Shown piece by piece: positions 1-64,000 of a stretch of 64,000 bases of DNA (its first letter is position 1; each line of letters starts with the position of its first letter). Made by a program: the position numbers and the translations under genes. Source of the DNA: Phycisphaeraceae bacterium (GTDB taxonomy: Bacteria > Planctomycetota > Phycisphaerae > Phycisphaerales > Phycisphaeraceae); the NCBI GenBank assembly GCA_029260655.1, contig JAJDCU010000072.1, positions 1-64,000 of the forward strand. Reading direction: 5' to 3'. Under the pieces are notes generated by a model. That model ran no database searches, was not told the DNA's origin, and saw only the letters and a list, made by a program, of their open reading frames with translations.

Positions 1-230
1 CATGCAATAGATGTACGATGATTCGGCCGATCGCGCAAGCTAACATGCGCCTAACATCAGAGGTTTTCTACAGAGCAGGCTTATCCCTTTTCTTACCCCG
101 CCTCTGGCCTTTCTCTCAAACCTACCGTTCTGCTGTCGTTGTACAGTGAAGCGAATATTCCGCTCGATTGCTTGAACCTTCCAGTGTTTTTCCGCGTCCT
201 TCCTAATGAGCGTGGAGAAAAGGGTGAGCT

Positions 231-794
231 ATGACAGCAGGTAAAGAGTATATTCACAGCGAACTGCTCGTCATTCGGTACTTGAACGGAAATGACCAAG
301 CGTTCGTTGAACTAGTGCATGTCTGGGAGAGGCCATTGTTCTACTACATTAGGCGCCTGGTTGACACGGAGGAAGACGCATGGGACACAATGCAGGAAGT
401 CTGGTTCAAAGTCAGTCGGAAAATCCGAAGGCTACACGATCCAGCCGCATTCCCTGCGTGGCTGTACAAACTTGCGCATAATAGCGCGATTGACCATCTG
501 AGGAAGAATCCTTCATTCAAGTTTTTGCCAGAAAGTGAAAGAGCCCCCGCCAACCCTGGAAAAGAGGCCAGTACTCTCTCGTCGGACCTCGATGCGGACG
601 AGCTTCACTGGGGGTTGGGGCAGTTGAGTCACCATCACCGGGAAGTGTTGCTACTGCATTTTCTGGAAGGCTTTTCGTTGGCCGAAATCAGCGATATTAC
701 GGGTGTTCCCATAGGAACAGTCAAATCACGCATTTATTTTGCCAAGAAGGCACTTCGTGAAATATTGGAACAAGAGAGGAGCCACTGTGAATAG
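231..794 (+). CDS. ECF-type sigma-70 RNA polymerase sigma factor
   Basis: This 187-residue protein has the two-domain layout of extracytoplasmic-function sigma factors. An N-terminal region 2 (about residues 12-85) carries the DAWDTMQEVWFKV helix and the AWLYKLAHNSAIDHLRK stretch. A C-terminal region 4 (about 130-180) carries the helix-turn-helix LAEISDITGVPIGTVKSR. The ATG follows an AAGGGTGAG ribosome site. It would direct RNA polymerase to a dedicated promoter set. The next gene overlaps its end by 8 bases, so the two are probably translationally coupled, and that partner may control sigma activity (inference). GC content is visibly lower than in the flagellar region. The family is certain; the regulon is unknown. 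Confidence 0.93.
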   Translation: MTAGKEYIHSELLVIRYLNGNDQAFVELVHVWERPLFYYIRRLVDTEEDAWDTMQEVWFKVSRKIRRLHDPAAFPAWLYKLAHNSAIDHLRKNPSFKFLPESERAPANPGKEASTLSSDLDADELHWGLGQLSHHHREVLLLHFLEGFSLAEISDITGVPIGTVKSRIYFAKKALREILEQERSHCE

Positions 795-1341
795 GCAACA
801 ATTCCGAGAAGAGATGTTTGAGCTGGAAACAGTAACTCCGGAACTCAAGGAAAAATTCCGAAAGGAGATACAAAATATCGTTGAAAAACCTCTCAAGTCA
901 TGGGAACGCATTCTTGCTCTTTTAATCATTCCGTTTGGGATCGGTCTTGCACTCCTATGCGGCGGGCTATGGTTTCTGGCTGATTCAGAGTATTCGAGGC
1001 TCATCCGGACCGAGATAGGGGTCGTTTCGTTGATCGGCGCTCTATTAGCTGTATGGTCAATCTTGGTTGTGAAGAAGGGACGACATTTGAAGAATGACTT
1101 CCTTGTGCCTGTAGTAGCGTTCGGCATTTTTGTTACCATGATAGTGGTTTCCATTGCCATGACAGGGAGCGTTGACGCGGACCTTTTGGCAGCTACTATG
1201 GTGGTGGGTTTCGTTTTTGTATGTGAACGCGTGAAGATAGCCGAGCTGCATATCCGGGAAAACATACTGAGGCAAGAACTGCGGTTGGCTGAGTTCACCG
1301 AGCATTTTGGAGGCGTTGGTTCCGGAGAGCACTACGAGTGA
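787..1341 (+). CDS. Four-TM membrane protein coupled to the ECF sigma factor
   Basis: I chose the GTG at 787 because AGGAG lies six bases upstream and the gene then overlaps the sigma factor by 8 bases. An in-frame ATG 48 bases further up would sit deep in the sigma gene. The 184-residue product begins with about 40 charged cytoplasmic residues rich in Glu and Lys. Four hydrophobic segments follow (about 43-65, 75-95, 105-125, 130-148), then an amphipathic C-terminal helix. There is no recognisable zinc-finger anti-sigma motif (no HxxxCxxC). Position and topology suggest a membrane-bound modulator of the sigma factor, but no family can be assigned by eye. Confidence 0.75.
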   Translation: MNRQQFREEMFELETVTPELKEKFRKEIQNIVEKPLKSWERILALLIIPFGIGLALLCGGLWFLADSEYSRLIRTEIGVVSLIGALLAVWSILVVKKGRHLKNDFLVPVVAFGIFVTMIVVSIAMTGSVDADLLAATMVVGFVFVCERVKIAELHIRENILRQELRLAEFTEHFGGVGSGEHYE

Positions 1342-1486
1342 CCTGCTCGATGAGGAGTGGCTTTCGCTCGATTCCGGGGTGTAGAATATTACAGTGATGC
1401 GCAATCGACTACAGATTGTGACCAGCTAGAGTGTAACGAATCAGAGGCAGCAACGGTGTCGGATACCGTAATACGGCGTGACACTG

Positions 1487-2260
1487 CTATCGATCGCATT
1501 GTCGTTGCACGAATGCTTCATATTGCTGCGGTGTGTCGATGCCGTGATGCCGTACTACTGTCTGCACGACGGCGATCTTGTAGCCGTGCTCGAGGGCACG
1601 GAGTTGTTCGAGTTTTTCGGCTTCTTCTAAGGGGGTCGGGGGGAGTGTGACGTACTTGAGCAGGAAGTCGCGGCGGTAGGCGTAGACGCCGGGGTGTTTG
1701 AGCGGTTGGGGATTGGGGGTTGGGGATTGGGGGTTGAGGTCGCGGACGTGGGGGATCAGGCTTCTTGAGAAGTACAGGGCGTGCCCTTGCTGGTCGACGA
1801 TGAGTTTGACGATGTTGGGGTTGGTAGGGTCTTCGTCGAGAGCGAAGGGGCTGGCCAGCGTGGCCATGGGTGCGTCGGGGTCGTTGGCCAGGCCCTCGAC
1901 TAACTGATCGATCACGGCGGGCTCGATCTCGGGCTCGTCGCCCTGGACGTTGAGGATGATGTTGGGGGTTGCCCCCGGAGCTTGAGTGGCAGAGGCTTCG
2001 AGCAACTCAACGGCCTCGGCCAGTCGGCTGGTGCCGTTTGGGTGATCTTCTCGTGTCATCACCGCTTCGCCGTCGAACCCGGCTACCGCGTCGAAGATGC
2101 GCTGGTCATCGGTGGCGACCACGATCCTGTCAACTGTCCGGGCCTTGCGGACCTGTTCAACGACGTGTTGGATCAGCGGCTTGCCGGTTTTGTTAGCCAG
2201 CGGTTTGCCGGGGAAGCGCGTCGACCCAAACCGTGCGGGGATGATGGCGGTGGCTTGCAT
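1487..2260 (-). CDS. kdsB: 3-deoxy-manno-octulosonate cytidylyltransferase
   Basis: It activates Kdo with CTP to give CMP-Kdo for lipopolysaccharide inner-core synthesis in the cytoplasm. The N-terminus PARFGSTRFPGKPL is the nucleotide-binding signature of this family. The motifs EDHPNGTSRLAEA and NVQGDEPEI follow in the expected order, and LEQLRALEHGYKI lies near the end. At 257 residues it is slightly longer than usual. The extra length sits in the loop just before KHPGVYAYR, where five heptanucleotide repeats are translated as a Pro/Asn/Gln-rich stretch (see the repeat entry at 1704). It lies 39 bases after the TPR gene on the same strand, so the two probably form an operon. No clear ribosome site precedes the ATG. 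Confidence 0.94.
   Translation of the reverse strand: MQATAIIPARFGSTRFPGKPLANKTGKPLIQHVVEQVRKARTVDRIVVATDDQRIFDAVAGFDGEAVMTREDHPNGTSRLAEAVELLEASATQAPGATPNIILNVQGDEPEIEPAVIDQLVEGLANDPDAPMATLASPFALDEDPTNPNIVKLIVDQQGHALYFSRSLIPHVRDLNPQSPTPNPQPLKHPGVYAYRRDFLLKYVTLPPTPLEEAEKLEQLRALEHGYKIAVVQTVVRHHGIDTPQQYEAFVQRQCDR
1704..1738 (-). repeat. Five tandem heptanucleotides inside kdsB
   Basis: Read on the plus strand, five consecutive 7-base units alternate GGTTGGG and GATTGGG, the last being GGTTGAG. On the coding strand these are CCCAACC and CCCAATC units. Because 7 is not a multiple of 3, successive units are read in different frames and yield a Pro, Asn, Gln, Ser, Thr-rich loop without a stop. The same C-rich heptads occur in gaps before the DUF1802 gene, motB, flbD and lnt. 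Confidence 0.85.
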
Positions 2261-2299
2261 GGGGGGCGTGTCGCGTCGGAGGTCGGGGCCGGGGGGTGG

Positions 2300-3799
2300 T
2301 CAACCGCCGGTGTCTTTCAACTCTTCGATCAGCTTGCGGATTTCTTCCATGCGGTCGCGGATGTCGCGGAAGTTGATATCGGTCTGCAGCAGGCCCGAGG
2401 CGACGGACTGCGCTTCCTTGGCATGTTCGAGGTCGCTGTTCTTTTGGGCCAGCTTGATCCGAGCGTCCATCAGCAAGTAGCGCAGATCCATCGCCAGCCG
2501 GTCGTCGGGGATCCTGTGCGCCTCGATGCCCAGGTTCAGCGTGTCGACCGCTTCGTCCAGCCACTGCTTGTGGATGTAGCACCGCCCAAGCAGCTCGTGG
2601 GACAGGGCCCGGCGTTTGGGGTCGGCCTTGGCCTGCTGGAATGCGCCGATCGCGTCGTCGTATCTCTCTGACAGGAACAGACGCCTGCCCAGTTCGTACC
2701 GCAGGACCATGTCGGTCGGGTAGTTCTTGCACCGGTCGGTGTATTCCTGAAGCTCGAACGCGAGTTGCTTGGCCTTGCCCGCCTGGTACTTCTGGATCAT
2801 CTCCTGGTCGTTGGGGTTCTGGTCGATCCTGGCCTTGATCTGACGCAGCACGCGGTTGAACTGCTTCATCTGGATATCGCCGATCCGTACACGGTGGCGG
2901 TACTGGCCGGAGTCCTCCCAGGTTTTTTTCAGCAGCGCGATCGCTTCCTTTTCGCTCTCGGCGGTCTCCCGCTGGATCAGCGCGTCGACCAGCTTCTGCA
3001 TCCGGTTGACGTCCTCGGTGTCTTCTTCGTATTCGGCCCGGCGTCGGTTGATGATGTCCTGGGCCGCGTCGGCGGTCTTGCTGATCTGGCCTTCCTGTTG
3101 AAGCGCCGCCTGCCCGTCCGCGTCCTTGATGTTCTTGCGGAAGTCGCCTTCACCGCCCGAGCCGAACTTCTTCTCCGCCAGCATCTGCTCGGCCTGGAGG
3201 TCTTTCAGCTCGCCCAGCAGCTTGCTGTCGTTGGGGTTCATCGCCGCGGCCTTACGGCAGGATTCCACGGCCTTGTCGTACGACCCGATCCGCACGAACA
3301 GGTCGCGCGCCTCCAGGAGCATCTTCTGGCTGGGCTTTTTCTGTTGACCGATCATCGGCAGGAGCTGTTCGCCGACCCAGTGGGCGACCTCGCCGAGGTT
3401 CAGTTCCTCTTCATTTTCGTCGGCCTCGACCGCGGCCTTCATCACGTCCCGCATCAGCGAGACGTTCAGCGGGTCCATCGCCCAGAGCTTCTCGGCCAGG
3501 AGCATCTTGTCGATCGCGGTGGGCCCCAGCTTCTTCATCTTCACGGTCAGGCCCGCCGGCTTGCCGCCGTTGACCTTGCGGCGCTTGGCGACGTCCTGCA
3601 GCGCTTCGTGCTGGGGCATGTTGTCCGGGTCGTGGCGCAGCCCGTTGATAGCGCAGTCGATGGAGTAGTCGTAATTCTGAGCGTTGGCGGTGGTCTCGGC
3701 GTGCTCGAAAAACCGGCGTGCCTTACGCAGGTCGCGCTTGAACCCGTTGCCGGGTGATTTGTCTTTGCCGCTCTTTTTGATCTTGTCTAAAAAACTCAA
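2300..3799 (-). CDS. TPR-repeat protein, soluble
   Basis: This 499-residue protein starts at a TTG codon (Met-Ser-Phe-Leu-Asp-Lys). It has no signal peptide or membrane segment. It contains several helical pairs of tetratricopeptide type: around residues 30-75 (ARRFFEHAETTANAQNYDYSI), around 170-205 (LFVRIGSYDKAVESCRKAAAMNPND), and around 360-440 (ELGRRLFLSERYDDAIGAFQQA and the following units). A Lys/Glu-rich, probably coiled-coil section lies between. It probably acts as a protein-interaction scaffold. It is the first gene of a two-gene unit with kdsB and is divergent from dapB. I cannot name a specific partner or process. Confidence 0.75.
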   Translation of the reverse strand: MSFLDKIKKSGKDKSPGNGFKRDLRKARRFFEHAETTANAQNYDYSIDCAINGLRHDPDNMPQHEALQDVAKRRKVNGGKPAGLTVKMKKLGPTAIDKMLLAEKLWAMDPLNVSLMRDVMKAAVEADENEEELNLGEVAHWVGEQLLPMIGQQKKPSQKMLLEARDLFVRIGSYDKAVESCRKAAAMNPNDSKLLGELKDLQAEQMLAEKKFGSGGEGDFRKNIKDADGQAALQQEGQISKTADAAQDIINRRRAEYEEDTEDVNRMQKLVDALIQRETAESEKEAIALLKKTWEDSGQYRHRVRIGDIQMKQFNRVLRQIKARIDQNPNDQEMIQKYQAGKAKQLAFELQEYTDRCKNYPTDMVLRYELGRRLFLSERYDDAIGAFQQAKADPKRRALSHELLGRCYIHKQWLDEAVDTLNLGIEAHRIPDDRLAMDLRYLLMDARIKLAQKNSDLEHAKEAQSVASGLLQTDINFRDIRDRMEEIRKLIEELKDTGG

Positions 3800-4036
3800 G
3801 GCCGTACTCGCAGGGGGTTGGGTGAACCGGGCTGGGCTTGGCCGGTTCGGACATTTAATTGTAGGGGAAGTGGCCCCGGCTTGCTATCCGCTTGGCCGGG
3901 TTTCCGGGCTCACGCGGCTTGCTCGGCCGGGGCTCTAACCGTAAGGTTGCGGTAGACTTGCGGTTTCGCGTGCCGATCGTGTGAGGTATCGGACCTAACC
4001 GTTCTCAGCCGTTAGGCGTAAGCAGGATGCAATCTC
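3800..4036. promoter_or_regulatory. Divergent intergenic region, TPR gene / dapB
   Basis: These 237 bases separate two divergently transcribed genes and should hold both promoters. An AT-rich stretch (ATTTAATTG near 3855) is the only promoter-like patch I can see. I found no convincing -35/-10 pair and no strong hairpin. Confidence 0.35.
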
Positions 4037-4825
4037 ATGATCAAGATCGCGATTAACGGTGCGGCGGGACGGATGGGTCGTCGTCTGGTCGCCCTGGCCG
4101 GGCTTGACGCAGAGCTGCAACTCGTCGCGGCGCTGGACCACGCCGGCTGCGGTCTGCTGGGCCAGGACGCCGGCCGGGTCGCCGGGGAGGCCGAGGCGGG
4201 CGTCGCTATTTCGTCGTCGCTTGAGGCGCAGGCGGACGTGATGATTGACTTCAGCGTCCAGCCGGCGGTGCGACCGGCGGTCAGGTTATGCCGGGACCGC
4301 GGCGTCGCGTTGGTGATCGGGACGACCGGTCTGGCCGCCGAGGATGAACAGGCGATCGACGACGCGGCCGGGTCCATCCCCGTGCTCACAGCCCCGAACA
4401 TGAGCCTGGGGGTCAACCTGTTGTTCACCTTGGTGGGGCAGGTCGCCAAACAGTTGGGCGATGAGTATGACATCGAGGTGGTCGAGACCCATCACCGGTT
4501 CAAGCAGGACGCGCCCTCCGGTACGGCGATGGGGCTGGTCAAGTCTATCTGTGACGCGACCGGCAAGGACATCGTTCATGACGTCAAGCACGGGCGATCC
4601 GGCATGGACCCGCGCAACCCCGGCGAGATCGGCGTCCACGCGCTGCGGCTGGGCGATGAGGTCGGCCGGCATACGGTTTCGTTCGCCACACTCGGTGAAG
4701 AGATCCAGCTCACCCACAAGGCCAACACCCGCGACACCTTCGCCGCAGGCGCGCTGCGTGCCGCCAAGTGGCTCGCCGGCAAGCCCGCTGGCCGGTACAC
4801 CATGCGGGACGTGCTGGGTCTGTGA
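4037..4825 (+). CDS. dapB: 4-hydroxy-tetrahydrodipicolinate reductase
   Basis: It catalyses the NAD(P)H-dependent reduction step of the diaminopimelate/lysine pathway, in the cytoplasm. The N-terminal Rossmann motif is INGAAGRMG (about residues 6-14). The nucleotide-contacting GTTGL follows near residue 95. The family signature ETHHRFKQDAPSGTA (about 150-165) contains the catalytic His-His and Lys. The C-terminal segment GEIGVHALRLGDEVGRHTVSF is also typical. At 262 residues it has normal length. The deoxyhypusine-synthase-like gene follows 117 bases later on the same strand and may be co-transcribed. Confidence 0.97.
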   Translation: MIKIAINGAAGRMGRRLVALAGLDAELQLVAALDHAGCGLLGQDAGRVAGEAEAGVAISSSLEAQADVMIDFSVQPAVRPAVRLCRDRGVALVIGTTGLAAEDEQAIDDAAGSIPVLTAPNMSLGVNLLFTLVGQVAKQLGDEYDIEVVETHHRFKQDAPSGTAMGLVKSICDATGKDIVHDVKHGRSGMDPRNPGEIGVHALRLGDEVGRHTVSFATLGEEIQLTHKANTRDTFAAGALRAAKWLAGKPAGRYTMRDVLGL

Positions 4826-4942
4826 CCCGATCAGCCGCGCCTTCATCTACAAAGTTGCTAGGTTTTCGTGTCGATCCGGCGGGTTCTCTGGTATCATGCT
4901 CGGCCGCCCGAACCCCGCCTTCCCGCTTGGAGGTTTCATGAT

Positions 4943-6046
4943 ATGACCACGCACACCACCCCCGGCTCCCCCGGACTCCCCGGTTCACCCGCCAACCTGA
5001 CCCCGGTCATCCCCGCCAAGCTCCCTGTGCGCCCCAAATCTCGAACCTCCACCGCTCCCGGGGGCGGGGGCGTCCGCCGGTTCCTCGATGAAAACTTCCT
5101 GCACTTCAACAGCCGTGAGGTCGTCGCCGCGGCCAAAAGCTACGAGCTGCACATCGATGCCGGGGGCAAGATGCTTGTCTCGCTCGCCGGCGCCATGAGC
5201 ACCGCACGTCTGGGCAAGACCCTCGCCCGGATGATCCGCCAGGGCAAGGTCCACGCCATCTCCTGCACCGGGGCCAACCTCGAAGAGGACCTCTTCGTGA
5301 TGCTGGCCGGCGCGGAGTACGAGCACTGCCCGGATTGGCGCGCCCTCTCCGCCGATGACGAGCAGGCGCTCTACGCCCGGGGCATGAATCGCGTGACCGA
5401 CACCTGTATCCCCGAGACCGTGATGCGCCACCTGGAGCGCCGACTGATCGAGCGTTGGAAGGCCGCCGCCGGGGAGGGGGTACGTAAGTTTCCCAACGAG
5501 TACCTGTTCGATGTCATCCGAAGCGGCGAGCTTGATGAGCACTATCAACTCCCGGCCGAAGACTCCTGGATGATCGCCGCGGCAGAGAAAAACATCCCCG
5601 TCTTCTGCCCGGGCTGGGAAGACTCGACCACCGGCAACATCTTCACCGCGATGGTCATGAACGGCACGCTGCCCGACCACCAATGCGTCAAGACCGGCAC
5701 CGAGCAGATGCAGGCCCTGTCAAGCTGGTACCTCGACAACATGGCCGGCGAACACGACGATTCACCAAGCGTCGGGTTCTTCCAGGTCGGCGGCGGCATC
5801 GCGGGCGACTTCGCCATCTGCGCCGTCCCCATGCTGATCCAGGACCTGAAGAAACTGGACACCCGCTTCTGGGGCTACTTCTGCCAGACCTCCGACGCCT
5901 GCACGAGCTACGGCGGATACTCCGGGGCGGTGCCCAATGAAAAGATCACTTGGGGCAAGCTCGATCCCGACACGCCAAAGTTCATGATCGAGTCCGACGC
6001 CACCATCGTCGTCCCGCTGATTTTCGCGTATGTGCTTGGGGACTAA
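4943..6046 (+). CDS. Deoxyhypusine synthase family protein
   Basis: I placed the start at the ATG at 4943, after TTGGAGG. An upstream in-frame ATG at 4868 has no ribosome site. After a Pro-rich leader of about 45 residues the 367-residue protein follows the deoxyhypusine synthase fold. It shows CTGANLEEDLFVMLAG, a segment with GMNRVTDTCIPE, GWEDSTTGNIF, and near the C-terminus the NEKITWGKL motif, whose Lys matches the position of the catalytic lysine of eukaryotic deoxyhypusine synthase. Bacteria lack eIF5A, so the substrate is probably a polyamine. Bacterial homologues of this type have been linked to homospermidine-like synthesis. The family is sure; the product is inferred. Confidence 0.85.
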   Translation: MTTHTTPGSPGLPGSPANLTPVIPAKLPVRPKSRTSTAPGGGGVRRFLDENFLHFNSREVVAAAKSYELHIDAGGKMLVSLAGAMSTARLGKTLARMIRQGKVHAISCTGANLEEDLFVMLAGAEYEHCPDWRALSADDEQALYARGMNRVTDTCIPETVMRHLERRLIERWKAAAGEGVRKFPNEYLFDVIRSGELDEHYQLPAEDSWMIAAAEKNIPVFCPGWEDSTTGNIFTAMVMNGTLPDHQCVKTGTEQMQALSSWYLDNMAGEHDDSPSVGFFQVGGGIAGDFAICAVPMLIQDLKKLDTRFWGYFCQTSDACTSYGGYSGAVPNEKITWGKLDPDTPKFMIESDATIVVPLIFAYVLGD

Positions 6047-6082
6047 TTTGCGGCTTCTGACCGTGAAACCGTGAAGAGTTAG

Positions 6083-6160
6083 TCCGCAGATTTCACAGAT
6101 TAATGTCGAAGCACTCTGATCTGCCACTTCTTAATCCACGCCATCTGCATAATCTGCGGA
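6083..6160. repeat. Inverted repeat, 10-bp arms
   Basis: The arms TCCGCAGATT (6083-6092) and AATCTGCGGA (6151-6160) are perfect inverted copies separated by 58 bases. Additional CAGATT/ATCTG fragments lie between them. It could be a dispersed intergenic repeat or part of a convergent terminator between the deoxyhypusine-synthase-like gene and the chemoreceptor gene. No T-run follows either arm. Confidence 0.55.
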
Positions 6161-6174
6161 TACTTCCTGCCGTG

Positions 6175-6345
6175 CTTTCTTCTTGTACGCCCGCAAGACT
6201 CTACTCGTGGCAGTGCAGACACACGATCGAAAGCGTTCTTTCTTTATTGAAGGAACTTGACGGCGGGTGGAAAGCAACTGTGACTCTTTATTAAATACGA
6301 TCAGAAGAAAACTCGCCTGGGCCCGGAGTTTATGGGCCGTTCGGT
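6175..6345 (+). pseudogene. Decayed copy of the promoter and 5' end of prfB
   Basis: From about 6207 this stretch aligns base by base with the start of the intact prfB at 9837. Shared segments include ACACGAT, GAAAGCGTT, TTGAAGGAACT (prfB CTGAAGGAACT), GGTGGAAAGCA, GACTCT, ATCAGAAGAA and CGCCTGGGC. By hand, about four of five positions match over the 70 best bases. Most differences are C/T transitions and there are a few single-base gaps. The ATG is GTG here and the recoding site is altered to a TTATTAAAT-like sequence. Similarity weakens after 6340. Upstream (about 6175-6206) it also resembles the prfB promoter region. It is a truncated, non-functional duplicate, separated from prfB by the porin and chemoreceptor genes. 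Confidence 0.8.
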
Positions 6346-6374
6346 CGAACAGGCAGTCCCACCCAATCGAGGCT

Positions 6375-8126
6375 TTATGACGCTCCTTGATTGGACCACC
6401 GGCGATCCTCATCGCCGGATGGAGGGCCGCTATCGCGTTTACGACGGTCGGGGGTCTTGATCTTGAACTTGCCGATCAGGCCTTGGAGCTGCTCTGCCTT
6501 AAGCGAGAGCTGTCCGGCGGCCTCTGCAGATTGGGCGGTGCCTTCGCCGACCTGATTGGATACGGCGCTGACAGACTGGACGCTCCTGCTGATCTCTTCT
6601 GAGGCCGCGGACTGTTGTTCAGCGGCGGCGGCGATCGACTGGATCATCCCGCTGACCTCCTGAGCCCCGGCGACAATTTTCTTCAGACTCTCACCGGCCT
6701 GAGTCGCCTTTACAACACCTTCCTTGACCTGATCGGTCCCGGAGCTCATCCGGTTCACAGCCTGCTCCGTCTCGGTTTGAATCGCAGTGATGGATTCGCC
6801 GATCTCCTCGGTCGCCTTGGTCGTGCGGTCGGCGAGCTTGCGGACCTCGTCGGCGACGACCGCGAAGCCCCGGCCGTGTTCTCCGGCGCGGGCCGCTTCG
6901 ATTGCGGCGTTGAGCGCCAGCAGGTTGGTCTGATCGGCGATGTCGTTGATGACCTCGATGATCTGGCCGATCTGCTCGCCTCGTTTGCCCAATTCCGAGA
7001 CACTGGCGGCGCTGGATGATACGGCGTCGGAGATGGAGTTCATCCCGTTGATTGTTTCGGAGACAACTTGACCACCTTCGGACGCGACCCGGCCCGACTC
7101 CTCGGCGTTGTTGGAGGCCTCGGCACTCTTGCGCGCCACTTCGACGACACTGGCGGACATCTGCTCGACAGCGGAGGAGATCTGCGTGATCTGACCGTTC
7201 TGCTCCCGCATCCCGGTCGTCATTTCCTCGGCACTCGCGGCGATCTCGGTCGCGGCCCCGGCGACATCGGTCGCGGCCCCAGCGACCGAGGCGATCAGGT
7301 CGTGGATACGCTCGACAAAGACGTTGAACCACTTGCCAAGGTCGCCCAATTCGTCCTTGCGGTTCTGATCGACCCGACGGGTCAGGTCGCCTTCGCCCTC
7401 GGCGATATCTCTGAGCCGGACGACCATGTCACGGATTGGCTTGACGACCGACATCCGCAGCGCGAACCAGGCGCCGATGCAACAGAAGACGATGACACCG
7501 ATCAAAGCCAGCGCCATGAAGCGGATACGGTTCACTTTAGCGGTCGTGGATTGCGAGTTTTGTTCGACCCGATCCAGGACCGCCGTCAGCGAATCGATCT
7601 GGCTGGTGACGAATGGCTGGATCTCGTCGGCCAAGGCCGCGGCAACGGTGTCGAACTCACCCATCATAAGGTTGCCTGCCTCGGGGCCGCCATCGATGTA
7701 GGCCTGGGCAAGCTTCTGCCCCATGGCGTAAAAAGCGTTGAACTTCGCCTGCAACTCATTGGCGCTCTTCAATGCTTCCTCGTCGTTTTCGCTGGTAAAG
7801 TGGTCTTGGAAATCAGACAAGAGTGATCCGAACGCTTCTGCGTGCTTTTGGGCCTCATCGAACCCGTCGTCGAACCCCTCTACGCCGCGGGTCGCGGAAA
7901 TATCGGTCAGCCACTGCTGGACCTGCACGACGTGCAGTTGCAGGTTCTTCGCCTTGATGGCCAAGACACTGGCGGTCTCCTGGGCCACCTTGACGCTCGC
8001 GTCCACGTCTTTCATGGAGTTGTTGACCTGGAGGGTCAGGTTCCAGTTGTAGAATACGACCCCACCGAGGAATACCGTAAGGACGGTTAGGGCCAGTGTC
8101 AGTTTTGCCATGATCGAGTTAAACAT
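6375..8126 (-). CDS. Methyl-accepting chemotaxis protein
   Basis: This 583-residue chemoreceptor sits in the inner membrane and signals to CheA/CheW. TM1 spans about residues 7-27. A periplasmic, mostly helical sensor domain spans about 30-195, and TM2 about 205-225. A HAMP domain follows with [26 protein letters not shown]. The cytoplasmic signalling hairpin has the invariant tip [20 protein letters not shown] followed by [15 protein letters not shown]. No CheR-binding pentapeptide is present at the C-terminus, which ends in a charged tail. It lies 68 bases after the OprB porin on the same strand, so it may sense the solute that the porin admits (inference). AAGGTG precedes the start. Confidence 0.96.
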
Positions 8127-8194
8127 TTCGGCTGCACCTTAGTAATGGGTGGATGTGTTCAGGCATTGGTGGGTGAATGTTTTTGGTGTCATTA

Positions 8195-9571
8195 TTAGAA
8201 GTTGGCTTCGACCCTTAACGTGGCGACGAGCGCATCGTCGAGTCCCGTGCCCCCGGGGTTGCTGATGTATTGCAGGTCGGGCTTGACGCTGATCCAAGGC
8301 ATGATCTGTGCCTTGTAAAATAGCTCGAATGCGGTTTCGTGATCGTCCGTTAAGCCTGCGCCGGGTTCATCGCTGAACCGTACAAAGCTCACGCCTGCGC
8401 CCAGTACGTCGTCGTCGCGGCTGGGTATCGGCCCCATCCAAGCGAATCCTCCCCCGGCGTGATGCTCGATCATGCTGACGTCGGCGTCGGCGTACCCGTA
8501 TTGCAGGAACATCCCCAGCCCCTGCCCGTCGTCGGGGTCGCTGGGATTCTCAAGCCACAGCGTCTGATCAAAGACGAGGTAGAACCCGCCGGTCTCTTCG
8601 TCGGTCGCGCCGTCGAAACGGACGAATGTCCCGGTGTGCCACCACCCGCCGCCGCCGAAGCGTCCGGGCAGGCCTTCACCGTCAGATCCCCATGTGACCC
8701 CGGCCTCACCAATTACAAACAGGTCCGCGGGGTTCTCAAAGAACGTCTTTGGACCACGTGACCCGGTCGGGACGCCCTCCTGCAATGACCCGTCATAAAG
8801 CCCGGCCCCGGCGTAGAAACCATCGGTCGGGTAGACAAAGACATTGGCGCTCATCGCCGGGCTCGGCTCGCTGGGCAGAACAAAAACGGTCGGGCTGAGC
8901 CCCATCGACGAGTTGATGAACTCGCCGCCGTTGTCCACGAAGGCAAACTCCGCGTTCGCCTCAACCTTTCCGACCTTCACTCGGACCGTGCCGTCGATTG
9001 TGACTTGCTCAAACCACAACTCGGCAACCTGGGTCCGACCTTCCGCGTCGATGTTTGAGAACGCCTGCGCGTCGCCGACATCATCGGCCGAGGCGTCCGG
9101 GCCATTGTGGTTCTGGAAGTTCAGGAAGAACGTCCCGCCTTCCCAGCCCATGAGCCTTTCTGCGTCGAGGGTGAGGTTGCCGTTGAACAGATGGCGAAAC
9201 GTATCGCCCTCGGTGTTCATGCCGCCGCGGAGGTTCTTTGACCAGTCGGTCGTGATCGACGCCTCGAAAATCACGCCCATGTCGTCCAGCCTCGGCCTGT
9301 GACCGAACCAGTCGCCGGTCGCGTGTTGCCACGGGTCTGCTGGCAGTCCGGTATCGATGTTGTCGGGGTTGGATAGCGCGGGGTGCTGAGCCTGTGAAAC
9401 GTCAGGTCGGCGAGGGTGCACTTCGTGACGATCCTCCACCGCAGCCATGGCGTCCGTGGTGATGTCCTCATTGGCCAAGGCGCTCTGGCCCGTGGCGCAT
9501 ACACCAATCGCAACGACACCGATCAATGTGCTGAAAGCACACTTTAAGACCGCAACTCGTTCGGCTTTCAT
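8195..9571 (-). CDS. OprB-family carbohydrate-selective porin
   Basis: This 458-residue outer-membrane protein has an N-terminal Sec signal peptide (about residues 1-33, ending near SALA). The mature part begins with the conserved DWFGHRPRLDDMGVIFEASITTDW region of OprB porins. It continues with alternating amphipathic strands, including FFLNFQNHNG, VKVGKVEANAEFAFVDN and YAGAGLYDG. It ends in VEANF with a terminal Phe, typical of barrels assembled by BamA. It would let sugars diffuse across the outer membrane. CAGGGAGC lies before the ATG. It is the upstream gene of a porin-chemoreceptor pair. The sugar specificity cannot be read from the sequence. Confidence 0.9.
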   Translation of the reverse strand: MKAERVAVLKCAFSTLIGVVAIGVCATGQSALANEDITTDAMAAVEDRHEVHPRRPDVSQAQHPALSNPDNIDTGLPADPWQHATGDWFGHRPRLDDMGVIFEASITTDWSKNLRGGMNTEGDTFRHLFNGNLTLDAERLMGWEGGTFFLNFQNHNGPDASADDVGDAQAFSNIDAEGRTQVAELWFEQVTIDGTVRVKVGKVEANAEFAFVDNGGEFINSSMGLSPTVFVLPSEPSPAMSANVFVYPTDGFYAGAGLYDGSLQEGVPTGSRGPKTFFENPADLFVIGEAGVTWGSDGEGLPGRFGGGGWWHTGTFVRFDGATDEETGGFYLVFDQTLWLENPSDPDDGQGLGMFLQYGYADADVSMIEHHAGGGFAWMGPIPSRDDDVLGAGVSFVRFSDEPGAGLTDDHETAFELFYKAQIMPWISVKPDLQYISNPGGTGLDDALVATLRVEANF

Positions 9572-9822
9572 CGCTTGCTCCCTGGTATACGTCTCAATGG
9601 GCTATCTGGCCCTGGCCGTTCCCCGGGATTCTGTATCCCTATCGACGATGTATGAAGACAAATTAATCTCATTATTGAGACTATGCCTTGTTATCTGCGT
9701 CCGGTCGCGGGTCCGTGTTAGATGGGCTGGCCTCCATGGTGTGTGAGCGCGACGGGTCATGCATTTGTTTGCTAACGCGGCAGCTCGCTGCTTGTCCGTG
9801 CGCCATTTCCCGTCGACCCGGC

Positions 9823-9836
9823 TATACTCTCCCCCC
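9823..9836 (+). promoter_or_regulatory. Extended -10 promoter of prfB, possibly leaderless
   Basis: TATACT at 9823-9828 ends only eight bases before the prfB ATG at 9837. No Shine-Dalgarno sequence is present; the gap is a run of C. If this is the -10 box, transcription would start at or next to the ATG and the mRNA would be leaderless. No good -35 box is visible at normal spacing. Confidence 0.45.
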
Positions 9837-10962
9837 ATGGCCGAGCAAACACACACGATAGAAAGCGTTCCTTCCCTGCTGAAGGAACTCGAGGCGCGGG
9901 TGGAAAGCATCCGCGACTCTCTTTAACTACGACCAGAAGAAGGCCCGCCTGGGCGAACTGGAAGCCCTGATGGGTGAGCCGGGGTTCTGGGATAATCAGG
10001 ACAAAGCCAACGAGATCGTCGTCGAGCTCAAGGGGGCCAAGGCTATCGTTGACCCTGTTGCCGCCGCGACCGAGCGCGTTGAGGAAGCGGCGCTGCTCTG
10101 GGAGATGGCGCAGGAAGCCGACGACGCCGACACCCGGTCGGAGGTTCTCGGCCAGGCCAAGTCCCTCGAAGCCGAGATGGATCGGCTCGAAACCCTGTCG
10201 CTGCTCTCGGGCAAGTACGACCCACGCAACTGCTTCCTCACCATCTACTCCCGCGAGGGCGGCACCGAGGCCCAGGACTGGACCGAGATGCTCCTGCGGA
10301 TGTTCCTGTACTACTGCGAGAACGCCGGCTGGGACGTTTCCGAGGTCAACAAGACCTTCGGCGAAGAGGCGGGCCTAAAAGACGTCACCCTCTACATCAA
10401 GGGCCCGATGGCCTACGGCTACCTCTCCTGCGAACGCGGTACACACCGCCTCGCACGAGTCTCGCCGTTCAATGCACAGGGTAAACGTCAGACAAGCTTC
10501 GCCGCCGTCGACGTCATCCCGGAGTTCCCCGACACCGGCGGCGTCGAGATCGACGACAACGACCTGGACATCATGGCCTTCGCACGCTCGAGTGGCCCCG
10601 GCGGACAGAACGTCAACAAGATCGCCTCCGCCGTCCGCCTCACACACAAGCCCACCGGCATCCAGATCGTCAGCTCCACCCACAAGTCCCAGGAACAGAA
10701 CCGCAAGCAGGCCATGGGTATTCTTAAGGGCCGGCTGGAACTGCTTGCCGAAGAAAAGCGCGCCGCCGAACTCAACGACGCCACCGGCGGCAAACTCGAC
10801 ATGGGCTGGGGCACACAGATCCGCTCATACGTCTTCTACGACAACCGCGTCAAAGACCACCGCACCAACTACGAACAACCGAATCCTCAGAAGGTGATGG
10901 ACGGTGATTTGCAGGGGTTTATTGATGCGGAGTTGAGAAGACGCCGACGGGCGAAGGGATAG
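9837..10962 (+). CDS. prfB: Peptide chain release factor 2, programmed +1 frameshift
   Basis: RF2 ends translation at UGA and UAA. The gene is read in two frames. 29 codons run from ATG 9837 to CTT at 9921-9923, followed in frame by TAA (9924-9926). Skipping T9924 continues as Asn-Tyr-Asp-Gln and gives a 374-residue product of normal RF2 length. The anticodon-like tripeptide SPF is at about 209-211 and GGQ at about 255-257. The slippery CTT is conserved, but the stop is TAA rather than the usual TGA. The AGGGGG-type stimulator normally found a few bases upstream is missing. RF2 also reads UAA, but so does RF1, so autoregulation may be weaker. Family and frameshift are clear. Confidence 0.95.
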
Positions 10963-11172
10963 CTTTTTGTACTGACTCATGCTTTGGGGGCACTCTTTAC
11001 GACTTGGTAGACCGGCATCCACGCCCTAGGTCGCGGAGCCCTTCGCAGAGGATGACCTCTGCATCAGCTGATTCGGCTTCACCTTATCTATCAACAGCCC
11101 GGTGCGGGGGGAATGGGGTAATATGATGTTCGTCGTTACCCATGAAACACAAAGTAGAGAAGGGAGCCCGGA
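10963..11172. other. Intergenic region before the LTDQ-repeat gene
   Basis: These 210 bases follow prfB. GAAGGGAGC at about 11158 is a fair ribosome site for the next gene. I see no terminator after prfB and no clear promoter. Short imperfect dyads (for example AGAGGATGACCTCT near 11047) are present. Confidence 0.4.
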
Positions 11173-13128
11173 ATGTTCGTGTACGGTGCAGCAGCTTCAA
11201 TCAGGAAGTGCCACATCAAAGGAGCCAACGTTGTTGCGGCGATTTTGTACGTTGGGCTGTTCGTTCAATCCGGTTGTGTATCAGTCGGGAACAACTCCGG
11301 TCAGAATATATATGAACAAGCCGCAAACACTGATATGGATTGGCTTGTCCGTTTGGCCACGGTTGAGGTACTCACCGATCAGAAGGCCCTGGCGAATATT
11401 GCGTACAAGGATAAGAATTCCGATGTCCGCCTAGCCGCGGCGGAGAGATTAACCGACCAGAAAGTGTTGGCGAAGATCGCAGTCAATACAACGGATACGT
11501 TTGTCCGTCTGGTTGCGATTGAGAAGCTCACCGACCAGAGGGCTTTGGCGAAGATCGCGTACCACGAGAAGAATGGTGAGGTCCTCCGTGCTGCGGTTGA
11601 AAGGCTTACCGACCAAGCGTTGTTGACCAAGCTCGTTGTAGGAAATACCGGTGCCCGCGATCTCGCGGTGAAGAAACTTACCGATCAGGCGCTATTGAAG
11701 AAGTTTGCAACTGACTTCACCGATTCCCGTTTTCAGATTGTCGTGTTGGAGGCACTCACCGACCAGGCGGTATTAACGAATCTAGTCTCCAATAGTGTCT
11801 ATTGGAAAATCCGTGTTGCGGCGGTGCGTAATATCACCGACCAGGCATTATTGGCAAATCTAGCTGCCGAGGATAAGGATTACAATGTGCGCCGTGCCGC
11901 GGCGGAGGCTCTCACCGATCAGATGCTGCTGATCTGGCTTGTCTCCCGGGATAGCGCCGATGTAGTTAGGGTGGCCGCAGCGCATAATATCGCCGACCAA
12001 GCGGTGTTGGCTAAACTCGCAGCCAAAGATCGGAGTTTAGGCGTCCGTCTCGCCGCGTTGAAGACTCTTGCCGACCAAGTGGTTTTGAAGGATCTTGCCT
12101 ACAAGAAAGATGAGTTTTACAAAATTCGCTTAGCAGCGGTGCGTAATATCACCGACCAGGCGGTGCTGAACAATATTGCCGTCATGGATAGTGATAACCG
12201 TGTTCGCTTGGCCGCGGTGGAGGCACTCACCGACCAGGAGGCATTGATAGAATTTGCTGTTAGAGCTAAAGCTGCTGCCACGCGACTCGCAGCAGTACAA
12301 CAGATCACTGACGATCAGTTTCTGATTCGGAGGTTGTCTGTAGACCCGTCAGTCACGGTGCGGGGTGCCATTATCGACACCCTTCGTGAGACCAACTCGT
12401 TACGCACCGTAGCATTACACGCTTATCGCCAAGATGACCGGGAGCATGCTTTGAACCGACTGAAGGAAAGAAGAATTCCTTTGTCGAGCATATTGATAAA
12501 GCACGAGGTATTGTCCCAAGAAGTAGTTGCTCTGTCTGGCGAGTCAGACAAAGACAAACTATTGACCCTGTCATTAGAAGGTAAGTTCGACACGATACGC
12601 TCCGCTGCTGCCCGGCGCATTGAAGATCCGGCCGTACTGGAACAGGCCGCCATGCATGCAACCGACCGCGAGGTATTGAAGATCCTGCTTGCAAAGATAG
12701 AGGACAGCGGCAGGCTAGGACGGATTGCAGAAGCCGCGACTGATCGGGCCATGCGGATAGCTTCTGCGAAAAAAGCTAAAACGAAAACATGGGATGAAAT
12801 ATTTACAAAGGCGACTGGTAGTTACGGCGCAACCCAGAAACTCGGTGATGCACTAGCTGCTGTGTCTCTATATCCTGGTGTGGAGCAGGACGCCCGCATT
12901 GCCGTGCAATTAGCATGCTTAAACCTGATCCGACGGGGTGATGAATCTCGCATCCCCGAACTGGTGGAATTGCTTGGTGGGTACGGAGATAAGAGGTTGG
13001 CTGAAGATTACCTCAATTGCGGGCAACCGGACCTTAGTGTTGCGGGTCGTCGGTGGGCGACTGCACGCGGCTATATTACCCGCTCTGGCGTAGGTTCTAG
13101 CCGGGCTGTTTGGGGGGGTACGAGATGA
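11173..13128 (+). CDS. LTDQ tandem-repeat protein (HEAT/LRV-like), probably exported
   Basis: This 651-residue protein has an N-terminal hydrophobic segment (about 18-34) ending in QSGC at Cys35, an imperfect lipobox. Residues about 50-400 are at least 13 tandem units of about 26 residues. The unit is roughly VRLAAVExLTDQxxLxxLAxxDxxx, with Asp-Gln nearly invariant. This is the alpha-solenoid pattern of HEAT or leucine-rich-variant repeats. The C-terminal 250 residues are helical and less regular. Units differ enough to be old duplications. GC content is lower than in the flagellar genes and codon use is looser. It has no obvious operon partner. Function unknown; a protein-binding scaffold is likely from the fold. 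Confidence 0.75.
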   Translation: MFVYGAAASIRKCHIKGANVVAAILYVGLFVQSGCVSVGNNSGQNIYEQAANTDMDWLVRLATVEVLTDQKALANIAYKDKNSDVRLAAAERLTDQKVLAKIAVNTTDTFVRLVAIEKLTDQRALAKIAYHEKNGEVLRAAVERLTDQALLTKLVVGNTGARDLAVKKLTDQALLKKFATDFTDSRFQIVVLEALTDQAVLTNLVSNSVYWKIRVAAVRNITDQALLANLAAEDKDYNVRRAAAEALTDQMLLIWLVSRDSADVVRVAAAHNIADQAVLAKLAAKDRSLGVRLAALKTLADQVVLKDLAYKKDEFYKIRLAAVRNITDQAVLNNIAVMDSDNRVRLAAVEALTDQEALIEFAVRAKAAATRLAAVQQITDDQFLIRRLSVDPSVTVRGAIIDTLRETNSLRTVALHAYRQDDREHALNRLKERRIPLSSILIKHEVLSQEVVALSGESDKDKLLTLSLEGKFDTIRSAAARRIEDPAVLEQAAMHATDREVLKILLAKIEDSGRLGRIAEAATDRAMRIASAKKAKTKTWDEIFTKATGSYGATQKLGDALAAVSLYPGVEQDARIAVQLACLNLIRRGDESRIPELVELLGGYGDKRLAEDYLNCGQPDLSVAGRRWATARGYITRSGVGSSRAVWGGTR

Positions 13129-13592
13129 GTATTCGTGTAAACTCAAGCAGTAGAAGCTGCATGATGAACTGCGTTGGCCGGTACCGCATCATTATGTGAA
13201 TCGGCGGGATGTGCGCCGCCGTCCGGCACGGGCCGGAGACGGTTGCGCTGATGGGGGTTGGGTGTGTGTGGGTTTTGCGTCGGCGCAGTTGAGGGGATGG
13301 TTGAACTCATCTGATCCCTCAGCCCCGGGCTTCGCCCGGGGATCGGTTGGGGATGTTGCGCGACGATGATGTGGATCCCCCGGCGGAGCCGGGGGCTGAG
13401 GGTAGATTGGCGGTGGCGGGCGGTCCGATAATACCGGGTGCCATTTCACCGGAATCACGGCCGGGTCAAATCCCCGTAACCCTATCCTTATTAACGCACT
13501 TACGCCCACTTTGACGATACGTCCAATTACCGGCCCAGCCCTTGGCATGTCCAAGCGACGGCGCGGTGGTTTTGGGTCGATTACATGGTGGG
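13129..13592. other. 464-bp gap with REP-like palindromes
   Basis: No gene is convincing here. The gap contains a G/T-rich run near 13253-13275 and the pair of inverted palindromic elements listed next. A CCGATAAT sequence at about 13425 resembles a flagellar sigma -10 but has no matching -35. The start of the MerR gene could be moved up to 13542, but that adds unrelated residues. Confidence 0.6.
13316..13402. repeat. Pair of inverted REP-like palindromic elements
   Basis: Two 29-base elements (13316-13344 and 13374-13402) are near-exact reverse complements of each other. Each begins or ends with CCCTCAGCCCC / GGGGGCTGAGGG and with GATC. Each also folds alone: CCCCGGGC-TTC-GCCCGGGG on the left and CCCCCGGC-GGA-GCCGGGGG on the right. 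The arrangement matches the paired organisation of bacterial REP/BIME elements. A related simple hairpin with the same GGA loop lies at 36821-36837. Confidence 0.8.
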
Positions 13593-13907
13593 ATGATGAC
13601 TGTCGTATCTATAGATAGCCAAGCGTTGCAGCCAGGTACCCGGCGGACGGTGGGGCGGCTGGTCGTGCCGCCCAAGCGTTACAAGGTCGGGGAGCTGGCG
13701 GCGGCGACCGGGCTGAGCCGGCAGACGCTACACAACTACACCCGGTGGGGCTTGATCGGCGAGGCGGGCTGGACCGATGGGGGGCACCGGTTGTATGCCG
13801 AGTCGGTGTTCGCCCGGCTGCAGCGGGTGATGCAGCTCAAGGCGACGATGACGATTGAGCAGATCCGCGCACAGTTTGATCGCGAATCCAAGGAGCAGGC
13901 GGCTTAA
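13593..13907 (+). CDS. MerR-family transcriptional regulator
   Basis: This small 104-residue DNA-binding protein has a MerR-type winged helix-turn-helix: KVGELAAATGLSRQTLHNYTRWGLI followed by GGHRLYAESVFARLQRVMQLK. A short C-terminal helix (TIEQIRAQFDRE) stands where longer effector domains usually sit. I used the ATG at 13593 (ATGATG), preceded by GGTGGG. The TPR gene follows two bases after the stop, so they are almost certainly one operon. Its closeness to flgN and the flagellar regulators suggests, but does not prove, a role in the same program. There is no Cys-rich metal site. Confidence 0.85.
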   Translation: MMTVVSIDSQALQPGTRRTVGRLVVPPKRYKVGELAAATGLSRQTLHNYTRWGLIGEAGWTDGGHRLYAESVFARLQRVMQLKATMTIEQIRAQFDRESKEQAA

Positions 13908-13909
13908 TC

Positions 13910-16465
13910 ATGGCTGAGCCCGACGTACAGCCCGACGCACAGCCCGCTGTGACGGTTTCACCGGCACCCTCGATTTCGCCGGCGCACGACCCGGACATGC
14001 TCTGGTCGCAGGTCTGGCAACTGCCGGTGCTGCTGCTTGGGCTTGGGCTGTTCGTGATCGGGATCTATGTTTCGCTTCCTGGAAGTGAGGTAAACGACTT
14101 CGCCGGCCGGCTTGGCGACGCGGAACTGAACATCGAGGCGGACGTGCTGGATGACGCCGAGGCGGTGCTCGTTGAGGTCAAGGAACGGATCCATGAGGCG
14201 GAGGTTGAAGACCTTGACTACTTCTGGCAGCTCTGGGCCGACCTGAACTTCCTGAAACTCTATAAGGCCGGCCTGGTCAGGCAGGACGGGGTGAGCGACG
14301 TCAAGCCGATCTATCAACGGATCGTCGAGTACTACGGTAAAGCACAGGCCAACGGTCGTCCGCTGCCCGGGCCCTCGATGCGCCGGTACGTGCGGTCGCT
14401 GGTGGCGCTTGGCCAGGACAGCCAGGCGTTTGCGCTGCTGGACAAGATGACCGGGGAGCAGGCGGCGAAGCGATACCTGATCGTTCGTGACATGATCGTC
14501 CGCCGTCACGGCGACAGCCCGCGGGTGGACCTGGATGCGTTGATGCCCTTGCTGGAGCGTTTCCGTGCGGATATCCAGGCGATCTCTGACACGGGATTGG
14601 CGCGTCAGCAGGAGGTGTGGGCCGACGGCTTCCAGGCATCACTGCAACTGCAATCCGACGATCCCCAGGGCGCGATCAACTACCTGCTGCGGCGGATCCA
14701 GCGTCTGGCCGCCAGGCAGGGCGACGACGACCTGGCGCCGCTGATCGTCCTGCTAGCCAAGGCTTATCAGCAGGTCGGCGACTTCCAGAACGCCGAGCAG
14801 CGTTTCCGTCACGCCCAGCAGAAGATCACGCAGACGGACACCCTCAACGCGGACATCCTTGTCGGGCTGGGCGAGTTGGCGTTGACGCAGGCGACCGGCC
14901 AGCAGGTCGAGCAGGCGCTGGAGTATTTTTCCGAAGCCGAGGAGAACTATCCGTCATCGGTGATGGCGCACATCGACGCGTTGGTGGGCCGGGCGGACTG
15001 CGAGGCGCGCCTGGGGATGCACGCCGACGCGCGCGAGCACTTCGAGTTAGCGACGTTTGCGATCCTCGAGCGTACCCGCAGTTGGGACCCCCTTCGTGTT
15101 TCGACGGGGACGGCGATCCGGACCCAGTTCGAGCGTTCGGTCGATCAGGACGCGTACGACCGGGCCAAGGACTACCTGAATGTGCTGGCCCTGCTCGAGG
15201 GCGACGATCCCTCGCCACGTCTGTTGCTGAACCTGGCCAATACCTGTGAGCGGATCGCCGAACAGCGTCTGGAGGAGGCCCAGCGCAGCGCCGAGCGTAT
15301 GCCCGGCCAGCCGCCGCTTTCCGAAGACGCACGCAGGCTCGCCAACCAGCAGTCCGCCCAGTTCTACGCCAAGGCCGCCGGCTACTACGACCAGCACGCC
15401 ATGGCCGTCACCACCGCGGACAACGACCTGCACGGCAAGAGCCTGTGGAGCACCGCCGTGTGCTACGACAAGGCCCAGATGTGGTCCGAGGCGATCCGGG
15501 TCTACGAGCAATTCATCCAGACCCGAGACGGGGACCCCAAACGACTCCGCGCGATCAGCAACCTGGCGCGGGCTTACATGGCTGACCGCCAGTACAAGCC
15601 CGCGCTGGCTCAGTTCCAGAAGCTGGTCGAGCATTTCCCCCGCAGCCCCGAGACGTACAGCAGCCTGGTTCCGATGGCCAAGTGCCAGGACGCCCTGGGC
15701 CAGACCGATCAGGCGATCCAGACCCTTTCGCTGGTGGTCGATGACCACGAGGCGATCACTCCTGACAGCGGCGAATACCGCCAGGCCCTGATCGAGCTGG
15801 GTCGGCTGCACCACCTGCAGGGGGAAAAGGATTCGACGCATTACGCCCGGGCCATCGAGCTGTTGACCGAGGCGGAGCAGCGTTACGGCCAGTCGGACCA
15901 GGGCCCGGCCCTGCGGTTCCTCCTCGCCGATGCATACCGCCGATCTGTCCCGGAGCTGGACGAACAGGTCGCCTCTACCCAGTCCCACGCCGCGCGGGTC
16001 GGTCTCGATGAAGAGCGCAACGACCGCCTCCAGGAGGCCCAGATCCTCTACAATCAGGCGATCAGCGGCCTGGAGGCCAAGCGGTCTGCCCAGACCAAGC
16101 TCGACCAGGTAGAGCAGCTCTACCTGCGTAACGCCTACTTCTACCAGGCCGACTGCGCCTATGACCGCGAGGTCTTCGAGCAGGCCATCCAGCTCTATAA
16201 CACCGCCGCCAACAACTACTCCGACGACCCCGCTTCGCTGGTCGCCCTGATCCAGATCGTGAACGCCTACTGCGAATTGGGCAGGTTCCAGGACGCCAAG
16301 ATCGCCAACGACATGGCCCGGATGCAGCTCGAGCGTATCCCCGACGAGGCGTTTGAGGACCAGAACCTGCCGATGAAGCGCGAGCACTGGGAGGATTGGC
16401 TCCGCTGGACCAGCGAGCGGAATCTGTTTAACCGCCAGGCCAGCGCGGGGGGCGTGGGTGGGTAG
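13910..16465 (+). CDS. Large membrane-anchored TPR protein
   Basis: This 851-residue protein has a Pro-rich cytoplasmic N-terminus, one membrane segment at about 35-55 (LPVLLLGLGLFVIGIYV), and a long extracytoplasmic part made of tetratricopeptide repeats. Clear units include about 295-330 (AYQQVGDFQNAEQRFRHAQQKI), 560-600 (AYMADRQYKPALAQFQKLVEHFP) and 755-790 (YDREVFEQAIQLYNTAANNY). Gln-rich helices are common. It begins two bases after the MerR gene. The layout resembles periplasmic TPR organisers, but no enzymatic domain is visible. It lies directly upstream of the flagellar locus (141-base gap), so a link to motility or envelope assembly is possible but unproven. Confidence 0.8.
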   Translation: MAEPDVQPDAQPAVTVSPAPSISPAHDPDMLWSQVWQLPVLLLGLGLFVIGIYVSLPGSEVNDFAGRLGDAELNIEADVLDDAEAVLVEVKERIHEAEVEDLDYFWQLWADLNFLKLYKAGLVRQDGVSDVKPIYQRIVEYYGKAQANGRPLPGPSMRRYVRSLVALGQDSQAFALLDKMTGEQAAKRYLIVRDMIVRRHGDSPRVDLDALMPLLERFRADIQAISDTGLARQQEVWADGFQASLQLQSDDPQGAINYLLRRIQRLAARQGDDDLAPLIVLLAKAYQQVGDFQNAEQRFRHAQQKITQTDTLNADILVGLGELALTQATGQQVEQALEYFSEAEENYPSSVMAHIDALVGRADCEARLGMHADAREHFELATFAILERTRSWDPLRVSTGTAIRTQFERSVDQDAYDRAKDYLNVLALLEGDDPSPRLLLNLANTCERIAEQRLEEAQRSAERMPGQPPLSEDARRLANQQSAQFYAKAAGYYDQHAMAVTTADNDLHGKSLWSTAVCYDKAQMWSEAIRVYEQFIQTRDGDPKRLRAISNLARAYMADRQYKPALAQFQKLVEHFPRSPETYSSLVPMAKCQDALGQTDQAIQTLSLVVDDHEAITPDSGEYRQALIELGRLHHLQGEKDSTHYARAIELLTEAEQRYGQSDQGPALRFLLADAYRRSVPELDEQVASTQSHAARVGLDEERNDRLQEAQILYNQAISGLEAKRSAQTKLDQVEQLYLRNAYFYQADCAYDREVFEQAIQLYNTAANNYSDDPASLVALIQIVNAYCELGRFQDAKIANDMARMQLERIPDEAFEDQNLPMKREHWEDWLRWTSERNLFNRQASAGGVGG

Positions 16466-16516
16466 CGGACCGCGACGATCCGGTCCTGTGGCCGGGTCCG
16501 GTAAGAAATTGCGCTG

Positions 16517-16535
16517 ATCGGCAGGATTTGCCGAT
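16517..16535. repeat. Small dyad upstream of flgN
   Basis: ATCGGCA (16517-16523) and TGCCGAT (16529-16535) form a perfect 7-bp stem with a 5-base loop, in the gap between the TPR gene and flgN. It could be an operator or a weak RNA hairpin. No T-run follows. Confidence 0.4.
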
Positions 16536-16606
16536 AGCACCATAGCCAGGGCAGGACGCCCGGCCGGAAACGGCGCCGACGCCGGCAACCGAACACGAGG
16601 TCATGG

Positions 16607-17083
16607 ATGACCGTGCAAACCCAAGACAGCCCAACCCAGCAGATCCGCGAACTGCTGGGCCGACTCATCGAGCAGCGGGGTCTCTATCAGCAACTGCAAG
16701 CGCTCAGCGGCCAACAGGTCGGCTGTATCCGTGACGGGTCGGCCGAGGACCTATTGGCAGTGCTGTCACAGCGTCAGGCCGTGATCCAGGCCCTGTCCCG
16801 GTCCAACGCCGAGGTTGCGCCCTACCGTGAACGCTGGTCACAGGTGTCCCAATCCGCGGATGCCCAACTGCGTGAGCAGATCCGACAGGTCCTCGCCGAT
16901 ATCGAGCAGATGCTCCAGGCGATCCTCGACCAGGACGAGCGAGACCGCACGGAACTGCAGGGCATGCAGCAGCAGCTTGGTATGCAACTGAACCAGGTCG
17001 GCCAGGCGGGCCGGGCGATCAAGGCCTACGGCCCACCCGGGTCCGGGCCCAGACCCGCCACATTTACTGATCGTCAAGGATGA
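16607..17083 (+). CDS. flgN: FlgN-like flagellar export chaperone
   Basis: This 158-residue protein is almost entirely alpha-helical, rich in Gln, Glu and Leu. It has the FlgN-type pattern of a long N-terminal helix (IRELLGRLIEQRGLYQQLQALS), the mid-helix LLAVLSQRQAVIQAL, and a C-terminal coiled coil of about 50 residues. FlgN holds hook-filament junction proteins before export. Sequence conservation in this family is low, so the call rests on pattern, size and position at the head of the flagellar locus. Its stop overlaps the next ATG (ATGA), so it is translationally coupled to the histidine kinase gene. Confidence 0.7.
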   Translation: MTVQTQDSPTQQIRELLGRLIEQRGLYQQLQALSGQQVGCIRDGSAEDLLAVLSQRQAVIQALSRSNAEVAPYRERWSQVSQSADAQLREQIRQVLADIEQMLQAILDQDERDRTELQGMQQQLGMQLNQVGQAGRAIKAYGPPGSGPRPATFTDRQG

Positions 17084-18108
17084 TGCGGACCCCGATCGAA
17101 CCCAAACCACGGAGCCGGCCACGGATGGCCCCTGCCCATCAGGATCAACACGACACCGCGACCCAGGCCCCCGGGCCTGACCAGGGCGTTGCGCCTGTGC
17201 CCAGCGGTGGGGTCGAGGACCTGGCCGAGATCATCCAGGCCTACAACCAGGTCACCGACAAGCTCCAGCACAGCCACGAGGCGCTTCAGGGCGAGGTCTT
17301 GAGGTTGCGTAAAGAGCTGGCGTCGGCCGATGCGCAGTTGCAAAGGTCCAAACGTCTGTCTGCGCTGGGTGAGATGGCTGCGGGGATCGCACACGAGGTC
17401 CGCAACCCCCTTGCCGCGATCCAGCTCTACGCCTCGATGATCGCCCAGGACCTTCAGGACGCTGTCGGCGACTTTGCCGAGCCCCTCGGGCATGCGCGGA
17501 AGATATCCGACGCCGTGCGCGGGCTCGATGGGATCGTCGGGGATGTCCTGAGCTTCGCCCGTGAGATTAAGCCCAACCCGGTTCTTTTGCCGGTCGAGCA
17601 GGTCTTTGACCGCGCGGTCCACGCGCACCGGCCGGCGATCGAGTCGTCAGGCGTCACGGTGATCCAAAACGACGATGACTTAGATGGGTTAACGGTCTAC
17701 GCCGATCCGGACCTGATCCACCAGGCGCTGCTGAACCTGATCCGTAACGCCGTCGACGCGATGCAGGACATTCACGGGCCGCGCGAGTTGGCCCTGGGTT
17801 TCCGCTTGGATGAGGCGGGGGTGACCCTGAGCGTGACCGACACCGGCCCGGGGATCGACGCCCAGACGATCGACCGGTTGTTCAACCCGTTTTTTACCAC
17901 CCGGGCGACCGGCACGGGATTAGGTCTGGCGATCGTCCACCGGATCGTCGACGCCCACGGCGGGGCGGTGTGCGCTGGCGGTAATCCCACTGCACAAACC
18001 GGGGCGTCCTTCGGGTTGACGCTGCCCGTCCCAGAGGTCCAACAGGTCCCGGCGTCCAAGACCCCGGTGCAAACCGACCGCAGACTACCTGTTGGAGCAT
18101 GTGCATGA
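17080..18108 (+). CDS. Cytoplasmic sensor histidine kinase of flagellar regulator pair
   Basis: This 342-residue protein has no membrane segment. After a Pro-rich start, a coiled coil (about 46-92) leads into the dimerisation domain with the phospho-acceptor His105 in GIAHEVRNPLAAIQ. The ATPase domain shows NLIRNAVDAMQD (N box), DTGPGID (G1), FFTTRATGTGLGLAIV (F and G2 boxes). Layout and neighbours match FlrB/FlgS-type kinases that phosphorylate a sigma-54 activator to start class II/III flagellar genes. It overlaps flgN upstream and the response regulator downstream. With no periplasmic sensor, the input is probably an internal assembly signal (inference from the family). Confidence 0.9.
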   Translation: MMRTPIEPKPRSRPRMAPAHQDQHDTATQAPGPDQGVAPVPSGGVEDLAEIIQAYNQVTDKLQHSHEALQGEVLRLRKELASADAQLQRSKRLSALGEMAAGIAHEVRNPLAAIQLYASMIAQDLQDAVGDFAEPLGHARKISDAVRGLDGIVGDVLSFAREIKPNPVLLPVEQVFDRAVHAHRPAIESSGVTVIQNDDDLDGLTVYADPDLIHQALLNLIRNAVDAMQDIHGPRELALGFRLDEAGVTLSVTDTGPGIDAQTIDRLFNPFFTTRATGTGLGLAIVHRIVDAHGGAVCAGGNPTAQTGASFGLTLPVPEVQQVPASKTPVQTDRRLPVGACA

Positions 18109-19577
18109 GCAGCAAGGTCCTGATCGTTGACGACAAGCAGATGATGCGCGATAGCGTCGGCTCGACGCTGCAACGCGCCGGGTTTTCCGTGATCGCCGCG
18201 TCGGATGGCAACGCCGCATTAAACATGGTCGCCAAGCACCGGCCCGCCGCCGTCATCACCGATCTGAAGATGCCGGCGATGGACGGGTTGGAACTGCTCA
18301 AACGCCTCCACCAGGCCGACGACCAGCTCCCGGTCGTCCTGATGACCGCCTACGGCAGCGTGAACGACGCCGTCTCCGCCATGAAGCAGGGGGCGTTCGA
18401 TTTTATCCAGAAGCCCTTCGAGGGTGACCAGCTTGTCATGGTTGTCAGGCGGGCGACCGAGCACAGCCGGCTGCTCCGGGAAAACGCCGCGCTACGCACC
18501 GTCACCGCGCCCCAGGGCGACACCCCAGTGCTGGTCGGCAAGAGCCCGGCGATGCGCCAACTCGCCCAGCAGATACACCAGATCGCCAACTCCAACGGCA
18601 CCGTCTTGATCTGCGGCGGGTCCGGCACCGGTAAGGAAGTCGTCTCACGCACCATCCACGCACACAGCCCACGACGCGATAACATCATGCTCGCGGTCAA
18701 CTGCGCCGCGCTGTCAAGCGGCCTCTTGGAAAGCGAGTTGTTCGGACACGAGAAGGGGGCCTTCACAGGCGCCGATCAGATGCGCAAGGGCCGGTTCGAG
18801 CTGGCCGACGGCGGCACCCTTCTGCTCGACGAGATCAGCGAGATCAGCTCAAGCCTCCAGGCCAAGCTCTTACGCGTATTACAGGAACAGAGCTTCGAGC
18901 GGGTCGGATCGAGTATGACGATGAAGGTCGATGTCCGTGTGATCGCCACGACCAACCGTGACCTGGCCGCTGCGGTTGCGTCCGGGGATTTTCGGCAGGA
19001 TCTGTTCTACCGTCTGAATGTCCTGCCGATCGTTCTGCCGCCTCTGAGTCAGCGTACCGACGACGTGCCCCTCCTCGCCGAGCATTTCCTCTTGCAACTG
19101 GCGATGCGGGAAGGGCGCAACCCCAAGCGTTTTGACGAGGAGTCGATTGGGTTGATGCGGTCGTACACCTGGCCGGGTAACGTCCGTGAGTTGCAGAACA
19201 TCTGCGAACGTGCCAGCGTCCTGTGCCGAGCGCCGGTGATCAAGGCCGGGCTCATCCAGCCCTGGCTGACCGCCTGCGAGCCGAAGGTCGTGGTCCAACC
19301 CGTCGGCCAACCCGTCGACAGAGCCGTCGTCGGCGCCGAGCCTCATGCTGTCGCGGGGGCCGCGGCTGTCATCGACGGCCTGCCCCGCTCCGCCCCGACA
19401 CCGCCTGGCAGCATCCGAAAACTCGAGGAGATCGAGCGCGAGCAGATCATCCGGGCCCTGGGTTACTTCTCCGGCAACCGTCAGCGGACCGCCGGGGCGC
19501 TTGGGATCGGCGTGAGGACGCTTGGCCTGAAGCTCAAGAAATGGAAGGAGATGAACCTCGTTGCTCAGACGATCTGA
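18105..19577 (+). CDS. Sigma-54-dependent response regulator (FlrC/NtrC type)
   Basis: This 490-residue protein has three domains. A receiver (1-120) carries Asp9/Asp10 and the phospho-acceptor Asp53 in ITDLKMPAMDG. An AAA+ domain (about 145-380) has Walker A GGSGTGKE, the sigma-54 contact loop GAFTGA and Walker B GGTLLLDEI. A Fis-type DNA-binding domain ends the protein (NRQRTAGALGIGVRTLGLKLKKW). I chose ATG 18105, which overlaps the kinase stop as ATGA with GGAG seven bases upstream; an ATG six bases earlier is also possible. The three GCGCAACA repeats right after its stop, followed by a -24/-12 promoter, are its likely target. It should activate the flgB operon. Confidence 0.95.
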   Translation: MSSKVLIVDDKQMMRDSVGSTLQRAGFSVIAASDGNAALNMVAKHRPAAVITDLKMPAMDGLELLKRLHQADDQLPVVLMTAYGSVNDAVSAMKQGAFDFIQKPFEGDQLVMVVRRATEHSRLLRENAALRTVTAPQGDTPVLVGKSPAMRQLAQQIHQIANSNGTVLICGGSGTGKEVVSRTIHAHSPRRDNIMLAVNCAALSSGLLESELFGHEKGAFTGADQMRKGRFELADGGTLLLDEISEISSSLQAKLLRVLQEQSFERVGSSMTMKVDVRVIATTNRDLAAAVASGDFRQDLFYRLNVLPIVLPPLSQRTDDVPLLAEHFLLQLAMREGRNPKRFDEESIGLMRSYTWPGNVRELQNICERASVLCRAPVIKAGLIQPWLTACEPKVVVQPVGQPVDRAVVGAEPHAVAGAAAVIDGLPRSAPTPPGSIRKLEEIEREQIIRALGYFSGNRQRTAGALGIGVRTLGLKLKKWKEMNLVAQTI

Positions 19578-19586
19578 AATAGCCCG

Positions 19587-19644
19587 GCGCAACATCAACG
19601 CAGCCCCGCGCAACAACTGCACGCAGTCGGCGCAACAATTGCGC
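19587..19644 (+). promoter_or_regulatory. Phased enhancer sites for the sigma-54 activator
   Basis: The octamer GCGCAACA occurs three times, at 19587, 19608 and 19630. The spacings of 21 and 22 bp put all three on one face of the helix. The third is the left part of a perfect palindrome, GCGCAA-CAA-TTGCGC (19630-19644). The array ends about 64 bp before the -24 element, the normal placement for NtrC-type upstream activating sequences. Confidence 0.7.
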
Positions 19645-19707
19645 GGCATGGTCCGTGATTCGGCCGACCCATCCGCCATCCGTCATCGCCAATCGCCCAT
19701 TGGCGTC

Positions 19708-19722
19708 TGGCACGAGGATTGC
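19708..19722 (+). promoter_or_regulatory. Sigma-54 (-24/-12) promoter of the flgB operon
   Basis: TGGCACGAGGATTGC matches the TGGCAC-N5-TTGC consensus exactly, with GG at 19709-19710 and GC at 19721-19722 (N10 between). Transcription would start near 19733, leaving a leader of about 45 bases and a GGGAGG ribosome site before the flgB ATG. Confidence 0.85.
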
Positions 19723-19778
19723 CGATCCGTTCCGGCAGCGCCCGCCGTACGGGCCGGTGTTGCGTGGGAGGCTAAGCG

Positions 19779-20216
19779 ATGATCAGTAAGCTTTTTGATA
19801 GCGGGGCGATACAGTCCGTCGAGCGACTGGTCCAGTTCACCGGTGCCCGGCACAAGGTCCTGACCAACAACATCGCCAACTTCGAGACGCCGTTCTACCG
19901 GGCCCGGGAGCTGGATACCGACGCCTTCCAGGCGGGGCTCCGTGACGCGATCGACCGCCGACGCCGATCCGGCGCAAGCCCCACCGACGGGCCCCTGAAG
20001 ATGCGCGATACCCGTCAGCTTCGTTTCCATCAAGACCGGGTCGATGTCCAGCCCGGGTTCGATTCCGCCGGCATCATGTTCCACGACCGGACCAACGCCG
20101 ACGTCGAGCGCACCATGCAGCATCTGGCGGAAAACACCATGGCCCACAACGCGGGCCTGGAGATACTCAAGAACGAGTTCGATTTACTGAAGATGGCGAT
20201 CCGCGGAAGGGTATAG
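19779..20216 (+). CDS. flgB: Flagellar basal-body proximal rod protein FlgB
   Basis: FlgB is a 145-residue component of the proximal rod, exported through the flagellar type III apparatus. The N-terminal rod signature (about 25-45) reads ARHKVLTNNIANFETPFYRAR, containing the N-NIAN-x-TP core of all axial proteins. The C-terminal half ends with MAHNAGLEILKNEFDLLKMAIRGR, the second helix of the coiled-coil pair. Length is normal. It is the first gene after the sigma-54 promoter. A 104-base gap with a heptad-repeat hairpin separates it from flgC. Confidence 0.96.
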   Translation: MISKLFDSGAIQSVERLVQFTGARHKVLTNNIANFETPFYRARELDTDAFQAGLRDAIDRRRRSGASPTDGPLKMRDTRQLRFHQDRVDVQPGFDSAGIMFHDRTNADVERTMQHLAENTMAHNAGLEILKNEFDLLKMAIRGRV

Positions 20217-20220
20217 GCGG

Positions 20221-20311
20221 GCCATTAGCTATTAGCCGTTAGCTATTAGCTACCGAAGAACGGATCAGCAGGAACACACAGTGCTAACGGCTAAAGGCTA
20301 ACAGCTAAAGG
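20221..20311. repeat. Inverted heptad-repeat hairpin between flgB and flgC
   Basis: Four heptads of type GCYRTTA (20221-20248) are followed, after 35 bases, by four heptads of opposite orientation, type CTAAMRG (20284-20311). The arms pair over about 30 bp with only a few mismatches, so the transcript can form a long stem with a loop of about 30 bases directly before flgC. No ribosome site is visible between the hairpin and the flgC ATG. Confidence 0.85.
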
Positions 20312-20320
20312 CTCATAACA

Positions 20321-20725
20321 ATGTTTGGATCACTTGACGTATCGGCATCGGCACTGGTCGCGCAGCGGACGCGGCTGGAGACGATCTCCGCGAACATCGC
20401 GGGGGCACAGGCCATCGAAGACGCCGACGGCAACTACGCGCCGTTCCAAAGGCGGATCGCGGTCTTTGCCCAGGGCGACCCCAGCACCGGCAAGGGTGAT
20501 GGGGTTCACGTCAAGGAGATCCTCCAGCAGCCGGTGTTCCGCGAGGTCTATGAGCCGGGCCACAAGTTCGCCGACCCGGCCACCGGGATGGTCAAGTACC
20601 CGGACATCAGCCCGGAGGTCGAGCTGATCAACGCCATGTCCGCCAGCCGGGCGTACGAAGCGAACATCACCGCCTCGGAGGCGACCAAGTCGATGATGCA
20701 GGCCAGCCTGCGTCTGTTGGCATGA
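20321..20725 (+). CDS. flgC: Flagellar basal-body rod protein FlgC
   Basis: This 134-residue proximal rod protein has LETISANIAGAQAIEDADGNYAPFQRR near the N-terminus, a diverged version of the N-NIAN motif. It also shows PDISPEVELINAMSASRAYEANITASEATKSMM, the highly conserved FlgC C-terminal helix, ending LRLLA. The start ATG lacks a Shine-Dalgarno sequence and lies ten bases after the heptad repeats. It lies between flgB and fliE in the standard order. Confidence 0.96.
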   Translation: MFGSLDVSASALVAQRTRLETISANIAGAQAIEDADGNYAPFQRRIAVFAQGDPSTGKGDGVHVKEILQQPVFREVYEPGHKFADPATGMVKYPDISPEVELINAMSASRAYEANITASEATKSMMQASLRLLA

Positions 20726-20782
20726 CGATTGAAACAGGATGAGCCCCGGCAGCGACCCGGGCCTTAGGATGGACCACGCGAT

Positions 20783-21097
20783 ATGGCCGACCCCCTTGGA
20801 TTGATCAATGGCCCGCAAGGGGCCTCACCGATACGACCGGGCGTGTCAGGCGCCCCGGGATCACCGGCCGCGCCCGGCGCGAGCTTCAAGGACGCGCTGA
20901 TGAAGCAGCTGGACCAGGTCAACCGGCTTCAGCAGGACGCCGAGATTGCCATCGAAGACGTCGTTTCCGGCAAGCGCGACGACATGGACCAGGTCCTGAT
21001 CGCCAAGCAGAAGGCCGACATCGCCTTCCAGATGTTGTTGCAGGTCCGCAACCAGATGATGGATGCTTACGAGGAGATCAAGCAGATACGGGTGTAG
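20783..21097 (+). CDS. fliE: Flagellar hook-basal body adapter FliE
   Basis: FliE joins the MS ring to the proximal rod. This 104-residue protein has a Pro/Gly-rich N-terminus, then the conserved helices SFKDALMKQLDQVNRLQQDAE and KQKADIAFQMLLQVRNQMMDAYEEI, which are diagnostic of FliE. AGGATGG lies upstream of the ATG. A second heptad-repeat hairpin separates it from fliF. Confidence 0.95.
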   Translation: MADPLGLINGPQGASPIRPGVSGAPGSPAAPGASFKDALMKQLDQVNRLQQDAEIAIEDVVSGKRDDMDQVLIAKQKADIAFQMLLQVRNQMMDAYEEIKQIRV

Positions 21098-21110
21098 GAG
21101 GAAGCCGTCC

Positions 21111-21203
21111 GCTTTTAGCCATTAGCTATTAGCTTCGGAGAAAAGAAAAAGGCGCAGGAGCGCACGGGCTTAAAGCCAAAGCTAAAGGCTGATGGCTAAA
21201 AGC
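21111..21203. repeat. Inverted heptad-repeat hairpin between fliE and fliF
   Basis: A left arm at 21111-21133 (starting GCTTTTAGCCATTAGC) and a right arm at 21181-21203 (ending GATGGCTAAAAGC) are reverse complements at about 19 of 23 positions. The loop of 47 bases is purine-rich. The arms use the same TTAGC heptad family as the flgB-flgC hairpin. GGAGG for fliF follows just downstream. Confidence 0.82.
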
Positions 21204-21226
21204 TCACCCCGGCATGGAGGCCGACG

Positions 21227-22843
21227 ATGCAGTTTGTGAAAAGGTACTGGATACAGATCCAGGCGCAGCTTGACGGGTTGTCGCTGAGCAGCAAGTGGCT
21301 GATCGCTTCGCTGCTGGTGATCCTGCTCATGGCGGCGTCGCTGCTGATGCTGTATGCCGGCAGCGAAGAGTTGGTGCCGGTGGGGTTGGCCGGGGGTAAT
21401 GCGCCCGAAGCGATCTCTCGCTTGCAGAGCGCCGGGATCGAGGCCCAGGCCCAGGGCGGCGAGATCCGCGTCCCCCCCGCGCAGCGGCAGCAGGCCTTTC
21501 AACTACTCGTGCAGGGCGACCTGCTGGGTGAAAACCCGGCTAACGCATTCGACCGGATGTTTGCCGGGCAGTCGGCCTGGGAAACCGACAAGCGCGGCGA
21601 GCAGCGCTACAACAACGCCCGTGGCCGGTTCCTCAGCGGCGCGATCGCCAACATCACCGGGATCAAGTCCGCCGACGTCCTGATCGACCCGGGGCAGGAC
21701 GGGATCGGCAAACGGCACATCCGCGCCAGTGCCATGGTCAACATCATTTCCACCTCGGGCCCGGTCAACGCCGAGATGGCCGACGCCGTCGCCGCCCTGG
21801 TCAGCGGCGCGGTCGCCAAGGTCGAGCCGACCGACGTCAAGATCGTCGACGCCCGGACGGGCAGGCGGATTGAGGTCAGTGACCCCTCGAACATGCTTCC
21901 GTCCGATGCGCTGGAGGTCAAACGCAACATCGAGGAGCGCAAGCGCAAAGAGATCGAGAACATCCTCGACTACATCCCCGGCGTCCGGGTCGGGGTCAAC
22001 GTCCTGATGGATACGATCGCCAGCCGGCACGAGAGCCGTACCGACTACGACAAGAGCCAGCCGTTGCAGAACGAGTCGACCGAGGAGACCAGCAGCCGCA
22101 ACACGGCCAACGCCGGTGAGCCCGGTCCAAGGTCCAACACCGGGCTGTCGATCAACGGCAGCGGGCAGGCGGGCCGGGAAGAAACGACCAACCGCACAGA
22201 GACGTCCTTCTACGAGCACAAGCCGGTCATTCTCCAGCAGGAGACGACCCACACCGGCCACCAGGTCAAGCAGATCAACGTTGCGGTCAACGTCCCGCGC
22301 AGCTTCTTCGTCGGGCTGTTTAAGCAGCAGAACCCCGACACCCAGGACGAGCCCGGCGACGCGGCGCTGGCGCCGATCATCACGCAGCAATTAGGCAACA
22401 TCGAACAGAAGGTCAAGGTGCTCACCCTGGCCGACGTGCAGGGCGAGGTCAAAGCCGACTGGGTCCCGGACGCGCCGATACTAGCCGGCGGCGGCGGCGG
22501 CTCGGCGATCGGGATGATGGTCGATAGCGGCTGGGCGGGCCCGGTCGGGGGAACGTTGTTGGCGCTGGCGAGCCTGGGTCTGATGCTGGGGATGGTCCGC
22601 AAGGCGACCCGCCCCGAGTCTCTGCCAAGCATCGAAGAGTTGGCGGGCGTCCCGCCGTCACTGCCGTCGGATGAGGAATTGATCGGCGAGGCCGAGGAGT
22701 CCGAAACGACCATGCAGGGTGTTGAATTGAACGAGGAAGACCTGCGCAGCCGCCGGATCGCTGAGCAGATCAGCGACCTGGTCAAGGCCGATCCTTCCGA
22801 GGCCAGCCGCTTGCTGGGCAAGTGGGTAACCACGAACGAATAA
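21227..22843 (+). CDS. fliF: Flagellar MS-ring protein FliF
   Basis: This 538-residue inner-membrane ring protein is the base on which the motor is built. TM1 is at about 23-44 (LIASLLVILLMAASLLMLYAG), followed by two ring-building domains (about 50-220). A long, poorly conserved Ser/Thr/Asn-rich periplasmic stretch lies at about 275-330. TM2 is at about 430-450. A cytoplasmic tail ends in SEASRLLGKWVTTNE, the part that binds FliG. GGAGG precedes the ATG. The family is clear from the RRxGE-like domain, position and topology. Confidence 0.94.
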   Translation: MQFVKRYWIQIQAQLDGLSLSSKWLIASLLVILLMAASLLMLYAGSEELVPVGLAGGNAPEAISRLQSAGIEAQAQGGEIRVPPAQRQQAFQLLVQGDLLGENPANAFDRMFAGQSAWETDKRGEQRYNNARGRFLSGAIANITGIKSADVLIDPGQDGIGKRHIRASAMVNIISTSGPVNAEMADAVAALVSGAVAKVEPTDVKIVDARTGRRIEVSDPSNMLPSDALEVKRNIEERKRKEIENILDYIPGVRVGVNVLMDTIASRHESRTDYDKSQPLQNESTEETSSRNTANAGEPGPRSNTGLSINGSGQAGREETTNRTETSFYEHKPVILQQETTHTGHQVKQINVAVNVPRSFFVGLFKQQNPDTQDEPGDAALAPIITQQLGNIEQKVKVLTLADVQGEVKADWVPDAPILAGGGGGSAIGMMVDSGWAGPVGGTLLALASLGLMLGMVRKATRPESLPSIEELAGVPPSLPSDEELIGEAEESETTMQGVELNEEDLRSRRIAEQISDLVKADPSEASRLLGKWVTTNE

Positions 22844-22861
22844 CAGCCGGGTTGATGAACC

Positions 22862-23902
22862 ATGCCGCAGACCCAAGAGGAACAACAATCCGAATCGATC
22901 GAGCAGATGCCCGGCGTCAAGAAGGCGGCGGTGCTGCTGCTTGCGCTGGACCAGGAAGCCGCGTCGCTGGTGCTCAGCAAGCTCAACCCCAAGTCGGTCG
23001 AGGAAGTGACCCGGGAGTTGGCGAGCATCAACGCGGTGCCCGAGAAGACCCGCGACACGATCCTGCGTGAATTCTACGAGTTGGCGGTCGCGCAGAACTG
23101 GGCCCGCGAGGGGGGCTTGGATTACGCCCGCACGTTGCTGATGAAGAGCCTGGACCCCAAGGACGCGGAGCGCATCCTTTCACAGATCAGCCAGCAGGTC
23201 CGACGCACGCCTTTCGCCTTTCTCCAGAAGGCCGAATCACAGAACCTCTTGACCTTCATCCAGGACGAGCACCCCCAGACGATCGCGCTGATCGTCAGCC
23301 ACCTGGCGCACCACAAGGCATCGGAGATCCTCGGCGGCTTGCCGGGGCCCAAGCAGATCGAGGTGGTCAAGCGTGTGGCCAACATGGAGCAGACCAACCC
23401 CGAGGTCATCTCCGAGGTTGAGCGCGGTTTGGAGGCGCGTCTGGCGAACCTGCTGAGCACGAGCTTCGAGAAGATCGGCGGGGTCGAGACCGTCGCCGAG
23501 ATGCTCAACCTCGTCGACCGGACCACGGAGAAGGGGATCATGGAGGGCCTGGAGGCCGAGGACCCCGACCTGGTCGAGGAGATCCGCCGGCTGATGTTCG
23601 TGTTCGAGGACATCAACCTCGTGGACGACAAGGGCATCCAGTCCGTGCTCAAGGAGGTCGAGAACGACGAGTTGGCTATCGCACTCAAGACCGCCAGCGA
23701 CGAGCTGAAGGACAAGATCTTCAAGAACATGTCCGAGCGTGCCGCGACGATGATCGGCGAAGACATGGAATACATGGGCCCGGTTCGGATGAGCGACGTG
23801 GAAGCGGCGCAGCAGCGGATCGTGGACATCGTGCGTCGTTTGGAGGACGCCGGGGAGATCATCATCTCCGGCCGAGGCGGAGCTGGCGAGATGGTGGTCT
23901 AG
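22862..23902 (+). CDS. fliG: Flagellar motor switch protein FliG
   Basis: FliG is the rotor protein that receives torque from MotA. The 346-residue sequence has KKAAVLLLALDQEAASLVLSKLNPKSVEEVTREL (N domain, MS-ring contact). The EHPQTIALIVSHLAHHKASEIL segment of the middle domain with its FliM-binding region follows. The C-terminal torque helix has FVFEDINLVDDKGIQSVLKEV with the expected alternating charges. It begins 18 bases after fliF. A gap of 49 bases containing unpaired heptads follows. Confidence 0.97.
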   Translation: MPQTQEEQQSESIEQMPGVKKAAVLLLALDQEAASLVLSKLNPKSVEEVTRELASINAVPEKTRDTILREFYELAVAQNWAREGGLDYARTLLMKSLDPKDAERILSQISQQVRRTPFAFLQKAESQNLLTFIQDEHPQTIALIVSHLAHHKASEILGGLPGPKQIEVVKRVANMEQTNPEVISEVERGLEARLANLLSTSFEKIGGVETVAEMLNLVDRTTEKGIMEGLEAEDPDLVEEIRRLMFVFEDINLVDDKGIQSVLKEVENDELAIALKTASDELKDKIFKNMSERAATMIGEDMEYMGPVRMSDVEAAQQRIVDIVRRLEDAGEIIISGRGGAGEMVV

Positions 23903-23914
23903 GGCGCAGGTTTG

Positions 23915-23949
23915 CTAACAGCTAACGGCTAACGGCAAAGGGCTAAATG
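23915..23949 (+). repeat. Five heptads before fliH
   Basis: Five 7-base units fill the fliG-fliH gap: CTAACAG, CTAACGG, CTAACGG, CAAAGGG, CTAAATG. They end two bases before the fliH ATG. They have the orientation of the right arms of the flgB-flgC and fliE-fliF hairpins, but there is no left arm here. Confidence 0.8.
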
Positions 23950-23951
23950 AA

Positions 23952-24797
23952 ATGTCGGTTCTCAAAGCAGACAACACAGTGGGCTTCTCCAAGGACGCGG
24001 TGGTGCTGGACCTGGGCGATCTAGGCCGGCAGGCGGCGCGTCTGCGGATGGTGGCCGAGGATAAGGCGGCGTCGATCGTGACCGAGGCCGAGCGCAAGGC
24101 CAAGCAGTTGGTTGCCGGCGCCGAGGCGATCGGTTTCGAGCAAGGCAAAGAGGCCGGTTACGCCCAGGGCATGATCGAAGGCCAGGAGCAGGGCCGGCTC
24201 GAAGCGCTTCGAGAGGCCGGGGAGAAGCTGGATCAGGTCCAGGCGGCCTGGTCGGATGTCGCCGAGCAGTGGGACGGGCAGAGCAAGCAGATGGCGATCG
24301 AAGCCAGGCAGGTCGTCGCCGAGTTTGCGCTGAAGATGGGCGAACGTCTGGTCCACCGTGTGATCGAAGTCGACCCGTCGGTGGTGGTGGACCAGGTTGC
24401 CGGGGCGCTGTCGCTGGTGCTTCGTCCGCTGGACGTGTCGGTACGTATCAACCCCGACGAGCGGCCCATCCTTGACCAGGCTTTGCCTCAACTCATGACC
24501 GAGTTCGACCATCTCGAACACATCCACCTCGTGGAGGACGCCCAGGTCAGCCCCGGCGGATGCGTGGTGTCGTACGGCCAGGGCCAGATCGACGCCACGA
24601 TCGAGACGCAGATACGCCGGGTCGTCGATCTGATCCTTCCCCTGGACTGCCAGACCCAACCAGACGCCCAGGCGCTGGGCGAACAGGCGGCGGATCCCCT
24701 GCCAGCCGATCGGGTCGGGGGGGACTTGGATATGCGGACGGACCCAGCTAGTTCCACCGGCATCGAGGGCGAGCCCGACCCAGGCCCGGAGGTTTGA
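23952..24797 (+). CDS. fliH: Flagellar export ATPase regulator FliH
   Basis: FliH holds the FliI ATPase at the export gate. This 281-residue protein has the typical layout. A disordered N-terminus is followed by a long Ala/Glu/Gln-rich helix with GFEQGKEAGYAQGMIEGQEQGRLEAL, the GxxxG-rich repeat diagnostic of FliH. A C-terminal FliI-binding domain includes VHLVEDAQVSPGGCVVSYGQGQIDATIETQ. The last 60 residues are acidic and Pro-rich, longer than usual. It lies between fliG and fliI. Confidence 0.93.
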   Translation: MSVLKADNTVGFSKDAVVLDLGDLGRQAARLRMVAEDKAASIVTEAERKAKQLVAGAEAIGFEQGKEAGYAQGMIEGQEQGRLEALREAGEKLDQVQAAWSDVAEQWDGQSKQMAIEARQVVAEFALKMGERLVHRVIEVDPSVVVDQVAGALSLVLRPLDVSVRINPDERPILDQALPQLMTEFDHLEHIHLVEDAQVSPGGCVVSYGQGQIDATIETQIRRVVDLILPLDCQTQPDAQALGEQAADPLPADRVGGDLDMRTDPASSTGIEGEPDPGPEV

Positions 24798-24849
24798 TCC
24801 GGTCCCGGGCATGGGCGCGTGGCACGCGGTTCGCTGGTGGAGTTAGCCG

Positions 24850-26238
24850 ATGAGTCTTTTGACTGAACAACTAGGGATCCTGGACCACGCTGCCCCGCTG
24901 GAATTGCGCGGTACGGTCGCCGAAGTGCGCGGTCTTGCGCTCCGAGTGGCCGACCTGCCCGCCCCGATCGGGGCCATGGTGGCTATCCGTGGAAAAAATC
25001 ATCACGGCTCCCGGCTCGACGGCGAGGTCGTCGGGTTTGAGCACGATCAGGCTATCGTCATGCCCCTGGGCCCGACCACCGGCGTCCGCCGCGGCGACCG
25101 GGTCACCGCCGAACACTTCACCCCGTTCGTCCGGGTTGGCGAATCCCTGCTGGGCAGGGTTCTGGACGGGATGGGCCGGCCGATGGATGGCGCGGGGCCC
25201 TTGGCCGACACCGTCTTGCGGCCGCTGACCCCCACACCGGTCGATCCGCTTGACCGGCCGCTGATCAATCAGCCCCTGGCGACCGGCGTCCGGGCGATCG
25301 ACGCGCTGGTCTCGGTCGGCCGTGGCCAGCGCATCGGCGTATTTGCGGCGCCCGGGGTCGGCAAATCCACGCTGTTGGGGACGATGGCCCGGCACACCGC
25401 CGCCGACGTCAGCGTCATCGCGCTGGTCGGTGAACGTGGCCGAGAGGTCCGTGACTTTATCGATAACAACCTCGGCCCGGATGGCCTGGCGCGCAGCGTC
25501 GTCATCTGCGCCACCAGCGATCAGCCGGCCCTGCTGCGCATCCGCGCCGCGGTCGTCGCAGCGGTCGTCGCCGAATATTTCAGAGACAACGGCCTGGACG
25601 TGATGCTTATCATGGATTCGGTCACCCGGTTCTGCCAGGCGCAGCGGCAGGTCGGGCTCGCCGCCGGGGAGCCGCCCGCGACCAAGGGCTATCCCCCCAG
25701 CGTCTTCTCCATGCTCCCCACACTCCTGGAGCGCTCCGGCCGGACAAGCAAGGGTTCGATCACCGGGGTCTATTCCGTCCTGGTTGAGGGCGACGACATC
25801 AACGAGCCGATCTCCGATGCCTGCCGCGGCGTCCTCGACGGTCATATCCAGCTCTCCCGTGACTTGGCGCAGAAGGGCCACTACCCCGCGATCGACCTGC
25901 TCACGTCGGTCAGCCGTGTCGTGGACGACGTGACCGGCGGCGACCAGCAAAACGCGCGGCGCGAGGTCCTCAATCTCATCCACAGCTACCACGAGGTCGA
26001 GGACCTTTTGAACATCGGCGCCTACGCGGCCGGGTCCAACCCGGACTTCGACCTGGCGATCGCCTGCAAGCCCGCGGTGGATCGGCTGCTCCAGCAGGGC
26101 CGAAACGAGGTCAAAGACGTCGCCGGCTTCGAGGCCGCGCGGTCACAGTTGATGGCGTTGATGCAGAAAATCGGTCAGGCCCAGCAGCAGCTTAAGCAAC
26201 GCACACGCCAGCCGGGGATCGTCCCGGCTGCGCGGTAG
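24850..26238 (+). CDS. fliI: Flagellum-specific ATPase FliI
   Basis: This F1-beta-like ATPase powers release of substrates for flagellar export. The 462-residue protein has Walker A GVFAAPGVGKST (about 163-174), GERGREVRDFI, Walker B DVMLIMDSVTRF, and the FliI/SctN loop EPPATKGYPPSVFSMLPTLLERSG. The C-terminus is LKQRTRQPG. GGTGGAG precedes the ATG. Sequence and context leave no doubt that it is the flagellar rather than the virulence-type paralogue. Confidence 0.97.
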   Translation: MSLLTEQLGILDHAAPLELRGTVAEVRGLALRVADLPAPIGAMVAIRGKNHHGSRLDGEVVGFEHDQAIVMPLGPTTGVRRGDRVTAEHFTPFVRVGESLLGRVLDGMGRPMDGAGPLADTVLRPLTPTPVDPLDRPLINQPLATGVRAIDALVSVGRGQRIGVFAAPGVGKSTLLGTMARHTAADVSVIALVGERGREVRDFIDNNLGPDGLARSVVICATSDQPALLRIRAAVVAAVVAEYFRDNGLDVMLIMDSVTRFCQAQRQVGLAAGEPPATKGYPPSVFSMLPTLLERSGRTSKGSITGVYSVLVEGDDINEPISDACRGVLDGHIQLSRDLAQKGHYPAIDLLTSVSRVVDDVTGGDQQNARREVLNLIHSYHEVEDLLNIGAYAAGSNPDFDLAIACKPAVDRLLQQGRNEVKDVAGFEAARSQLMALMQKIGQAQQQLKQRTRQPGIVPAAR

Positions 26239-26284
26239 GTAACCGTACCGGTCTCGGTGGAGCCGAGGCACGTGAGAACCTGAT

Positions 26285-26746
26285 ATGGCGACGTTCCAAT
26301 TCCGGTTTAAGACCCTCTTGTCCCACCGCCGCCGGGTGGAAGATCAGAGGCAGCGGGAATTGGCCCAATTCCTACGGACACGGATGATCCTCCTGGATCA
26401 GATCAAAGACATGCAAGAGACGATCCGAGATTCCAAGCGGTTGATGGCCGATGGCCTGGTCGGCAAGGTGGACCTTACCCGCGTCGGGCAGTTCGCCCGG
26501 TACAGCGGACACGCCGCCCAGCGCGCCAGGCAGATCGTGGTCCGGCTCGCCGGGGTCGAGAAGCAGATCACCGCCGCGCGTCAGACGCTTCTGGATGCCA
26601 GCCGGCAGCGCAAGGCCCTTGAGCTGTTGCGTGATAAGCACGAGGCCCGCTGGCGCTATGAGCAGGACCGCAAGGAGACCCTCCGGTTGGATGAGCTGGC
26701 GACCGGCCGATACGCCCGGGAGATGATGATCGGGGGTACCCGGTGA
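26285..26746 (+). CDS. fliJ: Flagellar export chaperone FliJ
   Basis: This 153-residue protein is predicted to be a two-helix coiled coil. The opening FQFRFKTLLSHRRRVEDQRQRELAQFL and the closing AARQTLLDASRQRKALELLRDKHEARWRYEQDRKE are close to the FliJ pattern. FliJ inserts into the FliI hexamer and links it to FlhA. It lies 46 bases after fliI and overlaps the next start by 4 bases. Confidence 0.93.
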   Translation: MATFQFRFKTLLSHRRRVEDQRQRELAQFLRTRMILLDQIKDMQETIRDSKRLMADGLVGKVDLTRVGQFARYSGHAAQRARQIVVRLAGVEKQITAARQTLLDASRQRKALELLRDKHEARWRYEQDRKETLRLDELATGRYAREMMIGGTR

Positions 26747-27462
26747 AGACGGCGTGGCACCTGTTCGTTGGCTTGCTGTTGCTCCACCTGATCGCGGCCG
26801 TCGCGTTCGTCGGTTGGATGTACATGGACGGCCGGATCAACAAAGAGCGTCTGCAAGGGATGGTGGACACGTTCAGCCTGACGATCGATGAGGAGGCGGC
26901 GCAGGCCGCCGAGGCTCAGATGCTGACCGAGCAGGCGCAGCAGGTCGCCGAGCAGGCGGCACGGCTTGAGGCCGTCGCCGAAGGGCCGACGACCCTCCGC
27001 GACAGGCTGGCGGACGATCAGCGGGCCAGCGAAACTTCCCGGATCAAGATCGGGTTCATCAACGCCCAGAACAAGGCGCTGCGTGAGGAGATGGCGAGGT
27101 TCAAGGCCGACCACGCCCAACGCGTTGAGCAATTAGAAACCGACCGCGAAGGCTTCGAGCAACAGGTTAAGCAACGCGCCGAGCAGGCCGAAGATGCGAA
27201 CTTCCAGCAGGTCGTTGAGTTGTACGAGACCCAGCCCGCCAAGCAGACCAAGCAGGCCTTCCAGTCGTTGATGCAGCAGGGCAAGACCGACCAGGTCGTG
27301 GCGTATCTGGCGGCGATGTCCAGCCGCAAGGCCGGCAAGGTCTTGTCTCAGTTCAAATCACCGGAAGAAATCCCCCAGGCCGCAGACCTGCTCGAGAGGC
27401 TGCGTGACCGAGATGCGTACTCATTAGATCAGCAGACACCTCCGCCAGGGAACCCGTCATGA
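26743..27462 (+). CDS. MotE-like protein (MgtE N-domain type) of the flagellar locus
   Basis: This 239-residue protein has one N-terminal membrane segment (about 6-28), a long Gln/Glu-rich coiled coil (about 45-155) and a C-terminal helical domain (about 160-225). The C-terminal domain contains AFQSLMQQGKTDQVVAYLAAMSSRKAGKVLSQF, the pattern of MotE and the MgtE intracellular N-domain, which is structurally related to FliG. MotE-like proteins lie between fliJ and fliK in many bacteria and act with the stator or chaperone its parts. The start overlaps fliJ (GTGA) and its end overlaps fliK (ATGA), so all three are coupled. Confidence 0.8.
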   Translation: MKTAWHLFVGLLLLHLIAAVAFVGWMYMDGRINKERLQGMVDTFSLTIDEEAAQAAEAQMLTEQAQQVAEQAARLEAVAEGPTTLRDRLADDQRASETSRIKIGFINAQNKALREEMARFKADHAQRVEQLETDREGFEQQVKQRAEQAEDANFQQVVELYETQPAKQTKQAFQSLMQQGKTDQVVAYLAAMSSRKAGKVLSQFKSPEEIPQAADLLERLRDRDAYSLDQQTPPPGNPS

Positions 27463-28865
27463 TCGTTTCGTCTTTGTACAACCAGGCAGCCGCATCGCTT
27501 ATACCCGAACGCTCCGGCGCCGTCGCGCACGAGCCGAAGGACCAGGTGTTTGACAACCAACTCAAAGACGCGGGCTCACGTTTCGATGACAAGGCGCGTC
27601 CCGCGTCCTCGTCTTCGGACACCCCCGTGGCCAAAGAGAAGGCAGACCACGGCCCGGTCGATAAAGCTGCTGCGCCAGAAAAAAGTGATGCGCGGGCGCC
27701 CAAGCAGGACGCGCCCCAGCCCACCGATGCGCCCGACGCACAGCCACAGGACAGCCCCGTGGCCGATGAACCGACCGGCGTGACAAACGAGTCGGCTCAA
27801 AGCGATGAGTCCCAGGCATCGCAGCCTCAGGGTCAGGCTCACAGCGGGAACCAAGCGGTCAACGCGGAAACACAGAACCAGGTTGTTCAGCAGGTTCAAA
27901 TCGCCACGGCTGTACAAGGCGAAGCCCAATCGGAGGTGGCGATCACTACCGCAGACGCTACTCAGCCCCAGGCTCAAACAGCGCAGGCCGGGCAAACGGT
28001 GGTGACGTCTCAAGCCCCTGTTGAAAGTGCAGAGTCCTCGGCGCCGCTCGCCGTACAGGCACAGCCGGGTAAGCTCGCTCAGGCCACCGCGGGTGAGACC
28101 CCCGGCCAGCCCCAGCCGTCGGAGTCGGCGCAGCGCATCGAGTTCGTGAGCGAAGCTCGGGATAGCGACGCCGGGCGGCGCGATTCCGGCGACGCATCCA
28201 GGGAACAGAGCGCCACCCAGACCAGCGAGACGCAAACAACTCAGAACTCGACATTACAGACATCCGGGTCGGCCCCGACGTCTTCGGCGCAGGCCGGCCA
28301 TCCCACGGCGGCCGGTGTACAAATCGGTGCGCCGACGGCTTCGGTCAGCACCGCGGACTCAGCGTCGGGCCAGGGAGCGCAGGTTCAACAGCCGCTGTCC
28401 AGCGTCTTGGCCGACAACGCCGACAACACCCAGATCAACACCGCACGGATCGCACGCGGCCTGCGCAACGCCGTCCTCCAGAACGGCGGGTCGGTCACGC
28501 TGCGTCTGACCCCGCCGGAGATGGGGACCGTCCGTATCCAGTTACAGATGCAAAGCGGCACCGTCAACGCCCAGTTCCATGCCGAGACCGAGTCCACCCG
28601 TTCGATGTTGAACCAGCAGTTGTCCCAGCTCCGCACGTCGCTCGAGCAGCAAGGCCTGTCGGTAGATCGGTTGGGCGTCCAGTCGATGCAGCCGTCGTCT
28701 GGCTCACAGTTGCAGCATGACACCCAGGGCGACCGCGAAGGCCAAGCGAACGATGGGCGCAGCCGGGGCGGTTTTACGCGGCAGGACGGTGGCGGGGGGC
28801 GGCAGGACACCGCGCCGGATGACGCATCGACGAATTTCGACGACGCCCTGAACCACGCGGCTTAA
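27459..28865 (+). CDS. fliK: Flagellar hook-length control protein FliK
   Basis: FliK measures hook length and switches export specificity. In this 468-residue protein about 320 N-terminal residues are disordered, rich in Gln, Ala, Ser and Thr, the ruler region. The C-terminal domain (about 330-410) has the conserved GGSVTLRLTPPEMGTVRIQLQM and LNQQLSQLRTSLEQQGLSVDRLGV motifs that define the family. The extreme C-terminus is Gly/Asp-rich. It is coupled to the MotE-like gene by a 4-base overlap. Confidence 0.93.
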   Translation: MIVSSLYNQAAASLIPERSGAVAHEPKDQVFDNQLKDAGSRFDDKARPASSSSDTPVAKEKADHGPVDKAAAPEKSDARAPKQDAPQPTDAPDAQPQDSPVADEPTGVTNESAQSDESQASQPQGQAHSGNQAVNAETQNQVVQQVQIATAVQGEAQSEVAITTADATQPQAQTAQAGQTVVTSQAPVESAESSAPLAVQAQPGKLAQATAGETPGQPQPSESAQRIEFVSEARDSDAGRRDSGDASREQSATQTSETQTTQNSTLQTSGSAPTSSAQAGHPTAAGVQIGAPTASVSTADSASGQGAQVQQPLSSVLADNADNTQINTARIARGLRNAVLQNGGSVTLRLTPPEMGTVRIQLQMQSGTVNAQFHAETESTRSMLNQQLSQLRTSLEQQGLSVDRLGVQSMQPSSGSQLQHDTQGDREGQANDGRSRGGFTRQDGGGGRQDTAPDDASTNFDDALNHAA

Positions 28866-28919
28866 GGACAAGAGTAACCGGCCGGGACGACCGGCCGAAG
28901 CACCGAAGGAGTGATTCGC

Positions 28920-29561
28920 ATGTCAGCAGGCGCCATAGGCGGGATCGCGGCGGCTCAGAGCCCCGCCCAGTCCCAGAACAATGCGTTCGCCGAGCTCAGC
29001 AGCGCTGAGTTCATCAATATACTCGTCACCGAACTCACGCAGCAGGACCCGTTCGAGCCCAACGACTCCGCGGCGATCCTTGAGCAGCTCTCCAGCCTGC
29101 GCAATATCGAGAGCCAGGCGTCCCTGCAAACGCAGTTCGAGTCGCTGGTCAACCAGAACGCCGTTTCCTCCGCCGGGGGGATGATCGGGCAGTTCGTCAA
29201 GGGCCTGGACGCCAACAACCAGCAGGTCGAGGGGGTGGTCCAGTCACTGGTGATCGAGAACGGCAAGCCGATCCTGAAACTGCAAGACGGCAGCAGGATT
29301 GAATCGTCGCGGATCACCGATGTGGGAAGCCTGGGCGACCTGGATACGCAGATCGTTCAGCAGCTTCTTAGGAACCTGATCATCCTCAACTCCAGCGCCC
29401 TGGTCGGGAAGATGGTCAGCGGGTTTGACGAGAACAACAGCCTGATCGAAGGCGTGGTAACGAGCGTGAAGACCCAGGACGACGACCTGGTGCTGGAACT
29501 GGATACGGGGCGGGAGTTATCCGCGGGGGCGGTCACCCGATTTACCGATCCCAGCCAGTAA
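28920..29561 (+). CDS. flgD: Flagellar hook assembly scaffold FlgD
   Basis: FlgD is the cap on which hook subunits polymerise. I chose ATG 28920 because AAGGAG lies at proper distance; a GTG nine bases earlier touches that site. The 213-residue product carries the FlgD N-terminal signature SAEFINILVTELTQQDPFEPNDSAAILEQL. It also shows two beta-rich repeats built on MIGQFVKGLDANNQQVEGVV and VGKMVSGFDENNSLIEGVV, an apparent internal duplication of the Tudor-like part. Confidence 0.94.
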   Translation: MSAGAIGGIAAAQSPAQSQNNAFAELSSAEFINILVTELTQQDPFEPNDSAAILEQLSSLRNIESQASLQTQFESLVNQNAVSSAGGMIGQFVKGLDANNQQVEGVVQSLVIENGKPILKLQDGSRIESSRITDVGSLGDLDTQIVQQLLRNLIILNSSALVGKMVSGFDENNSLIEGVVTSVKTQDDDLVLELDTGRELSAGAVTRFTDPSQ

Positions 29562-29585
29562 ACAGATGTTGTAGAGGATTCAATC

Positions 29586-29918
29586 GTGTCAAACAGCGGC
29601 GCATTATTAAGGATGCTCATGCCGGCGGTCAGCCCCGTGCCGACCCCCGGATCAGCCCCCGGAGTAACCCCCGGGTCCGCGCCCGCGCCGGGCAACGTAC
29701 CGATCGAGTCGCGGGGTTTTGATTCGTTACTGGAAGAAGCAGATCAGATACAGACAGATACGCAGTCGACGCAGCCCGGCGGGCAGGCGCAAGCCGGTGA
29801 AGCGCAAGCCCCGGCCGACGCCGGCGGGCCCGACGCTTTAACCCAACTGGCTGGGATTGATTCGATACATAACGCGTCGCTGAGGCGGATCATCGCCGAC
29901 GCGGCCGGCAGCAGGTAG
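29586..29918 (+). CDS. Small disordered protein between flgD and flgE
   Basis: This 110-residue protein has a Pro/Gly/Ala-rich, probably disordered N-terminal third, a short helix ESRGFDSLLEEADQI, a Gln-rich linker and a C-terminal helix LTQLAGIDSIHNASLRRIIADA. Other phyla have a small 'flagellar operon protein' at the same place, but I do not see its conserved motifs here. The FDSLLEEA element resembles the short N-terminal motif of proteins such as FliK and FlgJ. Export or chaperone role in hook building is possible; function unknown. Confidence 0.7.
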   Translation: MSNSGALLRMLMPAVSPVPTPGSAPGVTPGSAPAPGNVPIESRGFDSLLEEADQIQTDTQSTQPGGQAQAGEAQAPADAGGPDALTQLAGIDSIHNASLRRIIADAAGSR

Positions 29919-29971
29919 TTCTCGTTATTCATTGAGACACACGCCCGGTGGGGCGTCAACAGGAGTTTATC

Positions 29972-31684
29972 ATGGCCTTACAGACCGCATTATTCAGCAG
30001 CCTCACCGGCATCACCTCCAACGCCAAGCTCCTGGCGGTCAGCGGCAACAACATCGCCAACGTCAACACCACCGCGTACAAGAAGAGCCGGATCACCTTC
30101 GAGACACAGATCTCTCAGCGGCTGACCAGCGGCTCGGCACCGACCGGCACGCTCGGCGGGACCAACCCCTCACAGATGGGCCTGGGCACACGCATGAGTT
30201 CGATCACGCGCGACTTCTCGACCGGGTCGCTCCAGCCCACCGGCGTCAACACCGACATGGCCGTCGAGGGCAGCGGCTTCTTCATCGTCAGCTCCGAGGG
30301 CAACACGCGCTACACACGCACCGGCAACTTCGTCCTGGACCGCGATTTCAACCTGGTCAGCGCCGCCGGCGGGCTCGTCCAGGGCTTCGCGGTTGATGAA
30401 GACTTCAACGTCGTCGAGGGCCTGCTCGTGGATATGACCATCCCGGTCGGGGTGCTGACGATCGCCGAGGCCACCCAGAACGTGACGTTCGCGGGGAACC
30501 TCAACGCCGGCGGCGATGTCGGCACGGTCGGCAGCATCAGCGCCAGCGACGTGCTTTACTCCGACGCCCTGGCGACGACCCCGGCGGTCGGGGGCGACGC
30601 GCTGACCGGGCTGTTCGATGTGGCGGGGACCGCGTTGTACGCCTTAGGTGACGTCATCACCGTCGCCGGGGTGACCAAAGGCGGCGCGGCAATCGGGGAT
30701 CGTACCTTCGAGGTCGGGCCGGCCAACACCACCGCCAGCCACGGGTTCGGCACGACCCTCACCGATTTCACCAACTTCCTGGACAACGTTTTGGGGATCG
30801 ACACCACACAGACGCCCACCGCGAGCAGCACGCCCGGCGTCACGATCGTCGGCGGGCAGATCCTCGTCGAGAGCAACATCGGCGAAGACAACGGCATCCT
30901 CTTCAGCGCCTCCAGCATCAAGAACAACAACGCCGTCTCCTTCGGATTCACCGGTACACAACAGGCCGATGGCGGGTCCACACGGACCACCTTTGTGACT
31001 TTCGACAGCCTCGGCTCCGAGGTCGTCATCGACCTGCGGTTCGTGCTCGAAACCAAGACCACCACCGGTGTGACCTGGCGTTATTATGCCGACTCCACCG
31101 ATGACACCGACCTGGACCTGCACCTGGGTACCGGCGTGCTTACGTTCGATACCGAGGGCTCCCTATTGACCGTATCGAACCCGAGTATCTCGATCGATCG
31201 GGCCAACACAGGTGCGGTCACGCCGATGAACATCAACCTCAAGTTCGCCGACCCGTTTGCCACCGTCACCTCGCTGACCGACACCTCCAGCCAGATCGCG
31301 GCACGGAACCAGGACGGCTCGCAGATCGGCACGCTCGAAGACTTCAGCGTCGGTGAGGACGGGACGATCTCGGGGGTCTTCTCCAACGGCCTGCTGCGGG
31401 ACCTGGGCCGGATCCCCCTGGCGGTGTTCGCTAACAACAACGGGCTCGAAGAATTCGGCGGCAGCCTCTACCGCCCGACGATTAACAGCGGGATCGCCAC
31501 CGTGGTCTCACCGGGGCAGGGCGGGTCCGGCCGAGTTATCGGACGGTCTCTGGAGCTGTCCAACGTCGAACTCGCCGAGGAGTTCATCAACCTCATCAGC
31601 GCCAGCACCGGGTTCAGCGCCAGCTCACGGGTTTTAACAACCAGCGACGAATTGATTCAGGAACTGCTCGCCGCGGTCCGATAA
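29972..31684 (+). CDS. flgE: Flagellar hook protein FlgE
   Basis: FlgE forms the universal joint between rod and filament. I chose ATG 29972, preceded by CAGGAG. The 570-residue product starts ALQTALFSSLTGITSNAKLLAVSGNNIANVNTTAYKKSR, with the axial signature NNIANVNTTAYK. The middle is a large beta-rich D1/D2 region, longer than in enterics. The end, LSNVELAEEFINLISASTGFSASSRVLTTSDELIQ, is the standard C-terminal helix of hook and distal rod proteins. It follows flgD and the 110-residue protein. Confidence 0.95.
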   Translation: MALQTALFSSLTGITSNAKLLAVSGNNIANVNTTAYKKSRITFETQISQRLTSGSAPTGTLGGTNPSQMGLGTRMSSITRDFSTGSLQPTGVNTDMAVEGSGFFIVSSEGNTRYTRTGNFVLDRDFNLVSAAGGLVQGFAVDEDFNVVEGLLVDMTIPVGVLTIAEATQNVTFAGNLNAGGDVGTVGSISASDVLYSDALATTPAVGGDALTGLFDVAGTALYALGDVITVAGVTKGGAAIGDRTFEVGPANTTASHGFGTTLTDFTNFLDNVLGIDTTQTPTASSTPGVTIVGGQILVESNIGEDNGILFSASSIKNNNAVSFGFTGTQQADGGSTRTTFVTFDSLGSEVVIDLRFVLETKTTTGVTWRYYADSTDDTDLDLHLGTGVLTFDTEGSLLTVSNPSISIDRANTGAVTPMNINLKFADPFATVTSLTDTSSQIAARNQDGSQIGTLEDFSVGEDGTISGVFSNGLLRDLGRIPLAVFANNNGLEEFGGSLYRPTINSGIATVVSPGQGGSGRVIGRSLELSNVELAEEFINLISASTGFSASSRVLTTSDELIQELLAAVR

Positions 31685-31703
31685 TGTGATAGCGCAGCTT
31701 TTC

Positions 31704-31745
31704 GCCGTTAGCTATTGGCCCAAACCCCGATCCCTGTACCCCGAT
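31704..31745 (+). repeat. Six heptads leading into flbD
   Basis: In perfect 7-base register: GCCGTTA, GCTATTG, GCCCAAA, CCCCGAT, CCCTGTA, CCCCGAT. The series ends exactly at TTG 31746, the likely flbD start. It combines both heptad types seen elsewhere, TTA-rich first, C-rich last. Confidence 0.8.
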
Positions 31746-31943
31746 TTGATCACCGTCACACGCCTTAACGGCAAACAATTCGTGATTAACGCCGAGATCA
31801 TCCGTAGCGTGGAGTCCAATCCGGACACCACGATCACACTGATGAACGGCGATCATATTATCGTGAAGGAAGACATGCAGGTGGTGGTGCGGCTCGCGGT
31901 GGACTACGGCCGGAGCCTGCGTCGGCTTCTGCCGCCGACGTGA
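31746..31943 (+). CDS. flbD: FlbD/SwrD-family flagellar protein
   Basis: FlbD/SwrD is a small protein found next to flgE or motA in many phyla and needed for full motor power. I propose TTG 31746 as start. The product then begins LITVTRLNGKQFVINAEIIRSVE, matching the family's usual beginning, and is 65 residues long. The open frame extends up to a GTG at 31686, but the extra 20 residues would be encoded by heptad repeats. The middle shows TTITLMNGDHIIVKEDMQVVV, typical of the family. Confidence 0.85.
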   Translation: MITVTRLNGKQFVINAEIIRSVESNPDTTITLMNGDHIIVKEDMQVVVRLAVDYGRSLRRLLPPT

Positions 31944-32040
31944 TCGTGGGGTGAGATCGCGCCTCGGTGGTGGCCAACAACCGGTCATCTCCAGGCGGTT
32001 TACAACTCCGGCGTGATCCTAAATATTCTTGACCCGTTAG

Positions 32041-32048
32041 ACCGATAA
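32041..32048 (+). promoter_or_regulatory. Possible flagellar-sigma -10 element before motA
   Basis: ACCGATAA at 32041 resembles the GCCGATAA -10 of sigma-28 promoters. A TAAA at 32020 could serve as -35, but the spacing is about two to three bases longer than the usual 15-16. It lies 50 bases before the motA ATG. Confidence 0.25.
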
Positions 32049-32090
32049 GAGAGACACTGACCGGCTTCCGGTCACGGTTGAGGTGCGCGA

Positions 32091-32873
32091 ATGGACTTGG
32101 GCATCCTGTTTGGTTTCCTTGGGACCTGGGTGTTGTTGATGTGGGCGCTGTTCGGCAGCGGTGACATCACGATGTTTATCGATTTCCCCAGCATGACCCT
32201 GGTCATCGGGATGACCAGCACGGTGATCTTCTACGCCTTCCCGGCGGGGAACGTCAAGCGGCTGATCAAGATCATCAAGCGGGTGGTTTTTTGTCAGGCG
32301 CCGTCGATCGCGAAGCTGATCGAGGACATGGTTTCCTACGCCGAGATCGCCCGGCGTGACGGGATCCTGAGCCTGGAAAACACCACCAAGGACATCGAAG
32401 ACTCGTTTATCGTCCGCGGTATCCAGATGGCGGTCGACGGGACCGACCCCGAACTGATCGAGCAGGTGATGACCAGTGACCTTGAGAACCTGGCGGACCG
32501 CCACGATCTGGGCAAGTCGCTGCTGTCCACGGTCGGCAAGTACGCCCCGGCGTTCGGGATGATCGGGACGCTGGTCGGGCTGGTCATCATGCTCAAGAAC
32601 ATGGACGACCCGGCGGCGATCGGGCCCGGTATGGCCGTCGCGCTGCTTACGACGATGTACGGCGCGATCATCGCCAACGCCTTTGCCCTGCCCCTGGCGG
32701 ACCGCCTGGAGCGGCGATCGGCCGAGGAGGTCCTCTACCGCACGATCATTATTAAGGGCGTGATGTCGATCCAAAGCGGTGACAACCCACGGATCGTCGA
32801 GCAGAAGCTGCGGACTTTCCTCCCGCCGTCCGAGCGTGTCGAAGAAGATGACGCCGACAAGGACGCCGCGTAG
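32091..32873 (+). CDS. motA: Flagellar stator protein MotA
   Basis: MotA surrounds MotB in the proton- or sodium-driven stator. This 260-residue protein has four membrane segments (about 4-20, 28-48, 148-170, 182-203). The cytoplasmic loop has SYAEIARRDGILSLE, which contains the conserved Arg and Glu that face FliG. The second membrane pair carries TVGKYAPAFGMIGTLVGLVIML and PGMAVALLTTMYGAIIAN, both typical. It starts a stator pair with motB within the flagellar locus. Confidence 0.96.
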   Translation: MDLGILFGFLGTWVLLMWALFGSGDITMFIDFPSMTLVIGMTSTVIFYAFPAGNVKRLIKIIKRVVFCQAPSIAKLIEDMVSYAEIARRDGILSLENTTKDIEDSFIVRGIQMAVDGTDPELIEQVMTSDLENLADRHDLGKSLLSTVGKYAPAFGMIGTLVGLVIMLKNMDDPAAIGPGMAVALLTTMYGAIIANAFALPLADRLERRSAEEVLYRTIIIKGVMSIQSGDNPRIVEQKLRTFLPPSERVEEDDADKDAA

Positions 32874-32877
32874 GAGA

Positions 32878-32933
32878 GCCGTTAGCCGTAAGCCATTAGC
32901 TACCCGACCGCCGCCCCCAACCCCGATCAGCCC
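32878..32933 (+). repeat. Eight heptads running into the motB start
   Basis: In strict 7-base register from 32878: GCCGTTA, GCCGTAA, GCCATTA, GCTACCC, GACCGCC, GCCCCCA, ACCCCGA, TCAGCCC. The ATG of motB follows directly at 32934. No Shine-Dalgarno sequence is visible, as the repeats occupy its place. Confidence 0.82.
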
Positions 32934-33692
32934 ATGGCCAAGAAGTGTAAATGTCCCCCGCCCGGCGCACCCGATTGGGTTTTGACCTTCGGGGACATGA
33001 TGTCGCTGCTGCTGACGTTCTTCATCCTGCTGCTGTCGTTGTCGGAGATCAAAAAGGAAGACGAGTGGAAGGCGATGGTGGAGGAGGTGAAGAAGTCATT
33101 TGGGATGAAAGGCGGTGGGGGGCGCTTGCCGACCGACAACGACCCGGCCCTGACGCTGGTGCAGATCCTCGAGACGGTCCAGAACCAGCAGCGCCGCGAG
33201 CAGAACACCGCCAACACCGACGACCCGGGGATGTCCGGCCGGGACCAGCGGGTGACCACGGTCCGCCAGGGCGATTACATCCCGGTCGGGGGAATGGTCA
33301 CGTTCCAGCCCGGATCGGCCGATCTTACCGACAGGGCCAAGGAGAAGATCCGAGGCTTTATCGAGCAAGAGGAGTTCGACATCCGTGGCACGAACTACAT
33401 CATCGAGCTTCGGGGCCACGCCGCGGCGGCGGAGGTCGACCGGGTCCAGGGCGGGGTCGACTTATGGGACCTTAGCTTCGACCGCACCAAGGCCGTGATG
33501 CGTTACCTGGTCAGCGACGAAGTCGGGCTGCGAGAGGAGCAGATCCGGTTGATCGGCAACGCCGACCGTGAGCCGTTGAAGAAACAGGCGTACACCCCCG
33601 CGGACCGCCAGGCCAACCGCCGGGTCGAGATCCTGGTCAGCGAAAATGTGATCAAAGATTATTCGGTGAAACGCGGCTTGCCCTCGTGGTAG
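32934..33692 (+). CDS. motB: Flagellar stator protein MotB
   Basis: MotB anchors the stator to peptidoglycan and carries ions. The 252-residue protein starts with KKCKCPPPGAPDWVLTFGDMMSLLLTFFILLLS. The Asp in FGDMM within the single membrane segment (about 20-40) is the ion-binding residue. A plug/linker and an OmpA-type domain follow (about 115-245), with IIELRGHAAAAEVD, LSFDRTKAVMRYLV and RQANRRVEILV. Gene order motA-motB is standard. Confidence 0.95.
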   Translation: MAKKCKCPPPGAPDWVLTFGDMMSLLLTFFILLLSLSEIKKEDEWKAMVEEVKKSFGMKGGGGRLPTDNDPALTLVQILETVQNQQRREQNTANTDDPGMSGRDQRVTTVRQGDYIPVGGMVTFQPGSADLTDRAKEKIRGFIEQEEFDIRGTNYIIELRGHAAAAEVDRVQGGVDLWDLSFDRTKAVMRYLVSDEVGLREEQIRLIGNADREPLKKQAYTPADRQANRRVEILVSENVIKDYSVKRGLPSW

Positions 33693-33716
33693 CCCAAGAC
33701 GACGGACGAACCGACT

Positions 33717-34244
33717 ATGGCTGAAGAAAATACCCCAAACAGCGCGGCGGCGGACGGCAAGAAGAAGCTGCCCTTGAAAACCATGATCATCCTGGCGACG
33801 GTGCTGCTGATCGAGGCGGCGGCGATCTCCGGGGCGTTCATCTTCGCCGGGGGCCCCGAAACGATCAAGGCCGATGCCGAGCTGCCCGAGGATCTGGCGG
33901 ACAAGGAACGCCAGGTCGAGGTGCTGGTGATCGCCGAGAAGTTCCAGAACACCCGCACCGGCCGAAGCTATCTCTATGACACCGAGATCTACGTCATCAT
34001 CCGCAACAAGAACGTGGACACGGTCGATGCGTCGATCCAGGCGATGCAGGCGCAGTTGAGCACCGAGATCGCGACGATCTTTCGCCGGGCCGAGCCGTCG
34101 TACCTGATGGAGCCGGAACTGGCGACACTGACCCGGCAGGTCGGGGCCGTGCTCATCGAGAAGATCGGCCTGGACAGCGAAAACGAGGTCTACGTAATGG
34201 GCACGTTGATCAAGAAGTGCATCCGCATCCGGGCCGACATGTAA
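33717..34244 (+). CDS. fliL: Flagellar basal-body protein FliL
   Basis: FliL rings the stator and boosts motor torque. The 175-residue protein has a short charged cytoplasmic start, one membrane segment at about 20-42 ([23 protein letters not shown]) and a periplasmic domain with [29 protein letters not shown]. Its C-terminus is [11 protein letters not shown]. Sequence similarity in this family is low; position after motB and before fliN, the topology and size support the call. Confidence 0.85.
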
Positions 34245-34263
34245 GGCCCCTTGGGAACCCACC

Positions 34264-34728
34264 ATGACAGACGATGGATCGACAGACCAGACCAAGAGCG
34301 CCGCAGAAGCTGATGCCGAGGCCCAGATGGAGGCCGCGTTGGCCGAGGCCCAGTCGTCGCTGAACCAGATCAAGGAGACGGTGGACGACCCGTCTCCGTC
34401 GGACCTGGCCGGGCTTGGTGACCAGGCCCTCAGCGCCGAGTTGCCCTGCGGGCTGGGGATGCTCGGGGACGTCGACCTGCACGTGATGGTCGAGTTGGGC
34501 CGGACCGATATGCTCGTCGAGGATGTCTTAAAGCTCGGCGCGGGTAGCGTGGTCGAGTTGGACAAGCTCGCGGGCGATCCGGTGGACGTCTACGTTAACC
34601 AGCGCCTGATCGCGCGTGGCGAGGTGTTGGTGCTCAACGACAACTTCTGTATCCGTATCAGTGAGATCGTGGCCAACCTCCAGGAGGAGGCGCAGCAGGC
34701 CACACTAGAGCAGGCGCAGACGGTATGA
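34264..34728 (+). CDS. fliN: Flagellar motor switch protein FliN
   Basis: FliN forms the bottom of the C-ring. After an acidic N-terminal extension of about 65 residues, the 154-residue protein has a SPOA domain (about 75-145) with [43 protein letters not shown] and [18 protein letters not shown], typical of FliN. Only one SPOA domain is present and no CheC-like FliM domain, so it is not a FliM-FliN fusion. It follows fliL by 19 bases, the place where fliM normally sits. Confidence 0.95.
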
Positions 34729-34829
34729 TGACCCGCCCGTAAATCGGGCCACGAATCGGGGGTAGCCGAAAGCAGGATGCGATCGGCAGCGACCATGTCG
34801 CTAACACCATCGGCCAGGAGGGCCAGTCG

Positions 34830-35630
34830 GTGACCAAGGCTGTTTTATTAGCGTTGACCACGTGGGTGTTGCTGTTATGCGCCCCGCTTGTCACCGTACA
34901 CGCCGGCAACGCTCCCGACTCGCCGCCTGCAGAGATCAAACCCGCCCATGACGGACCAGGCGCCGCCAACGCCCCCGGCTCCTCCGCCCGACTCACCGAA
35001 CTTGCGCACCGGCTTGCCGCCTCAGACCCGGCCGAGCCGTCAACCAGCCTGATAGAAGCCGGACGTGGGACGACGCCGACGGGGCTGACCCCGCTGTTGA
35101 CCGACACGCCTTTGAGGCGACGCTCCGATCCAGGCGCGGATACCGTTCCGGCCGTGGGCTCCCGTGGTTGGCTGCTGAAGACCCTGACCGCTTTGGGGGT
35201 GGTGATCGGGCTTGCGCTGCTGGTTCGGATGGGCTATGCCCGGCTGGGGGGGAAGGTCGCCACGTCCCAGAGCCCGGTGGTCGAAGTCCTTAGCCGTACG
35301 AACGTCGCGCCGCGCAGCCATGTGCTGCTGCTGCGTGTCGGCGGGCGCGTGTTGGTAGTCAGCGATTCGTCGGCGGGGATGCGCACCCTCGCCAGCGTGG
35401 ACGATCCCGAGGAGGTTGCCGATCTGCTGGGCGCGGTCAGCGCGGCCAAGCCTGCCAGCATCAGCCGGGGGTTTGCCCAGTTGTTCCAGCGGTTCAACGA
35501 GGAGCACGAGCAACAGGACAAACTCGATGATGCCGGTTCGCCCGAGCAGCGTGTCGGGCGTGTACGTGAGAGCATGTCCGATCTGCTGGCGCGTGTCCGC
35601 GGCCTTGGCCGGGGGGAGGGGGTTCGATGA
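34830..35630 (+). CDS. fliO: Flagellar export protein FliO
   Basis: FliO helps assemble FliP in the export gate. The 266-residue protein starts at GTG 34830 with AGGAGG eight bases upstream. It has a signal-like N-terminus (about 5-25), a disordered periplasmic stretch and one membrane segment at about 113-133 (LLKTLTALGVVIGLALLVRMGYA). The cytoplasmic FliO domain follows with VVEVLSRTNVAPRSHVLLLRVGGRVLVVSDSS. It is longer than the enteric protein, as in other species with an N-terminal extension. It overlaps fliP by 4 bases. Confidence 0.88.
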   Translation: MTKAVLLALTTWVLLLCAPLVTVHAGNAPDSPPAEIKPAHDGPGAANAPGSSARLTELAHRLAASDPAEPSTSLIEAGRGTTPTGLTPLLTDTPLRRRSDPGADTVPAVGSRGWLLKTLTALGVVIGLALLVRMGYARLGGKVATSQSPVVEVLSRTNVAPRSHVLLLRVGGRVLVVSDSSAGMRTLASVDDPEEVADLLGAVSAAKPASISRGFAQLFQRFNEEHEQQDKLDDAGSPEQRVGRVRESMSDLLARVRGLGRGEGVR

Positions 35631-36484
35631 TCCATCACCGGCCGGTCTGGGTCTGGTGGATCGCTTGCCTGTTGGCGGCGCTGCTTCTGCTTTTTGCAGC
35701 GACCCCCGCGCAAGGCCAGGCTTCGCAGGACGCCTTTGATGCGACCAATGTCGGCTCGATCCTCAAGGAGGCCGGCCGCGCTCTGCCGGGGGGGGATGAG
35801 ACGGGCGGCGGCAACTTCTCCGCCACGATCTCGATCGTCCTCCTGCTGAGTGTCTTGTCGCTGGCGCCGTCGATCCTGGTGATGTGCACCAGCTTCACGC
35901 GGATCATTGTCGTGCTGGCGCTCTTGCGTCAGGCGATCGGGACACAGTCGTTGCCGCCGTCGCAGGTGATCGTCGGGCTGGCGCTGTTCATGACCATGCT
36001 GGTGATGGCCCCGACGTTCGACCAGGTCAACCGCCAGGCGATCGTCCCCCTGACAGAGAACAAGATCAATGAGCTTGAAGCCTGGTCGTTGGCCAAGGGC
36101 CCGATCAAGACTTTCATGTTCGATCAGATCCAATACGCGGGCAACGAGGACGGCATCTTCATGATCCTCGAGTACCGGGGGGTGGACACCAGCCGGCCCG
36201 AATTGATGACCCTCGAAAAGGATGTTGACTTCATCACGCTTGTGCCGGCGTTTATCCTCAGCGAGTTGAAGGTCGCGTTCCTGATGGGGTTCCAACTCTA
36301 CTTGCCGTTCTTGATTATCGACATGGTGATTTCGAGCATCCTGATCTCGATGGGGATGATGATGCTTCCCCCTGTGTTGATCTCGCTTCCGTTCAAGCTG
36401 CTGCTGTTTGTGCTGGTGGACGGCTGGATGTTGGTGGCGGGGAACCTGTTATCGAGTTTCGCGGTCCCGGGGATAACGACGTAG
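35627..36484 (+). CDS. fliP: Flagellar type III export protein FliP
   Basis: FliP forms the core of the export channel with FliQ and FliR. This 285-residue protein has an N-terminal cleavable signal (about 1-30) and the motif VMCTSFTRIIVVLALLRQAIGTQSLPPSQVIVGLALFMT. The C-terminal half contains ITLVPAFILSELKVAFLMGFQLYLPFLIIDMVISSILISMGMMMLPPVLISLPFKLLLFVLVDGW, among the most conserved stretches of the flagellar export system. The start overlaps fliO. Confidence 0.97.
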   Translation: MIHHRPVWVWWIACLLAALLLLFAATPAQGQASQDAFDATNVGSILKEAGRALPGGDETGGGNFSATISIVLLLSVLSLAPSILVMCTSFTRIIVVLALLRQAIGTQSLPPSQVIVGLALFMTMLVMAPTFDQVNRQAIVPLTENKINELEAWSLAKGPIKTFMFDQIQYAGNEDGIFMILEYRGVDTSRPELMTLEKDVDFITLVPAFILSELKVAFLMGFQLYLPFLIIDMVISSILISMGMMMLPPVLISLPFKLLLFVLVDGWMLVAGNLLSSFAVPGITT

Positions 36485-36535
36485 GCGCTGCGGTGCGCCC
36501 CCGTTGCGCGCCGCCTGAATGAGAAAGGGCCCGGC

Positions 36536-36796
36536 ATGGGCATGACGGTTGACCAGGCGATCGATGTGGTGCGTGAGACGCTGACGCTGATGCTGATGCT
36601 GTCTGCGCCGATCCTGGCCGCCGCGCTGGTGATCGGGCTGGCGGTGAGCCTGTTGCAGGCGGTGACACAGGTGCAGGAGCAGACCCTGAGCTTCGTGCCG
36701 AAGATCATCGGGATGGCGCTGGCGGCGATTTTCGTCCTGCCCTGGATCATCACAAAGATCATGGACTTTTCGGCCCGGATGTTCAGCGGCGCGTGA
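36536..36796 (+). CDS. fliQ: Flagellar type III export protein FliQ
   Basis: This 86-residue protein has two membrane helices (about 17-40 and 52-75), with the conserved AVSLLQAVTQVQEQTLSFVPKIIGM segment between and within them. It is a small subunit of the export gate next to FliP and FliR. Length and sequence match the family. Standard fliP-fliQ-fliR order. Confidence 0.96.
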   Translation: MGMTVDQAIDVVRETLTLMLMLSAPILAAALVIGLAVSLLQAVTQVQEQTLSFVPKIIGMALAAIFVLPWIITKIMDFSARMFSGA

Positions 36797-36820
36797 GTGT
36801 ATTGTGTGACAGACGGAGCA

Positions 36821-36837
36821 GGCGGGCGGAGCCCGCC
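36821..36837. repeat. REP-like hairpin between fliQ and fliR
   Basis: GGCGGGC-GGA-GCCCGCC is a perfect 7-bp stem with the GGA loop also seen in the right element at 13374. It lies in the fliQ-fliR gap, 27 bases before the fliR start. It has no T-run, so it is unlikely to end transcription of the operon. Confidence 0.6.
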
Positions 36838-36864
36838 GCGGTAAAGGCATGGAGGCTGTAGTAA

Positions 36865-37671
36865 GTGCCAGGCGATTTTGGACCCCTGCTGGATCACCTG
36901 CCCGCGTGGCTGATGGTCATGTTCCGCCTGTCGGGCATCTTTATCCTCGCGCCGATCCTCGGCAGCGCGACCATCCCCCGGATCGTCAAGGTCATGCTGG
37001 TGTTTACCCTGACCTTCTGCGTCTACCCGATGCTGTTGACCTCGGGCAGGCCCGCCGCCGCTTCGCTGACCGCGATCATCGACCACGGCCTGTCGCTGTG
37101 GACGATGATCCCCTACGTCGCCATGGAGTTGATGGTCGGGCTGATCATCGGGTACGCCGCCAGCCTCCCGCTGATCGGGATGCAACTCGGCGGCGACGCC
37201 ATCGACAAGCAGATGGGGATCGGCTTTGCCGACATCGTCAACCCCGAGTCCGGCGAACAGTCCGGCGTGATGGCCAACAGCTTGTTCATGATGTCGCTAG
37301 CCATCTTCGCCATCCTCGGCGGACACCGCGTCATGCTCATGGTCCTGGTCGGCAGCTTCGATCACGTCCCGATCGGCGGGTTCAACGGGTTTGGGGAGCT
37401 GGTCACCATGGTCGTGGGGATGTTGTCGGTCGCGTTCGAGATGGGGCTTCGGATCGCGGCGCCGCTGCTGTGCCTGATCTTCCTCCAGACGGTGGCGATG
37501 GGCTTTATCGCCCGAACGGTCCCACAACTGAACGTGATGAGCGTCGGGTTCTCGATCCGCATCCTCAACGGCACGGTCATGATGATCGCGTTCATCTCGA
37601 TCGCCGCATGGGTCTTCGCCAACGAGATGTGGGTTCTGCTTGAACACATGGTGTCCTTCTTCGGTCTTTAA
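36865..37671 (+). CDS. fliR: Flagellar type III export protein FliR
   Basis: FliR completes the export gate core. The 268-residue protein starts at GTG 36865 and has six or so hydrophobic segments, opening with LPAWLMVMFRLSGIFILAPILGS. It continues with the GYAASLPLIGMQLGGDAIDKQMGIGFADIVNP region, typical of FliR/SctT. AGGCTGTAGTAA lies upstream with no strong ribosome site. It is followed by flhB after 9 bases. Confidence 0.95.
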   Translation: MPGDFGPLLDHLPAWLMVMFRLSGIFILAPILGSATIPRIVKVMLVFTLTFCVYPMLLTSGRPAAASLTAIIDHGLSLWTMIPYVAMELMVGLIIGYAASLPLIGMQLGGDAIDKQMGIGFADIVNPESGEQSGVMANSLFMMSLAIFAILGGHRVMLMVLVGSFDHVPIGGFNGFGELVTMVVGMLSVAFEMGLRIAAPLLCLIFLQTVAMGFIARTVPQLNVMSVGFSIRILNGTVMMIAFISIAAWVFANEMWVLLEHMVSFFGL

Positions 37672-37680
37672 CGGTGATCC

Positions 37681-38751
37681 ATGGCTGAGAATGAATTCGA
37701 AAAATCCGAGGCCCCAACCCCCAGGCGATTGCAGGAGGCCCGCGACGACGGCAACGTCGCGCGGAGCACGGATCTGACGGCCGCCTGCATGCTCTTGGCC
37801 GGGGTCGTGGCGATGAACATGCTGGGCACGCGGGTGTTCGACGGGCTGGGCACCGCGACCGGGACCCTGCTCAGCTCGGGCCACGCCAGCAACCCGACAC
37901 GCATCCAGGGGCTGGGGGAGTCGGTGTATTACAGCGTCTACATGTTTGCCGCGGCGCTTGGGCCGATCGTCCTGGCCATCGCGGCGGTCGGGATCGCCTC
38001 GTCGCTGGGTCAGGTCGGGTTCCTCCTCACGTTCAAGCCGTTGGAGCCGAACTTCGGCAAGCTCTCGCCGCTCAAGGGTATTGCGAACCTTTTCAAACTC
38101 CGGTCGTTGATGCGTCTGGCCATGAGCGTGTTGAAGGTGGGGGTCATCGCGGCGGTGGCCGGTTGGTTCGTGGTCAATGACATGCCCCGCATCCTTCATA
38201 TCGCCGAGTTGGCCGTGCCCCAGGCCCTCGCCGCCGGGGCCACGCTGGTCTACGGCCTGGCGCTGAAGCTGGCGATCCTCCTGCTGGTCCTGGCACTGAT
38301 CGACTACATTTTTCAGCGCTGGCAGCACGAGCAGGATCTGAAGATGAGTAAGCAGGACGTCAAGGAAGAGATGAAGCGGATGGAGGGCGATCCACAGGTC
38401 AAGCAGCGCCGCACCCGTGTCGCCCGGCAACTGGCGATGCAGCGCGTCGCCCAGGCCGTGCCCCAGGCGGACGTCATCGTCACCAACCCGACCCACTTCT
38501 CGATTGCGCTGAAGTACGACTCGGGTTCGATGCGCGCCCCCAAGGTGATCGCCAAGGGCGCCGACTTCATGGCCATGCGCATCCGGCAGATCGCCATCGC
38601 CAACGGCATCCCCCTGATAGAACGCAAGCCCCTGGCGCAGGCGCTATACCGTGAAGTGGACATCGGCCAGGAGGTCCCCGCGGAGCACTACGCCGCCGTC
38701 GCGGAAATACTGGCATACGTCTACCGGCTCAGCGGGAGGAAGACAGCGTGA
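37681..38751 (+). CDS. flhB: Flagellar export switch protein FlhB
   Basis: FlhB controls the switch from rod/hook to filament export. The 356-residue protein opens EFEKSEAPTPRRLQEARDDGNVARSTDL, as in all FlhB/SctU. Four membrane segments follow (to about residue 210). The cytoplasmic domain has the self-cleaving NPTH site (Asn269-His272) in VTNPTHFSIALKYD, followed by IRQIAIANGIPLIERKPLAQALYREV. The C-terminus is short. All key residues are present. Confidence 0.97.
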   Translation: MAENEFEKSEAPTPRRLQEARDDGNVARSTDLTAACMLLAGVVAMNMLGTRVFDGLGTATGTLLSSGHASNPTRIQGLGESVYYSVYMFAAALGPIVLAIAAVGIASSLGQVGFLLTFKPLEPNFGKLSPLKGIANLFKLRSLMRLAMSVLKVGVIAAVAGWFVVNDMPRILHIAELAVPQALAAGATLVYGLALKLAILLLVLALIDYIFQRWQHEQDLKMSKQDVKEEMKRMEGDPQVKQRRTRVARQLAMQRVAQAVPQADVIVTNPTHFSIALKYDSGSMRAPKVIAKGADFMAMRIRQIAIANGIPLIERKPLAQALYREVDIGQEVPAEHYAAVAEILAYVYRLSGRKTA

Positions 38752-38788
38752 CTTAGACACCAACCATACCTAGAACCGTTTTCTATTT

Positions 38789-38836
38789 AGCCCCGGGTCC
38801 ACGACCCGAGGCCGACCCTCGGACGTGGTCCGGGGG
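38789..38836. repeat. Long imperfect hairpin between flhB and flhA
   Basis: GCCCCGGGTCCACG starting at 38790 pairs with CGTGGTCCGGGGGC ending at 38836. An inner CCGAGG/CCTCGG stem sits next to the loop. About 18 bp form with a few mismatches and one bulge. It is a REP-like palindrome; the GC-rich tip and arms resemble those at 13316. Confidence 0.65.
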
Positions 38837-38863
38837 CAAAATAAAGAAGATCTGCACCCATAC

Positions 38864-41068
38864 ATGGCGAACACCCCCTCACTAAACACGCCCCACTGGC
38901 TCAGCCGGTTGAACCGGTACCGGCCGCTGCTGGTTCCGATTGCGTTCATCGGGATGCTCTCGATGGTCGTCGTCCCGATGCCGCCGATGCTCATGGACCT
39001 GATGATCTCGGCGAACATCGCGCTGGCGGTGATCATCCTGCTCACGACGATCTTCGTTCAGAGCCCGCTGGACTTCTCGGTGTTCCCGTCGCTTTTGCTG
39101 GGCACGACCTTGTTCCGGCTGGTCCTGAACATCGCGACGACGAAGATGATCCTCTCGGCCGACGCCAGCTCACCGCAGCAGGCGACCGCGGCGGCGGGGA
39201 AAGTGATCGAGGCCTTTTCCCAGTTCGTGACCGGATCGTCGATCGTGGTCGGGGTGGTCATGTTTATGATCCTGATCATTATCCAGTTCGTGGTGATCAC
39301 CAAGGGCGCCACGCGGATCTCCGAGGTCGCGGCGCGTTTCACGTTGGACGGGATGCCCGGCAAGCAGATGGCGATCGACGCCGACCTCAACGCCGGGCTG
39401 ATCGATGAGCAGGCGGCACGGCAGCGCCGCGAGTCGATCGCGCAGGAGGCCGACTTCTACGGTGCGATGGACGGTGCCGCGAAGTTTGTCCGCGGCGACG
39501 CGATCGCCGGGATCATCATCACGGCGGTGAACATCCTCGGCGGGTTCGCGATCGGTGTGTTCATGAACCAGTGGACGGTCGGTGAGTCGGTCGAGGTGTT
39601 TACGAAGCTGACGGTCGGGGACGGCCTGGTGTCTCAGCTCCCGGCGTTTGTGATCTCGATCGCGGCGGGCCTGATCGTGACCCGTTCCAGCAGCCGGGCT
39701 GACCTTGGGACGGAGATGACGGATCAGTTGACCAGCCGGAGCGCGGCGGTGGGGATCACCGGCGGGTTCCTGCTGCTGTTGGGCTTGCTGACGCCGCTTC
39801 CGACCGCGCCGATGCTGGTGATTGGCAGTGGGCTGGGGTTGTTCGTGATACTGAACCAGCGGACAGAGACCCAGGCGGCGGCGAAGGTCCAGGCCGAGCA
39901 AGCCGCCAAGGCGACCCAACCCGATCAGGGGCCGGTCGAAGAGGTGATGAAGGTCGATACCCTGGAGTTGGAGGTCGGCTACGGGCTGGTCCGGCTGGTC
40001 GATCACACACAGGGCGGCGACCTGCTGAACCGGATCACGATGATCCGCCGGCAATTGGCCACGGAGATGGGGATGGTGATGCCGCCGGTGCGGATCCGGG
40101 ACAACATGCAGCTGCAGCCCAACGACTACCAGATCAAGATCCGCGGCAACGCGCTGGCGGAAGGGCAGTTGCACCCGGGCCAGTACCTGGCGATGGACAG
40201 CGGTCTGGCGTCCGAGCCGCTGCCGGGGGTGAAGACGACCGAGCCGGCGTTCGGGCTCGAGGCTGTCTGGATCAGCCCGGGCCAGAAGGAGCGCGCCGAG
40301 GCCCTGAACTACACCGTGGTCGGCGCGACCGACGTGCTGGCGACCCACATCACCGAGGTCGTCCGCAACCACGCGCGCGAGCTGTTGACTCGCGAGGAGA
40401 CGAACAACCTGATCGTGCAGCTCAAGGAGCGGGCACCCAAGCTCTGCGAGGAAGTGTTGGTCGCTGTCGGCGACAAGCCGCCCCTGGTCAAGCCCGGCGA
40501 GCTTCAGCGTGTATTGCAGAACCTGCTGGCCGAGCGCGTGTCTGTCCGTGACCTGGAGGTGATCGTTGAGACACTGGGTGACTGGGCGACGCGGACCAAG
40601 GACATGGACGTATTGACCGAATATGTCCGCAACGCGCTGCGCCGGACAATCTGTAACCAGTACACTGTGTCCGAGCCTGCCGGCGACGGCGTGACGCCCG
40701 GGCAGATGGTCAACAAGCTCTACTGCGTCAGCTTGGACCCGGCTTTGGAGGATCTGATCAATGGCTACATCGAACGCTCGGCCGAGGGGACAAATATGAC
40801 GATGCCCCCGGCGGTGGCGAACCGGGTGACGACCGCGCTGTTGCAGGAGCTTCAGCGGTTGGTCCAGGCCGGCCACCACCCGCTGGCTCTTGCTTCGCCG
40901 CAGGTCAGAAGCCAGGTACGTCAACTGATCGAGCCTCACCTGCCCAACGCCGCGGTGTTAGGCTACAACGAGGTCAGCAAGGGGATCGAGGTCGAGTCGC
41001 TGGGGCTGGTCCAGGCGAACGAAAACAGTGAACCGATGGTCGAAACGCTACAAGGGGCCGCGAATTGA
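38864..41068 (+). CDS. flhA: Flagellar export gate protein FlhA
   Basis: FlhA is the export gate that receives substrate-chaperone complexes. I used ATG 38864 (734 residues); an ATG 39 bases earlier is possible and has no better ribosome site. The N-terminal half has eight membrane segments (to about 325). The highly conserved cytoplasmic FHIPEP-like loop is present, seen here as LDFSVFPSLLLGTTLFRLVLNIATTKMIL and VARFTLDGMPGKQMAIDADLNAGLI. The C-terminal domain follows, ending AVLGYNEVSKGIEVESLG. The flhF start overlaps its stop (TTGA). Confidence 0.97.
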   Translation: MANTPSLNTPHWLSRLNRYRPLLVPIAFIGMLSMVVVPMPPMLMDLMISANIALAVIILLTTIFVQSPLDFSVFPSLLLGTTLFRLVLNIATTKMILSADASSPQQATAAAGKVIEAFSQFVTGSSIVVGVVMFMILIIIQFVVITKGATRISEVAARFTLDGMPGKQMAIDADLNAGLIDEQAARQRRESIAQEADFYGAMDGAAKFVRGDAIAGIIITAVNILGGFAIGVFMNQWTVGESVEVFTKLTVGDGLVSQLPAFVISIAAGLIVTRSSSRADLGTEMTDQLTSRSAAVGITGGFLLLLGLLTPLPTAPMLVIGSGLGLFVILNQRTETQAAAKVQAEQAAKATQPDQGPVEEVMKVDTLELEVGYGLVRLVDHTQGGDLLNRITMIRRQLATEMGMVMPPVRIRDNMQLQPNDYQIKIRGNALAEGQLHPGQYLAMDSGLASEPLPGVKTTEPAFGLEAVWISPGQKERAEALNYTVVGATDVLATHITEVVRNHARELLTREETNNLIVQLKERAPKLCEEVLVAVGDKPPLVKPGELQRVLQNLLAERVSVRDLEVIVETLGDWATRTKDMDVLTEYVRNALRRTICNQYTVSEPAGDGVTPGQMVNKLYCVSLDPALEDLINGYIERSAEGTNMTMPPAVANRVTTALLQELQRLVQAGHHPLALASPQVRSQVRQLIEPHLPNAAVLGYNEVSKGIEVESLGLVQANENSEPMVETLQGAAN

Positions 41069-42390
41069 ATCTTAAGACTTTCACCGCACACTCCATGGCC
41101 CAGGCGATGGCGCTGGTGAAGCGTGACCTGGGCACCGACGCGGTCATCCTGCACACGCGCAGCTATCGGCGTGGCGGGCTGTTGGGGATCGGGGCCAAGA
41201 CCGTGGTGGAGGTGACCGCCGGGCGGGGTGAAGACCTTGGCCGTGCACGCCGACGGGTGAGCCCGCCTGCGCGTCCGGCGTCGCTGCCCAAACGCAGGCC
41301 GCCGACCACCGCCGACGATACCAAACAACACGCCGCCGCCGGCGACCTGATCCGTCGCACCTACGCCGCCGCCAAAGCCGAGGTCGAGCAGACCTACCAG
41401 AAGCAGGCGAAGGCGCAGGCAGACCGGGGGGCATCGCCAAAGGTTCAGCTCGCCGGCGCGGTCACGCCAGATACCCGGCAGCTGGCCAAAGAGATGGACG
41501 CCGTCAAACACCTGGTCGCGCAGATGATGCACCAGCAGAAGTCGACCGCCCACGCCTCGCTGCCCAAAGGCCTCTCTCAGCAGTACGCGGCATTGATCCA
41601 GCAGGAGGTCGCGTGCGAGTTGGCCGACGAGGTTGTCAATAAGGTGCGCCATAAACTCAGCGACAAGCAGCTTCACGACGAAGACGCCTGCCGCATGGCC
41701 GTGCGAGAGGAGTTGGCCAGCTTCCTGCCGATCGACCGTGAAGTCGACACGGAGGTCCCGGGCGCGGACGGTCGGCCGCGGACGATCGCCCTGATCGGGC
41801 CGACCGGCGTGGGCAAGACCACGACCATCGCCAAGCTCGCCGCCACCTTCAAACTCAAGCACAAGAAGAAGGTCGCGCTGATTACCCTGGACACCTACCG
41901 CATCGCCGCCGTCGATCAGCTAAGGACCTATGCAGGGATCATCGGCGTGCCACTGCACGTGGTCCTCGAGCCCAAAGAGATCCCCCAGGTGCTCAGCCAG
42001 TGTGCCGATTGCGATGTGGTCCTGATCGATACCGCCGGGCGGTCCCAGCGTGATGATCGGCGTCTGACCCAGCTCTCGGCGTTCCTGGACCAGGTCAAGC
42101 CCCATGAGACGCACCTGGTCCTGTCCTCGACCTGCTCCCAGAAGGTGCTGATGGAGGCCGTCCAGCGGTTCAGCCAAGTCAGGACGGATAAAATTATCTT
42201 TACCAAACTCGACGAGGCGGTTACCTTTGGGGTATTGCTGAACGTTCTGGGCAAGGCGGACATGCGTCTAAGTTATGTAACGACGGGGCAGGAAGTGCCC
42301 CACCAGATCGAGCCGGGCTGCCCGAACCGGCTGGCGGACCTGGTGTTGGGACAAGCGGTGGGTGAGACCAATGATCGTCGATCAAGCTGA
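41065..42390 (+). CDS. flhF: Flagellar placement GTPase FlhF
   Basis: FlhF is an SRP-like GTPase that sets flagellum position, usually polar. It starts at TTG 41065. The 441-residue protein has the N-terminal MNLKTFTAHSMAQAMALVKRDLGTDAVILHTR, a basic and variable B domain (about 60-150) and an NG domain. The NG domain has GPTGVGKTTTIAKLAATF, ITLDTYRIAAVDQLRTYA and DTAGRSQRDD. Coupling to flhA upstream and flhG downstream is standard. It suggests polar or number-limited flagella (inference). Confidence 0.96.
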   Translation: MNLKTFTAHSMAQAMALVKRDLGTDAVILHTRSYRRGGLLGIGAKTVVEVTAGRGEDLGRARRRVSPPARPASLPKRRPPTTADDTKQHAAAGDLIRRTYAAAKAEVEQTYQKQAKAQADRGASPKVQLAGAVTPDTRQLAKEMDAVKHLVAQMMHQQKSTAHASLPKGLSQQYAALIQQEVACELADEVVNKVRHKLSDKQLHDEDACRMAVREELASFLPIDREVDTEVPGADGRPRTIALIGPTGVGKTTTIAKLAATFKLKHKKKVALITLDTYRIAAVDQLRTYAGIIGVPLHVVLEPKEIPQVLSQCADCDVVLIDTAGRSQRDDRRLTQLSAFLDQVKPHETHLVLSSTCSQKVLMEAVQRFSQVRTDKIIFTKLDEAVTFGVLLNVLGKADMRLSYVTTGQEVPHQIEPGCPNRLADLVLGQAVGETNDRRSS

Positions 42391-43264
42391 GGCATTACGA
42401 GAGCTGGTAGCCGAGGATCGGGCCGCGTCATACCGTCCGGTGGGGCAGGCGGCTGGATATCCGGCCAGGCGGGCCACAACCCTGGCGGTGACCAGCGGCA
42501 AGGGCGGGGTCGGCAAGACCTCGGTCTCGGTTAACCTGGCGGTGCAGTTGGCCCGGATGGGCAGGCGGGTCATCCTCCTGGACGCGGACCTGGGGACCGC
42601 CAATGCGGACGTGGTCTGCAATATCAACCCGCCGAGGAACCTCTCACACGTCGTCGCTGGACGGTGTTCACTGCGTCAGTCACTGATCGAGGCGCCGGGG
42701 GGATTCCGGCTGATCGCCGGGGCGTCTGGCCTGTCGCAGATGGCGGCGCTGAGCGAGTTCGAGCGCGGTCGGTTGATGGACCAGATGCGTGAACTCGAGG
42801 AAGACGCCGACCTGATCCTGGTCGACACCGGCGCGGGGGTCGGCCCCAATGTTTTGGGGTTCCTGGTCGCGGTCGATCAAATCCTTGTAGTCACCACCCC
42901 CGAGCCGACCGCCATCACCGATGCCTACGCGGTCATCAAAACCGTCTGTCGGCTTCAAGACGATCTGGATATCCGGCTATTAGTGAACATGGTTCATGGC
43001 GAACGTGAAGCCCGCGAGGTTTTCGACCGTGTGTCGGGGGTTTGCCGGCGTTTCCTGGGTACCGCGCCGCGCTTTGCCGGGCACGTGTTGTCCGACACGC
43101 GCGTGCCTCAGGCAGTGCGCCGACGCCAGCCGTTCGTACTGGAACACCCGGCGTGCCCGGCGAGCATGTGTATGCAGCGGCTGGCCCATCGGATCGACCG
43201 ACACGCCGCGACGCCGCGCGAACATGGGCTGCTTAAACGCATGGCGGCCTGGCTAATCGGTTGA
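42371..43264 (+). CDS. flhG: Flagellar number regulator FlhG (MinD-like ATPase)
   Basis: FlhG/FleN limits flagellar number and stimulates FlhF. I took ATG 42371, giving 297 residues; a GTG nine bases upstream is possible. A basic N-terminus leads into the deviant Walker A SGKGGVGKTSVSVNLA, then LLDADLGTANADVVCNINP and LVDTGAGVGPNVLGFL. The C-terminal membrane-targeting helix is present as KRMAAWLIG. It overlaps flhF by 20 bases and is the last gene before a probable terminator. Confidence 0.94.
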   Translation: MIVDQAEALRELVAEDRAASYRPVGQAAGYPARRATTLAVTSGKGGVGKTSVSVNLAVQLARMGRRVILLDADLGTANADVVCNINPPRNLSHVVAGRCSLRQSLIEAPGGFRLIAGASGLSQMAALSEFERGRLMDQMRELEEDADLILVDTGAGVGPNVLGFLVAVDQILVVTTPEPTAITDAYAVIKTVCRLQDDLDIRLLVNMVHGEREAREVFDRVSGVCRRFLGTAPRFAGHVLSDTRVPQAVRRRQPFVLEHPACPASMCMQRLAHRIDRHAATPREHGLLKRMAAWLIG

Positions 43265-43271
43265 GTCTTTA

Positions 43272-43306
43272 CGCCCACCGCGGAAGTGGCGGCGCTGTTT
43301 TTTTTT
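43272..43306 (+). terminator. Probable intrinsic terminator after flhG
   Basis: CGCC-CAC (43272-43278) pairs with GTG-(GC)-GGCG (43286-43294), giving a 7-bp stem with a two-base bulge, followed after three bases by nine T residues (43298-43306). It lies just after the flhG stop and before a new promoter. Confidence 0.6.
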
Positions 43307-43326
43307 CGGTCTTAGGCAAATAATCC

Positions 43327-43354
43327 TTCACATGCGCGCGCGATCGGCTATATT
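43327..43354 (+). promoter_or_regulatory. Housekeeping-type promoter before the small membrane gene
   Basis: TTCACA (43327-43332) and TATATT (43349-43354) are separated by 16 bp, a fair sigma-70 promoter. It follows the terminator and would drive the 75-80-residue membrane protein and probably fliA. fliA would then be expressed independently of the sigma-54 cascade. Confidence 0.5.
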
Positions 43355-43414
43355 ATCCCCACGGTCAAGGACGGCCGTGCCAGAGCGAAGGAGTGCTCGA
43401 TTATCCCAGCCCGT

Positions 43415-43642
43415 GTGATTGCAGCTTGTTTTGCGTTAGTCAGCTTCGCCGCTGCCATGATCGTTGGCATCGCCGCGGGCAACTCCAGTCAGACTGTCAT
43501 CCTTCGCGCCACACTCATCATGATCGTGTGTTGGGTCATCGGCCGTTCGGTCGGCGCTATCGCGCAGTGGGCGATCCTGGATCACGTGAACCGTTACAAG
43601 CAGCAACACCCCATCCCCGACGATAGTTTGCCGGACACATAA
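43415..43642 (+). CDS. Small two-TM membrane protein upstream of fliA
   Basis: The GTG at 43415 gives 75 residues: two hydrophobic helices (about 2-22 and 28-50, with a Gly/Arg-rich break) and a hydrophilic tail VNRYKQQHPIPDDSLPDT. AAGGAG at 43388-43393 is about 22 bases from this GTG but only six bases from an in-frame ATT at 43400, so a rare ATT start (80 residues) is possible. It lies between flhG and fliA with its own promoter. I do not recognise the family; context points to motility. Confidence 0.65.
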   Translation: MIAACFALVSFAAAMIVGIAAGNSSQTVILRATLIMIVCWVIGRSVGAIAQWAILDHVNRYKQQHPIPDDSLPDT

Positions 43643-43785
43643 CACCGCACGGGCGGCGCGGGCCGCACGACGCACCCCTCGGTGGGGAGTGAACAGGGCG
43701 ATCGATATACCCGTTATCTGAACTTTCATCTGACGCCGCGGACGGATCCGCACATTCAGGCGTTGAGCCGGTCAAGGAGTAGGCC

Positions 43786-44598
43786 ATGGCGAAAACCAGG
43801 CAGTCGGTCAAGACAGCACCCGCATCGGCGAACCCGATCCTCGAGGTCTGGCCCGAGTATAAGAAAACAGGCTCGGAAGAGTTGCGGAACCAGTTGATGG
43901 AGCACTACCTCCAACTGGTTAAGTACAACGCCGAGCGCATCTATTCCAAGCTCCCCGATGAGGTCGACATCGACGACCTGATGAGCGCGGGGATCTTCGG
44001 GCTTATGGACGCGATCGATGCGTTCGACCTCGAGCGGGGGGTGAAGTTCGAGACCTACTGTGCGCCGCGTATCCGCGGCGCGATCCTGGACGAGTTGCGT
44101 TCGATGGACTGGGTGCCCCGGCTTGTCCGAAGCCGGTCCAGTCAGGTCGAGCAGGCCCGCCGGTCATTGCAGATGGAGAACGGCCGGGCCCCGACCGACG
44201 ACGAGCTGTGCCAGAAGATGGGCGTCAGCGACGACGAGTACGCCAAGATCCGCAAAGACGCCGGCGCGGTCGGGGTCGTCTCGCTGAGCCGCAAGTGGTT
44301 CGAGACCGATTCCAACAAGGACGTCCGCGAGATCGATGTCCTCAAAGACGCCAAGCAGGTCAACCCGTTCAAGGCCGTGCAGAAGCGCGACCTCAAGGAC
44401 CTGATCACCAAGGGCCTAAGCCGCGCCGAACGGCTGATCGTCATCCTCTACTACTACGAGGAGATGACGATGAAGGAGATCGGCGTCACGCTGGACCTGT
44501 CCGAGTCACGGGTCAGTCAGATGCACAGCTCGATCCTCGCCCGGCTCAAAGCCCAGCTCCAGCATCGCAGCACCGACCTTCAAGAAGAAGCGCGCTAG
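43786..44598 (+). CDS. fliA: Flagellar RNA polymerase sigma factor FliA (sigma-28)
   Basis: FliA drives late flagellar and chemotaxis genes. This 270-residue protein has the WhiG/FliA layout: region 2 with YSKLPDEVDIDDLMSAGIFGLMDAIDAFDLERGVKFETYCAPRIRGAILDELRSMDWVPR, region 3, and region 4 with GLSRAERLIVILYYYEEMTMKEIGVTLDLSESRVSQMHSSILARLK. All parts typical of sigma-28 are present. AAGGAG precedes the ATG. No FlgM is visible in the window. Confidence 0.96.
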   Translation: MAKTRQSVKTAPASANPILEVWPEYKKTGSEELRNQLMEHYLQLVKYNAERIYSKLPDEVDIDDLMSAGIFGLMDAIDAFDLERGVKFETYCAPRIRGAILDELRSMDWVPRLVRSRSSQVEQARRSLQMENGRAPTDDELCQKMGVSDDEYAKIRKDAGAVGVVSLSRKWFETDSNKDVREIDVLKDAKQVNPFKAVQKRDLKDLITKGLSRAERLIVILYYYEEMTMKEIGVTLDLSESRVSQMHSSILARLKAQLQHRSTDLQEEAR

Positions 44599-44817
44599 CA
44601 CGGTCATCTAAAAGTAGCCCCCACCGATGCAAGCAGGCCCGCGCTGTTTGGCCCCGGTGGTCACACCGGGCTTAGGCCGTGGGCGATCCGGCTATATATG
44701 GATGGCTCGCATCATTACAGGTTTTTGGCGGTCTAAGCGGCCCCCGCGATACGTCTGACGGCATCGTCTGGCGGGTAACTTGACGCGCGGGCCCCTGTCG
44801 CTGACCCTATCGCCCCC
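44599..44817. other. Intergenic region fliA-argS
   Basis: A perfect 7-bp hairpin CCCGGTG-GTCA-CACCGGG lies at 44653-44670, without a T-run. An AT-rich TATATAT at 44693 may be a -10 element. The argS ATG is preceded by a C-run and no ribosome site. Confidence 0.4.
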
Positions 44818-46563
44818 ATGCCAGATATCCAACAGACCCTCGAAAGGCTGCTGCGTGACGCCGTAGCCGAAACGTTTGGCGAAGCCTTCACAGACGCCGA
44901 CCCGATCCTGCGCCAGGCGACCAGCCCCAAGTTCGGGGATTACCAGGCCAACCTCGCGATGGGCCTGGCCAAGCGTCTGGATCAAAAGCCCCGCGACATC
45001 GCCCAGCGGATCGCCGAACATCTGCCAACAGGCGGCGCCCTGGACAAGGTCGAGGTCGCCGGGCCCGGGTTTATTAACCTCACCCTCAGCGCTGACCTGC
45101 TACAGGCACAGCTCGCCAGCGTGTTCGACAGCGATTCGCTGGGCGTGTCCAAAGCCGACCCCCCATCGACCGTCGTGATCGACTACGCCAGCCCGAACCT
45201 CGCCAAGGAGATGCACATCGGCCACCTGCGGTCGACGATCATCGGCGACGCGATCGCGCGCGTCCTGACGTTCCAAGGCCAGCAAGTCACCCGACACAAC
45301 CATATCGGGGATTGGGGGACGCAGTTCGGTCTGCTGCTTGAACATCTAATCGAAACCGGCTGGGCCGATTCGACCGACACGAGCATCAGTGACCTAAATG
45401 TGCTTTACAAAGAAGCCAAGGTTAGGGACGACAACGATCTCGCTTTCGCAGAACGCGCTCGCAAGCGTGTCGTCGATCTGCAGTCTGGCGACCCGCAGGC
45501 ACGAAAGATCTGGGAACAGCTGATTGTAGAGTCGATACGCCACATGAATCAGGTGTTTTGCAGCTTGGGCGTCATGCTTACTGACGACGATCTTAAACCC
45601 GAGAGTTTCTACAACGACAGATTGCCGGGCGTCATTGATGCAATCGAAAAAGCGGGCCTGATCCGTGACTGTGAAGGGGCCAAAGTTGTCTACGTCGAGG
45701 GCTTCTTCAACAAGCAAGGCGAACCGCTGCCGATGGCGGTTAAAAAAGCAGACGGCGGCTTCGGTTATCCCGCGACAGACCTCGCCGCGGTACAGTACCG
45801 CGTAAAAGACCTTGGCGCTGATCGTGTTATTTACGTCGTTGATTCCAGGCAGAAAGACCACTTCAGGCAGTTTTTTAAGATCGCGGCAGATGTCGGGTGG
45901 CTAACCGGTGGTGCTGAACTTGTACATGTGGGTTTTGGCACCATCATGGGTCTGGACGGCAAACCCTTCAAGACACGAGAGGGCGACACCGTCCGGCTCG
46001 CCGATGTTCTGGACGAGGCTGTTGATCGGGCTAGCAGGGTCATTGCCGACAAAGCACCCGATCTGAAGGCTAAAGAGCGTGAAGAGATCGCCCGTGTGGT
46101 AGGCATCGGTGCGGTTAAGTACTTCGATCTTTCTAATTACCGCATCAAGGACTACGTCTTTGACTGGGACCGGATGCTCGCGCTGGAAGGCAACACGTCG
46201 CCGTACCTTCAGAACGCCTATGTGCGCATCCGTTCGATCTTCCGTAAGGGCGAGGTCGACCCCACGACACTCGACGCCGACGCGATCAGGTTAGAGCACG
46301 AAACCGAGCGGGCACTCGCCCTGCAACTGCTGCAACTGCCGCGCGTCGTCGAATCTGTCGCCGACAGCCTCGAGCCGCACCGGCTGTGTACCTACCTCTA
46401 CGAATTGGCCTCGTCATTCCACAAGTTCTACGAAAACTGTCCCGTGCTGGGCGCGGACGACACCGCCGTACGCGGCAGCCGACTCGCCCTGTGCGACCTG
46501 GTCGCACGCACGCTCAAACAAGGCCTGGCGCTGTTGGGCATCGAGACGGTCGAGCGGATGTGA
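44818..46563 (+). CDS. argS: Arginyl-tRNA synthetase
   Basis: This 581-residue class I synthetase charges tRNA-Arg. It has the N-terminal Add1 domain (about 1-105), the HIGH motif (His133-His136) in SPNLAKEMHIGHLRSTIIGDA, and GDWGTQFG. The KMSK-equivalent loop is GLDGKPFKTREGDTV, and the DALR C-terminal domain ends LLGIETVERM. It is complete. The middle third (about 45350-46150) is clearly poorer in GC (roughly 52-58% in sampled lines) than both flanks (roughly 67-70%) with different codon choice, suggesting a recombinant (mosaic) gene. A C-run and no Shine-Dalgarno precede the ATG. Confidence 0.97.
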   Translation: MPDIQQTLERLLRDAVAETFGEAFTDADPILRQATSPKFGDYQANLAMGLAKRLDQKPRDIAQRIAEHLPTGGALDKVEVAGPGFINLTLSADLLQAQLASVFDSDSLGVSKADPPSTVVIDYASPNLAKEMHIGHLRSTIIGDAIARVLTFQGQQVTRHNHIGDWGTQFGLLLEHLIETGWADSTDTSISDLNVLYKEAKVRDDNDLAFAERARKRVVDLQSGDPQARKIWEQLIVESIRHMNQVFCSLGVMLTDDDLKPESFYNDRLPGVIDAIEKAGLIRDCEGAKVVYVEGFFNKQGEPLPMAVKKADGGFGYPATDLAAVQYRVKDLGADRVIYVVDSRQKDHFRQFFKIAADVGWLTGGAELVHVGFGTIMGLDGKPFKTREGDTVRLADVLDEAVDRASRVIADKAPDLKAKEREEIARVVGIGAVKYFDLSNYRIKDYVFDWDRMLALEGNTSPYLQNAYVRIRSIFRKGEVDPTTLDADAIRLEHETERALALQLLQLPRVVESVADSLEPHRLCTYLYELASSFHKFYENCPVLGADDTAVRGSRLALCDLVARTLKQGLALLGIETVERM

Positions 46564-46569
46564 GTGCGA

Positions 46570-46631
46570 GCCATTAGCCATTAGCCGTTAGCTATTAGCC
46601 CAACCCCAACCCCCAACCCCGAATCCCCACC
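46570..46631 (+). repeat. Nine heptads before the DUF1802 gene
   Basis: Consecutive 7-base units: GCCATTA, GCCATTA, GCCGTTA, GCTATTA, GCCCAAC, CCCAACC, CCCAACC, CCGAATC, CCCACC(A). The last unit shares its final A with the ATG at 46632. It is the cleanest example of the composite design, four TTA-type then five C-rich heptads. Confidence 0.85.
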
Positions 46632-47201
46632 ATGCTCGATACCGCGCTGAAAGAATGGGCCGTCGTCTGTGACCTGCTGTTGTCCGGTGAGCTGGCGCTG
46701 TTGCTGCGCAAAGGCGGGATCCACGAGTCCGGCGGGCCGGGGGTGTTTGAACTGGAGCACCCCAGGTTTCTGCTGTACCCGTCTTTTGTGCATCAAAAGC
46801 CGCAGATGCTCAAGCCGGGGTTGCGTGACCGGGTTGAGGTGTTGGACGCAGAGCCCGCCGAGGTGACGTTCCGGGGTGTCGGCGAGGCGGCGAAGATATG
46901 GCAAGTCACGTCGCGCGAATCGTTTGATCAACTCGACGACCTGCACTGCTGGTCGCCCGCGCAGGTCGACATGCGTTTTAATTACAAGCCGGACCGGCCG
47001 CTGTTCCTGATGGCCGTCCGCGCCTACCGCCTGCAAGCGCCCCAAGCGGTCGCCAGCCACGCCGAGTATGCCGGGTGCCGCAGTTGGATCGCGCTTCGGC
47101 CCGGTGATGTGGTGGATGACAGACCCGCAACGCCTGTCATCGCCGACGATCCCTTCGCCGCAATGATCGATCGGATCGATCAGGCGTTTGGCCGCGAATA
47201 A
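46632..47201 (+). CDS. DUF1802 family protein
   Basis: This 189-residue soluble protein starts LDTALKEWAVVCDLLLSGELALLLRKGGIHESG and continues with FELEHPRFLLYPSFVHQKPQMLKPG. That is the pattern of the DUF1802 family, small proteins of unknown biochemical role found in planctomycetes, cyanobacteria and others. The start is preceded directly by heptad repeats. No catalytic motif is recognised. It stands alone between argS and a convergent membrane-protein gene. Confidence 0.8.
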   Translation: MLDTALKEWAVVCDLLLSGELALLLRKGGIHESGGPGVFELEHPRFLLYPSFVHQKPQMLKPGLRDRVEVLDAEPAEVTFRGVGEAAKIWQVTSRESFDQLDDLHCWSPAQVDMRFNYKPDRPLFLMAVRAYRLQAPQAVASHAEYAGCRSWIALRPGDVVDDRPATPVIADDPFAAMIDRIDQAFGRE

Positions 47202-47264
47202 ACGCAGATAGGAAACAGTCGGGCTCTGATTCGCGTTCATTGGTGTTCAATTGCGGCCATCCAT

Positions 47265-48494
47265 CTACCGGCCGGGCACGCCCAGCGCCTGACGCAACTG
47301 CCCTGCGATCCATTTCAACTCGTCGTTGGTCAGTTGACCGAGCATCGCGATCCTCCCACCTTCCGTCAGGTGGACCTGCAGGTTCATGATCGGCACATGG
47401 TTGACCTTGGTGCCGGACTTGTCCATGCGGATCGCCTTGATCTTTTCGCGCGGGAACTCCTGCTGTCGGGTCTTGAAGATGTTCTGGCGGGTGATCAGCA
47501 GGGTATCCCCGACGACGTCGAGGATGGCCATGCGCCGCCCGGCGTTGATCGCCGCAATCAGCACGCCGATCCCCACCGCCCAGAACAAAGACAGGAGACC
47601 GCAGATCAGGAGTAGTTCCCCCCTGATGCCCACGCCGCCAAGGTAGAACCAGAAGAACGTGAATACCGCCATGAACCCGTTCCACAGGATCGAGAACCCC
47701 AGCCCCCCCTTGCTCCCTTTACGGATACCCACCGGCGGGACGGTGATCGTCAGTCCGACATCATTGGGCTTAACGATGACCGTGGTGTCTTGCGGTCGCG
47801 GTGGGATGTCTTCTTGGATTGCGCCCTGATTGTCTGTCTCGTACCGGTCCTGCCCCATCACACTTTCCTCGACCTCGATCGCCGGCCGGTCGGTGTCCAG
47901 CAGCCACGCCCCGCTGATGGTCTGGCACCGCATGGACAGGTGGTCCGCCAGCGCACGCAGCGTCGGCTTGGGATAGCCCCACGCAAGGCAGTTGAGCCTG
48001 CCTGACTCGCTAAGCACGTTCAGCGCGCTTTGCGCCGCGCCGATCATGACCTCGCTGTCCTTCATCCCCGACGACTTGACCTGGAACTTACGGACGCCGC
48101 TGATCGGGATCTTCCGCCGCCAGCGCACCGGGCCGCCGCGTTGGATGGCGATCAGCTTGTCATTGCGGATTTCGATCGTGCTGCGCCCGCCCAGCATGAA
48201 GAACCCGGAATACACCGGGATCAGACCGCTTAGGAAAAACGGGAGGCCGAACACGGCGAAGAACGGGCTGAACGGCTTGCCGCCTCCGCCCCCGGAAGTT
48301 CCCCCGGATGTGATCAACCCCAGCAATCCGCCTTCGATCAGCGAGATATACAGCCCGACACAGCAGGACAGCGTCCCGAACGCGATCACCGGCACGGCCG
48401 CGATCCGAAGACACCCCACCTCGCGCGCGGGCAGCTCGTACCGCTCGCCTTGAGCGGTGGAAACGACTTCGATCTCTTTTGGCAGTTCAGCCAT
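47265..48494 (-). CDS. Membrane protein with a duplicated TM-pair plus beta domain
   Basis: I use ATG 48494, giving 409 residues; the frame stays open further up but crosses a hairpin. The protein is two similar halves. Each has two membrane helices (about 30-52 and 76-100; about 268-290 and 295-318) followed by a short beta-rich domain of bacterial-PH type: TIEIRNDKLIAIQRGG...RWRRKIPISGVRKFQV in the first, LDVVGDTLLITRQNIFKTRQQEFPREKIKAIRM in the second. The second half is followed by QLTNDELKWIAGQLRQALG. A TPR- or enzyme domain is absent. Function unknown. It is on the minus strand behind the glycosyltransferase gene. Confidence 0.7.
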   Translation of the reverse strand: MAELPKEIEVVSTAQGERYELPAREVGCLRIAAVPVIAFGTLSCCVGLYISLIEGGLLGLITSGGTSGGGGGKPFSPFFAVFGLPFFLSGLIPVYSGFFMLGGRSTIEIRNDKLIAIQRGGPVRWRRKIPISGVRKFQVKSSGMKDSEVMIGAAQSALNVLSESGRLNCLAWGYPKPTLRALADHLSMRCQTISGAWLLDTDRPAIEVEESVMGQDRYETDNQGAIQEDIPPRPQDTTVIVKPNDVGLTITVPPVGIRKGSKGGLGFSILWNGFMAVFTFFWFYLGGVGIRGELLLICGLLSLFWAVGIGVLIAAINAGRRMAILDVVGDTLLITRQNIFKTRQQEFPREKIKAIRMDKSGTKVNHVPIMNLQVHLTEGGRIAMLGQLTNDELKWIAGQLRQALGVPGR

Positions 48495-48561
48495 GATACG
48501 GTCTGTATCGGGTAGATGGCCCGACGCCCTATGAACACACAAGGGTCGGGCTGTATCTTTG

Positions 48562-48597
48562 TAGCCGCCGCGTGACACGCGGCGGGCCCCGCGGCTA
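48562..48597. repeat. Nested hairpin between two minus-strand genes
   Basis: CCGCCGCGT-GAC-ACGCGGCGG (48565-48585) is a perfect 9-bp stem. Outer TAGCCGC/GCGGCTA also pair across 48562-48597. It lies between the glycosyltransferase stop and the next minus-strand gene. It may weaken transcription or be a REP-like element; no T-run on either side. Confidence 0.55.
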
Positions 48598-48611
48598 TGA
48601 AAGACAGCGCG

Positions 48612-50279
48612 TCACGCCGTCTGCGGCGCGGGGCGTCGATTTTCCAGGTGGCCTCGCAGGTGGACCCAGAGGCTGGTGCTGCCGACGTAGAGATACCCCG
48701 TTGCGAACAGCAGCAGGAACGGCAGGCTGACGATCGCGTGCTCGACGTGCAAAGACATCCACGCACACATGAGCATGTAGAAGCCAAGCCCCAACTCCAG
48801 GAGGCTGACCGATCGTTTCATAGACGGGATGGGGATGATTCTTGCGATGCCGCTGGGTTGTTGTCCTTCGGCTTGGTTCTTTGCTTTGGAGGTGATGTTG
48901 TATTTCGGCGTCCGGATAAATGGGCTGTCGTACCGGATAAGCGCCTCGATGCAGGCGATGGCGTTGTTTAGCGCGATCCCGATGCCGATCGCCATGAGCA
49001 GGGGGATCTGCACGACGGTGCCCCAGGCGCTGCGGTGTTGGGCGCGTTGGCTGGCGATGTAGAAGACGCTGGCGGAGATCGTGCCCAGGCCGAACAGGCT
49101 CGCTCCAAGCAGCACCCCGTACCAGGAGCCTTGGCCGAACGGCTCGATGTTCAGCGCGATCGCCGGGTAGAACAGTATGGCCAGCAGGGTGATGTAGAGG
49201 TACACCATCGGGCTGGTGAGGTGGAAAAACGCTTCGAGCTTGATCTTTGCGGGGATCTTTGCTCGCATCAACGTCGGCAGCAGCTTGATCGCGGTCTGGA
49301 TCGACCCCTTGGTCCAGCGGTGTTGCTGGCTCTTGAAGGCGTTGATCTCCGGCGGCAACTCGGCGGGGCACTGGACCCATGGCAGGAACAGGAACTCCCA
49401 GCCGGCGAGCTGGGCGCGGTAGGACAGGTCGACATCCTCGGTCAGGGTGTCGTGCTGCCAGCCGCCGGCGGATTCGATCGCCTCGCGGCGCCAGAGCCCT
49501 GCCGTGCCGTTGAAGTTGATCCAGGCGCCCGACCGGTTGCGCGCGGTGTGTTCGATCACAAAGTGGCCGTCCAGGAAGATCGCCTGGCCACGGGTCAACA
49601 GCGAGTCGTCGCGGTTGATGTGGGACCAGCGTGTCTGAACCATCCCGAGCTTGGGATCGGTGAAGTAATGGACGGTGCGTTTGAGGAACGTGCGTGGGGG
49701 GATGAAGTCGGCGTCGAAAATGGCGATCAACTCGCCGGTCGCGGACTTCGTGGCGCTTTCAAGAGCGCCTGCCTTGAACCCGGTGCGGTCCGTGCGGTGG
49801 CAGTACTGGACGTCCACACCCTGCTTGGACCAATAGGCGACACGGGCTTTTGCCAGGTCGGTCGAGTCATCGGTTGAATCGTCCACGACCTGGATCTGCA
49901 GCCGGTCGGCCGGGTAGTCGATTTCACAGGCGGCGTCGATGATCCGCTTAACGACCGCGCCTTCGTTGAATACCGGCAATTGCACGGTGACCCGGGGCAG
50001 TTGTTCATAGCGATGTTGGGGGCGGGGGTGCTGACGGCGGTGGCGTCCAAAGAGGTAGACCAGCCAGTACCGGTGCAGGCCATAGACCCCGATCAGCAAT
50101 AGCAGCAGGATGTAGGCCCCGGTGACCGGCCAGCGCAGGGCCTGCGGGTCCATCCAAGCCGGCACATCAAGCATTGATAACAGACTCATCATCAGGGGCG
50201 TTGTCTTAAAAAGGGTTTTCAGGTCCATCCACCGCGGCGGGCCCCGGGCGTCATCGTCCGGACTGACCGGGGCAGGCAT
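48612..50279 (-). CDS. Family-2 glycosyltransferase, cellulose-synthase-like
   Basis: This 555-residue processive-type transferase has a membrane segment near 51-70 (AYILLLLLIGVYGLHRYWLV). The GT-A catalytic domain has VQLPVFNEGAVVKRIIDAAC, AIFDADF (the DxD), TLTEDVDLSYR and the product-binding QQHRWTKG. A cluster of C-terminal membrane helices follows (about 355-540). All catalytic motifs (D, DxD, TED, QxxRW) are present, so it should make or extend a beta-linked polysaccharide or glycolipid. The start is uncertain: ATG 50279 or the ATG 51 bases further in. No BcsB or other cellulose genes are next to it. Confidence 0.9.
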   Translation of the reverse strand: MPAPVSPDDDARGPPRWMDLKTLFKTTPLMMSLLSMLDVPAWMDPQALRWPVTGAYILLLLLIGVYGLHRYWLVYLFGRHRRQHPRPQHRYEQLPRVTVQLPVFNEGAVVKRIIDAACEIDYPADRLQIQVVDDSTDDSTDLAKARVAYWSKQGVDVQYCHRTDRTGFKAGALESATKSATGELIAIFDADFIPPRTFLKRTVHYFTDPKLGMVQTRWSHINRDDSLLTRGQAIFLDGHFVIEHTARNRSGAWINFNGTAGLWRREAIESAGGWQHDTLTEDVDLSYRAQLAGWEFLFLPWVQCPAELPPEINAFKSQQHRWTKGSIQTAIKLLPTLMRAKIPAKIKLEAFFHLTSPMVYLYITLLAILFYPAIALNIEPFGQGSWYGVLLGASLFGLGTISASVFYIASQRAQHRSAWGTVVQIPLLMAIGIGIALNNAIACIEALIRYDSPFIRTPKYNITSKAKNQAEGQQPSGIARIIPIPSMKRSVSLLELGLGFYMLMCAWMSLHVEHAIVSLPFLLLFATGYLYVGSTSLWVHLRGHLENRRPAPQTA

Positions 50280-50458
50280 CGTAGCCGTTCACGACGGTTT
50301 CACCAAGCAACGGCGTGGCGTGGTTTGGCGTCTCAAGCCGGGGGGGGCGGTCGTCCGATAAATCCACAGTCGGCCCGGGCTTAAGTCTGCGGGGCCATTC
50401 GATCCGATAACGGCTGTACGACGGATGCGGACCCGCAGCCCGGAAGCAAAGGTAGGCC

Positions 50459-51766
50459 ATGACGCTTCGACTCGCTGTAAGACTTACCGCCGGAGCCTTG
50501 ATTTTATTCGCAACCCAAGGGTGCGGGCAGTTTTATAATGGGGCGTACGGCCTGAAAAACCGGGACCGCGAGGCGGTATTGGCCTATGAGAAAGCCAAAC
50601 AGGAGCGGGCCGAGCAAGTCGAGGCGGCGGAGTTGGTTACGAAGCGCTCCGGGCCGGTCCAGTTTCAAGAAGGCGGGTTGACGATCGAAACCGGTCCCGT
50701 GCCTCGGCCGGGCTACACCCAAAACGTCGCCAAGCGGGCGATCGGGTCGATGGGGCTCTACGGCCAGGTCCGCGGGACACGCCCGGGCAGGACCAGCCCC
50801 CTGGACGGCATCAACAACCTCCGCCAGATCACCTTCACAAGCGAGGGGGCCGATTTTGACCCCGAGATCGACCCCACCGGGACCCTGCTGGTCTACGCCT
50901 CGACCCGGCACCGGGAAACCTCTGACCTGTACATCAAGCGCGTTGCCGGCCAGACGCTTCGGCAGCTGACCGATGACCCCGCCAACGAGGTGATGCCTGC
51001 GTTCAGCCCCGACGGCTCGCGGGTCGCTTTCACCTCCGACCGTTCAGGCAACTGGGATATCTACGTCATGGACACCGCCGGCGGCCAGCCGGTCCAGATC
51101 ACCAACGACGCCACCGACGAAATCCATCCAAGCTTCTCTCGCGACGGCCAGAGCCTGATCTATAGCTCCTACGGCACACCGTCAGGTCAGTGGGAGATGG
51201 TCGTCGTCGACCTGAACAGCCCCTCGGTCAAGCGGTATATCGGCCACGGGCTGTTCCCGGTCTGGTCCCCGACCCAGGACAAGATCGTCTTCCAGCGGGC
51301 CCGCCAGCGCGGCACGCGGTGGTTCAGCATCTGGACCCTGGACATGATCAACGGCGAGCCGATGTCGCCGACCGAGATCGCCGCCAGCTCCAACGCCGCG
51401 GCGATCACCCCGGATTGGAGCCCGGACGGCAAGCAGATCGTCTTTTGCACGGTGATCGACCCCGACGCCGATGATCAAGGGGGTCCCGAGCAGGCGGATG
51501 TCTGGCTGGTGAACGCCGACGGGACCAACCGTGTGCGTCTGACGATGGGCGCGTTCGCGAATATCCAGCCCAACTGGGCCGGCAACGGCACGATCTTTTT
51601 CACCTCCGACCGCTCGGGTGACGGGGTGGAAAATGTCTGGTCGATCCGGCCTGACCGGGCCCAGCGCCTGGCGCAGAACCCCGCGGAACCGGCGGTCGCC
51701 CAGGCGGCAGCCCCGGAACAGGACGGCGTAAGTGAAGGAACCGAGGCCATGGTGCCGACCGAGTAA
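50459..51766 (+). CDS. TolB-like beta-propeller protein
   Basis: This 435-residue exported protein has an N-terminal signal segment ending TQGC (Cys22, a weak lipobox). A beta-propeller follows from six or so PD40 units, such as VMPAFSPDGSRVAFTSDRSGNWDIYVMD, EIHPSFSRDGQSLIYSS and NIQPNWAGNGTIFFTSDRSGDG. The N-terminal domain of true TolB is absent or reduced to a short helical stretch, so it may be a TolB relative rather than the Tol-Pal component. AAAGGTAGG lies just before ATG. It probably forms an operon with the lipoprotein gene at 51872. Confidence 0.85.
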   Translation: MTLRLAVRLTAGALILFATQGCGQFYNGAYGLKNRDREAVLAYEKAKQERAEQVEAAELVTKRSGPVQFQEGGLTIETGPVPRPGYTQNVAKRAIGSMGLYGQVRGTRPGRTSPLDGINNLRQITFTSEGADFDPEIDPTGTLLVYASTRHRETSDLYIKRVAGQTLRQLTDDPANEVMPAFSPDGSRVAFTSDRSGNWDIYVMDTAGGQPVQITNDATDEIHPSFSRDGQSLIYSSYGTPSGQWEMVVVDLNSPSVKRYIGHGLFPVWSPTQDKIVFQRARQRGTRWFSIWTLDMINGEPMSPTEIAASSNAAAITPDWSPDGKQIVFCTVIDPDADDQGGPEQADVWLVNADGTNRVRLTMGAFANIQPNWAGNGTIFFTSDRSGDGVENVWSIRPDRAQRLAQNPAEPAVAQAAAPEQDGVSEGTEAMVPTE

Positions 51767-51871
51767 ACGATATCAGACGCCGCTTGTCCGCCCGGCCTGT
51801 CCGTGCGGAGACCCGCGGTGCTCAACCCAGGCCGGCAGCGGAGGCTGTCGGGAAATTAACGGCAGGACGCC

Positions 51872-52627
51872 ATGACAAGTGAACAGGCCATGTGGATGGT
51901 ATTGGCGCTGGCTTTGCTGGCGTCGGGCTGTCACTACCGCGGGGCTAAGCAGTCCCAGGGCCTGTCGGCGCCTTACGGTGAGCGGCAGGTCTGGGCGGTT
52001 GCGCCGCTGCGTAACGAGTCCGGGAGCCTGCACGCCAACGGGCTCAAGGCCGCCGACCACCTCGCTCAGCGTTTGGAGACGGCCAAGGGCATCGATGTCC
52101 TGCCGGTCAACCGCGTGCTGGCGGCGCTTGAGGCGTTGCAGATGCAGGGGGTGACCAGCACCGAGGACGCGATCAAGCTCCGCGGGATGCTGGGCGTGGA
52201 CGGGCTGGTGGTCGGGACGATCACCGCGTACGACCCCTACGACCCGCTGAAACTGGGGCTGATCATCGAGCTTTATGTAGACGCTCGGCGTGACAGCTTC
52301 AAATCGACGGATGTCCGCAAGCTGGTCCGGGCCGCGACCGACGAGATGTCGCTGCCCAATCAGCCCAAGCAACGCCCCAGCCAACCGGTGAGCGTCGTAT
52401 CCGGTTTCTACGACGCATCCGACCCGGCTGTACGCGACCGGCTGCTCAGCTATGCCGCCGGGCGTAGCGGCGAGGACGAAGACGACCCCACCCGGGACCA
52501 GCGCCTCTATCAAATCGACATGGACCTGTACACGGAATTCGTGACTTACTTGGTGAGCCAAAGGCTGCTGCGCGTCGAACAAGAACGACTCGCACCCCCC
52601 AGGCTCGCCGCAGAACCCGCCTTGTAA
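51872..52627 (+). CDS. Probable lipoprotein, LpoB/CsgG-like fold unproven
   Basis: This 251-residue protein opens with a hydrophobic segment and LLASGC (Cys20), a plausible lipoprotein site. The part VWAVAPLRNESGSLHANGLKAADHLAQRLETAKGIDVLPVNRVLAALEAL with LGVDGLVVGTITAYDPYDPLKLGLIIELY follows. This is the pattern of envelope proteins that pair an alpha/beta domain with a 'P-L-x-N-x-S' start, as in LpoB, CsgG or TolB-N. That resemblance is by eye. The upstream TolB-like gene and this one may form the two halves of a TolB system (inference). Confidence 0.65.
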   Translation: MTSEQAMWMVLALALLASGCHYRGAKQSQGLSAPYGERQVWAVAPLRNESGSLHANGLKAADHLAQRLETAKGIDVLPVNRVLAALEALQMQGVTSTEDAIKLRGMLGVDGLVVGTITAYDPYDPLKLGLIIELYVDARRDSFKSTDVRKLVRAATDEMSLPNQPKQRPSQPVSVVSGFYDASDPAVRDRLLSYAAGRSGEDEDDPTRDQRLYQIDMDLYTEFVTYLVSQRLLRVEQERLAPPRLAAEPAL

Positions 52628-52666
52628 CGGATCGGCACGCCGCCGATCCCTACGCGGGTCGAGAGC

Positions 52667-52954
52667 GTGTCGATGTCCGAGCCATCCAGAGAGCAAGATC
52701 AAGGCCCCGGCCCGTCGCTGCACGAGCAGGTGACGGCGGACGGCGGGCGTGAACTGGTGCTGGTCAAGAACGGCCAGCGCTACGTTTTCCGCTGCGCCCA
52801 GGGCCAGGAGCCCCAGCTACTGGACCAACTGATCGAGATGGCGAGGGACCCCCAGTCCGACCTGCAGTGGTTCGACGCGGCGATGCTCTCGCACCAGTTG
52901 GGGACCCGGATGACCAGCCAGTTGGACCGTGTGAGACAAACCTATGAGACGTGA
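52667..52954 (+). CDS. Small conserved soluble protein
   Basis: This 95-residue protein, from GTG 52667 (ATG 52673 is equally possible), has GGRELVLVKNGQRYVFRCAQGQEPQLLDQLIEMARDPQSDLQWFDAAMLSHQLGTRM. A short beta stretch is followed by two helices. It has no membrane segment. It lies between the lipoprotein gene and xer recombinase. I do not recognise a family. Confidence 0.65.
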   Translation: MSMSEPSREQDQGPGPSLHEQVTADGGRELVLVKNGQRYVFRCAQGQEPQLLDQLIEMARDPQSDLQWFDAAMLSHQLGTRMTSQLDRVRQTYET

Positions 52955-53055
52955 CCTAAACGGATAACCGTCCCCCTACGTGATCGAGCCTGGATACGCA
53001 GACAAATCATGCGGCCGATGAGCCGCGTCGACCGATGAATTAGAGGAAACTAGCT

Positions 53056-54054
53056 ATGGCAACCCAAAGCCCCACCGTCGAACAATTCGCCAACTACCTG
53101 CGGTACGAGCGGCATTTCAGCCCGTACACCGCCCGATGCTACGGCGCGGACCTGCGTCAGTACGCCCAGTTCCTCCACGGCGATGAGCCTGGTCAGCCCG
53201 ACCAGGCGGACGGGCAGGGCGACACGATCGGCGGCGAGCCCGGCTCGGGCAACGGCCGGGTCGAGCAGCGGCTGCGCAGCGCCGACGCTATGACCATCCG
53301 AGGCTTCCTCACCCACCTGGACAGCTTCGGGTATTCCCCCGCCACCACCGCGCGGAAGATCGCCACCCTGCGAAGCTTTTACAAGTGGATGCTCAAACGC
53401 GGCACGGTCCAGACCAACCCCATGCTCCTGATCCGCACGCCCAAGCAGACCAAGCGGCTGCCCAAGGCCATCAGCGTCGACCAGGTCGAGAAACTGCTGT
53501 CCGCCCCCGACAACCGCGATACCCTCGGTTCGCGCGACCGCGCGATCCTCGAGACCCTCTACTCCACCGGCGTCCGCGTCAGTGAACTGGTCGACCTCAA
53601 CCGCAACGACCTGGACCAGACCGGCCAGACCATGAACATCCGCGGCAAGGGCAAGAAAGAGCGGGTCGTCCCCCTGGGCTCGCACGCCATCGCCGCGATC
53701 CGCCATTACCTGACACTGCTCGAGCCGGACCAGCGGTTCACCGCGCTGCGCCAGCAGTCGATGACCGACCCGGCGATCCCCCTGTTTGTGAACAAGAACG
53801 GCGGGCGGCTGTCCACCCGGTCGGTCAGGCGCAAGCTCGACAAGTACCTCAAGGGCTGTGGCCTGGACCCGACGATCAGCCCGCACACCCTCCGCCACAG
53901 CTTCGCCACCCACCTGCTGGACAACGGCGCGGACCTGCGCAGCGTCCAGGAGTTGCTGGGCCATCAGTCGCTGTCGACCACGCAGATCTATACCCACCTG
54001 TCCTCGATGCGGCTACGCACCGCCTACGACGAGGCTCATCCGCGAGCGGTTTGA
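53056..54054 (+). CDS. Tyrosine recombinase of the XerC/XerD type
   Basis: Xer recombinases resolve chromosome dimers at dif. The 332-residue protein has an N-terminal SAM-like domain (about 8-115) with an insertion of about 25 Gly/Asp/Gln-rich residues at 42-70 that standard XerC/D lack. The catalytic domain has LYSTGVRVSELVDL (Arg), GKGKKERVVPLG (Lys), HTLRHSFATHLLDNG (His-Leu-Arg) and LGHQSLSTTQIYTHLS (His, Tyr). All catalytic residues are present. GAGGAAACTAGCT precedes the ATG. Length and motifs favour a housekeeping Xer over an integrase; I see no attachment sites. Confidence 0.92.
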   Translation: MATQSPTVEQFANYLRYERHFSPYTARCYGADLRQYAQFLHGDEPGQPDQADGQGDTIGGEPGSGNGRVEQRLRSADAMTIRGFLTHLDSFGYSPATTARKIATLRSFYKWMLKRGTVQTNPMLLIRTPKQTKRLPKAISVDQVEKLLSAPDNRDTLGSRDRAILETLYSTGVRVSELVDLNRNDLDQTGQTMNIRGKGKKERVVPLGSHAIAAIRHYLTLLEPDQRFTALRQQSMTDPAIPLFVNKNGGRLSTRSVRRKLDKYLKGCGLDPTISPHTLRHSFATHLLDNGADLRSVQELLGHQSLSTTQIYTHLSSMRLRTAYDEAHPRAV

Positions 54055-54093
54055 TACAAGGGTTTATGGATCGGCGATCAGGTAGAAAACATC

Positions 54094-54129
54094 AAACGCC
54101 CACGCATGGCTATGCGTGGGTGTTTTTTT
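54094..54129 (+). terminator. Strong rho-independent terminator after xer
   Basis: CCCACGCAT (54099-54107) and ATGCGTGGG (54112-54120) form a perfect 9-bp stem with loop GGCT. It is extended outward by AAACG/TGTTT pairs, and followed by a run of seven T (54123-54129). It ends the transcript of the TolB-like/lipoprotein/xer genes. Confidence 0.93.
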
Positions 54130-54199
54130 GTACGTGCGTGTGGCGTTGCCTCCGCGACAAGTCGCGGCGCTTCATAGGGGAACTCTGCGTGACCGATGA

Positions 54200-54269
54200 A
54201 TCCCCAATCCCCGCCCCCCAACTCACGACACCTGATCCCCGACACCCGATCCTGATATCCTAATCCCCC
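54200..54269 (+). repeat. Ten C-rich heptads running into lnt
   Basis: In register backward from the ATG at 54270, ten units of 7 bases fit the pattern AYCCCNR (for example ATCCCCA, ATCCCCG, ACACCTG, ACACCCG, ATCCTGA, ATCCCCC). The series ends exactly at the start codon. There is no TTA-type block here and no Shine-Dalgarno sequence. Confidence 0.8.
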
Positions 54270-56054
54270 ATGTCAGCGACCCCGGAACGACCCACGCATG
54301 TGGCCCTGCCGCGGACCGGCATCCGATCGGTGACGGCGCACCTGATTCTTGCGGGGGCGTCGGCGGTCATGCTCGCTTTCAGTTTTGCGCCGTGGGGATG
54401 TTGGTGGTTGGCTTATGTCGCACTGGTGCCGGCGGGCGTGCTGGCGGCGCGCGGTTGTTCTTTGCGCCGGCTGGCGTGGACCTCGTTTGCGGTGTTCTGG
54501 GCCTGGTGGCTGATCATGCTGGCTTGGGTCGTGCCGGTGACCCAGGGCGGGTACGTCGCGTTGTCGGCGTTGATGGCAGCGTACTGGGCGCTGGCGCTGG
54601 TCCTGGCCAACCGGCTGGCCAGCCGATACCGCACAGCGATGGTCCTGCTGCTGCCGATGGTTTGGGTCAGCTGCGAATGGCTGCGCGGCTACTTCCTGGC
54701 GGGGGGGTTTGGGTGGTTCGCGCTTGGGCACAGCCAGGGTTCGTTTCAGGTCGGCCAGCCCGTCGGCCGGGTCGTGCAGATCGCCGATCTGTTTGGGCAG
54801 TGGGGCGTCAGCTTCGTTTTGGTGATGACCAGCGGCCTGCTGGTTGACCTGATGACCCGCCCGATCATGAGACCGATCGGCCACGGCAAACACCGCATGC
54901 ACACGTCCACGCGCGGCGGCCTGATCCTTTGGCTGGTCGTCATCGTGTCGGCCTGGTTTTACGGCAACTACCGGGTTGGCCAGTGGGGCCAGGCGACCCA
55001 TCCCGGCCCGAGCGTCACGGTGGTGCAGACCAACGTCCCGCAGGACAACAAGGTCCGTCGCACCGCGGAGAACAACGCCAAGGACTGGCAGCGGATGGTC
55101 GAGCTGACACGCCAGGCCACGGCGGGCGCAGACGTGCCCGACCTGATCGTCTGGCCCGAGACGATGACGCCCGCGCCGGTCAACCCCGAGGCGGTCGCGT
55201 TTTTCCGATCGACCGACAGCTACTTCAGCGGCGCGGAGGTCTACCACGAGCGGATCGGATCCCTTTCGCGGACGCTTGGGGTCAACCTGTTGGTCGGCTC
55301 GCACGCTTACGAGGCCTTCACCGTCGTGACCTTCCCCGACGGCGAGGTCGGGCCCGTCCCCGAGCGCAAGTACAACGCGGCTTACCTCTACTACGCCGAC
55401 GGCGAACAGGCCCCGATGCGTTACGACAAGATGCACCGCGTGCCGTTCGGCGAGTACACCCCCTGGGTCGGCGCTTTCCCGAAGGTCAAGGCGCTGTTCA
55501 TCAAATGGTTCACCCCGTACGACTTCGATTATTCCTTGGCCGAGGGTTTGATCCGGACCGTGTTCGACGTCCCGATCCAGCATGCGGAGGGCTCAGCCGA
55601 GCCAATAGCCTCTGTGGTGCGCGTGGTGACCCCGATCTGCTACGAAGACGCGGTCGGGCGTGTGGTCCGGTCTCTGGTGTATGACCGCGGCGGAGCCAAG
55701 CGGGCGGACCTGATCGTGAACCTGACCAACAGCGCCTGGTACCCCGGGCACAGCCAGCAGCCCCAGCACTTTCAGATCGCCACGCTGCGTTGCATCGAGA
55801 ACCGGGTGCCGATGGCCCGCAGCGTCAACGGGGGGATCAGCGGGTTCGTCGATTCGATCGGCCGGGTAGGTCCGGTGGTGACGGCGGGGGGCCAAAGCCA
55901 GTGGGTCGACGGCGTTCAGGGGGCCCGGCTGCGCGTCGATGACCGACAGACCCTTTATGGCCGATGCGGCGACCTGCCGGTCATCTGCCTGGCGGGTTTG
56001 ATCGCGCTGATGCTGGGTTGGGGTATGCTTAGGCCCCCCAGCCCCGGGGACTGA
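54270..56054 (+). CDS. lnt: Apolipoprotein N-acyltransferase
   Basis: Lnt adds the third acyl chain to lipoproteins in the inner membrane. This 594-residue protein has about six to seven membrane helices in the first 230 residues (including FGWFALGHSQGSFQV) and one at the C-terminus. The periplasmic nitrilase domain has the catalytic triad Glu297 (WPETMTP), Lys387 (YDKMHRVPFGEYTPW) and Cys457 (ICYEDAVGR). NLTNSAWYPGHSQQPQHFQIATLRCIENR is also typical. It is longer than the 512-residue E. coli protein. Several lipoproteins in the window would be substrates. Confidence 0.96.
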   Translation: MSATPERPTHVALPRTGIRSVTAHLILAGASAVMLAFSFAPWGCWWLAYVALVPAGVLAARGCSLRRLAWTSFAVFWAWWLIMLAWVVPVTQGGYVALSALMAAYWALALVLANRLASRYRTAMVLLLPMVWVSCEWLRGYFLAGGFGWFALGHSQGSFQVGQPVGRVVQIADLFGQWGVSFVLVMTSGLLVDLMTRPIMRPIGHGKHRMHTSTRGGLILWLVVIVSAWFYGNYRVGQWGQATHPGPSVTVVQTNVPQDNKVRRTAENNAKDWQRMVELTRQATAGADVPDLIVWPETMTPAPVNPEAVAFFRSTDSYFSGAEVYHERIGSLSRTLGVNLLVGSHAYEAFTVVTFPDGEVGPVPERKYNAAYLYYADGEQAPMRYDKMHRVPFGEYTPWVGAFPKVKALFIKWFTPYDFDYSLAEGLIRTVFDVPIQHAEGSAEPIASVVRVVTPICYEDAVGRVVRSLVYDRGGAKRADLIVNLTNSAWYPGHSQQPQHFQIATLRCIENRVPMARSVNGGISGFVDSIGRVGPVVTAGGQSQWVDGVQGARLRVDDRQTLYGRCGDLPVICLAGLIALMLGWGMLRPPSPGD

Positions 56055-56099
56055 CCGATCCAATGAGCCGGCCATGATCCATCAATGAGGAGCGACGAC

Positions 56100-57254
56100 G
56101 TGAAAGAAGTGGGATACACAACACGATGGACAGCCGGTGCTTCGGCCTGGCGTCTGGCGGTATTGTTGGTGCTGACCTGTGCGGCCTTACCCTGCCTGGG
56201 GGCCGACAAGGATTCGCCGCTGTCGCTTGACGACCTGCGTGAAAAAGCGGTCGCCCAGGTGCAGACCGCCGCGCGGGGCGACGATCCGTTCCTCCGCGCT
56301 AACGCGATCGAGGCGATGCAGAGCATGCCCGAGCGGGCCCTGCCGTTTGCGCAGTTGGGCCTGGAAGACGAACACCCAGCGGTGCGGTTCACGGCCCTGG
56401 TGACGATCGGGAAGATGCGTCTAAGGGAGCTTGGCCCGGCGGCCGGGCGGATGCTCGACGACCCGGACGACTCGGTCCGCGCCGCGGCGATGTTCGCCGC
56501 CAGGCGTTGCGGTGAGGATGTAGACATCAGCGAGATGTCGACCATGTTGGCTTCATTTGACCCGTCACTGCGCAGCAACGTGGTGATGCTGCTTGGGATG
56601 ATGGGCGACCAAAGCGCGCTGCCGATGATCCAGGCGCATGCGAAGATCCCGATGCCCAGCCACCGCGTGGACGAATTACGTCAGACGATCGTGCGGGTGC
56701 AGTTTGCCGAGGCCCAGGTCCTGCTGGGGGACTGGGACGCGGTCAGCCCGCTGCGTGCGGCCGTGTTCAGCCAGTACGGCGAGGTGCGTGTCCTGGCGGT
56801 GACGATGCTCGGCCGGCTGCGGGACACGTCGATCGGGGCGGCGCTGGTGGGGATCGTCCGGCGTGAGGACCAGCCGATCGAGTTGCAGCTTGCGGCGGCC
56901 GAGGCCCTGTCTCATATCGGCAAGCGGGCGACGATCAAGGAACTGCTGGAGGGCTCGGGGTTTGTCATCCAGGCCTGTGGTTCAGACAGCCCGGTGCTTC
57001 GCGCCCAGGCGGTGATCACGGCCGGGGCCTTGGAGCGGGCCCGGGGGCGGGTTTATCGCCAGTTGATGCCGTCGGACCCGCCCGCAATCTGGCGTCTATT
57101 TGAGGATACCCGGTATATCCAGGCCCTTTCCAGGCTGCTGGAGGACCCCCATCCGCAGGTGCGGCTCTCCGCGGCCGCAGCGGTCCTGCGGGCCTTGGAC
57201 CGGCGGGATTCCGCCCGGCTCCTCCCAGGACAGGCTGCCCGGTCCCCGGGTTGA
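56100..57254 (+). CDS. Exported HEAT-repeat protein
   Basis: I use GTG 56100, seven bases after GAGGAG; an ATG 15 bases earlier lacks a ribosome site. The 384-residue protein has an N-terminal signal segment (about 13-35) ending in ALPCLGA. It is then a solenoid of HEAT-type helix pairs of about 30-35 residues, such as FLRANAIEAMQSMPERALPFAQLGLEDEHPAVRFTALVTIGKM and VRAAAMFAARRCGEDVDISEMSTMLASFDPSLRSNVVMLLGMMGD. A periplasmic binding scaffold is likely. It follows lnt by 45 bases, so co-transcription is probable. Precise role unknown. Confidence 0.75.
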   Translation: MKEVGYTTRWTAGASAWRLAVLLVLTCAALPCLGADKDSPLSLDDLREKAVAQVQTAARGDDPFLRANAIEAMQSMPERALPFAQLGLEDEHPAVRFTALVTIGKMRLRELGPAAGRMLDDPDDSVRAAAMFAARRCGEDVDISEMSTMLASFDPSLRSNVVMLLGMMGDQSALPMIQAHAKIPMPSHRVDELRQTIVRVQFAEAQVLLGDWDAVSPLRAAVFSQYGEVRVLAVTMLGRLRDTSIGAALVGIVRREDQPIELQLAAAEALSHIGKRATIKELLEGSGFVIQACGSDSPVLRAQAVITAGALERARGRVYRQLMPSDPPAIWRLFEDTRYIQALSRLLEDPHPQVRLSAAAAVLRALDRRDSARLLPGQAARSPG

Positions 57255-57368
57255 CAAGCCCTTGGGTGTGAAGTGATAATGATCCTTGGCCTGGGTTGTC
57301 CACGACAGCCCAGCCACTGTGGCTAGCATCAGTTTAGTTCCCTTACCTCGCTTTGAGAGGATGTTCCA

Positions 57369-58247
57369 TTGAGTTCGCTGACCAAAGCTTTTGTTGTCTT
57401 GGTGACGGTGTTGTCGGTCCTGCTCGTGGCCCTGGTCGTGCCCTACGTGGCCAAGACCGAGGACCTCTCGGGTCAGATCGATCAGCTTTCTGGCCAGAAG
57501 ATTGCTGCCGAGGAACTGGCCCGCAGCGCCCAGCAGGAGGTATCGGCCGCACAGGAGCGTGCCTCCGAGCAGTCGGCTCTGCTTAATCAGCAGGTGTCGA
57601 ACCTGACCCAGGAAGTGATCCGGCTGCAGACCGAGGCCGACGACGCCCGGGCGCTTGCTCTGCAGGAACAGCGCAAGCTCTCCCGGCTCGAAGCTGAGCT
57701 GTCCCGGCTCTCCGCCGCCGCGGTGCAGGACTCGCAACTTCTCTCGGCGACGACCGCCGACCTGAAAGAAACCCGCCAGTCGCTGGTCGATGCTCAGACC
57801 AAGCTCGTGCAGCTAGGCGACCGCAACAACGAGCTTGAGAGCCAGCGCGACAGCCTCAACCGCCAGGTCAACCGGATCGGCGAAAAGATGGTCAGCCTGG
57901 AGCAGGACAACGTCACGCTCCGCGGCGTGTTGGCCCGGGTGCCCGAGCAATACCGCGCCGAGTTGAGCACCGGTCAGCAGACCCAGGATGTTCCTTTCAC
58001 GCCCGCCTCCCCGATCGCCGGGAGGGTCACCGATGTTAAGCTCGCCGCCGGGTCGCAACTCGTGCAGGTCGATATCGGGTCCAAGGACGGGGTGCAAGAG
58101 CAGATGAAGTTCCTGGTCCACCGAGACGACCAGTACATCGGGACCTTCGTGGTCGATCGTGTCGAATCGGCGGCTTCGGCCGGTCGCATGGTCCTCTCTC
58201 GAGGGCAGGTCCAGTCCGGCGACTCGATCTACACCGGCCCGTATTGA
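57369..58247 (+). CDS. MreC-like coiled-coil membrane protein
   Basis: This 292-residue protein starts at TTG with AGAGGA upstream. One membrane segment (about 7-28), a long coiled coil (about 30-200) and a beta-rich C-terminal domain with GRVTDVKLAAGSQLVQVDIGSKDGVQEQMKFLVHRDDQYIGTFVVDRVES follow. The topology and the GSKDGVQEQM/GxxV pattern match MreC's periplasmic beta-barrel part. A true MreC lies further on (59875), so this would be a second, MreC-like component. Its position two genes before mreB supports a cell-shape role (inference). Confidence 0.65.
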   Translation: MSSLTKAFVVLVTVLSVLLVALVVPYVAKTEDLSGQIDQLSGQKIAAEELARSAQQEVSAAQERASEQSALLNQQVSNLTQEVIRLQTEADDARALALQEQRKLSRLEAELSRLSAAAVQDSQLLSATTADLKETRQSLVDAQTKLVQLGDRNNELESQRDSLNRQVNRIGEKMVSLEQDNVTLRGVLARVPEQYRAELSTGQQTQDVPFTPASPIAGRVTDVKLAAGSQLVQVDIGSKDGVQEQMKFLVHRDDQYIGTFVVDRVESAASAGRMVLSRGQVQSGDSIYTGPY

Positions 58248-58358
58248 CCCCGGCTTACCCCGTCTAAGCGGCGGGGCGGCGACCGAGAAGACATCGGCCT
58301 GAACCTATATTGAGCAAATGTCGCCGGCCCGGCGGCCCACCCGACGGAGTTTTCAGCC

Positions 58359-58505
58359 ATGGCAGAGATCAGCACAGGCGGCTCAGACGAAGGTATCTAC
58401 ACCGTCCTGGTGTTCGTGTCGCTGCTGGCGCTGGTCATCGGCGTGGGGTATGTCTGGTTCCGAGGCAGCCAGGTCTTCGGCGAGGCCATGTGGTTCCTTT
58501 CCTAG
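58359..58505 (+). CDS. 48-residue single-TM microprotein before mreB
   Basis: An ATG at 58359, nine bases after ACGGAG, opens a 48-codon frame ending TAG at 58503-58505. The product has a polar, Gly/Ser-rich N-terminus with EISTGGSDEGIY, one strong membrane helix (about 14-33, VLVFVSLLALVIGVGYVWF) and a short tail ending AMWFLS. It lies between the MreC-like gene and mreB, all on the same strand. The ribosome site and hydrophobic helix support it as a real gene. Function unknown. Confidence 0.65.
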   Translation: MAEISTGGSDEGIYTVLVFVSLLALVIGVGYVWFRGSQVFGEAMWFLS

Positions 58506-58733
58506 CCCCGCTGGCGGCTGCTTCCCCGGCCGATCGATCCGATCCACCTCGTCCACAGCCTTGGGCTTCCGATAAAACTCAAACTCAACGCCTGTTATCT
58601 CCGATGAACAGCGTATGCATCGGGGCAACGTCGCCCCGCTTGTCGATCCGCCGCACGCCTTGGCGGTGTGGGTTACAATTGTGCTCGGCCCGGATACCGA
58701 TCCGACACACCGGGCAAACAGGGGCCGCGGCGT
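58506..58733. other. Intergenic region before mreB
   Basis: A small hairpin GGGGC-AACGTC-GCCCC lies at about 58622-58637. I see no clear promoter or ribosome site. Confidence 0.35.
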
Positions 58734-59786
<1,053 letters not shown>

Positions 59787-59874
59787 CCGATGCAGGGCCC
59801 GGCAAAGCGACGACCCTCGTAACGATTTTCTCAGCCCCGCGGCGCACGGGAGCACCAGACAAGGCGATGCGGGT

Positions 59875-60720
59875 ATGAACAGGCCGTCCATCACGCCCAA
59901 ACGGTTGCTGATCGCCATCGCCTTCCTGCTGCTGATCATCAGTCAACTCCCGGCGGGGGCCGCGACCACCGTCTCGGTCATCCCCCGGTCGATCGTGGCT
60001 TTCCTGGTTTCGCCCCCCTCGGTGATGCTCCGCAGGTTGTCCAACACCCTCCGCCCGCCGCGCAAAGACCAACCCGATTTCGCCGACAGCGATCTCGCCG
60101 AGCAACTCGCCCAGCAAAAAGTCTACGCCGACAACCTCGAGCAGGAGGTCCTGCTGCTGCGCCGAGAGATCCAGAGCCTGGTGCAGACCAAGCGGTTTGT
60201 TGACTTAGGCGACATCAGCCTGGTCCCCGCCAGTGTGACGATGTTTAACGGCAGCCTGACGAATCCGATCATCACGCTCGACCGAGGAGAGAAGGACGGA
60301 TTGCGTGAAGGCCTGGCCGTGGTCTGGGGCTCGGCCCTGGTCGGTGAGGTGACCGAGGTCTGGGCGCACAACGCCGATGTCCGGTTGATCACCGCCGCGG
60401 GCACGAAGCTTCAGGTCCGTATTGCCAAACCCACCGCCGACGGCGCGACGGCCCCGCTGCCGGCCGTCATCGAACTTTCGGACGATGGGCGATCGTTTTT
60501 CACCGATGCGTTTGCGCTCGATGCGCCCGTCGAGAAGGGCGACCTGGTCCACCTGGCGGACGACCGCTGGCAGTTCCGCGCCCGGGGTTTCATCGTCGGC
60601 CAGGTGGTTTCAGCGGACAAGCACGAGGACAGGCCGTTGTTGCTCAAGCATGTGGTGGTCCGGCCGATGCTGCCGCTGACCTCGCTGACCCGGGCGACGG
60701 TGCTGGTCCCCGTGGATTAA
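59875..60720 (+). CDS. mreC: Rod shape-determining protein MreC
   Basis: I used ATG 59875, giving 281 residues. MreC spans the membrane once near the N-terminus (about 10-27, LLIAIAFLLLIISQLPAG). It has a coiled coil (about 60-95) and a periplasmic beta domain with SVTMFNGSLTNPIITLDRGEKDGLREGLAVVWGSALVGEV, the MreC signature of 'x-x-D-R-G-x-x-D-G-L-x-x-G-x-x-V'. It links MreB to PBP2/RodA in the elongation complex. It follows mreB directly. Confidence 0.92.
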   Translation: MNRPSITPKRLLIAIAFLLLIISQLPAGAATTVSVIPRSIVAFLVSPPSVMLRRLSNTLRPPRKDQPDFADSDLAEQLAQQKVYADNLEQEVLLLRREIQSLVQTKRFVDLGDISLVPASVTMFNGSLTNPIITLDRGEKDGLREGLAVVWGSALVGEVTEVWAHNADVRLITAAGTKLQVRIAKPTADGATAPLPAVIELSDDGRSFFTDAFALDAPVEKGDLVHLADDRWQFRARGFIVGQVVSADKHEDRPLLLKHVVVRPMLPLTSLTRATVLVPVD

Positions 60721-60780
60721 CAGGATGGCGCGGTGTGTCGTCTGATCTGTTTTGTTGACCGAAGGCTAGAGAAACTTTCC

Positions 60781-61344
60781 ATGAACTGGCTGGCATTTAC
60801 GCTCGTGGCATACATCTTCCTGGCGATGCAGGCGGGGCTGGCTTCGCTGCTGGGGATGCCCGATGCGCAGGGGGTGATGCCGAACTTCCTCCTGATCTTC
60901 GCGGTATACATCGGGCTGATGGCGCCGACGAGGACCGTGGCGTGGGGGATGTTGACGCTTGGGCTCTTGGCGAACCTGCTGACGGTCCCGGTCCCCGATG
61001 GCATCATCCTCGGCCCCGAGGCGCTGGGTTTCCTGGCAGGCGCATTCGCCGTGCTTCAGTTGCGGACGCTGCTGTTCCGCGAGTCCGTCATCACCCTGGC
61101 GATCATGGTTTTCTTCGTCGGGATATTCATCCACCTGGTCACGGTCGCGCTGTACACCGGCCGGGGCCTGCCGTTTCTTCTAGGCGACCCGGTCCCCGGC
61201 TGGAGCGCCTCGTACCAGTTGGTCCGCCGGTTCTTCGAGCTATTGTATTCCGCCGCCGCCGCCGTCCCGATCGGGTTCGTGCTGATGCGTGGTAAATCGT
61301 TTTTCAACTTCGCGTCGGCCCCGCGCAACGAGCGGATGTATTGA
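60781..61344 (+). CDS. mreD: Rod shape-determining protein MreD-like
   Basis: This 187-residue membrane protein, from ATG 60781, has five to six hydrophobic segments (for example WLAFTLVAYIFLAMQAGLASLL and FLLIFAVYIGLMAPTRTVAWGMLTLGLLANLLTVPVPDG). The second part matches the MreD pattern (PxxxLxFAVYxGL...GxxxGLLxDL). Position after mreB-mreC gives further support. MreD sequence conservation is weak. Confidence 0.82.
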   Translation: MNWLAFTLVAYIFLAMQAGLASLLGMPDAQGVMPNFLLIFAVYIGLMAPTRTVAWGMLTLGLLANLLTVPVPDGIILGPEALGFLAGAFAVLQLRTLLFRESVITLAIMVFFVGIFIHLVTVALYTGRGLPFLLGDPVPGWSASYQLVRRFFELLYSAAAAVPIGFVLMRGKSFFNFASAPRNERMY

Positions 61345-61397
61345 TCGCTTGATTCAACAATTCTGTCGTGTCGGCCCGATGTTGTGGCCGGCCCATT

Positions 61398-62531
61398 TCA
61401 GCGAGATACCTTCTCGCCGGCGAGTTCTCTGACAACGGCTTCCAGACCATCGACCACTCTGGCCATACGCTCGTAGTCCAGACGGTCGGCGGTATCCGTG
61501 AGCCGATGATAGTGCGCATAGCGGAACGGCAGCGTGTCTGTGACCATAAAGCTGGCGGGGTAGCCGTGCTCCCAGAAAGACCAGTGGTCTGACCAGCCGA
61601 TGCCATGGATCAATCGGGGTGCTGCGATTCCCTCAGAGGGGAAAGGCGTTGTGGTTCGAAAGGTCCGTATTGCGCGGCGCACCACAGAGGGAAGAGATGT
61701 ATCACCCACAAACGTTACGAAATCTCCCTTGCTCGGATAGAATTGTCTTGCCCCTTGCAGCGGGTATTGCTGGCTGCCCGGCTCGTCGCTGAAATACCCC
61801 AGGCCGTCGATCGACATCATCGCCACGATATTGTCTCCTGCATCTCTGCAGGATTTTGCGTAACGCCAACTTCCCATGAGCGGGGTCCTAAAAAACGGGG
61901 GCTCCTCATTTGCAAAGGCGAGGAACCGGACCGTGCGGGGTGGTGGGCTTGCCGCCAGGCGTCTTGCCAACTCTAGCACGGCTGCGACGCCGGAAGTGTT
62001 GTCATCCGCGCCGACCGTGCCCATCAGCGAATCGTAGTGCGCCCCGATCACGACGACCTCTTCAGGCCTCTCGGTGCCCGTCAACTCGCCGATCAGGTTG
62101 TAGCAGCGGATTTCCTGGAGTTCATCGCCCGGTCGGATGTAGGGCGAGTCATAGTCAATGTTCCCGTCTTTATCCCCAGCGAAGGTGAGATATCGTCCGC
62201 CCTGGCCGTTGACGCCGTAAACCACCGGGTATATCTGACGAGTGACGCTGATTGACGGGATCTTCAACGATTCCTCGATGTAGTCAGCGGCTTGATCGTA
62301 TTGCTCGATATGCTTGATATTCCGTTCACCGATATGGTCGGCGAGTTGATAGACGTCGCGCTTCAGGCGTTCGGCCGTCTCCGCTTGTGCGTGACTCAAA
62401 GGCGGCAAGGGGCCTATGAAAGATCGCCCGGGCATGCACCCAGCCAACAACACGCACCCCAGGGCAAGGAGGACGGCCCCGAGGGAAAAGCGGTTGGCAT
62501 TGAGTCGCGGGCAAACACAATACGCCTTCAT
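61398..62531 (-). CDS. M28-family metallopeptidase lipoprotein
   Basis: This 377-residue protein begins with a signal peptide and LLAGC (Cys32), a perfect lipobox. The peptidase domain of M28 has VVIGAHYDS (His-x-Asp), GADDNTSGVAAVLELARRL (Asp), FANEEPPF (Glu-Glu), SIDGLGYFSDEP (Asp) and SDHWSFWEHGYPASFMVTD (His). All metal ligands are present. It would be an aminopeptidase acting outside the inner membrane. GC content is lower than in its neighbours. It is downstream of galE and a 49-residue membrane protein on the same strand. Confidence 0.92.
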   Translation of the reverse strand: MKAYCVCPRLNANRFSLGAVLLALGCVLLAGCMPGRSFIGPLPPLSHAQAETAERLKRDVYQLADHIGERNIKHIEQYDQAADYIEESLKIPSISVTRQIYPVVYGVNGQGGRYLTFAGDKDGNIDYDSPYIRPGDELQEIRCYNLIGELTGTERPEEVVVIGAHYDSLMGTVGADDNTSGVAAVLELARRLAASPPPRTVRFLAFANEEPPFFRTPLMGSWRYAKSCRDAGDNIVAMMSIDGLGYFSDEPGSQQYPLQGARQFYPSKGDFVTFVGDTSLPSVVRRAIRTFRTTTPFPSEGIAAPRLIHGIGWSDHWSFWEHGYPASFMVTDTLPFRYAHYHRLTDTADRLDYERMARVVDGLEAVVRELAGEKVSR

Positions 62532-62557
62532 CGTTCCTCCGAAAATTCAACCTAAAG

Positions 62558-62707
62558 CTAACCTTTCCCCGGCAGCAGGGTAATATTACCCAACAACAGC
62601 AAAAGCCCAATCACGACCGCAATGGCTGAGAGAAGCACCCAGACCACGACCTTAAACATCGCCCCGCGCCGGGGCTGCCAGGACTTTTGGCCGTCGGCGT
62701 CTGACAC
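62558..62707 (-). CDS. 49-residue single-TM protein between galE and the peptidase
   Basis: A GTG at 62705-62707 immediately follows the galE stop codon and starts a 49-codon frame ending TAG at 62558-62560. The product has a polar start with SDADGQKSWQPRRGAMFK, one membrane helix (about 20-41, VVVWVLLSAIAVVIGLLLLLG) and a short tail ITLLPGKG. The GGGGA in galE's end can serve as ribosome site. It leads to the peptidase gene 26 bases later. Function unknown. Confidence 0.6.
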   Translation of the reverse strand: MSDADGQKSWQPRRGAMFKVVVWVLLSAIAVVIGLLLLLGNITLLPGKG

Positions 62708-63700
62708 CTAATTGTCCCCGTACCCATCCGGGTTCGCCTCGAACCACCGCCAGGCCGTCTCGATGGTCTGCTTGATGTCGGTGATCGATGCGCTCCAGCC
62801 TAGCTCGTTGTTAATCTTGTCTGCGTTGGCGTAGAGCATCGGCGGGTCGCCTGCGCGGCGGGGGCCCAGGTCGGCGGGGATCTTGCAGCCGGTCACCTCG
62901 CGGGCGGCGTCGATCAGTTCCTTGACGCTCCGGCCCTGGCCGATCCCCAGGTTGTAGAACCGTTGCTCGCCGTCCTTAAGCGCTTCCATCACGACGGCGT
63001 GGGCGTCTGCGAGGTCCTCGACGTGGATGTAGTCGCGGATGCACGTGCCGTCGGGCGTGTCGTAGTCGTCGCCGAAGATGGTGACCTTCTCGACCTTCCC
63101 AAGCGCCACGTTCAACAGCACCGGGATGATGTGCGTCTCGGGCTCGTGGTCCTCGCCGATACTCCCGTCGCTTGCGCTGCCGGCGACGTTGAAGTAGCGC
63201 AGCGCCGCGAACGCGAAGTCCTTGTTCGCCGCCGCGTAGTCGATCAGAACACGTTCGACAAAGAGCTTGGACCAGCCGTAGGGGTTGATCGGGCTCTGCG
63301 GCATGGTCTCGACGATCGGCATGGACGCGGGCTCGCCGTAGGTCGCGCAGGTCGAGCTGAAGACCAGCCGGCGGACCTTGGCCCTGTCCATCGCTCGCAG
63401 CAGGCTGACGGTCCCCGCGGTGTTGTTGTCGTAGTAGGTCAGCGGGTCCCCGACCGATTCCCCGACGTATGCCAGGGCCGCGAAGTGCATCACGCAATCG
63501 ACCTTGTTTTCGTTCAGCGCTTTCTCGACCACATCGGTCTGGCGCAGGTCGGCCTCGACCAGCGGTACGCCGTCCGGCACCGCCGCGCGGTGGCCCCGGT
63601 GCAGGCTGTCAAGGACCGCGACCGTGTGTCCGCCGGCCAGCAACCGACGCACCGCGTGCGATCCGATATAACCCGCGCCGCCTGTGACTAATACATTCAT
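62708..63700 (-). CDS. galE: UDP-glucose 4-epimerase
   Basis: It interconverts UDP-glucose and UDP-galactose for surface polysaccharide. I used ATG 63700 (330 residues) because AGGAGA lies eight bases upstream; a TTG six bases further up is less likely. Motifs: Rossmann GGAGYIGSHAVRRLL, SSTCATYGE, the catalytic Tyr-x3-Lys in PINPYGWSKLFVE, RYFNVAGSASDGSIGEDHEPETHIIP and RDYIHVEDLADAHAVVMEAL. All family features are present. First part of a three-gene unit with the 49-residue membrane protein and the M28 peptidase. Confidence 0.97.
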   Translation of the reverse strand: MNVLVTGGAGYIGSHAVRRLLAGGHTVAVLDSLHRGHRAAVPDGVPLVEADLRQTDVVEKALNENKVDCVMHFAALAYVGESVGDPLTYYDNNTAGTVSLLRAMDRAKVRRLVFSSTCATYGEPASMPIVETMPQSPINPYGWSKLFVERVLIDYAAANKDFAFAALRYFNVAGSASDGSIGEDHEPETHIIPVLLNVALGKVEKVTIFGDDYDTPDGTCIRDYIHVEDLADAHAVVMEALKDGEQRFYNLGIGQGRSVKELIDAAREVTGCKIPADLGPRRAGDPPMLYANADKINNELGWSASITDIKQTIETAWRWFEANPDGYGDN

Positions 63701-63712
63701 GAACAAAGTCTC

Positions 63713-64000
63713 CTAACTTCTGGTGTCGTCCGGCTCGGTGGGGGGGGTGGGCCGCTTGCCTGAGCCGATCAGGTCGACAAGCATCGTGACAAGAAACCCC
63801 CCGGCGATCAAGCCGACCGCGCCGGTGATCTGTCCCGACGATGGGGCGAAAACGGCTGTCGGGTAATCGTCCGGCTCAACGGGCTTGCCGGATTGCTTAA
63901 ATATTAACTCGCCGGCATCACCCAATACGACGGTCTGGCCCTTGAGGTTTGCGCCGGGCTGGGGCGCGACGCCCTGTTGAAACGGCCAGAGCCCGACCAC
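63713..64000 (-). CDS. C-terminal end of a membrane protein, cut by the window edge
   Basis: At least 95 codons are visible and the start lies beyond position 64000. The visible part has a hydrophilic stretch with GQTVVLGDAGELIFKQSGKPVEPDDYP and one membrane segment near the C-terminus (ITGAVGLIAGGFLVTMLVDLIGSG), then a Pro/Thr-rich tail PTPPTEPDDTRS. It ends 12 bases before the galE start, so it is in the same operon. I cannot identify it. Confidence 0.55.
   Translation of the reverse strand: MVGLWPFQQGVAPQPGANLKGQTVVLGDAGELIFKQSGKPVEPDDYPTAVFAPSSGQITGAVGLIAGGFLVTMLVDLIGSGKRPTPPTEPDDTRS

Follow-up and report, generated by a model that had tools for sequence, protein, structure and literature searches.

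The draft genome of a Phycisphaeraceae planctomycete (G000, 3.52 Mb) contains, between its genes, tandem arrays of a 7-base unit with a TTAGC core, and the orientation of these arrays follows the nearer gene boundary: TTAGC reads away from that boundary in 43 of 49 gap arrays and in the opposite direction in 6 of 49 (P-value = 5.7e-8, assuming independent arrays). Because the TTAGC arrays point away from the nearer boundary, the order on the sense strand of a codirectional gap is stop codon, TTAGC array, spacer, inverse (GCTAA) array, and start codon. We consider it plausible, with somewhat less than even confidence, that such gaps form intercistronic hairpins that would occlude the next ribosome-binding site and bring about translational coupling. 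The window discussed below is a stretch of 64,000 nucleotides of this genome (G000:C72:1–64000). For rplB, Planctomycetota bacterium Dive100_bin3.48 gave a hit of identical location and score to that of G003, a member of the window's genus, which places the genus in Planctomycetota. Genome-wide statements are based on pattern counts and on approximately 0.83 Mb of sampled stretches, and start codons are predicted throughout.

The genome (3.5 Mb) contains 73 matches of TTAGCYRTTAGC and 0 of the reversed pattern, and by our own count these matches represent approximately 39 distinct heptad sites. The initial annotation of the window had described heptads of two unit types in strict register; this description is correct, and the excess is also present genome-wide, outside of the window. 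Its assertion that the repeats fill gene gaps is overstated, as approximately 39 sites in 3.5 Mb occupy a small minority of gaps. Nor does a 7-base period pervade the gaps: in an unbiased gap sample of 452 kb, the averaged autocorrelation at lag 7 was not raised, and we therefore rejected a general periodicity of all gaps and regard the elements as sparse. Searching for two cores at lag 7 with at most one mismatch in 438 kb around the TTAGCYRTTAGC hits of G000, we found 54 TTAGC arrays in gaps and 8 in called genes. In the same 438 kb, six control 5-mers gave 1–9 arrays in gaps and other periods 0–6, with 95 arrays at period 14; arrays of TAGCT are TTAGC arrays out of register.

The unit has a 5+2 structure, in which the TTAGC core (each base 89–99 per cent conserved among 201 units) is followed by a C/T-biased position and then by a nearly free one; by the same unit measure, arrays consist of 2–5 units each. 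The main rival to the coupling hairpin holds that these are neutral or selfish repeats of the STRR type, with replication favoring 7-base units that survive only between genes and with inverted copying (template switching) giving rise to the hairpins incidentally. We view neutral 7-base slippage with inverted copying as possible but rather doubtful, and the conservation of the core across approximately 200 units, while two positions drift, speaks against it. Stops in all three frames, which a period that is not a multiple of three would supply, are disfavored as the purpose of the units, given that the T and C flanking TAG are approximately as conserved as TAG itself and that the C-rich units are without any stop.

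All seven places in the window that the initial annotation had named do exist, the block before the gene that it calls lnt being the weakest. The TTA-type blocks that it placed before flgC, fliF, and fliH are present, but the gaps before flgC and fliF each hold two mutually inverted blocks, and the fliH block reads GCTAA, not TTAGC, on the sense strand. Specifically, the flgB–flgC gap (20217–20320) has a stop-side TTAGC array at 20221–20250 (plus strand) and a start-side inverse array at 20283–20315 (minus strand), the last unit of which, GCTAAAGG, contains the Shine–Dalgarno (SD)-like AAAGG. The corresponding arrays of the fliE–fliF gap (21098–21226) are located at 21111–21134 (plus strand) and 21181–21206 (minus strand), and the gap before the gene annotated as fliH (23903–23951) has a start-side GCTAA array alone (23914–23946, minus strand). 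The remaining four sites are all on the plus strand. Between motA and motB (gap 32874–32933; both genes identified by Pfam), a stop-side TTAGC array at 32877–32900 is succeeded by C-rich heptads at 32905–32933, which reach the motB ATG at 32934. The argS–DUF1802 gap (46564–46631; flanking genes identified by Pfam) combines a left TTAGC array at 46570–46600, with cores at 46574, 46581, 46588, and 46595, and a right array of C-rich heptads at 46599–46629 that leads to the ATG at 46632 with no SD. In the gap before a putative flbD (31685–31746; start TTG at 31747, protein sequence ITVTRLNG), remnants of a TTAGC array are followed by C-rich heptads, and the gene annotated as lnt (ATG at 54270) is preceded by a C-rich heptad-like leader of weak periodicity (54199–54269).

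In sampled gaps, the TTAGC array begins mostly 3–20 nt past the stop codon, the spacer between the arms is A-rich and approximately 40 nt long, and the inverse GCTAA array, present in approximately half of the gaps, ends mostly within approximately 10 nt of the next start. The G000 sample comprises 14 paired, 14 left-only, and 3 right-only gaps. Ahead of the next start there is either a GCTAA inverse, with which an RNA hairpin is possible, or a C-rich array, with neither hairpin nor SD. Left-only gaps often have C-rich heptads before the start (argS–DUF1802, motA–motB, obg, thrS, and others), which accounts for the succession of TTA type and C-rich type reported in the initial annotation; a fixed order within gaps does exist, but the positional rule (TTAGC after the stop, C-rich or GCTAA before the start) and the inverted pairs had been missed. 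In codirectional gaps, the start side has 18 C-rich 8-mers and 0 G-rich ones, and the stop side has 9 C-rich and 13 G-rich 8-mers.

The SD motifs used by the genome, as seen in start-site profiles, are GGAG, peaking approximately 10–12 nt ahead of starts, and AAAGG, peaking at approximately 13–15 nt; the 16S tail was sought as proof of the anti-SD, and the assembly has no 16S match. Twenty of the 24 GCTAA units that start 14–20 nt before an ATG are GCTAAAGG, compared to 10 of 69 units further upstream (Fisher's test; P-value = 1.7e-9, genus-wide with orthologs included), and in G000 alone the counts are 7 of 10 and 5 of 27 (P-value = 0.006). The AAAGG of the GCTAA units at this position coincides with the genome's own AAAGG/SD peak. 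Based on this enrichment, the GCTAA arrays include the binding site, whereas the C-rich arrays have none and extend to the start codon. Hence, the earlier proposal that heptads replace an SD site is right for the C-rich blocks and wrong for the GCTAA blocks, which contain one. Enrichment of the SD unit precisely at the SD position also argues against neutral repeats.

Predicted folds of 27 two-armed gaps have a mean z of −3.5 relative to dinucleotide shuffles. Ribosomal gaps with heptads have a mean z of −3.0, those of the window's genus without heptads −1.65, and other gaps −0.84. Folds and SD position together predict that the downstream binding site is situated within a stem that begins near the upstream stop. 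The polarity of 43 versus 6, GCTAAAGG at the SD position, and folds below shuffles thus support the coupling hairpin. The two arms would pair within the polycistronic mRNA, and the ribosome-binding site of the downstream gene would lie at the base of the 3′ arm; a ribosome finishing the upstream gene would cover the base of the 5′ arm, open the stem, and free the downstream site, so that translation of the downstream gene would depend on that of the upstream one. The mechanism would serve mainly ribosomal-protein and flagellar operons; heptad units would expand and shrink by slippage, and every lineage would have a core of its own. Gaps in which the right array is C-rich would represent a second state, unstructured and SD-less, which falls outside the coupling model.

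The arms of one gap do not appear to be fitted to each other. Left and right arms of the same gap are no better matched than arms of different gaps (P-value = 0.86; G000 alone, P-value = 0.44), and a four-species alignment of the fliE–fliF gap contains no pair with both sides changed. Since own arms pair no better than swapped ones and this alignment lacks two-sided changes, pairing appears to be a property of the repeat class and not to be tuned per gap. The same observations count against the coupling hairpin, as does the lack of a heptad partner for approximately half of the G000 arrays; generic arms and common unpaired arrays are what neutral repeats would produce. An earlier positive test for gap-specific pairing (P-value = 0.0055) was discarded as biased, because it was carried out on folded pairs and the fold picks the pairs. 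A family-wide short palindrome, GTTAGCC..GGCTAA, was dropped as well, its counts not exceeding those of the reversed control.

A stem starting mostly 3–20 nt past the stop would also suit REP-like intercistronic elements, which would affect how the mRNA decays or is processed, or how ribosomes are released near stops, and not downstream initiation. Escherichia coli REPs have been reported to stall ribosomes at such a distance after the stop, and the structure of heptad-less ribosomal gaps in the window's genus is in line with this explanation. A REP consists of one palindrome with conserved tags and is spread by a RAYT transposase. Like REPs, REPINs, and BIMEs, the elements described here are inverted repeats of small size that are scattered through intergenic regions, often inside operons, but they have no single 20–40 nt palindrome with a terminal tag; the number of units differs among their tandem-heptad arms, as do two of the seven bases. 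With tandem heptads in place of one fixed palindrome, and with a right arm specialized for the SD, we judge REP-like action unlikely.

The loops are A-rich and contain ACGGA 19 times, compared to 4.9 expected (G000 alone, 5 versus 0.95; P-value = 0.002). This enrichment and the five invariant bases in dispersed arrays would suit a binding platform on which a protein (CsrA/Csp/S1-like) recognizes either the core or the ACGGA-rich loop, in RNA or in DNA; CsrA, Csp, and S1 have been proposed for the TAACTGA heptads (PMC4679880). We consider such a platform very improbable, because the core is wholly different between genera and the polarity flips between phyla, which a conserved protein is unlikely to tolerate easily. 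The loop ACGGA resembles the CsrA core ANGGA (for example, at 20251–20282 of the window and in L132, 3177–3277), with similar loops in orthologous gaps. Homologous loops across different gaps, which would be expected of mobile copies, were not found (mean alignment score equal to that of shuffled loops).

Ribosomal heptad sites are found at rplW–rplB, rplB–rpsS, rpsS–rplV, rplN–rplX, rplX–rplE, and rpsN–rpsH, and further sites at tuf–rpmG–(tRNA)–secE, beside rpsP and rplS, in a type II secretion operon, and in the window's flagellar operon. Approximately 8 of the 39 sites adjoin ribosomal-protein genes, compared to 2–3.5 per cent expected by our own estimate (binomial P-values of 1e-6 to 5e-5). 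We compared G000 to five relatives of its genus (G001–G005), bearing in mind that orthologous gaps are non-independent samples. Heptads are kept in most of these relatives at rplB–rpsS, rpsS–rplV, rplX–rplE, rpsN–rpsH, flgB–flgC, fliE–fliF, and fliG–fliH, with differing unit numbers. In four relatives, TTAGC units follow the stop codon of the fliE–fliF gap, in most cases together with GCTAA units on the start side, and relatives have also kept the GCTAA units of the gap before fliH. The concentration beside ribosomal-protein genes and the genus-wide retention of heptads in several orthologous gaps are difficult for the neutral account, and the retention of arms with altered copy number supports the coupling hairpin. 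At rplW–rplB, heptads occur in G000 only; G002, G004, and G005 have a CCCGG..CCGGG-type hairpin there, and G013 and G030 a long hairpin with CGTTAGCC...GGCTAAA as its foot. That relatives without heptads have another hairpin in this gap supports the coupling hairpin too.

We also observed several tandem CCCGACC...GGTCGGG-type palindromes in the rplW–rplB gap of G003 (L197), where sister species have one such hairpin. In G013, which belongs to another genus, a hairpin CGTTTAGCCGTCG..CGACGC recurs in the rpsQ–rplN, rplX–rplE, and rpsN–rpsH gaps (L201).

Rfam yielded no family match in the window, and a literature search with the literal repeat sequences returned unrelated papers only. Kinship in kind with cyanobacterial STRRs, proposed in the initial annotation, is upheld, as both consist of tandem 7-base units scattered over many, mostly noncoding, sites between genes. 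One STRR class is nearly the same as the C-rich CCCCAAY units; to our knowledge, the TTAGC type is not among the classical STRR units, and we know of no placement rule described for STRRs. The suggestion that the heptads look new is true only in part. According to passages of Rehm et al. 2015 (PMC4692102), the GGGNATC and GGGGA(C/T)T heptads of Xanthomonas and Nostoc are located in sense orientation within 50 bp after stops and in antisense orientation up to 50 bp ahead of starts, prefer codirectional gaps, and have no functional class bias; they are G-rich, and G-quadruplex formation has biophysical evidence behind it. Two Xanthomonas genomes have 70 and 75 convergent pairs, so that convergent pairs with the same ORF placement were already described there. 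Like the GGGNATC heptads of these passages, our elements are dispersed and intergenic, read away from the nearer ORF boundary, form convergent pairs, and combine few conserved with some free positions, but TTAGC and CGATT cannot form G-quadruplexes, TTAGCYR having no run of at least two Gs. The C-rich arrays are closest to the heptads of those passages and would be the only ones capable of forming a G-quadruplex. Incorporation of the SD and location in ribosomal operons were found here and not in the PMC4692102 passages.

Start-side heptads, in turn, were already known from Beggiatoaceae, where TAACTGA units stand in tandem on the sense strand just before starts, also those of ribosomal-protein genes (MacGregor 2015, PMC4679880). 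They occur in Cyanobacteria and Bacteroidetes as well, are mostly direct and confined to the start side (with one indirect repeat), and rarely have canonical ribosome-binding sites (PMC4679880). The GCTAA arrays share with them the position directly before starts and a unit containing TAA; they differ in their unit, GCTAANR, and in carrying the ribosome-binding site. New here are the non-G-quadruplex cores, the lineage-wide core swaps, the ribosomal operons, and the built-in ribosome-binding site.

Among ribosomal gaps in 29 relatives, 9 have strong runs of short period at lag 7 and 11 at lag 14, and any other lag between 4 and 15 accounts for 0–1. Genera of the order other than that of the window have different cores, among them GGCTTGA and CGATT. 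GGCTTGA heptads in G027 and G011 have inverse copies in the same gap, G015 has CACGACT in a direct array only, the ribosomal gaps of G028 have AAATCG, and a CGATT core is present in G019, G028, and G055. In G019 and G028 together, CGATT arrays point away from the nearer gene in 21 cases and towards it in 3, and pairs are convergent in 15 cases and divergent in 0. Start-side arms of G028 are without AAAGG, which counts against the coupling hairpin. The acidobacterium MAG11 has 422 TTAGCYRTTAGC matches, with 16 convergent and 0 divergent pairs. Among cyanobacteria, there are 2533 matches in Microseira wollei, 1259 in UBA11371, and 1870 in Symploca, and Microseira and UBA11371 together have 17 divergent and 0 convergent pairs. 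Divergent TTAGC pairs were seen in several cyanobacteria (L039, L044, L060, L067, L078, L097, and L109), opposite to planctomycetes, the acidobacterium, and most other loci, with copies numbering in the thousands in each genome.

Polarity is therefore constant within a lineage and opposite between phyla, and both layouts let the arms pair; whole-core replacement between genera likewise preserves pairing. Judged from sequence comparison, what is mostly kept in other genera and phyla, as the sequence changes, is the inverted layout and the predicted ability to pair. Core swaps and flips of both arms that preserve pairing support the coupling hairpin. On the neutral account, a polarity fixed per lineage and reversed in cyanobacteria is what founder copies predict, and a period of 7 whatever the sequence fits equally. 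Four G019 contigs (C2, C16, C18, and C21; L220, L223, L224, and L225) end inside near-perfect CGATTGC arrays, and the short-read assembly therefore probably understates the length of these arrays. In G046, two 24-base heptad arms form a perfect inverted pair (GCCTTTAGCTGTTAGCCATTAGCC; L238, 2598–2685), which suggests a recent inverted copy. Neutral slippage draws support from both the long arrays and the perfect arms.

We raise, with considerable doubt of our own, the possibility that a single kind of intergenic element is common to several phyla, constant in form (7-base step, short genome-fixed core, inverted arrays at gap ends), whose core (TTAGC, CGATT, GGCTTGA, or GGGAATC) is swapped wholesale between lineages. 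If true, a shared process generating 7-base steps would be implied, together with a shared function as RNA hairpins within operons. The heptads of Cyanobacteria, those of Xanthomonas, and those of Beggiatoaceae have each been reported on their own and explained by their own sequence (G-quadruplex or protein site); that the same placement rule holds for non-quadruplex cores shows that the G-quadruplex explanation is not a general one. Orthologous gaps of the ribosomal operon are available in dozens of species, which makes gains and losses, swaps of the core, and any effects on translation directly testable, and the exact seven-base period across unrelated sequences becomes measurable.

One further C-rich array of the window is located on the minus strand at 1704–1736 (G-rich on the plus strand), where a perfect C-rich 14-base tandem lies within the called minus-strand ORF 1487–2260; the true start of this gene may be downstream of the tandem.
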